From the IMG/VR virus record IMGVR_UViG_3300025141_014188, positions 1 to 30,752 of that record: a stretch of DNA of 30,752 bases; one strand, written 5' to 3'. The position numbers and the translations under genes were made by a program. The notes under the pieces are model-generated. The model was not told where the DNA came from and ran no database searches. It worked only from the letters and a program-made list of their open reading frames with translations. This DNA comes from a virus. The first letter of the stretch is position 1, and each line of letters begins with the position of its first letter. This document shows positions 1 to 30,752 of the stretch, one piece after another.

Positions 1-42
1 GCTTCCTATAAATCCGCAACCACCTGTAACTAAAACTCTCAT
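1..42 (-). CDS. NAD-dependent epimerase/dehydratase, N-terminal fragment (runs off the window)
   Basis: Only the first 14 codons are present: an ATG at 42 opens MRVLVTGGCGFIGS and continues past the window edge. This is the first beta strand and glycine-rich loop (GGxGFIGS) of the extended SDR family of NAD-dependent nucleotide-sugar epimerases and dehydratases (GalE/RmlB type). The start lies one base beyond the stop of the preceding dCMP hydroxymethylase-like gene, so the two are probably translationally coupled. By context it would interconvert a nucleotide sugar for the neighbouring glycosyltransferase. The family is well supported by the loop, but the substrate cannot be told from 14 residues. 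Confidence 0.75.
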   Translation of the reverse strand, partial: MRVLVTGGCGFIGS

Positions 43-43
43 C

Positions 44-1024
44 CTATCCCCTTACCGGTCGCAACTGCTCTGAAACACCGTACATCATTGCTCTCGCTAC
101 ACTCTTAAACCCTAATTTTCCTGCCCTGTGCGCTGCCAAGATGTAAGCCCAATCAATCCAATATTCATCTAAATGTTTAGTGGTTGCTAACGCAGCGTTG
201 ATTTCGGCTACATCGGAACACTCACGTATCAGCGCCTCAAATGCGAATAGCTCCGATGTTGCCTGTGTTTGTGGCATTGGGTTCATTTGCCCACGTGTAT
301 GACTCATTAACGTGCTGGTTGCAGATGAGTGTTTATCAAGGATCTCATCTAACATCTCAAAATGACGTTCATATACATGCAATGAGTTTGAAACATGGAT
401 ATACGTACCCAACTCTACCCCAAGCTCATTAGCCATTAGTTCTTGTAAGAATGTAAAAGCAGGAACATCATATGAAATTCCTAAAACTAAATCACTTGAA
501 CGCATGGTGGCAACTTGGTGGAGCTTATTATCTCTAATAAAAAACTGTAGGGCGATTGTGCAGGGTACATCTTTTGCTCCAATAATACTATCGTCTGGAG
601 TCCTAATATGAATCATAGCACGCCGAGAGTCCGGATCATTGCGCAACTCATTAACAACATATTCCCATTGGTTTAAGTTTCCTGATGATATACGAGGGTG
701 CGGACCAAAGATCCTTGCGCCATATGCGCTGTTGGCAGTTGTACCATCATCACTAATGTCTTTCCAGAATGGAGCATAATTGGAAATCCATTTAGTCTCG
801 TTGTTTCCGCTTAAGTACCAAAGTGTTTCAGCAATCATATATTGAATCTTAAACTTTCTAGCTGGAACATATGGAATTCTGTGTCGAGGATTTGTTATTT
901 CAAATCGAATCCCAAGCTTTTCCTTCACCTTCATGCCTCGAGGCGAAGAAATATAGTCATAGTCATCACGAATCTCTTCAGCCAAATAAAGATACGCGCT
1001 AGTAAAATCCTTAAACGTTCTCAT
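44..1024 (-). CDS. Thymidylate synthase-fold pyrimidine (hydroxy)methylase, probably dCMP hydroxymethylase
   Basis: The 326-residue protein has the thymidylate synthase/dCMP hydroxymethylase fold, which adds a one-carbon unit from methylene-tetrahydrofolate to C5 of a pyrimidine nucleotide. Visible motifs are the DSRR phosphate-binding arginines (132-135), the catalytic Cys155 in VPCT, MRSSDLVLG (174-182) and a C-terminal SLHVYERH. In thymidylate synthases an Asn follows the LG motif and reads uracil. Here that position is Asp186, exactly 31 residues after the catalytic Cys, matching the Cys148/Asp179 pair of T4 gp42. I therefore favour dCMP as substrate and hydroxymethylation as reaction; simple dCMP methylation is possible. 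The start at 1024 (ATG after GGGAG) is preferred over a TTG 12 bases upstream. It sits between a nucleotide kinase and an epimerase, suggesting hypermodified cytosine synthesis. Confidence 0.85.
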   Translation of the reverse strand: MRTFKDFTSAYLYLAEEIRDDYDYISSPRGMKVKEKLGIRFEITNPRHRIPYVPARKFKIQYMIAETLWYLSGNNETKWISNYAPFWKDISDDGTTANSAYGARIFGPHPRISSGNLNQWEYVVNELRNDPDSRRAMIHIRTPDDSIIGAKDVPCTIALQFFIRDNKLHQVATMRSSDLVLGISYDVPAFTFLQELMANELGVELGTYIHVSNSLHVYERHFEMLDEILDKHSSATSTLMSHTRGQMNPMPQTQATSELFAFEALIRECSDVAEINAALATTKHLDEYWIDWAYILAAHRAGKLGFKSVARAMMYGVSEQLRPVRG

Positions 1025-1054
1025 TGTTTCTCCCAAAATGAGTATATGCTTTTT

Positions 1055-1597
1055 TCATATTGCGACCTGTTGATTATCATCTAAAAAATCCAAAATTTCA
1101 TCGATTTCTCGATCTAGATTTTCATCATCAACTGAAAGGAAGTGGCACTTGCAGTTCGTCCATTTGGCAAATTCTCGATATTCACTATCTATTTCCTTTA
1201 CTCTCTTTAGATTGAGTTTTTCTGGAAATAGGTCATCCACTTTTAGATTTTTTCGTGTACAAATTATGATATGTGTATTGTTAAGAGCGTGCCAATTATC
1301 TAGAGAACGAACACCTTCTGTAAAACTCTCTCTATTGAATACATTACTATACACCCATTCCGAAGGCCAGGCTCGATCAAAAATCACCTTACTACCTGAT
1401 TGATCAATAAAGTCCAATAGCATTGGGTCACCAAATCTCACGATTCCATCAAATGCTTTTTCCGGATTATCATCAAAAACTTTCCACTCAACGCGATTCT
1501 TAAAGTAAACCATTCCAAGGCGAGATGCTAGCTCTTTTGCAATCTCGGTTTTTCCACACTGGTCCGTTCCCTCAATTACGATATGTTTAATGCTCAT
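1055..1597 (-). CDS. P-loop deoxynucleoside monophosphate kinase (thymidylate kinase-like)
   Basis: The 180-residue protein begins with a Walker A loop, GTDQCGKT at residues 10-17, in the IEGTDxxGKT context typical of thymidylate kinases. A DRAWPSE segment near residue 90 resembles the DRxxxS substrate-side motif of that family. The C-terminus is Asp/Glu-rich and has no recognisable extra domain. The start at 1597 follows AAGGG at good spacing and lies just after the stop of the glycosyltransferase gene; a longer frame beginning at 1612 would overlap that gene and lacks its own ribosome site. Next to a dCMP hydroxymethylase-like gene, the likely job is phosphorylating the modified dCMP, the role of T4 gp1, although the protein looks TMP-kinase-like. 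Plain dTMP kinase activity is the main alternative. Confidence 0.75.
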   Translation of the reverse strand: MSIKHIVIEGTDQCGKTEIAKELASRLGMVYFKNRVEWKVFDDNPEKAFDGIVRFGDPMLLDFIDQSGSKVIFDRAWPSEWVYSNVFNRESFTEGVRSLDNWHALNNTHIIICTRKNLKVDDLFPEKLNLKRVKEIDSEYREFAKWTNCKCHFLSVDDENLDREIDEILDFLDDNQQVAI

Positions 1598-1598
1598 C

Positions 1599-2627
1599 TT
1601 ACTGCCCTTCAATAAAGTTAGCTACCCCTGTAACCGTAAAGTCAGCAAAGGACATTAATCCTTCAAGCTGTTGCTTAACGACATTTTCACGTTGGCTTTT
1701 AGAAAGCTTACTTAGATAGCTTACCTTATCAACCACATCATCAGATGTATGCACAATCCAATCATCACCCAAACAATGAAGTACTTCATGCTCAACAGGA
1801 ACTAAGGCCGGGACCCCACATTGGAGAGCCTCAAATACCCGAGGTGATACATAACCGGTCTTATAATAGTCATCCTTTGCGATATGTGTGGTCGCATTAA
1901 ATCCATTCAAGATTTGCATTGACTCATAAAATCCCCTTCTCAATCCAAATGATAATGTTGAATAACGTGAGATTATCTTTGAAGGCTCTTCTCGTTCCGG
2001 AGACTTTTGAAGCCAGTTTCCCCACATGATTGTCTGCACACCCTTATCCCTTAGTTGCTGTGATGGAATTCCATAATATTTCTGTATACTCTCTTCTCGC
2101 TCGTATCGATTTCCTACATACCCGTAACAATATGAATAATCAGGTGCCTCGAACAGAGGTTTAAAATCAGACCAGATCGGCATCCATGAGCGTTTCTTTG
2201 TAAGAATCTTAGGGCGAAAAGAGGGATCACAAATCTCCATATGAGGCCAGCGGTCTTCATCTTCTTGACGTACTTTATGATCCGTATCTAATACAATTAC
2301 ACGAGTTCCATCATTAGTATAGTGATCTAAAAGTTCAACCTGTCTATCCCAATCAGGTTCAAACTTTTTCTCTCCAAAGTTTTTGTATGTGGGCCAGCGC
2401 CACTCCACAAAGAGTACATCCAAATCCGGAAAATAACCATCAGCATATGTTGAGTTTGGATATGACAAAGCCTCGCGCTTTTGCTGCATACAGAAAACTG
2501 TATGACCTCGTCTTTGAAGTTCATCTACCAGCAATGGCCTGGAAAGTCTTAATCCATCTGGGGTTTGGGCAAAGACGGCGTCTTCATACTTTTCCAGAAA
2601 ACCCCAAAAACTATATCCAATCTTCAT
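1599..2627 (-). CDS. GT-B type glycosyltransferase
   Basis: The 342-residue protein looks like a two-domain GT-B glycosyltransferase. The N-terminal half has alternating strands and helices (MKIGYSFWGF, DLDVLFVEW, TRVIVLDTDH). The C-terminal half carries the donor-binding signature GYVSPRVFEALQCGVPALVP near residues 260-280, as in the Glyco_trans_1 / CgeB-like families. It shows no obvious relation to the T4 alpha- or beta-glucosyltransferases. Its start overlaps the SDR stop by one base (TAATG), and its stop precedes the kinase start by one base. In this operon a DNA glycosyltransferase acting on 5-hydroxymethylcytosine is the most coherent role. Modification of host surface glycans remains possible. 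Family assignment is good; the acceptor is inferred. Confidence 0.7.
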   Translation of the reverse strand: MKIGYSFWGFLEKYEDAVFAQTPDGLRLSRPLLVDELQRRGHTVFCMQQKREALSYPNSTYADGYFPDLDVLFVEWRWPTYKNFGEKKFEPDWDRQVELLDHYTNDGTRVIVLDTDHKVRQEDEDRWPHMEICDPSFRPKILTKKRSWMPIWSDFKPLFEAPDYSYCYGYVGNRYEREESIQKYYGIPSQQLRDKGVQTIMWGNWLQKSPEREEPSKIISRYSTLSFGLRRGFYESMQILNGFNATTHIAKDDYYKTGYVSPRVFEALQCGVPALVPVEHEVLHCLGDDWIVHTSDDVVDKVSYLSKLSKSQRENVVKQQLEGLMSFADFTVTGVANFIEGQ

Positions 2628-3322
2628 TATCCTCTCATTCCTCGGTGTAATGATATAGCGGTTTCTCGCATACCCTCATTTCGAATAAATGAACATAAAA
2701 TCTCGCATACATCATCGACCCTTATCAAAGAACCATTCATCGAGTTCATATGTTTTGCAACATAATCAGGTGTCATACCCATATGAACAGGCGAGCCCTC
2801 AATTAATCCAGGTACGACTATATTCGCTCGTAGGCTGGCGAAGTTATTATTAATGCATTTAACCAATCCTGATATTGCAGTTTTTGAACAACAGTAGGCA
2901 GGATCATATGAACCTTTCATTACGCTTACTGAAGATACAAAGCTCACGCTAGCACCGTCAATGCAATGTGGTGCCAATGCCCTAACAGCAACTATCGGTC
3001 CAAATAAATTAACAGCTGACATCTTCATAAAATGGCTATATTCAATGTCTTGTATGCCAATGGACGGATTGATTCCTTGAAGAAACACGATTCCACCGAC
3101 CGGTCTATTCATTGTACGGAGGCGCTCAACGATCACATCCATTTGTGTACCGATATTGTCTAATGACATGTCAACAGACAAGGGGGGGTCAACTAATGTG
3201 TCATGATCTTTTAAACTATTCGGGCCAAAAACTGGTAAGAAATCATATTCACCAGCATGTTTTTTCATGAAAGTAGTCGCAACATAGCCTGATGCGCCAA
3301 AGATTACAATTAGTTTTTTCAT
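2627..3322 (-). CDS. Short-chain dehydrogenase/reductase (SDR)
   Basis: The 231-residue protein is a classical-length SDR. A nucleotide-binding loop GASGYVA lies at residues 9-15. The catalytic triad is visible: serine in FVSSVSV near 130, Tyr143 and Lys147 in YCCSK. A typical segment follows (SLRANIVVPGLIEG), where the dinucleotide nicotinamide side is bound. The start has AAGGAG five bases upstream. The gene lies 14 bases after the Gfo/Idh-type gene and overlaps the glycosyltransferase start by one base, so the three form one operon. A role in reducing or oxidising an intermediate sugar is inferred from the neighbours; the sequence alone does not give the substrate. Confidence 0.8.
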   Translation of the reverse strand: MKKLIVIFGASGYVATTFMKKHAGEYDFLPVFGPNSLKDHDTLVDPPLSVDMSLDNIGTQMDVIVERLRTMNRPVGGIVFLQGINPSIGIQDIEYSHFMKMSAVNLFGPIVAVRALAPHCIDGASVSFVSSVSVMKGSYDPAYCCSKTAISGLVKCINNNFASLRANIVVPGLIEGSPVHMGMTPDYVAKHMNSMNGSLIRVDDVCEILCSFIRNEGMRETAISLHRGMRG

Positions 3323-3336
3323 ATCGACTCCTTAAA

Positions 3337-4206
3337 TTATAGGTTCTCTTCGAGCAAGCTCGTGATTTTTAATGTTAGTTTTTCTTGCATATTAACAATC
3401 TCTACAGGATTTTCAATAAAATACTTAATTGAATTATGCAAAGGGGAGCCACCATGTGTACCCGTCATCTCTGCACCCTCTGTTTCCAGCGTTCCTTTAG
3501 CATCATCCCAGTATACTACCTGATCCCCAAATTGAAACCAGCAGTCCCGAACCTTTTGATTAAGCTCCCATGACGTATTAATACTGGCAGTGCCGGTCTG
3601 TAGTCCATCCTGATTATAAATTCCAACTACACCTATTGACGTACCTCGAACCTGCTCTGGAGATTCAGTGGTTGTTTCTCTACTAAAGAACTCGCGCTTC
3701 AGGTGGTGAGTATCGCCGAGGAGATAGAGCAAGATTGAAATATCATGTGACAATAAATCCCACCTGGCACTCACATCATTTCGCACAGGTCCTAAATTCA
3801 TTCGATTCATAAAAGCTGATTGGAGTGGTGGAAGACTACCCTCCTCTATTTTTTCTTTAAGATATTTAATCGCTGGATTAAAACAAAAAACCCAATCAAC
3901 GTGTAGTTTTAATTCCCTCTTATTCGCTAGTTTGTATAACTCGGACACCTGTTCATTTTTTAAAACCAAGGGTTTTTCACAAAAGACATGCTTGTTTTCT
4001 AGGAGACATTCCTTTACAATTTCATAATGAGTCAATGCAGGTGTTGCAATAACTACATGCGTTGAGCGAACTAGTTTCTTAATTCGATCATCATCACTAT
4101 TGAAGCGCGGGTCCCACGTTTCAAGACTAAAATCTGGATAAAGCTCCACAATATTCTTTTGTAAAATTTGGCCCCAGTATCCAGTTCCTAACAATAAAAT
4201 ATTCAT
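3337..4206 (-). CDS. Gfo/Idh/MocA family oxidoreductase
   Basis: The 289-residue protein has an N-terminal Rossmann fold with GTGYWG at residues 7-12, the conserved strand THVVIATPALTH near 50-60, and the family motif EKP at residues 77-79 (FCEKPLV), whose lysine sits at the active site. The C-terminal part is the alpha/beta domain of this family and is somewhat short. Members oxidise or reduce sugars and nucleotide sugars with NAD(P). It is the first gene of the sugar and base-modification cassette, preceded by an 88-base gap that holds a candidate promoter and a GAGG ribosome site seven bases before the ATG. The specific sugar is not predictable. Confidence 0.8.
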   Translation of the reverse strand: MNILLLGTGYWGQILQKNIVELYPDFSLETWDPRFNSDDDRIKKLVRSTHVVIATPALTHYEIVKECLLENKHVFCEKPLVLKNEQVSELYKLANKRELKLHVDWVFCFNPAIKYLKEKIEEGSLPPLQSAFMNRMNLGPVRNDVSARWDLLSHDISILLYLLGDTHHLKREFFSRETTTESPEQVRGTSIGVVGIYNQDGLQTGTASINTSWELNQKVRDCWFQFGDQVVYWDDAKGTLETEGAEMTGTHGGSPLHNSIKYFIENPVEIVNMQEKLTLKITSLLEENL

Positions 4207-4232
4207 CTCTTTGCCTCATTTTGTATAATATT

Positions 4233-4261
4233 ATAATAACATGCCCTATGCGGAATTACAA
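4233..4261 (-). promoter_or_regulatory. Candidate promoter for the modification cassette
   Basis: In the gap between the polymerase and the cassette, the minus strand reads TTGTAA (4261-4256), 17 bases, then TATTAT (4238-4233). A TG one base before the -10 gives an extended -10 element. It lies about 27 bases before the first ATG of the cassette. The match to a sigma70-type promoter is fair but could be chance in an AT-rich gap. Confidence 0.45.
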
Positions 4262-4294
4262 TTTTTATCCCGACTTCGGTGATCAAATTATCAA

Positions 4295-7200
4295 TTATCT
4301 TAAAATCTTAACCCGTTGTTGTCTAGTTGCATAACCGAAATCACTTTTATCAATTTCAGCCACACAGATAGAGTATTTTTCAATTGCAAGTTGCTTATCC
4401 CAATTCCACATAAACATTCTTTCATTTACGCCAGAGTCGCCGGCGACATTTAATAGCAGATAAGGTTTCCCACGCTTTGTTTTCTTAGGTGTCATCCCAG
4501 TTACGATAAACCAATAAATGTCCTTACCGTTATACTCATCAATTGGAACTAAGTTCATTTCAGAGAATCGACTAAGAAGTGATTCGGATACCAAGTTTGA
4601 TGCATTACAGCTACCAAGATACTCTACAAGCTGTTCAGCCATCTCAATCCTAGACCATTCCCCAATGTCTAAAGATTCTAGAAGATGTTGCTTGAACATC
4701 TTACGACCGATCTCCGGATCACGCTTTGTACGCTTTTTAATGTCAGAATTATTATTAATAACAACTTCTTCCATATGCTTATAAGATTCGAATGTGCAAT
4801 CTGGGCCTACAATATTCATGGAGTCGAATGCCCGAATGCGGATTAGCGATTGCATCGTGCGCTTATTGAACTTAGAGTGTTTCCACTTTCCATCCTTATC
4901 CCAAAGTAAATCATCCACTGAATGGTAGGGGCGATTCTCAACAATCTCGTCGACTGCAGCTTCACCAATGCCCTTGCAGCTTAAAAAGCTTGGCATAAAT
5001 CTCTTACCATCAAGAATGGTCCATGACCTTTCAGCATGATTAATGTCGATGGGTACGGTCTTGTAGCCTAGTTTCCTAATTTCATTAAAAGCCTTAGTAC
5101 GCTTTTTGGGATTACTAGACATTGCCTCGAGATAAGCACAGAGCCATTCTTCCTCGTAATATGTCATAAGCCATGCACAATAATACGAGTCAATTGCGTA
5201 TGAGACAGCATGTGACTTATTAAATCCATAGCCGGAAAAGAATAGAATCTTCGCATATAACTCAGACGCTAGTTCTTTGGGCAATCCATTATTAACACAG
5301 CCTTCAACAAATGCATTCTCCAATGCTTGTGCTTGTGCTTTCATCGCATCAGCCTTTGATGCAGATCGCTTCATGATTGTACGACGAATCTTATCACAAT
5401 CTTCTTGTGGGAAACCTGCAACAACGTTACACAGTTCCATGACTTGTTCCTGAAAGATGATTGCGCCGAAGGTGGGCTCAAGTACTTGCTTGATCAAGGG
5501 ATGTTTATAATCAATATTCGCTGGGTCTTCCTTTGCTCCTAAATAAATCTTATGAACGTCAGCCGAGAGAGGTCCTGGTCGATAGATGGAAGTTAGGGTT
5601 GCAATACCAACGATGCTATTTGGTTTACCCTTCATGAAGAATTGCTGCGCACCTTTCTGAGTTGCCTGAAAGATTCCTGCCCACTTGCCTGCATGATAAA
5701 CATTTTCATAAACATGTTGGTCATCAAAGTCGATCACCTTAGGATCAAGGTGATTATCAAACCATTCCTTGACTTGTGCAAAAGAAGGATCTTTAATTCC
5801 CTCCTTGCGTTGCAAAATCAAACTAATACAACGCTCCATGATCCTAAGTGTTTCGAGCCCAAGAAGATCAAACTTAATCCACCCAAGTTCCTCAAGATGC
5901 TTATAGTGCATTCCCTCGACCCATGGTGTCTGTACTTCGCCCCTTGCAGTAATAAGAGGCATACGCTTCTCAATATCTTCAGAGACAATCACACCACCGG
6001 CGTGCCGTCCGAGGCTTTTATTTTGCTTAAATAAAATCTCGATAGGTTCAGCAACTTCTGGGTATTTTTCAATAAAATCCCTAAACGTCTTACTATGCTT
6101 TATTGCATCTTCGTATAATAGAACAAATAAGTTTTTATCAGTTCCCTTTTTAAAGACCGCCCGCTTGACCTCTCGCTCCACCGGTGCCAAAGCCTTATTA
6201 ACTTCATCAAATGGAACACCATAAAAGCGAGAAATATCTTTTACGAGGCTCTTTAGTTTAAATGTATTATAGTTTGAGATTGGAACAACATTATGATCGC
6301 CAAATTGTTCTTTCATTAAATCAATTAATAAATCGCGATCACCGATATCTGAATCAATGTCAGGTGCTCCTTGGCGGTGGACGCTTAGAAACCGCTCAAA
6401 CAAAAGTCCATACTCGATAGGATCAACGTTTGTAATCCCCAATACATAAGCGACCAAAGAACCAGCTGCGGAGCCACGACCGGGCCCAATAAACATATGG
6501 TCCCTAGCAATATCCATGATTGCTTTCATCGTTAAAAAATACCGACTAAAGTTCTTTGCTTGGATTACACCAAGTTCAATCTTTAATCTTTCTACATACT
6601 CATGATTTGTATGAAGATCCTTCTCAACTAGTCCTGCTTTGCACAACTCCAACAATGCATCATCTTCGCCCTTTCCTTCTGGAATTACATATGAAGGGAG
6701 CTTCATTGCAGTATCCGGCTGAATATCACCAATCACATTATGGGCAATATCATGTGTACGCTCAATCGCTGCGAATATGATTTCATCATTATAGAAATCA
6801 TATGCAGAAGTTGTTTCATGATATGTTTCCCACACCTGTTGCGCATTCTTTGGGTACAATTCACACTTAAGATCATCTTTAGTTTGTGGCAACTTTGATG
6901 GATCAAACTCACGATAGTTTAACCACCCAAGCTTCTTATAGAGCTCTCGCTCTTTCCAATGATCCGGGTGTGCATAATGACTATCACACGTGATGATAAG
7001 CTGAGATGTTAGGTCATTGCGTCTAGCAAATTCAAGCAATGCACGATTAACAAGATGCTGGGCATTTAGTTTATTAAACTGAAGTTCGAGGTATACATTC
7101 TTCTTACCTAGCGAATCCGCTAGCATTTGATAGCCGTTGGCAACGGACACCAGGACCTTCTCAAGTACCTGCTCATTGTCAAGAAGCTCAGGCTTTAGAT

Positions 7201-7897
7201 CATCAAACTCGACCCCTTGAAAGTGAGAAAATATTTCATAAGCCAGTGGTCCACCGATACATGCGGTCGAGATGATTAGATGATCGCCCTCAGCCGCTTC
7301 ACGTAGCATCTTATAGTCCACACGTGGGAAGCGATAAAATCCATCGATATAACCTTTAGAAACTAAACCAAAGAGTCTTACGAGACCCTCAGAGGTCTTT
7401 GGGAGAACTACTAAGTGATGGCGGCGTTTGATAGGATCATAAAACTTACTTGACTTTGAAGCATCTTCATCTTCAATTGTTAAACCGGCTTCGCCAGAAT
7501 TGCTATCAGCAGAGGCATTATCTTCATCAGTACCAGCCAGAAGAGACGTTGATAACTCCTTACGTTGTGCCCGAAGTACCTGCAAGGCTTCTTCATCGCC
7601 TCTTTTTACTGCCCTTTTAATTTCATAATCTAAACGCCAAACTTCTAGATCTGGATGTACATACATCTCACATCCAGGAATAAGTTTGAAGTCTACACCG
7701 GAGGCCTTAAGCTTCTCAGCATGTAGATACGCATGACAAAATGCATTCATATGACCGTGGTCAGTTAATGCCCATGCATCCATACCATTTTCACGTACAA
7801 AATCGATATGTTCTTGCGGATATCCTAACCCATCAAAGGTTGAAAATCCTGAGTGCGCATGTAGACCCACAAATCGTTTTGGTACATTCTCTTCCAT
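4295..7897 (-). CDS. dnaE: DNA polymerase III alpha subunit (family C)
   Basis: The 1200-residue protein is a complete DnaE-type replicative polymerase. The N-terminal PHP domain keeps apparent metal ligands (HAH at 13-15, TDHGH at 45-49, CDSHYAH near 304-310), so PHP exonuclease activity is plausible. The catalytic core shows GPGRGSAAGS at 471-480, PDIDSD at 512-517 and the third aspartate at 677 in KFDLLGL. It is followed by helix-hairpin-helix and OB-like C-terminal regions. An acidic, low-complexity insertion sits at about 121-150 inside the PHP domain. The ATG has AGGAGG five bases upstream, and a strong promoter lies just before it. A second, family-A polymerase occurs at 20097-21308, so the division of labour is unclear. 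Family assignment is certain. Confidence 0.96.
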   Translation of the reverse strand: MEENVPKRFVGLHAHSGFSTFDGLGYPQEHIDFVRENGMDAWALTDHGHMNAFCHAYLHAEKLKASGVDFKLIPGCEMYVHPDLEVWRLDYEIKRAVKRGDEEALQVLRAQRKELSTSLLAGTDEDNASADSNSGEAGLTIEDEDASKSSKFYDPIKRRHHLVVLPKTSEGLVRLFGLVSKGYIDGFYRFPRVDYKMLREAAEGDHLIISTACIGGPLAYEIFSHFQGVEFDDLKPELLDNEQVLEKVLVSVANGYQMLADSLGKKNVYLELQFNKLNAQHLVNRALLEFARRNDLTSQLIITCDSHYAHPDHWKERELYKKLGWLNYREFDPSKLPQTKDDLKCELYPKNAQQVWETYHETTSAYDFYNDEIIFAAIERTHDIAHNVIGDIQPDTAMKLPSYVIPEGKGEDDALLELCKAGLVEKDLHTNHEYVERLKIELGVIQAKNFSRYFLTMKAIMDIARDHMFIGPGRGSAAGSLVAYVLGITNVDPIEYGLLFERFLSVHRQGAPDIDSDIGDRDLLIDLMKEQFGDHNVVPISNYNTFKLKSLVKDISRFYGVPFDEVNKALAPVEREVKRAVFKKGTDKNLFVLLYEDAIKHSKTFRDFIEKYPEVAEPIEILFKQNKSLGRHAGGVIVSEDIEKRMPLITARGEVQTPWVEGMHYKHLEELGWIKFDLLGLETLRIMERCISLILQRKEGIKDPSFAQVKEWFDNHLDPKVIDFDDQHVYENVYHAGKWAGIFQATQKGAQQFFMKGKPNSIVGIATLTSIYRPGPLSADVHKIYLGAKEDPANIDYKHPLIKQVLEPTFGAIIFQEQVMELCNVVAGFPQEDCDKIRRTIMKRSASKADAMKAQAQALENAFVEGCVNNGLPKELASELYAKILFFSGYGFNKSHAVSYAIDSYYCAWLMTYYEEEWLCAYLEAMSSNPKKRTKAFNEIRKLGYKTVPIDINHAERSWTILDGKRFMPSFLSCKGIGEAAVDEIVENRPYHSVDDLLWDKDGKWKHSKFNKRTMQSLIRIRAFDSMNIVGPDCTFESYKHMEEVVINNNSDIKKRTKRDPEIGRKMFKQHLLESLDIGEWSRIEMAEQLVEYLGSCNASNLVSESLLSRFSEMNLVPIDEYNGKDIYWFIVTGMTPKKTKRGKPYLLLNVAGDSGVNERMFMWNWDKQLAIEKYSICVAEIDKSDFGYATRQQRVKILR

Positions 7898-7914
7898 ATA
7901 CCCTCCTATGAGTC

Positions 7915-7943
7915 ATTATATCAACTTTTTGTACTATTTTCAA
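7915..7943 (-). promoter_or_regulatory. Strong sigma70-like promoter for dnaE
   Basis: The minus strand reads TTGAAA (7943-7938), a 17-base spacer, then a consensus TATAAT (7920-7915). The -35 and most of the spacer lie inside the 3' end of the dUTPase-like gene. Initiation about seven bases downstream would leave a leader of roughly a dozen bases containing AGGAGG before the dnaE ATG at 7897. This is the best host-type promoter I found in the window. Confidence 0.65.
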
Positions 7944-8304
7944 GTCTTTGTAGGATCTTTTTATGCTTTTTTAAGTAGGAAGAGTACAGTTCTGTTTCAT
8001 CGATTCCAAGCATAATCAAGACTGCGAAGAAGTAATTTAATGCATCAACCATTTCTTCCAAAAACTCTTCTCTATCAAAATCAAAGTCGTTTAAGTCTGA
8101 GCGGTGTGTCTTCCAGTTCTTTAAATGCTGTAAGGCTTCAAACAACTCTTCAACACCTCGCAGTGTTGTTTCACGAAGTGCCTGTTGGTTCTTACGTTTC
8201 TTTACATCAACTGGCCATTCCGGGTAAGACTTTTCATCTTTTTTACGAATTCGACTCATGAAATCTTTTCGTAGTTCGAACATATCTTTTAGCATATCAT
8301 TCAT
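7921..8304 (-). CDS. All-alpha dUTPase/dCTPase-like (MazG superfamily) nucleotide pyrophosphatase
   Basis: The 127-residue, all-helical protein carries the metal-binding pattern of the dimeric dUTPase/MazG superfamily: GVEELFEAL followed about 30 residues later by EEFLEEMVDALNYFFA. These enzymes hydrolyse dNTPs to dNMP and pyrophosphate; T4 gp56 (dCTPase-dUTPase) belongs to this all-alpha group. In a phage with a dCMP hydroxymethylase-like enzyme, removing dCTP and supplying dCMP would be the expected role, but dUTP or broad dNTP specificity cannot be excluded. The ATG overlaps by eight bases the stop of an upstream small frame, suggesting coupling. The 3' end contains the dnaE promoter. Confidence 0.75.
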   Translation of the reverse strand: MNDMLKDMFELRKDFMSRIRKKDEKSYPEWPVDVKKRKNQQALRETTLRGVEELFEALQHLKNWKTHRSDLNDFDFDREEFLEEMVDALNYFFAVLIMLGIDETELYSSYLKKHKKILQRLENSTKS

Positions 8305-8548
8305 TTATTACCTCAAAGTGTCTATCAATCTCGTAACTATATCGATCAAGAATAAGCAAACTAGTTCCCATTAAAATTGAGGCAGTTGTATCGCCTATCT
8401 GAATCAGAAGGCCAACGTCGTCAGGTACACACGTCACCTGATATGGTAACCTTATTTGTGCATCATCCTCTTCTAATAAGAGACATGTCTCAACACATCG
8501 TAAAATCGACCCCTTAGAAAAAGAGCCAGTTAGACTATGCGCGTTCAG
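8297..8548 (-). CDS. Small ORF of unknown function, no canonical start
   Basis: An open frame runs from just after a stop at about 8552 to a TGA at 8299-8297, at most 84 codons. The product looks protein-like: CVETCLLLEEDDAQIRLPY, then VPDDVGLLIQIGDTTASILM, then LLILDRYSYEIDRHFEVINE. The stop overlaps the ATG of the next gene by eight bases, and the frame overlaps the 3' end of the 75-aa gene, as expected of a real gene in this operon. No in-frame ATG lies near the 5' end. Candidates are CTG at 8548, ATT at 8506 (after AAGGGG) or GTG at 8437. A +1 frameshift from the preceding gene is another possibility. Function unknown. Confidence 0.5.
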   Translation of the reverse strand: MNAHSLTGSFSKGSILRCVETCLLLEEDDAQIRLPYQVTCVPDDVGLLIQIGDTTASILMGTSLLILDRYSYEIDRHFEVINE

Positions 8549-8762
8549 CGCTCAACCGAGTGGCTTCTTGAGCCATTTTATTGATTGTTTCTTCGAGGTT
8601 TTCAATAAAATCCGGATGTGGATATGCAATACCGTCCTCAATGACTAATCGAAATGTGCGTAGATGATCCGTCACATCAGTGCCAGATAAAATTGCAAGT
8701 TGTAAAAGGCGGGCGATCTCCGCAATAGCCGGATCGCCTAGTGTAATACCGTTGTCAGACAT
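8535..8762 (-). CDS. Small helical protein, unknown function
   Basis: The 75-residue protein is not one I can assign a function to. It is predicted mostly helical, with a hydrophobic stretch in IAEIARLLQLAILSGTD and a polar C-terminal helix rich in Glu, Gln and Arg. No catalytic motif or membrane segment is clear. AGGAG precedes the ATG by five bases, a strong ribosome site, and a 64-base gap with a candidate promoter lies upstream. The 3' end overlaps the next small frame. Confidence 0.7.
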   Translation of the reverse strand: MSDNGITLGDPAIAEIARLLQLAILSGTDVTDHLRTFRLVIEDGIAYPHPDFIENLEETINKMAQEATRLSAERA

Positions 8763-8785
8763 TCTTTCTCCTGTAGAATATGTTT

Positions 8786-8814
8786 ATTGTAGTCAAAAAT
8801 ACTGAAAATGTTCA
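8786..8814 (-). promoter_or_regulatory. Candidate promoter, TGAACA type
   Basis: In the gap upstream of the 75-aa gene the minus strand reads TGAACA (8814-8809), a 17-base spacer and TACAAT (8791-8786). The -10 is one base off consensus; the -35 differs at two positions but shares TGAACATTT with the candidate upstream of the SSB gene, and TGAACA recurs before recA. It would drive the 75-aa gene, the small frame and the dUTPase-like gene. Confidence 0.4.
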
Positions 8815-8826
8815 CAGATTATTTCA

Positions 8827-9195
8827 TTACATCTGAAGTTTTTCTAGTGCAGCTTTTCTTCCCTGTACTAGTTCAAATATTACCGACTTACTTCTATCGT
8901 TATAACATATCTCGCCATCATCTAATATGATTTTTATACGAGTATGTTTATTAGATACTTCTTTCCATGCACCAGTAGACGATGGTGTTGACCAAATTGT
9001 AAAGTCATTATTTAAGATCCAAAAAATAGAGTCTTTATGAACACCGGCTCCAATTATCTTACATGGAGTTGACGCAAGAAACTTATCGCTAATTACCGGA
9101 CTGTCCTTATATTCAAGTTCAATTTTTTGTAGTATCCTACTTGAACAACGCTTGGCCAACATCTCGGCCATGGCATGGTGTTTATCATTTGACAT
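8827..9195 (-). CDS. Protein resembling the Fpg/Nei N-terminal domain, lacking catalytic residues
   Basis: The 122-residue protein resembles the beta-sandwich domain of formamidopyrimidine-DNA glycosylases. GAGVHKDSIFWILNND matches the GKyLlweL strand, STGAWKE the LGMTGrw loop, and HTRIKIILDDGEICYNDRSK the HdhvrleldDG..l.f.DpR stretch. It starts MSNDKHHAM, not the catalytic MPELPE, and ends before the helix-two-turn-helix and zinc finger of true Fpg, so glycosylase chemistry is unlikely. It may be a DNA-binding or structural relative. The start is supported by AAGGA eight bases upstream. I base this on pattern similarity only; an unrelated small beta protein is the alternative. Confidence 0.5.
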   Translation of the reverse strand: MSNDKHHAMAEMLAKRCSSRILQKIELEYKDSPVISDKFLASTPCKIIGAGVHKDSIFWILNNDFTIWSTPSSTGAWKEVSNKHTRIKIILDDGEICYNDRSKSVIFELVQGRKAALEKLQM

Positions 9196-9249
9196 TGTGT
9201 ATTTCCTTCATGTACCAATCATAATAATCAAAGAAAGGAATTACATAAT

Positions 9250-9678
9250 TTAAAATAATCTCGGAAGCAAGGTCAATGCAGTGGCATTAAAGCAAATATG
9301 TGCAACAACACCATGCCAAATATTCCCGTGATTGTATCTTAAATAACTCAAATATACAGAGAAGGGTAGTAAAAAAAACGCTGCTTCCCATGAATGTAAA
9401 AAAGAAAATATCAATGCGACTAAAACTGCTGCGACCTTATCATTTCCAAAACGAGAAATTAACTTCCACAAACCTCCACGAAAAACGACTTCTTCAATGA
9501 AGGGAACGGCAATGATTAATAAACAATAAAAAGCCGTAAGTAGCCAGGTCGGTGATGACTGTAGAAAATCCGTTACTATTGCATCAGTCTCTGACTCAGA
9601 ACCAAATGACGTTTGAGCTAGCGATGAAATTACATTTAAAATCACACCAGCGATTCCAACTTTCAAATATTTCATCAT
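9250..9678 (-). CDS. CPBP-family intramembrane metalloprotease
   Basis: The 142-residue membrane protein carries all three motifs of the CPBP (CAAX protease and bacteriocin-processing, formerly Abi) family: EEVVFR at 62-67, FSFLH with His95, and HxxxN at 127-131. Hydrophobic segments lie at about 5-20, 45-62, 83-95, 100-113 and 122-138. Family members are intramembrane endoproteases and, in bacteria, often give immunity to bacteriocins. It is shorter than usual but keeps the catalytic core. Its ATG overlaps the stop of the coiled-coil gene, placing it last in a group that begins with the amidase. Role in the phage is unknown: cleaving a host membrane protein, lysis control or exclusion are all possible. 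Confidence 0.85.
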   Translation of the reverse strand: MMKYLKVGIAGVILNVISSLAQTSFGSESETDAIVTDFLQSSPTWLLTAFYCLLIIAVPFIEEVVFRGGLWKLISRFGNDKVAAVLVALIFSFLHSWEAAFFLLPFSVYLSYLRYNHGNIWHGVVAHICFNATALTLLPRLF

Positions 9679-10025
9679 GAATTTCCATGTGAGCCGGTCA
9701 TTGTATCTACAAGCTCTTGCAACTTATCACGCTCTTCTCTTAAAAACTGAACCTCAACCCTTAGTGCAGCAGTTTCTTCTGTGAGCTTCGTGAACTTTTC
9801 CATAAGTTCATCTCGCCCTTTTCGCTCATCTTCCAATTTGCTCTCTAACACTGCGACCCTTTCACGAAGATCATCACGATAAATGTGTTGTTCACCACGT
9901 TGCTTTTCTTCCAGGTTTGTTCTAATCTCAAGCTTTTTTTGATAGTATTGCCATGCGCCGGCGCCACCTAATGTACCGATTACTGCAATCAATAGTGTTA
10001 TAATATCACTTTGTTCCACGGTCAC
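9675..10025 (-). CDS. Membrane-anchored coiled-coil protein, i-spanin-like candidate
   Basis: The protein is up to 116 residues. One hydrophobic segment (IITLLIAVIGTLGGAGAWQYY, about 8-29) is followed by a long charged coiled coil to near the C-terminus (VAVLESKLEDERKGRDELME and on). A single N-terminal anchor with a periplasmic coiled coil is the plan of inner-membrane spanins, and the gene follows an amidase and a multi-TM protein. No matching outer-membrane lipoprotein is visible, so the label is tentative. The start is GTG at 10025, or GTG at 10019, which has better spacing to AAAGGG. It overlaps the upstream gene by 20 bases and the CPBP gene by 4. Confidence 0.65.
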   Translation of the reverse strand: MTVEQSDIITLLIAVIGTLGGAGAWQYYQKKLEIRTNLEEKQRGEQHIYRDDLRERVAVLESKLEDERKGRDELMEKFTKLTEETAALRVEVQFLREERDKLQELVDTMTGSHGNS

Positions 10026-10395
10026 AACCCTTTCTTAAGCTCTTTGTAAGTCTCTGCTTACCAATCTTCCACCATGCATATGCAACGATTATGTTTTGCA
10101 CAACATAAGTTACCTCCATGACATCATGACGAAAGTGCATAAAATTAATCGCAGTAAGATTAACTAAAGCCAGCAATAAACCATTCTCCCGAAGACGTAG
10201 GCTCTTAGAGCCAAGACCATATAAGATGACCATGGCTGCAGTAATCCCTAATAAGCACCACACTGGAGGAACATGTTGAGGGCGTCCAGGATTAATAAAT
10301 AATAATACCGAACAAATCGCAAGCTCTAAAAGCTCGCTGTCCGAATAGATGAGAATATTTCTCATATTGTGGAAAAACTTTTTTATAGACTTCAC
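10006..10395 (-). CDS. Multi-pass membrane protein, holin candidate
   Basis: The 129-residue protein has a short basic N-terminus (MKSIKKFFHNMR), about four hydrophobic segments (near 23-35, 45-63, 70-88 and 97-112) and a basic C-terminal tail. It begins with a GTG overlapping the amidase stop (GTGA). The amidase has no signal peptide, so a pore-forming partner is expected, and this adjacent membrane protein is the natural holin candidate. I see no sequence feature specific to a known holin class, so the role rests on position and topology. Confidence 0.6.
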   Translation of the reverse strand: MKSIKKFFHNMRNILIYSDSELLELAICSVLLFINPGRPQHVPPVWCLLGITAAMVILYGLGSKSLRLRENGLLLALVNLTAINFMHFRHDVMEVTYVVQNIIVAYAWWKIGKQRLTKSLRKGCDRGTK

Positions 10396-11291
10396 GATAA
10401 ATCCGTTGCTGCATCCAAGACTTTTTGGTTATCAAGACATGCACAATCAATTTTACGTGCAGTTACATGATAATGATTTAGAAATCCAGCAAAATCACCA
10501 GTAACGACACTTGGCGAAACCACATAATCTTCCTTGGGTAGCTCAAACGGAGTATCCGTACAAGCATGTATCGCTTCCCATAGGGCGGCTAGGGCATCCA
10601 ACTGAACAGGATAAAACCCAAGAAAATCTTCGAGCTTACTTCCGTGGACCTTTGCTCCACTAATTATGGGCCTTTCGCCGAACCCTCTAGAGACGTACGT
10701 ATCTTGATATTTTAGGTAATAGGCATTGGATATTTCAACCCCAACGCTTGAATGATTAACTTTACTATTTCCAGCGTGCCATGCAGCGTGCTGCATATCC
10801 ATTGTTTGATATATTGTGCCATCATTGTCAATACAAAATTGTACTGAAACCTTGCGTCTATTCAGGATGTCCACACAAGACTCAGAGCTTAAACACACAT
10901 CCCAATGATTTACAAACATCTTAATTGGTCTTTTCTCTTTTCCAGCATATGATGTATATGCGCCATCAATGATGCCGAGCCCATCTTTATCAAACCAGTG
11001 AACTACCTTGTTCCACTTAATTGGATAAAATTCGCCATTATAAACAATGCTGTCTCTATGGCAACTTGGTCCGGGATCAAAGTCATCCATCTTTGACATA
11101 CGATCCGTATACAGTCGCCGATAAGTGCTGGGCCCGCAATATCCATCTGCTGTAATGCGGTGCTCAACTTGAAATTGAACAATGTTGCTGATTAGAACAT
11201 CATCAAAATCAGAAGCGCCAAACCATGACGGTTGCCACCCCAGATCCTTTGATGTTTTACGATTATAGTCTATTTGTTTTTGTGTAGCCAT
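10392..11291 (-). CDS. N-acetylmuramoyl-L-alanine amidase endolysin
   Basis: The 299-residue protein has an N-terminal peptidoglycan-binding-type repeat (IVQFQVEHRITADGYCGPST, about 37-56) and an Amidase_2/PGRP-like catalytic domain from about residue 90. Likely zinc ligands are His129 (FVNHWD), His275 and Asp282 or Cys283 (HYHVTARKIDC). The motif AAWHAGNS at 169-176 is typical of the family. It should cut the amide bond between muramic acid and the stem peptide. There is no signal peptide. No clear Shine-Dalgarno site precedes the ATG, which is odd for this window. Two membrane-protein genes follow directly, forming a lysis-like group. Confidence 0.9.
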   Translation of the reverse strand: MATQKQIDYNRKTSKDLGWQPSWFGASDFDDVLISNIVQFQVEHRITADGYCGPSTYRRLYTDRMSKMDDFDPGPSCHRDSIVYNGEFYPIKWNKVVHWFDKDGLGIIDGAYTSYAGKEKRPIKMFVNHWDVCLSSESCVDILNRRKVSVQFCIDNDGTIYQTMDMQHAAWHAGNSKVNHSSVGVEISNAYYLKYQDTYVSRGFGERPIISGAKVHGSKLEDFLGFYPVQLDALAALWEAIHACTDTPFELPKEDYVVSPSVVTGDFAGFLNHYHVTARKIDCACLDNQKVLDAATDLS

Positions 11292-11322
11292 TACGTATAA
11301 ATATTACGATAATTGCAATAAG

Positions 11323-13815
11323 CTACCCACACTTTCCATAACCACAAGCGAGACATGTAACACATCCCTCCTGGTATGTTAGGGCATCTTCGCCACATCC
11401 TGGACATGCGCCCCCGCCTGGCTTTGTACCATTCTTAATATACTTCTTCAATACGCGAGACACAACCTTTGCAAAACTAAAAAGATCTGCATCGCGATCT
11501 TTCTGTAATTGCTCAACGACATAATGAATAGGTGCGCCGTGTCTTAACGCAAGAGAAATCATTCTAGTAAAGCCGGCATAGTTTGGATTATCAAAGAGAC
11601 GAACAATATCTTTGATCGTTACCTCATCTCCATTCTCCCCAAAAATTAAATCATAGATGCTATTACGCGTCTTTCTGGAACGCTTTTTAATCCAGCCACT
11701 TGAATACTTGGACGGAATTTCGACAAACTCAGCAAGACCGCCCAAGACCTCGTATGGGCGCCCATCCAATAGTCCGACAAGAATTGTCCACCTTTCTCCC
11801 TTAATCGTTGCATGTTGAATCTCACATGCCATGGCATCCGGACGCTTAGGGGCTGGATGTACTTTAAACTCTATTTTAGACCGATCATCAACCCTGGTGT
11901 TATCTTCTGCGGAGATAAGGACTCCGGTCCGAGATCCTTCCCTATAAACCGTAAAGCCTTTGCACCCGTCTTTCCATGCTTTCATATACACTTTAGAAAC
12001 GATGTCCTTGTCAACATCTTCTGGTAAGTTACACGTTTTTGAAATACCATGACAAACCCACTTTTGCGCTGCAGCTTGAATTTCGACAGACTTTACCCAA
12101 TCAATCTCTTTGCTAGTCGCTCCCCAGTATGGACACGTTTCATCAATTTCATTTTTGCCCGTTACTTCCATCCACTGTTTTACGCCATGATGGTAAACAG
12201 TAAACTCCTGCCACTTATCTCCCATATCATCAATAAAATCGACGCGTGTATCAGCGTCATGCTCCACAATCTTTTTTCTGCGTGTATAGCTTAACAAATA
12301 CGCCGGCTCAATTCCAGATGTTGACTGCGTAAGGCATGACACAGATCCAACCGGTGCTGTTGTTAATAGCGCGATATTTCTTCGCCCATGCTTTTTTCGT
12401 AATTTGTCAATGTCTTTTGGTAAGTTTTTATAAATGCGCTCAAGATATTCATGATTCTCCTCCTTTTGGTGATCATAAACCTCAAATGCCCCACGTTCAG
12501 ATGCCATTTGAATTGACGATGAATATGCGCCAATAGCTAGCTCCCTGTATATTTCCGCTGTTGCATTAACTGACATATCTGAACCGTACCTAAGATTGAT
12601 CGCGGCTAGTGCATCGCCTAGGCCCGTTATGCCGAGGCCGGTTCTTCTGCCTCCTAATGTTGCTTTTCTAATCTTCTTCCACAGATCAACTTCAATACTT
12701 TTTACATGCTTTGACTCAGGATCTTTCTTTATCTTACTTAAAATGCGATCGACTGATTCAGTTTCTAAATCGATAAGATCATCCATTAATCTCTGGGCTT
12801 TCATAACAACGCTGCGAAACTTCACCAGATTGAAACTAGCTGATTCAGTGTACGGATTCTCTACAAAGTTTGTTAAGTTAACAACCATTAGTCGGCAACT
12901 ATCATAAGCAGAAAGAGGGATTTCGGCACACGGATTTGTCGAAATTGTCTTATATCCATCTTCAGCATAGCAATCAGCAGGACTTCCACTTACTATATGA
13001 TCCCAAAATAATGCACCAGGTTCTGCACATTCCCACGCAGCATCAATAAATTTTTCCCATACATCACGAGCATTAACCGTCTTAACAAGAGATGCATCTT
13101 CAACGCTTGATTCAACAGGCCAACGGAGATCATAGTCTTCGTTATTCTCAACACACTGCATAAACTCGTCATTAAAGCGAACTGATATGTTGGCGCCTGT
13201 CACCTTTTTTCTATCTCGTTTAATATCAATAAACGTTTCGATCTCTGGATGCCGACAATCAATTGTAATCATCAATGCCCCTCGCCTTCCTCCTTGTGCG
13301 ACCTCGCGACAAGAATTGGAAAATCTATCCATAAAAACAGCGATGCCATCAGTTGTACGAGCCGCATTTGCAGTAGGCAAACTTTTTGGACGAATATTGC
13401 TTACATCAAAGCCGACGCCTCCACGACGCTTCATGATCTGAACTTGTTCCTGATCAGTAAATAAAATACCACCATATGAGTCTTCAGGCGGGGCAACGAC
13501 AAAACAATTTGATAAGCTTTGAACTTGTGCCTTATTCCCAATGCCGCTAAGCGGTGATCCCTGAGGCACAATTGTCCACTCTGCTAGTAGCTCGTATATT
13601 TCATCTTCGCTCATTGGATTAGGGTACTTCGTTTCTATCCTAGCAAACTCGCCTGCCAATCTTCGATGCATGTCATCAGGAGTTAATTCCTCTACGCCTC
13701 CTTTGCCATTTGGGAGTGCATATTTTCCTGAAAAAACATTGGCAGCTAATTCATCACCATCAAAATAAACCAGACTTGATTCATAAGAATCAGCGACCGT
13801 AAGATCTTTAATCAT
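11323..13815 (-). CDS. nrdJ: Adenosylcobalamin-dependent (class II) ribonucleotide reductase
   Basis: The 830-residue protein is a B12-dependent ribonucleotide reductase, reducing ribonucleotides without oxygen or a second subunit. The redox cysteines are Cys104 (LSNCF) and Cys307 (DSCRLM). The radical site is NPCAEI, with Asn294, Cys296 and Glu298. A C-terminal cysteine cluster (CPGCG, then CLACGYGKCG) matches the extended vitamin-B12-dependent class, and cysteines there probably also re-reduce the active site. It appears full length with no intein. It sits between the helicase and the lysis group and supplies deoxynucleotides for replication. Dependence on cobalamin implies a host that makes or imports B12. 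Confidence 0.95.
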   Translation of the reverse strand: MIKDLTVADSYESSLVYFDGDELAANVFSGKYALPNGKGGVEELTPDDMHRRLAGEFARIETKYPNPMSEDEIYELLAEWTIVPQGSPLSGIGNKAQVQSLSNCFVVAPPEDSYGGILFTDQEQVQIMKRRGGVGFDVSNIRPKSLPTANAARTTDGIAVFMDRFSNSCREVAQGGRRGALMITIDCRHPEIETFIDIKRDRKKVTGANISVRFNDEFMQCVENNEDYDLRWPVESSVEDASLVKTVNARDVWEKFIDAAWECAEPGALFWDHIVSGSPADCYAEDGYKTISTNPCAEIPLSAYDSCRLMVVNLTNFVENPYTESASFNLVKFRSVVMKAQRLMDDLIDLETESVDRILSKIKKDPESKHVKSIEVDLWKKIRKATLGGRRTGLGITGLGDALAAINLRYGSDMSVNATAEIYRELAIGAYSSSIQMASERGAFEVYDHQKEENHEYLERIYKNLPKDIDKLRKKHGRRNIALLTTAPVGSVSCLTQSTSGIEPAYLLSYTRRKKIVEHDADTRVDFIDDMGDKWQEFTVYHHGVKQWMEVTGKNEIDETCPYWGATSKEIDWVKSVEIQAAAQKWVCHGISKTCNLPEDVDKDIVSKVYMKAWKDGCKGFTVYREGSRTGVLISAEDNTRVDDRSKIEFKVHPAPKRPDAMACEIQHATIKGERWTILVGLLDGRPYEVLGGLAEFVEIPSKYSSGWIKKRSRKTRNSIYDLIFGENGDEVTIKDIVRLFDNPNYAGFTRMISLALRHGAPIHYVVEQLQKDRDADLFSFAKVVSRVLKKYIKNGTKPGGGACPGCGEDALTYQEGCVTCLACGYGKCG

Positions 13816-13827
13816 TTGTTGTTGTTC

Positions 13828-15228
13828 CTACTCTAACTTTTTGGATACTTCACGCCACTTGGCTCTTAATAGCTCTTTTGCAGAACTGCTGTCTTGGCCG
13901 ACTGCTTCATTCAGCGTTAGTTCTGATTCATCTAATAATGTAATTCGAGATTGCGCGGTGTTAATGAGCATTGGAAATAAAATGCCATCTCTTCCTGCTC
14001 GATTCTTCGCGACGTAGAGGCGCCCGTGGCCGGTTGCCTTCTCCATTGCTTTCCTGGAGATAGAAATAACCACATCTGCAACCATTGCCTTGCCGTATGC
14101 TTCGGACATATTTTCAAGGCCTACAATATCTGAATTTGCTGAATCTCTATTTGCCTGGCTTGCAGTCCATACAGGGATGTTTATTTCCATTGCAAGATTT
14201 CGCAGCTCCTCGTATACAAGCTTTAGTTCATGACGTAAAGAATCATATGCTTTTGTGGATTTCATAATATCAGCATAGTCGACAACAATTAAACTGGGTT
14301 TAAATCCCTTTAAAGATAATTTTTCAATATGATTTCGAATTGTTATAACAGATGCTGCACCGGTTGGATATTCTTTGATGATCAGCCTACCAAGCTCTTC
14401 TTTTTCATAAAAATCTAGAACTTTTTTCTTTGATGACATCAAATCATTAATATCGATGTTGGTCAAATTTGAATCATATCTTCTACCGACTGCTGTCTCT
14501 GTTAGCTCAAAAGTATAATGCAAAACATTTTTGCCACTTCTTAATGCATTAGCACCCATTGCGACCAAGTAGTGTGACTTACCGACGCCAGTATTCGCCG
14601 TTACGACACCGATCTCGCCACGACCCAGTCCACCATCAAGAATATCAGGAGCGTCGATGCGAGGCAGGCCGGTTGGGCATGGAATACGATGTGCTTTCAC
14701 AAACCGAGCCTCAATATCTTCATGAAAATCATGGCCAATTGAATGAGGCATACCAATCGAGACTGCATCTTTCATCAAGCTAATAACACTATCAAACTTA
14801 TCAGTCTGAATAAGCTCTACTGCTTTATGCAAAGCATCTTTAAATGCTTGACGCTTACAAAAGTCAAGTGCCTTATCCTTAACGTAGCCAATATCTCCTG
14901 GATGAGGATTTGATTTTAGGCGATGCAAGAACTCCACAATCTGATCACGCAAGATAATATCCTGACCCTCTGATAGGTCTTCCCTGATTATGCTAATCAA
15001 AAGCTGAAGGGTTGGAAATGCCTTATATTGCTCGTAATATCTGAAGTACAAGCGGGTGAGATACTTCAGGTAATTCAACTCAAAAAAGGTAGGCAGCATA
15101 ACTTCATACATCTGCGATGCCCACTCACGATCCATCAATAGACCCTGAAATATCTTTTCTTGATATGGTTTACCGTATTGTGAAAAACATGATACGTTTC
15201 CCGTTAAATCAACTGCCACTTCTTGCAT
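13828..15228 (-). CDS. dnaB: Replicative DNA helicase, DnaB-type
   Basis: The protein of about 466 residues has an N-terminal helical domain and a RecA-like motor. GRGEIGVVTANTGVGKSH holds the Walker A motif near residue 215, LIVVDYADIM is the Walker B strand, and a DnaB-type QANRDS segment is present. A segment equivalent to the C-terminal basic motif reads LYVAKNRAGRDG. It unwinds duplex DNA at the fork as a hexamer. The start is ATG 15228, with a GTG three bases upstream also possible, right after the exonuclease stop. No primase gene lies in the window. Confidence 0.92.
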   Translation of the reverse strand: MQEVAVDLTGNVSCFSQYGKPYQEKIFQGLLMDREWASQMYEVMLPTFFELNYLKYLTRLYFRYYEQYKAFPTLQLLISIIREDLSEGQDIILRDQIVEFLHRLKSNPHPGDIGYVKDKALDFCKRQAFKDALHKAVELIQTDKFDSVISLMKDAVSIGMPHSIGHDFHEDIEARFVKAHRIPCPTGLPRIDAPDILDGGLGRGEIGVVTANTGVGKSHYLVAMGANALRSGKNVLHYTFELTETAVGRRYDSNLTNIDINDLMSSKKKVLDFYEKEELGRLIIKEYPTGAASVITIRNHIEKLSLKGFKPSLIVVDYADIMKSTKAYDSLRHELKLVYEELRNLAMEINIPVWTASQANRDSANSDIVGLENMSEAYGKAMVADVVISISRKAMEKATGHGRLYVAKNRAGRDGILFPMLINTAQSRITLLDESELTLNEAVGQDSSSAKELLRAKWREVSKKLE

Positions 15229-15231
15229 CAC

Positions 15232-16176
15232 TCACCGTTTATTCAAAATATTCATGGATAAAAATAACGAACTTGGGTCAAAGTTTATAAGCCCAAACTT
15301 ACGAAGACTTCTTAAAAACGACAATTTGTCATATTTTTTCTCATTAATTTCTAAACTTCCTTCAATTTGTTGAATTTGTGTCGCTGCGAGATTGGAAATA
15401 TCGAGACACATAAGTTTTAAATTACGCTTAATGAGATCTTTATTATCAATTATATCTTGATAAATACGCACCCTTGAAGTTTCTTGTAACTGCTCACACT
15501 CTGTAAATAGGAGATCGGGTAACACTTGTTCTTCAGTTTGTAGGACAGCGAATCTTTTTGCCATTGTCTTTAACCCTACTCCCTTAACACCGTTAATGTT
15601 ATCACTAGAATCTCCTACACAGGCTCTAGCTAGTGCAACATTATTTGGATGAACATGCAATTTTTCAAGTACATCTTCAACAGTTATCCTTCTTTTTTGT
15701 CCTGGTGACCAAATTGTCACTCTATTATCGACGAGTTGATAAAAATCTTTATCGCTTGATACTATCATGAGCTCATCATTTTTGAACTTATATCTTGCAC
15801 AATAGCCTATTACATCATCTGCCTCACAATCCTTAACGTAATGTTGGTACACAGGGAGGTTTCTTAGGCATTTTGTTAGAAATGCAACTTGACCGATTCG
15901 GTTCGAAGAAGTATCTGGTATATCATCTTCATAATACCTGTTAAACTTTTGAGGCTTTCTGCCCTGTTTATAATCGCTGTATATTGCCCGCCGGCGGAGA
16001 CTTCCTCCACCTTCCCAAAATACATGTACCTGCTTGGGGTTAAACTGCCTACATAGATTCCCTATGCCTCGTAAAAAACCAACAACGCCTCCGGCAGGAT
16101 CACCGTTATTTGTCATTGAGGGATTCGCGGCATAGTGACGCATAAACATGTTTAGGCCGTCAACCAACAGAATCAT
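15232..16176 (-). CDS. 5'-3' exonuclease / flap endonuclease
   Basis: The 314-residue protein is a FEN-family nuclease like T4 RNase H and T5 exonuclease. Metal-binding acidic residues occur in the family's order: LLVDGLN near the N-terminus, DCEADDVIG, SSDKDFYQL, and GDSSDNINGVKGVG, which leads into the helix-hairpin-helix. YSDYKQGRK matches the conserved YKxxR segment. It removes RNA primers and 5' flaps during lagging-strand synthesis. GGAG precedes the ATG by five bases, and the gene is two bases from the recA stop. Like the two polymerase genes, it stands as a separate protein instead of being fused to a Pol I. Confidence 0.93.
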   Translation of the reverse strand: MILLVDGLNMFMRHYAANPSMTNNGDPAGGVVGFLRGIGNLCRQFNPKQVHVFWEGGGSLRRRAIYSDYKQGRKPQKFNRYYEDDIPDTSSNRIGQVAFLTKCLRNLPVYQHYVKDCEADDVIGYCARYKFKNDELMIVSSDKDFYQLVDNRVTIWSPGQKRRITVEDVLEKLHVHPNNVALARACVGDSSDNINGVKGVGLKTMAKRFAVLQTEEQVLPDLLFTECEQLQETSRVRIYQDIIDNKDLIKRNLKLMCLDISNLAATQIQQIEGSLEINEKKYDKLSFLRSLRKFGLINFDPSSLFLSMNILNKR

Positions 16177-16178
16177 CT

Positions 16179-17345
16179 TTACTCCGGTGACACGAAGTCG
16201 TCTTCCATCTCCATCGATAATGCACGAATCTCTTCATAAGATTCTGCATCGATATCCATTTCTGACCTGCGAACGTATGTTGCCTCAATCAATTGATCCA
16301 GATACGGTTTATATTCTGGATCCTCTAAGACGTCGCAAAAATCTGTTTTATAAAACTTCTTCTCAATAATAGCATTACCCTTCTTATCGGTAACAGAGAA
16401 TCGTTTCCATGCACCCGTGCCTTCGACTGAAATCGTTTTGCCTTCATGCTCGACTGCATCAGCCTTCCTTAACTCATCAAAAAGTTCTTCATGCTCAACG
16501 ATGCCTTTGCCAAAATGAATTTGAAACTTAACAGTCCTGAATGGAGGGGCAACTTTATTCTTAATCGTCTTTGCACTAACGTTAATTCCAATTACTTCCT
16601 TATTCGAATTCTCAATAGGCTTGCCAGCGCCGAGTTTGACACGAACTGACGAGTGAAATGGGATTGCCTTCCCTCCAGGCGTTGTTGTAGGATCTCCGTA
16701 TAATACACCAATTTTCATACGAATCTGGTTAAGACATACGAATAATACTTTTTGATTTGCGATGATGCCATTAATCTTCCGCATGCCTTTCGAGATTGCT
16801 CGAGCCTGTAGGCCAATGGATTCCTTATCATAGTCACCTATCAACTCTGCCTTTGGTGATGAGGCCGCGACTGAATCCCAGATAATTGTAATCGGAACAT
16901 CTTTCTGCATTGCACGAGCCTTCATGATTGTGGCCTCTGCAATGGACAATACCTCTTCAGTACAGTGAGTATCAACATACACAAAGCGCTGTTTAATATT
17001 CACACCTAGTAACTGGAGGTTCTCTACACTGGTTGCGTTCTCGGTATCGATGTACACAACAATCCCGCCCATATCTTGTGTACTTTTTGCAATCTGAATT
17101 GCAATATGCGATTTTCCGATTGATGGGGGACCAAAGATCTCGACTATACGACCTTCAGGAAAGCCCCCATTAGCCCTGTTTGCAATAATTGCATCAAGCT
17201 GTCTAGAGCCTGTGCCAATCCATCGATTAACATGGGTTGGAGAATCATCTGTAGATAAGTTATATGCGACACGTGTGCCACACTCTTTGTTTAATTGCTG
17301 AATTAGATCAGCGGTAAAATCATTTTCGTTTTTGTTTTTTGCCAT
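16179..17345 (-). CDS. recA: RecA-family recombinase
   Basis: The 388-residue protein is a RecA-type strand-exchange ATPase. Walker A is GPPSIGKS at 72-79, the catalytic glutamate lies in YIDTENA, and a Walker B-like strand is ITIIWDSVAA. The DNA-binding L2 region reads NQIRMKIGVLYGDPTTTPGGKA in short overlapping form, as in bacterial RecA more than T4 UvsX. The start at 17345 is chosen because GAGGG sits at proper spacing; an ATG 12 bases upstream would have no ribosome site and lies within the promoter/hairpin region. It would serve recombination-dependent replication and repair with the SSB encoded just upstream. Confidence 0.93.
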   Translation of the reverse strand: MAKNKNENDFTADLIQQLNKECGTRVAYNLSTDDSPTHVNRWIGTGSRQLDAIIANRANGGFPEGRIVEIFGPPSIGKSHIAIQIAKSTQDMGGIVVYIDTENATSVENLQLLGVNIKQRFVYVDTHCTEEVLSIAEATIMKARAMQKDVPITIIWDSVAASSPKAELIGDYDKESIGLQARAISKGMRKINGIIANQKVLFVCLNQIRMKIGVLYGDPTTTPGGKAIPFHSSVRVKLGAGKPIENSNKEVIGINVSAKTIKNKVAPPFRTVKFQIHFGKGIVEHEELFDELRKADAVEHEGKTISVEGTGAWKRFSVTDKKGNAIIEKKFYKTDFCDVLEDPEYKPYLDQLIEATYVRRSEMDIDAESYEEIRALSMEMEDDFVSPE

Positions 17346-17360
17346 CTTTACCCTCATATA

Positions 17361-17388
17361 AAAATACAGTGTAATTGCACACTGTTCA
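17361..17388 (-). promoter_or_regulatory. Candidate recA promoter, TGAACA type
   Basis: The minus strand reads TGAACA (17388-17383), 16 bases, TATTTT (17366-17361), about 15 bases before the preferred recA start. It shares the -35-like hexamer with the candidates at 8786-8814 and 18699-18726. The overlap with the hairpin is unusual; the -10 is weak, so confidence is low. Confidence 0.3.
17366..17385 (-). terminator. Hairpin with short U-tract upstream of recA
   Basis: A perfect 7-bp inverted repeat (ACAGTGT, 6-base loop, ACACTGT) is followed on the minus strand by ATTTTTAT. It resembles a weak intrinsic terminator for the SSB/TadE unit. The same bases overlap a candidate recA promoter (TGAACA at 17388-17383 and TATTTT at 17366-17361), so it might instead be an operator. 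Confidence 0.5.
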
Positions 17389-17413
17389 TGAAAGAGTTAA
17401 GATAATTTCAGAA

Positions 17414-17797
17414 TTAATAACCTGCTTCGGCCTCTATTTGCTCTTCTGTCTTTCGCCTCACTGATTCCAACACAATCTTAGCGGGAATCATTCCAGGAGG
17501 AAAGTACCCAGTGTATTGGTTGTGCTCCTTATCAAGTGTGCAAAAATAAAATGTGTCATTATCAGCTAGATTAATGTCACATCCCCAGCATGTATCATAG
17601 TGGCCAATGAAGATCTCTTCTGCATCCGTGTAAAATGTTTCTCCACATGTCTCATTTAAGATATTCTGGAGTAGTTGTCTTTCATTAAAATAAAGTCCAT
17701 ACTCCATAATGCCAAGTAGAATTGACATCATAACAGGTAAAAGCAGTGCAAACTCAATAGCAGCACCACCTCGTCTATTTTTCTTAAGCTTTTCCAT
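17414..17797 (-). CDS. TadE/TadG-like pseudopilin
   Basis: The 127-residue protein opens with MEKLKKNRRGG followed by AAIEFALLLPVMMSILLGIM, the TadE-family signature of a basic leader, a prepilin-type cleavage site and a hydrophobic helix. If cut after Gly10, Glu15 is at position +5 of the mature protein, as in pilins. The remaining 90 residues are soluble and carry four cysteines (ETCGE, TCWGC, YFCTL) that could form disulfides in the periplasm. TadE proteins are minor pseudopilins of Tad/Flp pili and need the host peptidase TadV. The ATG at 17797 is chosen over a TTG at 17809 that lies in a hairpin; neither has a clear ribosome site. It sits between SSB and RecA genes, with no other pilus gene in view. 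Confidence 0.75.
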   Translation of the reverse strand: MEKLKKNRRGGAAIEFALLLPVMMSILLGIMEYGLYFNERQLLQNILNETCGETFYTDAEEIFIGHYDTCWGCDINLADNDTFYFCTLDKEHNQYTGYFPPGMIPAKIVLESVRRKTEEQIEAEAGY

Positions 17798-17808
17798 TAC
17801 ACGAACCA

Positions 17809-17835
17809 ATGCGAGGAGGGAACCCCTCCTCGCAT
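17809..17835 (-). terminator. Strong hairpin between ssb and tadE-like genes
   Basis: A perfect 12-bp inverted repeat (ATGCGAGGAGGG and its complement) with a 3-base loop lies 17 bases after the SSB stop. There is no U-tract after it (TGGTTCGTG follows), so it is not a textbook intrinsic terminator. It may protect the 3' end of the SSB message or limit read-through and translation of the TadE-like gene, whose start is 12 bases beyond. Confidence 0.6.
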
Positions 17836-17851
17836 AATTATCTCTTTACTT

Positions 17852-18643
17852 CTAAAAGTTTGAGAGATCTGCAAACGCGTCATCCAAATCTTTGTACTTT
17901 GTATTGGACGCTGGTGCGGATGGAGCTGAAGATGTTGCGGCAGGCTTGTTGTTACTGCCGAACGTGTTCTCAGTTGGTGCGCCATCATTTAGCCAGTCAT
18001 TAATAATCTTCTCAAGCTCGTCGTATGACTTACAACTATACATTTCATCTAGATTAGGCGTATTGTCTAGCCACTCTTTTGCCTTTGCAGAATCCTCAGA
18101 CAGCGGGGTTGACTTTGGTCGAGGACGAACAGAAGTCATTGCCCACTTACGACCGGGCTGCTTAACACACTCAACCTTAACATCACGACCCTCAAGAGGA
18201 TCTGTAATGTCGCCATAATCTTCATCGAGCATAATGTTTAGCAAATCCTGGTAAACTGTTTTACCGAAGGACCAGATACGAACACCTTTCTCTTCCTCGC
18301 CTCGAACAACAACGAGGGCATAACTTCTCATCTTTGGATAGAGCTTCTTTGCAAGCTCATAAGATTCCTTTTGGGTCTCGCTGTTATCAGCCCGAAGTTT
18401 GTTAATAAGCTCCTGAACAGGATCATCATTACCAAATTGGTGTGGGGTCAGCAACCCAGGATTATTCCCAACATTATAATAGAACCAACGTTCCTTAAAG
18501 GGCTGTCCGTCATTATCTGGGAATGAAATAAGTCGAACAGATGCCGTCTCGCCTTCTTCAGGGCGCCACATCATGTTTCTGCGACTGTTATTTCCGTTTA
18601 GCTGATTCAGCTTCTTTCTAATTGCGTCAAAGTCAATTGCCAT
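17852..18643 (-). CDS. Single-stranded DNA-binding protein, gp32-like
   Basis: The 263-residue protein resembles T4-type gp32. A basic, polar N-terminus with RKKLNQLNGNNSRR is followed by an OB-fold core (TASVRLISFPDN, ERWFYYNVG, RSYALVVVRGEEEKGVRIW, GKTVYQDLLNIM). After a Ser/Ala/Pro-rich linker comes an acidic tail, DLDDAFADLSNF, the usual contact for replication partners. The Cys/His zinc motif of T4 gp32 is absent. AGGAG precedes the ATG, and an 80-base AT-rich leader with a hairpin lies upstream. It coats ssDNA for the polymerase, helicase and RecA encoded nearby. Confidence 0.85.
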   Translation of the reverse strand: MAIDFDAIRKKLNQLNGNNSRRNMMWRPEEGETASVRLISFPDNDGQPFKERWFYYNVGNNPGLLTPHQFGNDDPVQELINKLRADNSETQKESYELAKKLYPKMRSYALVVVRGEEEKGVRIWSFGKTVYQDLLNIMLDEDYGDITDPLEGRDVKVECVKQPGRKWAMTSVRPRPKSTPLSEDSAKAKEWLDNTPNLDEMYSCKSYDELEKIINDWLNDGAPTENTFGSNNKPAATSSAPSAPASNTKYKDLDDAFADLSNF

Positions 18644-18726
18644 CTTTTAATCTCCTAATGATTAATTTTTAAAATTGCTTAGGCTTAATGCCTAGACAAA
18701 TATAATATAAATTTATTAAATGTTCA
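18644..18726 (-). promoter_or_regulatory. ssb promoter candidate and structured leader
   Basis: The minus strand reads TGAACA (18726-18721), 16 bases, TATATT (18704-18699). The leader then holds a small hairpin (TAGGC, loop ATTAA, GCCTA, 18694-18680), an AT-rich unpaired stretch and AGGAG before the ATG. This arrangement recalls T4 gene 32, whose leader has a folded nucleation site followed by an unstructured A/U stretch where gp32 represses its own translation. The parallel is inference. Confidence 0.45.
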
Positions 18727-18939
18727 GTTATTTTTTTTCTTTTTACGCCTACGCACACGAGGATATGTCGGTCCGGTACCGAGGGGTGTTGTAACACCTG
18801 CTACGCCCCCAGCACTGACTTCTTCCTGTGTGTCTGTGGTGTACTCTTCATCCTCATCAATGAGTTCTTCATTAGCACACTTTAGACATGCGGCAACAAA
18901 TTCGTTAATCAATTGATTGATGTTTTTATTGTTCTTCAT
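18724..18939 (-). CDS. Small protein with acidic centre and basic tail, unknown
   Basis: The 71-residue protein has an N-terminal helix (INQLINEFVAACLKCANEEL), an acidic middle (IDEDEEYTTDTQEE), a Gly/Thr/Pro-rich segment (GGVAGVTTPLGTGPTYPRV) and a strongly basic end (RRRKKKKNN). The basic tail suggests nucleic-acid or protein contact. I do not recognise its function. It lies 12 bases after the HD gene with no strong ribosome site, so it may be translated by coupling. Confidence 0.65.
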   Translation of the reverse strand: MKNNKNINQLINEFVAACLKCANEELIDEDEEYTTDTQEEVSAGGVAGVTTPLGTGPTYPRVRRRKKKKNN

Positions 18940-18951
18940 GCGCTTGTATAA

Positions 18952-19563
18952 CTAGGCTCTAGAGCTTGAGTTATTACTCCAAAATGAGCGTGAAACAACA
19001 TGTTTTGCATGTTGAATAATCATCGCAAGTTCAGGCTCACCATGGACATACCATCGGTTCTCTTCAAAATGAAAACCTTGTGCTAGTTGAATTCCCAGCC
19101 ACTCTTGTTGATCCAATTTAATTCCGAAATGTTGTAGAAGATAAAGTGTGCGGTGAGAAATCGTCATTCTCTGTAGACCCTTAAGATCATTTAATTTATA
19201 ATGAGCACCTTGCTTCTCTCTATGCCAATCGCTATCTTGGGGAATAAAATGATCGAGGCGTAAATCACCAACCTTACCTAGGTCATGAAGTAAAGCGACC
19301 TTAATGGCGCTTCGTTTAGTTGGACCAAACTGCATATCATATGCCTCAATAAGGCGCACTGCTTTAGACGCAGTTTGTAAGGCAAGATTAATCATCCCAC
19401 CAGGACAACAACCAGGCTCATGAATGAAACGACTTGATGGTGTCAAAATAAGACGCTCACCAAGCTTATCCAACATCTCTTTCACGTTATCATGGCAATC
19501 TTCGCCCTCAAACGTTGATAACAATAAGTTGTTATACTTAGCCCATAGCTCTTCTATTTCCAT
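18952..19563 (-). CDS. HD-domain phosphohydrolase
   Basis: The protein of about 203 residues has an HD-superfamily core: FIHEPGCCPGGMINLALQTA provides a first histidine, VALLHDLGKVGD the HD doublet, and downstream histidines (AHYKLN, SHRTLY, GFHFEEN) complete a plausible metal site. HD enzymes cleave phosphoesters or nucleotides. In phage replication operons they are often thought to be nucleotide or 2'-3' phosphoesterases, but the substrate here is unknown. GGGGTGA precedes the start; ATG 19563 is preferred over a GTG at 19569. Confidence 0.75.
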   Translation of the reverse strand: MEIEELWAKYNNLLLSTFEGEDCHDNVKEMLDKLGERLILTPSSRFIHEPGCCPGGMINLALQTASKAVRLIEAYDMQFGPTKRSAIKVALLHDLGKVGDLRLDHFIPQDSDWHREKQGAHYKLNDLKGLQRMTISHRTLYLLQHFGIKLDQQEWLGIQLAQGFHFEENRWYVHGEPELAMIIQHAKHVVSRSFWSNNSSSRA

Positions 19564-19603
19564 ATTCACCCCTATGACCTATCATAACGATAACGTCAGG
19601 AGT

Positions 19604-20119
19604 TTACACGGCTTCTTTCTTTTTACCAGCAGGTTTTACCGGTCCGGACCAGCTTGGTTTTCCACCCTTTGTTGGATAAACCAATACATAACCGCCAACA
19701 TGTTGAGCGCGGAGGTCATCGTTTGTTCGAAGTGCACCAACCGCGATTGCATTAATCAATAAAATCCTCATGTACTGTGTACCGTTTTTAGGATCCAACT
19801 GTTTGAAAGCAATAAGGGTACCCTTTTTTCCCTCATTGTCTTGAACCATTGTTGTATCGCCGTATGCGATCTGAATTGTGTCATGACGACGTGCGGCATT
19901 AATTAAATCTCGAACTGCCTCAGCAGCCGATTCACTGGTAAAGCTAGACTTAATCCCTAGTCTTTTAAAGACCTCTTTTGGATCTGCTAACTTTAGATCC
20001 TTTCTAGGTGCGCCACGAAAGCTCGAAACAATCCTATTAGGAATTTTTGGGACATTTAATTCTTTATCTTCTCGTTCGAAAAGCATATCATAAACTTTAT
20101 TGTCGGTTACATTTAACAC
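19604..20119 (-). CDS. Hypothetical protein, unknown function
   Basis: The 171-residue protein is not one I recognise. The N-terminal half is mixed polar and helical (AAEAVRDLINAARRHDTIQIAYG). The middle has beta-like strands (KGTLIAFKQL, YMRILLINAIAVGAL), and the C-terminus is basic (KPAGKKKEAV). The start is a GTG with GGAG seven bases upstream, overlapping the 3' end of the PolA-like gene by 23 bases. Position in the replication operon suggests a DNA-related accessory role, but no motif supports one. Confidence 0.75.
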   Translation of the reverse strand: MLNVTDNKVYDMLFEREDKELNVPKIPNRIVSSFRGAPRKDLKLADPKEVFKRLGIKSSFTSESAAEAVRDLINAARRHDTIQIAYGDTTMVQDNEGKKGTLIAFKQLDPKNGTQYMRILLINAIAVGALRTNDDLRAQHVGGYVLVYPTKGGKPSWSGPVKPAGKKKEAV

Positions 20120-21308
20120 TGATTTTCTCCACAGTAACAGGAAAGTCTATCACCTTATCATTGAAGTTGATTTTAATTCCATCATTAAATATCTTCTTGG
20201 CATTGCTTGAAACCTCATTAGATACATCACATATGATCTCATCATGAATTAAAAACAATGGACGGCATTCACCAGCAGCCTTAAGTCTTGATATTACTTC
20301 TAGAAATCCTAGTGTTGCGGTATCAACAGCAGTGCTTTGAATGAACGCATTGAAGACATTTTCACGACTACTGGGGAAGATAGGCCGACCAAAGTAATTT
20401 CTAAGCTCATCCTCAGGAATAGACAAAAGTCGATTTGTCGTTTCATCAACTGAAAATAATGATCGTAGCTTCTTTTTTTGTGATACTGAAACATTGCCAT
20501 ATCCACTTCTAGCAGAGTGTAACGACATTCCATAAATAATTGAAAGTGTTAAGATTTTTACCTTTGATCTGCCCAGGTCTCCATTAAAAACTTCGGCATC
20601 TATCCACTCGTATAAATCACCCTCAGGTGTAATGCCATTTAGTGCTAGCGCTACCCGAGGCTCCAAGCTAGCATAGTCAATAGAGATTATTTCACCGGCA
20701 TCTCCATATGCTGATCCAATAATTGATCGATTCTCTTTTCTTAATGTTAAAATTCTAGGACCTGAAACTATCTTCATTCTGCCAGTGGATGTTTCAACAC
20801 CATCATACTGTACATTGTTAGCAAACCCTTGATCATCTGGCTGGAAAGAACGTAGATTTGAGATCTGGGTGGTATCGGACTCAATGTTTAGACAATGACT
20901 ATACTTTCTTTTATCAATCCATGCTCTCTCAAGCCCGTGAAGTAGCTCCAACCTTTTTACCAACGTAGAACTATACCCGGATCCCTCGAGTGCATCTACG
21001 ACATGTTGTGTACACTCGACAACCTTCTTAACTGTGCCTTGATACGTGACCGGATCTAATACGTGTTGCCAATGTACATCACTCAAACCCATACCGATCT
21101 TATTAAAAAACTTTGCATGAGGTAAAGATGCAAAAGTCGGAACATCAACCCGAAATAGCTTTGCCACATAATCTAATGATGTGAGCTTATTTGTATCGCC
21201 CAAACATAAGATATCGTCAGGTTTGGAGTGAACCCACGAAAAATGATCATTATCAAAAACTAGATGATCGCTGGTGCCGAGCGCTGATCCTAGGATACAA
21301 AACTTCAT
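20097..21308 (-). CDS. Short family-A DNA polymerase
   Basis: The 403-residue protein carries the family-A polymerase palm and fingers: motif A with Asp211 (IDYASLEPR), motif B with Arg247, Lys251 and Tyr259-Gly260, and motif C His355-Asp356-Glu357. TGR and NAFIQSTAVDTA match the conserved thumb and QGxxAD regions. It is far shorter than a Klenow-type polymerase; the first 200 residues show no 3'-5' exonuclease motifs, and no 5' nuclease is fused. It may do gap filling, repair or lagging-strand work beside the DnaE-type enzyme in this phage. All catalytic residues are present, so it is probably active. No clear ribosome site precedes the ATG. Confidence 0.9.
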   Translation of the reverse strand: MKFCILGSALGTSDHLVFDNDHFSWVHSKPDDILCLGDTNKLTSLDYVAKLFRVDVPTFASLPHAKFFNKIGMGLSDVHWQHVLDPVTYQGTVKKVVECTQHVVDALEGSGYSSTLVKRLELLHGLERAWIDKRKYSHCLNIESDTTQISNLRSFQPDDQGFANNVQYDGVETSTGRMKIVSGPRILTLRKENRSIIGSAYGDAGEIISIDYASLEPRVALALNGITPEGDLYEWIDAEVFNGDLGRSKVKILTLSIIYGMSLHSARSGYGNVSVSQKKKLRSLFSVDETTNRLLSIPEDELRNYFGRPIFPSSRENVFNAFIQSTAVDTATLGFLEVISRLKAAGECRPLFLIHDEIICDVSNEVSSNAKKIFNDGIKINFNDKVIDFPVTVEKISVKCNRQ

Positions 21309-21346
21309 AAAGGATTCTAACGGATTAAATGATGTTTTACATTACA

Positions 21347-24300
21347 CTATTGAGAACTGGCTTCCGGGGTGACATCAATCTTAATTGTTGCGCCCGTCTC
21401 TAACGCTTCTTTTAACTCCTCTTCCGCCAAAACCGCCCACCCGTCCGCCGCTTGATGGTACTCTGCTCCGCTGGGTTCCACCATGCTGTGTAGAATAGCA
21501 GCAAGAATCATCTGACGCTCGACCTCAGTATTCAATGCGCGGAATTTCTCGAAACCATCTACATATGTCCACGTCGCATTCGTTGTAAAGTTACCTGGAT
21601 CAATCGTATGAGAAACACCGGTAAGAAGATAAAAATTATCAACGTTCGTATTTGTATTAAAATCAAAGAACATTTCCGTCCCATACGCTAGCAGAGGCAT
21701 TCCAAGCATCTCAGTCGTCAACGCTACCGGTTGAACGAATGTAGGAAATCCATCATCAGCATTGCCCGAAATGGATCCCTTCCCTTGTTTCGTTGCTGCA
21801 GATAACCTGATCGACGCTAAGGCAGCGTCATTCATACTTGATAAGTTCGCGTTTAAAACCGGATTTCCTGCCGTACCGATGGTACATGACGGTACCGTAG
21901 TCTTAAGAAATGCCTTAAGCCGGCCGGCGGTGGCGTTAACAGTCGTTTTGTTCTCGACTTCCGTAGTTATTGGTTTACCATCGTGACTAAGCCCTGTTAT
22001 TTTTACACTGTTGATGTCTGTTAAAAGACCTTGATCGATGAGTTGGCTATATATTTTATGAAGCCTTGCACCGTGACGAGCAGAATATACCTGATTGCCC
22101 CACAGCTCGATGTCGGCAGCTGTCGGCGCTGGTTCAACACCCTCATTCCCTGCCAGAACCTGAAAATTACTTTTTGATAATGAGTTTAACACTGTTGACT
22201 GTGGGTTATTGGCAGATGCAGCTTTATCGTGAATATAGACACGAAGAATAGTCTTATTTTGATCAACAACAAAGACTTCATCATTATCTTTGCTCGGTAC
22301 GGCTCCTGGTAAACATTCAAACGCCATCTCAAGCTGAGGTTTTACAAACTCTATTGGATGACCAGGGGGATACGCGTTCGCAAGTGCCGCGGCTTTGTCG
22401 CTAGTCAATAATTTAGGGCTCTCATTATATTTAGGCTTGATGATAAATTTGCCTGTTTTGTTGCCATCATCATCTGTTTCTTCCTTGTATAATTCGTTCA
22501 ATTGATAAACACCGGAATTGAATACATTTTGAATGAATTCTTTATTGATGAAACTGATAAAGCTTGCAAGGCTTGTGTCATACGTTGGTTCAAACTTTTC
22601 GTTATAGAGCTTCTCGAAAGTTGAAATTTTAATTGGAAACTGTGCGATATTATGGTGACGAACATAACCTGCTAAGCGGTTGAACGCATAAAAAACAAAC
22701 TGTATCTCATCAAAATTGCCAGATGACCTTAGGGGCTTACCCACAAACGTCATTAGAATCTTGCCTAAAGAGCAGTACTCAACGGGGGGAACATAGCTGT
22801 GAGCGGTTGAGATACCGGGTAATGGATACCGGCTCCACCAGGCGTCTTCGCCATTCTTAAGGATAGTAATTTTTTTGTTGTATAGCGACTTTGCTTTAGC
22901 ATCAAGGTCTTGAAGTGCTCCATCCGTATTATCTATATCCGTGCCATATAGCTTTTGTAACGTTGAGGCAATCTTTCCAACATATGAGGTGTTGTCCGTT
23001 TCTGTTTTACTGTCTACCCATTCTTTAATCTTTTTCAAGTCTTCTTCAGACATTTTCATTGCTGCTGAAGATGATCCGGCTTTAAGAATTGTTTTTCCCA
23101 CTACATCTTCTAGAACAGCACCTGATCCTCGGATTTCTTTAAATACATTTGATAGCGTATCAGTTAGCATAGAAAAAGCCTTCATCGCATCCGCCCAGCC
23201 CTCGCCATTCGTTGTCGACTCAGTATAAAGTTCAGTAGAGCCTTTCATTGAAAGTTCAAGTGAAATTTCCGCCTGGCCGTCATCAGTGAAATTGAAGCTT
23301 GAATTTATGATCCGATATTTTTCTTTCGTTCGTTGGCGGTTTAAAAAATCACCGATGGGATTCGTTCCAGGCGAGTTTATGGCATCCGGATGAGACCAAC
23401 CGTATTCAACGCTCAGTTCAGTTGTACCGTACATATCAGGTCGGACGAGCGCTGAGATCTGTGATAACCGACTCCTGTCGTGCAACGTCAGTGATAATTT
23501 AGCAGTCTTAAAAGATGCCATTCCAAATGCAGGTTGAATGTTAACTGAGAAGCTCTTTAAAGTCATAAAAGGACGGAACTGATCTAGGATCGCAATTCCA
23601 GCCCCACCCTCGTCAGATTCATCACCTAGATCAAAATATTTTTCGTCAGCATTGACCAGCGTTTGAGGTGACGTAAACAATTCCATCCCCGCGAAAGTTG
23701 AGGAGGCATCTGCATCTGCACCTGATGGGGACCCCTCGGCAAGAACCTGATCCTCTTTGGTTAATTTATCATTCGGTGATAAGAAAAGATGCTGGCTTAA
23801 ACCCTGCGGCTTACCGTCATTGCCGACAGGTTTATTAGACGAAATAACGGCAAAATCAAAATAGGGTATACAACGAGACAATTCGACGTTCGGAATGCCG
23901 TTGAACCAAACGTCCAAGTCATCAGCATGTCTATTGCTGAATGCTAATTCGATTGGAAAGATCTGAAAGGCTGTAAGCAATGGGTTTGCTTTTGTTGGCT
24001 CAAAGTTGAACGCGGATTGGTCACTGGTAAGACCCAGACTTTCGGAGTTCACCTTCGAGCCAACTCGCTCCGTCATCGACGACTTGTTCCAGACTCTAGC
24101 ATCGGAAAACGCCAAACCAAATATTGAAATAATGCTTTGTACGACTGCCAGCCGTTCAAGATCTGCTGCTGATTCAAGCCAAGGATCTGTTGTGCGGGGG
24201 GTGAGAGCGGCGAGGGTATCTTGGATTACATGGGCGCTGGGTGCACCAATATTACCACCCTGTAACATTTGGAGTGGGCCGTTGACAAGGGCACGCTCGA

Positions 24301-24418
24301 CACCGCCCAGTCCTCTCTTATCACCTGCTTCGTACTCTCCAGGTGGTAGACTGGATCCACCAAAGAACCAAGCTAACTCAGAACCTAGAGATGAGAATGT
24401 GAAACCCTCGTTAGACAT
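21347..24418 (-). CDS. Large tail/baseplate protein, hub-like
   Basis: The 1023-residue protein is a structural component. A segment near 300-390 (FKTAKLSLTLHDRSRL, then TTELSVEYGWSHPD) resembles the first beta-barrel of tail hub proteins of the gp27/gpD type. A C-terminal segment (YGTEMFFDFNTNTNVDNFYL, GVSHTIDPGNFTTN) resembles a later hub domain. Large acidic or disordered parts lie between. It ends the tail gene run, overlapping upstream with the LysM protein by its stop/start junction, which is the usual place for baseplate components. Hub identity is inferred from pattern and position; a wedge protein is possible. Confidence 0.65.
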   Translation of the reverse strand: MSNEGFTFSSLGSELAWFFGGSSLPPGEYEAGDKRGLGGVERALVNGPLQMLQGGNIGAPSAHVIQDTLAALTPRTTDPWLESAADLERLAVVQSIISIFGLAFSDARVWNKSSMTERVGSKVNSESLGLTSDQSAFNFEPTKANPLLTAFQIFPIELAFSNRHADDLDVWFNGIPNVELSRCIPYFDFAVISSNKPVGNDGKPQGLSQHLFLSPNDKLTKEDQVLAEGSPSGADADASSTFAGMELFTSPQTLVNADEKYFDLGDESDEGGAGIAILDQFRPFMTLKSFSVNIQPAFGMASFKTAKLSLTLHDRSRLSQISALVRPDMYGTTELSVEYGWSHPDAINSPGTNPIGDFLNRQRTKEKYRIINSSFNFTDDGQAEISLELSMKGSTELYTESTTNGEGWADAMKAFSMLTDTLSNVFKEIRGSGAVLEDVVGKTILKAGSSSAAMKMSEEDLKKIKEWVDSKTETDNTSYVGKIASTLQKLYGTDIDNTDGALQDLDAKAKSLYNKKITILKNGEDAWWSRYPLPGISTAHSYVPPVEYCSLGKILMTFVGKPLRSSGNFDEIQFVFYAFNRLAGYVRHHNIAQFPIKISTFEKLYNEKFEPTYDTSLASFISFINKEFIQNVFNSGVYQLNELYKEETDDDGNKTGKFIIKPKYNESPKLLTSDKAAALANAYPPGHPIEFVKPQLEMAFECLPGAVPSKDNDEVFVVDQNKTILRVYIHDKAASANNPQSTVLNSLSKSNFQVLAGNEGVEPAPTAADIELWGNQVYSARHGARLHKIYSQLIDQGLLTDINSVKITGLSHDGKPITTEVENKTTVNATAGRLKAFLKTTVPSCTIGTAGNPVLNANLSSMNDAALASIRLSAATKQGKGSISGNADDGFPTFVQPVALTTEMLGMPLLAYGTEMFFDFNTNTNVDNFYLLTGVSHTIDPGNFTTNATWTYVDGFEKFRALNTEVERQMILAAILHSMVEPSGAEYHQAADGWAVLAEEELKEALETGATIKIDVTPEASSQ

Positions 24419-24421
24419 TCA

Positions 24422-24715
24422 TCACCCAGTAAACTTCTTTATTTCCGACATATAAATCGGAATTTTTATGAGCGTTCCTGGAGGTGCTTGAAGCGCCCAA
24501 CCTATCCCGCTACATGCAGCGATGATCCACCACATCCTTGCATCACCAAGTTCGATACCTGCGATTGTGTCAAGGCGCTCACCTTCTTTTAGAAGCCTGC
24601 TACGCAAGGTGATACGATTTTCCCGTACGGCTTTTGCGATCGCGCGCACTGCCTTAGGTGTTCCCAGCGCGGAGCCACCCCTTATTTTCCTTGTGTTTGC
24701 GTAGCGATGGATCAT
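24422..24715 (-). CDS. LysM-type baseplate protein (gp53/tail protein X-like)
   Basis: The 97-residue protein has a basic N-terminus and a LysM-like region from about residue 40: LLKEGERLDTIAGIELGDARMWW, a helix, then a final strand (PPGTLIKIPIYM). T4 gp53 and P2 gpX use this fold in the baseplate. Its start overlaps the preceding tail gene (ATGA), and the hub-like gene follows at once. Assignment is by domain pattern and neighbours. Confidence 0.7.
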   Translation of the reverse strand: MIHRYANTRKIRGGSALGTPKAVRAIAKAVRENRITLRSRLLKEGERLDTIAGIELGDARMWWIIAACSGIGWALQAPPGTLIKIPIYMSEIKKFTG

Positions 24716-27700
24716 GGTTCGTCTTTCTCTTCCAGGTCCGCGCCAAGGGACACGATGGCATTACCGATTTCGTCATAGGGTCCATATACATCACCGGCGA
24801 TTCCATTCATAACCAAACCGGCGTTATAAATCGGTGCGCGGTTGAATCCATCTGAATCCAGGCCTGGCGTGATGTCATGGACCGGAGAAAACTGGATCGA
24901 GACCGTACAGAACTTAGGCGCCTTACTTCCTATATCTGTTTCCCAAGTCGCCTTGTTCCAGTCAAAGTTCATACTGGTGATTGCGCCGGCGATGCCCCTG
25001 CCTCGTGACGATTCGAAGCTACGGACAACCGCATTATTTTTTGATGAAAAGAAGATCTCCTCAGCCTCGCCAGGTGGTGGTGCGAACGGATTAGGGACTT
25101 CCCCTCGCTCAAATTCCGCCAACGTTTCGAGCCACTCCTTTTTCAACTTCAAACGGCCTCGGGCAATATTCGTTGTAAGCATCGGCTCGGGAGGATTGAT
25201 ATCGCCAAAGTCATTAATGTAGTCGACACCTTCCTTATCAAGACTGATTGTATATGTTTGCGCTGAATCGATTTGATCGTCGGACCAGTCAGAGCTGACC
25301 CCGGAACTGGCTACAGCGGTTTGGGCTGCGCTGCTGGATCCATCTGTGCCAGCCGCCATGGGTGGATTATTAACGAGCATAACCGTCCCTGTAAATCCCA
25401 AGAACTTTTCCGCGGCAGGTCCACTGAAGTTTATGCCCGCCACAAGTAAGCTCGTTCCTGGAAGAATCCGGACCTGATCGCCTATTCTATAACCTTCATC
25501 TTCAACACGTGAGTTAACTTTTTTGAAAGATTCATCGTAATCGTACGTCTCCTCCACTGTGGTGATGCCTGTCTCCCCAGATGGATCAACATAAAAATCG
25601 CTGGAAGATTGTCCCAGTCCAAAAAGTCTTGCAAGGGAAAATTTCGAATAATTTGATTTAAACAAGTCGCCTAATCGAATGCGAATAAGCGGGGACGCAG
25701 TTTGCACTTGGGAAAATGGCTGAATGAATTTTACGTGATCACCAGAACTAAGGGTTCTACCTTTTGAGAATTGAGGATACACCAGTGTGGTTAACTTATT
25801 GATCTTAAACCACATCTCATCAAAGTCTTCTTTGCCAGTCGAGGCGATGACAAAGTCGACCCCAATTGTGCGGGTTGTTCCGCCATATATCTGTGCAGGT
25901 TCAACCCTACCAATTCCCGTCTGTTGAGACCATGATGGGGAATAAGCATCCGATACGTTCGTTAAGAATGCGTTGAAAGCCACTATTTCATTCGTTCGTA
26001 AATCATGAAAATAGAAAGGAACATACTCAGACTCCAGACGATTTTCCATCTCTTCGACAAAGTCTGCAGGTAAACGGGTACCTTCCGGTAGGTAGTGGTC
26101 GGGGCTATCACCGAGAGTATTAGGCTTCTGTCTCCCGGGAGTCGAAAGTTTCTTGTTCAAGCTTTTATTTGACCTGGCGCCATTTTCCCATCCAGACCCC
26201 AGCCCAATGGAGTCTGTCTTAACGGCGGCAAGAAAGGACTGAGGTAAGATATAGCTTGATGCCCCGGGTGAACCAGCACCCCAAACCAAGCCTGTCTTAC
26301 CTTTGGTGTGGCGACTTTTCTTAATTCTATTGACAGGGCGGAGAGGAAGATCATCAACGTTCTTTACGAATTCCCCGGCATTGTAAAATCCACCGCCCTT
26401 ATTTTTCCACGTTATCTGTATCTTATCGCCAAAAGATGCCATCACCACGGTAAAGCGAAAGAACTTTGAATTTAATAATGAATCGATAATTATGCCGATG
26501 GAGTTAAGAACTGATCCTCCTGCACCAAACTCACTGAGTGTATCCATAAATTCTACAGTATCACGTGCAACGGATCTCTGGACGGACGTTACCAAGCCTG
26601 CCCCACCAAAGAGTGCAGACACCTGAAACCATACTAACCCTATGAGCGAAGCCGTAAGAAACGAATTCTCAGTAGTAGGAATGCCCAACATGCGCTGGAT
26701 GCTGACCGTAGATGGTAGCCAGCCTCCGCCAAAGTTTCCCGCTTCTTTTCTGCTAACGCCAAGTGGTAATGGTACACTTCCATCTGCCGGGATCGGATCT
26801 GCGCCGATGTTTGCGACGCCGAGTATTAATCCAAAGATTAATCCTACAGCGGCGGTCGAGGCTGCGATGGTCACAAATTGGGGTATTAATAACGACATTG
26901 GAGATGGTGAATAAGCGCCGAATGGTGCAAAATATTCCAAGTGGTTATACATTTGCCCATATGATCCTCCAGGAACGTTAAAATTACTCCAACCCGCATT
27001 TGCTGCAATCTCAGGATCTATTATGTCAGTGTTTGAAAGACTTCCTCGGGTCAATTTCTTACCGGTCGAGGCGTTAAATGCGTTTGCTGTCTCAAGTGCA
27101 CCTTCGCCAAGCTTTTCATTTCCAGTCCGGACTGTTCCTAACAGGGCGGATGCACCTTCCCCTGAATCTGCAAAGATAATACTTCCTTCATCAAGACTTG
27201 ATGGATCCTCACCTTCCCCCTGGCGTCCTGATGCTCTTAATAACAATGAGAATGCGATGGCCTTCAGATCGTCTTCAGTATATGAGACTGCTTTGTTTAT
27301 GTTACCATCATCTTTATAATACTCACCGAAGACCTTTTGGGTTCGACCAAATATTTTTTCTGACTTGGTTTGATTCTTATCATCAATAAACGGGCTATCA
27401 TCACCTGGTGAGAAACGGTTATTCTTTAACACCTGAGAAATCTTTTTCTGTACCTTGGTATCAGATGTCTGGGTTATTTCAGCTAGTTTTTCGCCATGTT
27501 CTGCGGCGCGGAGTGTTTTATTAATCAAACCAATGAAAGGATCTTCCCCGTCACCGTAATCACCTTGTGAAAGACTATTGAAATATGCTTCAGCATCCTT
27601 AGCGACATCGTCGATAAATGCCGGATTTGATGAATTACCAGCAACCATAAAGGGAGGGGTGTTTTCGCCGGGCTTATTAAATGATGGTGCGTTTTCTATG

Positions 27701-27885
27701 GCCTTATTGATTGGGTATGCATTTCTTGTCGGGGCGGTCTTTGTGAGGTCAGAAAGATAAGAACCTAAAGTCTTCTTGAGGCCCTTTGTCAGATCATCAC
27801 CCTCGCGGAAACCACCCGTACCACCGGCTTCTTGGGTGTTTTTTGTACCATCAATGGTATATGACTTTGGTGGATCAGTCGGCAT
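24712..27885 (-). CDS. Large tail/baseplate structural protein with hydrophobic segments
   Basis: The 1057-residue protein is encoded between tape measure and LysM genes, so it is almost certainly part of the tail. The first 300 residues are polar and disordered. The centre has unusual hydrophobic stretches (about 340-370, 415-440 and 460-480; for example FVTIAASTAAVGLIFGLILG). A beta-rich region near 625-700 (PFYFHDLRTNEIVAFNAFLT, GRVEPAQIYGGTTRTIGVDF) looks like a tail or wedge domain. The start overlaps the 78-aa gene by 11 bases. I do not recognise a named homologue. Confidence 0.65.
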   Translation of the reverse strand: MPTDPPKSYTIDGTKNTQEAGGTGGFREGDDLTKGLKKTLGSYLSDLTKTAPTRNAYPINKAIENAPSFNKPGENTPPFMVAGNSSNPAFIDDVAKDAEAYFNSLSQGDYGDGEDPFIGLINKTLRAAEHGEKLAEITQTSDTKVQKKISQVLKNNRFSPGDDSPFIDDKNQTKSEKIFGRTQKVFGEYYKDDGNINKAVSYTEDDLKAIAFSLLLRASGRQGEGEDPSSLDEGSIIFADSGEGASALLGTVRTGNEKLGEGALETANAFNASTGKKLTRGSLSNTDIIDPEIAANAGWSNFNVPGGSYGQMYNHLEYFAPFGAYSPSPMSLLIPQFVTIAASTAAVGLIFGLILGVANIGADPIPADGSVPLPLGVSRKEAGNFGGGWLPSTVSIQRMLGIPTTENSFLTASLIGLVWFQVSALFGGAGLVTSVQRSVARDTVEFMDTLSEFGAGGSVLNSIGIIIDSLLNSKFFRFTVVMASFGDKIQITWKNKGGGFYNAGEFVKNVDDLPLRPVNRIKKSRHTKGKTGLVWGAGSPGASSYILPQSFLAAVKTDSIGLGSGWENGARSNKSLNKKLSTPGRQKPNTLGDSPDHYLPEGTRLPADFVEEMENRLESEYVPFYFHDLRTNEIVAFNAFLTNVSDAYSPSWSQQTGIGRVEPAQIYGGTTRTIGVDFVIASTGKEDFDEMWFKINKLTTLVYPQFSKGRTLSSGDHVKFIQPFSQVQTASPLIRIRLGDLFKSNYSKFSLARLFGLGQSSSDFYVDPSGETGITTVEETYDYDESFKKVNSRVEDEGYRIGDQVRILPGTSLLVAGINFSGPAAEKFLGFTGTVMLVNNPPMAAGTDGSSSAAQTAVASSGVSSDWSDDQIDSAQTYTISLDKEGVDYINDFGDINPPEPMLTTNIARGRLKLKKEWLETLAEFERGEVPNPFAPPPGEAEEIFFSSKNNAVVRSFESSRGRGIAGAITSMNFDWNKATWETDIGSKAPKFCTVSIQFSPVHDITPGLDSDGFNRAPIYNAGLVMNGIAGDVYGPYDEIGNAIVSLGADLEEKDEP

Positions 27886-28111
27886 TTTTCTTTCCCTGGC
27901 GTAAATCCAAGACTTCTTTCAAAAGAGCTTCACGGTCTTCGTCTGTCTTACACCTTTCGCGTACCTGATTAATAAAGGGATCAAGCTGCGCAGCTACATC
28001 CTTTGCATATGCACGGGTTGCTTCACGCTGCTCATCATTCTCGCATGCATCAAGAAGATGATCTATGAGCTTGTTTTCCACCATGTATTCATAAACTGTT
28101 TGAGTACTCAT
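27875..28111 (-). CDS. Small helical tail-region protein
   Basis: The 78-residue protein is charged and predicted entirely helical (DHLLDACENDEQREATRAYA, TDEDREALLKEVLDL). No membrane segment or catalytic motif is visible. It lies between the tape measure and the 1057-aa tail protein, overlapping the latter by 11 bases, and might be a tail chaperone or baseplate helper. Function is not known. Confidence 0.7.
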   Translation of the reverse strand: MSTQTVYEYMVENKLIDHLLDACENDEQREATRAYAKDVAAQLDPFINQVRERCKTDEDREALLKEVLDLRQGKKNAD

Positions 28112-28129
28112 ATTAATTACCTACGTTGC

Positions 28130-30752
28130 TCATGCTGGGTTCGCTCTTTTTAAAACGAACTGGTTATCGACAACATTCTCCTTAGAGAGTCCCTCTGCTA
28201 ATTTATTAGCATCTAGCTTAACCTCTAAGGCGACATTGAGCGTAACCTTCTGTGCTTCAAGCCTAATTTTGCTGGATCCTACTGAGAGGCCTGTATTAAT
28301 TTTATCGATTGTTGCTTTTAGATTAATACTGTTACCTAAATTGTTCAACTCCGTTGCTATGAGGTCGGTATCTTCAGCCACAAGGCGTGCAACGTTTGCG
28401 AGGCCCCCCACATGCCTTGTTCTGCGGTTGCCTCGTTGGAGTCTTCCGTGGATGTTCTCGACATTTTGAATCATGAACCCCACGTTATTCTCCAGGTGCG
28501 CCAGAACATAGTTCGCCTCCCTACTTCCTTTCTCGCCGACGCCTCCCAACTTTGTCATTGAGTTCGATAATCCTTCCATTATCTGCACAATTCGATCAAC
28601 CTTGGTTAATTCGTCACCGGTCAAATCAATGCCCGCGAGTTTCTGTATTAGGCCATAATGGCGACCGTCGCCGAATAGTATCTCTATCATCGGGTCGAGC
28701 ATTCCGGTGACCATACCCGCTATCGTCTCGATTTCTGGAAATACTTCTTTGTCGGTGTATGAGGCGCTGACACCGGTCAATCCTGCCTCATAGCCGACTT
28801 CCGTGATGGATGTCTTGAACGCCCCCATTGCCGTTCCTAACCCTCCCATGACACCGCCTAAAGAATTGAGGAGTGTTGCCATTATTTCAAGGGAGGGAAT
28901 TTGATCTGCCGTGATACCCTGCGCAAGTTCCTTAACCTTCGTGATTGACTTATCCATAGTATTGCCTAATTTCTCGAACAGTAGGCCGATCTGTTTGAAT
29001 GCTTCAGTGGCCTCAGCACCTTCAAGATTCATGCCCGCAACTTGACCAATAATATCACCAAATTTACCGGCAAAATTTGCCAGCGCATCAATCAGACCGA
29101 TGACAGTACCAATTCTCTTATCAACCTCATCAGCGGACCATTGGGATGTCGATTCAAACAACTTTTGCATAATCGGCGGTACAAACTTCATTATCCTATC
29201 AGCAATTCCCTCTATTGCATTCATGCCTTTATTAACCAGAAATGCACCTCCTAAAACTGCAGCCCCCCCGATCACCGCAGCTGCAACGAATAATGCAGCC
29301 AAAGCTATGAATATAGTTGCGATGCCACCGAAGAGTGCGACTGCCTTCATGGTCTTCTCAATCGGGACCATTCCTAATAAGCTAATCAAGATCACGCCAA
29401 AAGCGCCAATAACCGGTAATAAGAGCATTGCACCGGCAATCCCTGCCAAAGCAAATAAGACCTGAGGACCACTAGCTAACATTGCAATGCCTGCAGCAAC
29501 TGCGAAGAGAATGGCCATACCGGTCAGGGCACCTACCATTGCAAATAAAACGCCTATTCCTTTTAAAAGACCGGCGGGGGTGACCGCATTACCTGCCGCT
29601 TCTAGTAAGTATGCAAATGGTACGATACCGATGGCTACTAGCAGGCCTAAGGCGCCTAATATTGCTATGACCTTGGGGATTGTTTTCCACTTAATTTCAT
29701 TAACTGCATCCATAATCCCCCTAAATCCACCGATGCCTTGAGAAAGAGAAGCAGGTGAACCGCCGCCGCCGCCCATTATTGATGCTAATCCTTTTACGAC
29801 ACCTTTCCCCAATGCGCTTGTTAGACCGTTGATAATCGCTTTGCCTAACATATAACCAACAATTACTGCGCCGATCGTCGCGAGGGCCTGTTGAACCTTA
29901 GGATTTTCAAATACCTTCTTGATCATCCCAATTAATTTGCTAGCACCTTCAGATAATGCAGCAACGACTTCTGGACTAGATAAAAACTCGCCGATATACG
30001 CGAACACCGACTTGAGACCCTCCCAAGCTGCTTTTAGCTTAGGTTTAAAGTGTTCAACAAAACTCTCGAATACCTGCGTTAATGTTTTCTCGCCAGTTAA
30101 TAAGCCTTTGAGCGAATCAGATATCAATTGGAAAAAGCTTATTTGTCCCTCAAGATCAAATATCTTATCAAATGCCGTTTTGGCGGATTTACTTTCGCCT
30201 AGGAACTTGTTTAACCATGCGCCGAGTTCCTCACCAATTTTAAATACCTTGGTTAACGCAGCTTGAAACTTTTTCAAAAAACTGTTGTTTGTGGTGAACC
30301 CTCTCTTAAACCCTTTAAAGAAGGAGTCGAAGAAACCCATAAACGTTTGAACCGGTGCAAATATCGATCTAATGCTCTTGGCCATCTCTTTCAATGCATC
30401 GGCGCTGTCCATTTGCGCTTGCTGAGCTTTCTCAGCAGCTGTAGCAGTTTCGTCGATCGCACCTGCTTGGTCACCGAAAACACGTTCCAGATCCCCTTCC
30501 GCGATTCCAGCGCTAGCAGCAAGGTACTGTCGTTCCTGCCTGCTGAGATCTTCGATCGATTTACCCGTCGCCTGAAAGGATGACTTCAACATCTGCATAC
30601 GCTCTTCATCACTAGCATTGAGTAGATCAACGGCGTTTAATTGCATGCCAAATGCTTGAGTTAATTTTGCGACGGACTCTGCACCTTTATCGAATTGGTC
30701 AAATTGCTTTGCAACCCCGACAACTGTCGACATCGATATGCCTGTCTTTATC
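28130..30752 (-). CDS. Tail tape measure protein, C-terminal part (5' end outside window)
   Basis: The frame is open to the window edge: six codons precede the ATG at 30733, so that ATG is probably internal. About 873 residues are present. The start of the visible part (VGVAKQFDQFDKGAESVAKL, LNASDEERMQMLKSSFQATG) resembles the end of the coiled-coil part of phage tape measure proteins. Long glycine/alanine-rich hydrophobic segments follow (about 350-500), then amphipathic helices. These proteins set tail length and often help DNA entry. The following tail genes support the call. Confidence 0.8.
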   Translation of the reverse strand, partial: IKTGISMSTVVGVAKQFDQFDKGAESVAKLTQAFGMQLNAVDLLNASDEERMQMLKSSFQATGKSIEDLSRQERQYLAASAGIAEGDLERVFGDQAGAIDETATAAEKAQQAQMDSADALKEMAKSIRSIFAPVQTFMGFFDSFFKGFKRGFTTNNSFLKKFQAALTKVFKIGEELGAWLNKFLGESKSAKTAFDKIFDLEGQISFFQLISDSLKGLLTGEKTLTQVFESFVEHFKPKLKAAWEGLKSVFAYIGEFLSSPEVVAALSEGASKLIGMIKKVFENPKVQQALATIGAVIVGYMLGKAIINGLTSALGKGVVKGLASIMGGGGGSPASLSQGIGGFRGIMDAVNEIKWKTIPKVIAILGALGLLVAIGIVPFAYLLEAAGNAVTPAGLLKGIGVLFAMVGALTGMAILFAVAAGIAMLASGPQVLFALAGIAGAMLLLPVIGAFGVILISLLGMVPIEKTMKAVALFGGIATIFIALAALFVAAAVIGGAAVLGGAFLVNKGMNAIEGIADRIMKFVPPIMQKLFESTSQWSADEVDKRIGTVIGLIDALANFAGKFGDIIGQVAGMNLEGAEATEAFKQIGLLFEKLGNTMDKSITKVKELAQGITADQIPSLEIMATLLNSLGGVMGGLGTAMGAFKTSITEVGYEAGLTGVSASYTDKEVFPEIETIAGMVTGMLDPMIEILFGDGRHYGLIQKLAGIDLTGDELTKVDRIVQIMEGLSNSMTKLGGVGEKGSREANYVLAHLENNVGFMIQNVENIHGRLQRGNRRTRHVGGLANVARLVAEDTDLIATELNNLGNSINLKATIDKINTGLSVGSSKIRLEAQKVTLNVALEVKLDANKLAEGLSKENVVDNQFVLKRANPA

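Follow-up and report, generated by a model that had tools for sequence, protein, structure and literature searches.

Glycosylated cytosine protects phage DNA from restriction and from some CRISPR systems, and to our knowledge the known examples use few sugars. Glucosylation of 5-hydroxymethylcytosine (5hmC) in T4 involves gp56 (a dCTPase), gp42, gp1, and two glucosyltransferases, alpha-GT and beta-GT, while a pentose modification is found in RB69-type phages and in Thanatos (PMC6024577, PMC12838424). The preliminary description of the locus presented here referred to RB69-type phages as attaching arabinose to 5-hydroxymethylcytosine; that comparison is dated, as later work, in the form in which it is cited in PMC13216743, places the arabinosylation on hydroxy-cytosine. 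In another system a carbamoyltransferase of the TobZ/NodU type has been shown to make 5-carbamoyloxymethylcytosine (PMC8670742), and in the mildiomycin pathway MilA acts as a CMP 5-hydroxymethylase.

The window considered here is the whole IMG/VR record IMGVR_UViG_3300025141_014188 (30,752 bases). It contains an operon that probably makes DNA with glycosylated 5hmC, the sugar of which would be edited by a pair of oxidoreductases, one of the Gfo/Idh/MocA family (Gfo) and the other a short-chain SDR enzyme, perhaps together with an epimerase. The presence of a pathway to glycosylated 5hmC in this phage is very likely, and it is plausible that the sugar is an edited one and perhaps new.

Layout of the operon

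As the window is the entire record, the operon breaks off at base 1. All the genes named here were called at the left end of the window, lie on the minus strand and are packed tightly; read from 8304 to 1, they code for an NTP pyrophosphohydrolase, the alpha subunit of DNA polymerase III (PolIII alpha), Gfo, SDR, a glycosyltransferase (GT), a kinase, a protein of the thymidylate synthase (TS) family, and the start of an epimerase. The GT and SDR genes overlap by one base, the kinase start and the GT end are 1 nt apart, and so are the TS stop and the epimerase start. The single operon drawn up earlier, with the TS-like, kinase, GT, SDR, and Gfo genes, is thus present as described, each gene with Pfam or PHROG matches. 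The PolIII alpha gene (4295–7897; PF07733, PF17657, PF02811) provides the context anchor upstream of the cassette. The same type of gene set is seen again in tens of separate contigs, a recurrence well beyond chance.

Probable hydroxymethylase, dCTPase relative, and kinase

The TS-like protein (44–1024; PF00303, E = 8e-35) was aligned with T4 gp42, E. coli TS, SPO1 gp29, and over 100 homologues from viruses. It is identical to gp42 at 13 of 13 diagnostic active-site positions (ESYRRDCTSDDHY), four of which differ in E. coli TS, and it keeps the catalytic Cys, Glu60, His216, and Tyr218. The choice of cytosine has been assigned to Asp179 and that of deoxyribose to Ser169 and Arg123, as opposed to Ala and Lys in MilA (PMC5175136), while Ser94, Tyr96, and Asp145 are markers of hydroxymethylation (PMC6400193). 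The MetaGPA study connected Asp177 with phage DNA that had been picked out for its modified cytosine (PMC8670742). In the window protein, D186 is the cytosine marker Asp (the N177/D179 position), and the equivalents of Ser169 and Arg123 and those of Ser94, Tyr96, and Asp145 are present as well. Its closest solved structure in a PDB search is MilA (E = 3e-48), but the ribose-selecting Ala176 and Lys133 of the latter are replaced in the phage protein by Ser and Arg, hence dCMP is its predicted substrate. A plain thymidylate synthase was rejected on the cytosine- and hydroxymethyl-type residues; a separate ThyX is encoded in 12 related loci, so that the TS-like enzyme is dispensable for dTMP there. 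Judging by these residues, the enzyme is most likely a dCMP 5-hydroxymethylase, and the earlier call of a dCMP-hydroxymethylase-like protein is upheld.

The gene at 7921–8304, noted before as dUTPase/dCTPase-like, codes for an all-alpha NTP pyrophosphohydrolase of the dUTPase_2/MazG type with an EExxE...EExxD pattern, whose PDB matches are dUTPases and dCTP pyrophosphatases. In a profile comparison its family matches the T4 gp56 dCTPase (E = 1e-11), the alignment falling at the gp56 C-terminus, and it may be regarded as a relative of gp56-type dCTPases.

The P-loop kinase (1055–1597) gives a weak AAA_28 match and a PHROG match to thymidylate kinase (E = 4e-8); the profile of its family matches phage YorR and a Mycoplasma deoxynucleoside kinase, and its predicted model (pLDDT 88.5) has a fold resembling that of thymidylate and deoxynucleoside kinases. 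A relationship with T4 gp1 was considered and rejected, as the profile alignment covers 21 columns (E = 0.036) and nothing detectable is shared past the P-loop. The kinase could nevertheless fill the place of gp1, with 5-hydroxymethyl-dCMP as its putative substrate, while not being a recognisable gp1 homologue.

Glycosyltransferase

The GT-B glycosyltransferase (1599–2627), when searched as a single sequence, gives just one weak match, to PF13524 (28.8 bits, cut-off 25), and has no assignment in PHROG; tblastn with three members of its family against annotated phages gave no match. A profile built of 24 members has one significant PDB match, the T4 DNA beta-glucosyltransferase (1bgt, E = 2e-8), confirmed by hhalign (E = 1e-5); the match is confined mainly to the C-terminal, nucleotide-sugar-binding half. 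The invariant R263 and E266 of the GT align with R269 and E272 of beta-GT, and its R177 with R195. In the structural search with the GT model (pLDDT 92.8), the highest TM-score among the matches listed, which are ranked by E-value, is 0.68, to T4 beta-GT (1qkj), with 0.65 for alpha-GT; other GT-B enzymes have similar scores, and several give lower E-values than beta-GT.

The preliminary description held that the GT was not visibly related to either of the two T4 enzymes. This stands for alpha-GT, to which there is no sequence-level match (profile comparison E = 0.19, empty PF11440 search), and does not stand for beta-GT, for which both the profiles and the model indicate the contrary. An RB69 ORF003c-type transferase was rejected as well (profile E = 0.13). 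That the GT is a distant homologue of T4 beta-GT is well supported at the level of profiles, and 5hmC in DNA is its presumed acceptor.

Sugar-type enzymes

Upstream of the GT gene lie those for a classical SDR with the YxxxK motif (2627–3322; PF00106, E = 4e-12) and for the Gfo/Idh/MocA sugar-type oxidoreductase with the EKP motif (3337–4206; PF01408, E = 1.6e-13), proposed to be the reductase and the dehydrogenase of the editing pair, respectively. The NCBIfam model nearest to Gfo is UDP-GlcNAc 3-dehydrogenase, under the cut-off, and its PDB matches are sugar and inositol dehydrogenases. Scans of viral contigs for close matches, with Gfo and with SDR, returned no relatives; an SDR 40% identical to that of the window surfaced through the DHH-anchored survey (see below) alone, in the locus L268, where it sits in an operon with GT, TS, kinase, and epimerase genes. 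The L268 gene at 4137–5225, taken by its position for a Gfo counterpart, turned out to code for a FAD-dependent oxidoreductase unrelated to Gfo. The adjacency of this oxidoreductase and the SDR fits a two-step edit, oxidation and then reduction, in which the first enzyme is exchangeable, and Gfo and SDR probably re-edit the sugar as such a pair. The earlier observation that sugar-type enzymes carried by the phage share an operon with the hydroxymethylase and the GT was correct; the further step taken there, to a nucleotide sugar synthesised by the phage itself and hence to a new modification, is unproven.

The epimerase start noticed previously is real, though only 14 codons long (1–42), being cut by the contig end: the full-length GalE-like NAD-dependent epimerases/dehydratases that relatives have at this place begin with exactly MRVLVTGGCGFIGS. 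In the loci L003–L005, the full-length epimerase lies directly downstream of the TS-like gene and matches best Pfam Epimerase and TIGR01179. It is found in 72 of the 80 DHH-anchored loci, and 34 of the loci that have it lack both the GT and the TS-like enzyme of the window type, so it is not simply assignable to the pathway. The epimerase was therefore dropped as a strict part of it, being near-constant across the phage group, and its role may be broader.

Genomic context and the swap slot

In a survey anchored on the GT (45 viral loci), the TS-like gene was found near the GT in 39 loci, and four of the six exceptions are truncated. The usual order is the polymerase, then GT, kinase, TS, and epimerase genes in some arrangement, followed by those for a DHH phosphoesterase and dCMP deaminase; PolIII alpha lies upstream of most cassettes. 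A second survey, anchored on the downstream DHH gene and thus independent of TS and GT, gave 80 loci: 25 with both GT and TS, none with GT without TS, 15 with TS without this GT, and 40 with neither (Fisher p = 2e-10, relatedness ignored). With duplicates at 95% collapsed, the respective counts are 15, 0, 14, and 37 (p = 3e-7, relatedness ignored). The constant company of the hydroxymethylase in this survey, together with the kinship of the GT with beta-GT, supports the reading of the operon as one for 5hmC glycosylation.

The genes found in the slot between the polymerase and the DHH gene vary. In the GT tree, the 11 non-redundant GTs accompanied by a UDP-galactopyranose mutase form one fully supported clade, and two distant GT loci also have a mutase-like gene. 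The mutase, which is absent from the window, scores in L006 above the cut-off of the TIGR00031 equivalog model (373.7 bits against 303.75), which suggests galactofuranose as the donor in that clade. As for galactofuranose in phage DNA, all that literature searches brought up was that a UDP-galactopyranose mutase is mentioned for Agrobacterium phage Atu_ph04, with no link to DNA. In L002 and L004, a TobZ/NodU-like carbamoyltransferase lies beside the same TS-like enzyme, in L004 instead of the GT, while in L003, L005, and L054 the GT position is taken by a different protein without Pfam matches (GT5). Elsewhere the slot holds a Pfam DNA alpha-glucosyltransferase (AGT) above the cut-off, a C5-cytosine methylase, a 5-hmdU DNA kinase helical domain, or myo-inositol-1-phosphate synthase. 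The slot is thus a swap site for DNA-modification genes, comprising UDP-galactopyranose mutase, carbamoyltransferase-like, AGT, C5-methylase, and 5-hmdU-kinase-like modules, which argues strongly that it serves DNA modification and not surface glycan synthesis.

Proposed pathway and alternative explanations

In the proposed pathway, the gp56-type enzyme would convert dCTP to dCMP, the TS-like enzyme would perform the dCMP 5-hydroxymethylase step, and the kinase, acting after it, would begin the conversion to the triphosphate, to be incorporated by the phage polymerase. The beta-GT-related GT would then move the sugar from a nucleotide sugar onto the 5-hydroxymethyl group in DNA. Oxidation by Gfo and reduction by SDR, perhaps with the GalE-like epimerase, would yield a sugar that is not supplied by the host. 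The elements of this scheme that are well supported, on sequence grounds, are the cytosine, deoxyribose, and hydroxymethyl specificity, the gp56 and beta-GT relationships, and the co-occurrence of the genes. Counting against it are the resemblance of the GT fold to many GT-B enzymes, the restriction of its profile match mainly to one half of beta-GT, the absence of close viral homologues of Gfo and SDR from the scans (the L268 SDR excepted), the occurrence of the epimerase in loci lacking both the GT and the TS-like enzyme, and the actinobacterial GT homologues encoded next to a TS-like enzyme of the ribo type. A bolder version, in which the Gfo and SDR pair gives a sugar new to DNA, related phages attach galactofuranose with the same GT family and the mutase, and the polymerase–DHH slot rotates many cytosine modifications in one phage group, is put forward tentatively, the odds being somewhat against it.

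The alternative of greatest weight, though an unlikely one, is plain T4-like glucosylation, with the GT using host UDP-glucose on 5hmC and Gfo and SDR serving another purpose. It draws on the relationship of the GT to a UDP-glucose enzyme, the rarity of sugar-type oxidoreductases among the relatives, and the existence of loci, L021, L038, and L045 among them, in which the GT, kinase, TS, and epimerase genes are not joined by any further sugar enzyme; however, Gfo and SDR are encoded directly upstream of the GT in one operon, with overlapping or nearly overlapping genes, and other relatives pair the same GT family with UDP-galactopyranose mutase, the GT clades tracking the mutase. The product could also be a free nucleotide or a small molecule, as in the MilA-type nucleoside antibiotic pathways and actinobacterial clusters. 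MilA is the closest PDB relative of the TS-like protein, and actinobacterial chromosomes have GT homologues next to a TS-like gene at tens of loci, where carbamoyltransferase and epimerase genes are frequent neighbours. In the one actinobacterial enzyme examined (L145), the Ser169 position is occupied by Gly, in contrast to the phage enzymes, and this points to a product based on a ribonucleotide. With members in such chromosomal clusters beside a ribo-type TS-like enzyme, the GT family extends beyond DNA; the Ser form occurs in a Rickettsiales MAG (L136), with GT, kinase, and carbamoyltransferase. Such a product is very improbable for the phage, given the dCMP-type Ser and Arg of its enzyme in place of the MilA Ala and Lys, and the linkage of its cassette to the polymerase, the gp56-like dCTPase, and dCMP deaminase.

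Still slightly less probable are two further explanations, between which there is nothing to choose. An operon for surface glycan or lipopolysaccharide, containing an ordinary thymidylate synthase, would agree with the commonness of epimerase, SDR, Gfo, and GT families in polysaccharide loci and with the clusters of this kind in jumbo cyanophages (PMC7824862), but not with the cytosine/hydroxymethyl type of the TS-like residues, the DNA glucosyltransferase as the best profile match of the GT, or the location between the polymerase and nucleotide-metabolism genes, in a slot that is home to other DNA-modification enzymes. Methylation of cytosine (the Xp12-type 5-methyl-dCMP) instead of hydroxymethylation might be considered because the change of Asn to Asp at 177 by itself sets cytosine preference only (PMC8670742); yet the S94 and D145 equivalents, belonging to the published hydroxymethylation signature, are present, and the GT, like the carbamoyltransferase in L004, requires a hydroxyl acceptor.

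If the glycosylated 5hmC pathway and the swap slot are as proposed, an uncultured phage group retains the hydroxymethylase but exchanges entire modules for modification at a single site of the genome; several new DNA sugars, furanose forms included, would be predicted, along with a family of T4 beta-GT-related transferases using different donors. The range of sugars that occur in DNA, and the forces behind their turnover, would become directly testable by expressing the gene sets named here.

Comparison with known systems

The window pathway works like the T4 system and differs from it in the kinase, the polymerase, the sugar genes, and the degree of GT relationship. The gp56-type dCTPase, the gp42-identical diagnostic residues, and the distant beta-GT relationship are shared, and the cassette lies beside a phage DNA polymerase gene, just as gene 42 of T4 is near the polymerase gene 43. 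However, the window kinase is not homologous to gp1, the polymerase is PolIII alpha, and the Gfo/Idh/MocA, SDR, and epimerase genes are additional. With the pentose modification of RB69-type phages and Thanatos the window shares a dCMP hydroxymethylase-like enzyme and phage-borne sugar genes; the RB69 ORF003c transferase has no detectable relationship to the window GT, and a nucleotidyltransferase such as TH1_063 or ORF53_52c is not seen in the window fragment. The 5hmC carbamoyltransferase system resembles the relatives L002 and L004, whereas the window has a GT instead.

Other genes of the window

Besides the DNA polymerase III alpha subunit, the window encodes a short DNA polymerase I-like polymerase domain on the minus strand (20097-21308), which matches a PHROG DNA polymerase. 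Two further minus-strand products, recognized by eye and without a PHROG match, resemble a small TadE/pseudopilin-like protein (17414-17809; RRGGAAIEFALLLPVMMSILLGIMEYG) and a CPBP-type intramembrane protease (9250-9678; FIEEVVFRGGLW).

Related gene sets in other genomes

The exchange site next to the polymerase III gene holds other cassettes in relatives. That of L240 (3034-7996) comprises genes for a myo-inositol-1-phosphate synthase, a 5-hmdU DNA kinase-like domain and a C5-cytosine methylase, as well as, by eye, an FkbM-like methyltransferase, and possibly specifies an inositol-linked DNA modification. In L221 (6456-9387) a gene of the thymidylate synthase (TS) superfamily is followed by two proteins with no Pfam match and a weak match to a PLP-dependent enzyme, a set similar by eye to those for thymine hypermodification.

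L004 encodes a short second TS-like protein (9291-9989) in which catalytic residues are replaced: Ser stands in place of E60 and of H216, and Trp in place of Y218. A protein of ca. 302 amino acids (L244, 7063-7968) is found in many relatives; its N-terminal part is a kinase, and its C-terminal part, judged by eye, contains a degenerate TS-like stretch.

A conserved cluster of the actinobacterial genomes L137-L215 (e.g., L145, 5291-16342) comprises a TS-like hydroxymethylase (in L145, Gly takes the place of Ser169), a NodU/TobZ-like carbamoyltransferase, a homologue of the window's glycosyltransferase, a methyltransferase, a histidine phosphatase, an epimerase, an AdoHcyase-like NAD protein, and a cytidylyltransferase. 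In Bacillus phage G (L133, 1230-6966), gp319, a dCMP-type TS-like protein, is encoded near gp313, annotated as an alpha-glucosyltransferase, and gp317, a CMP/dCMP deaminase.
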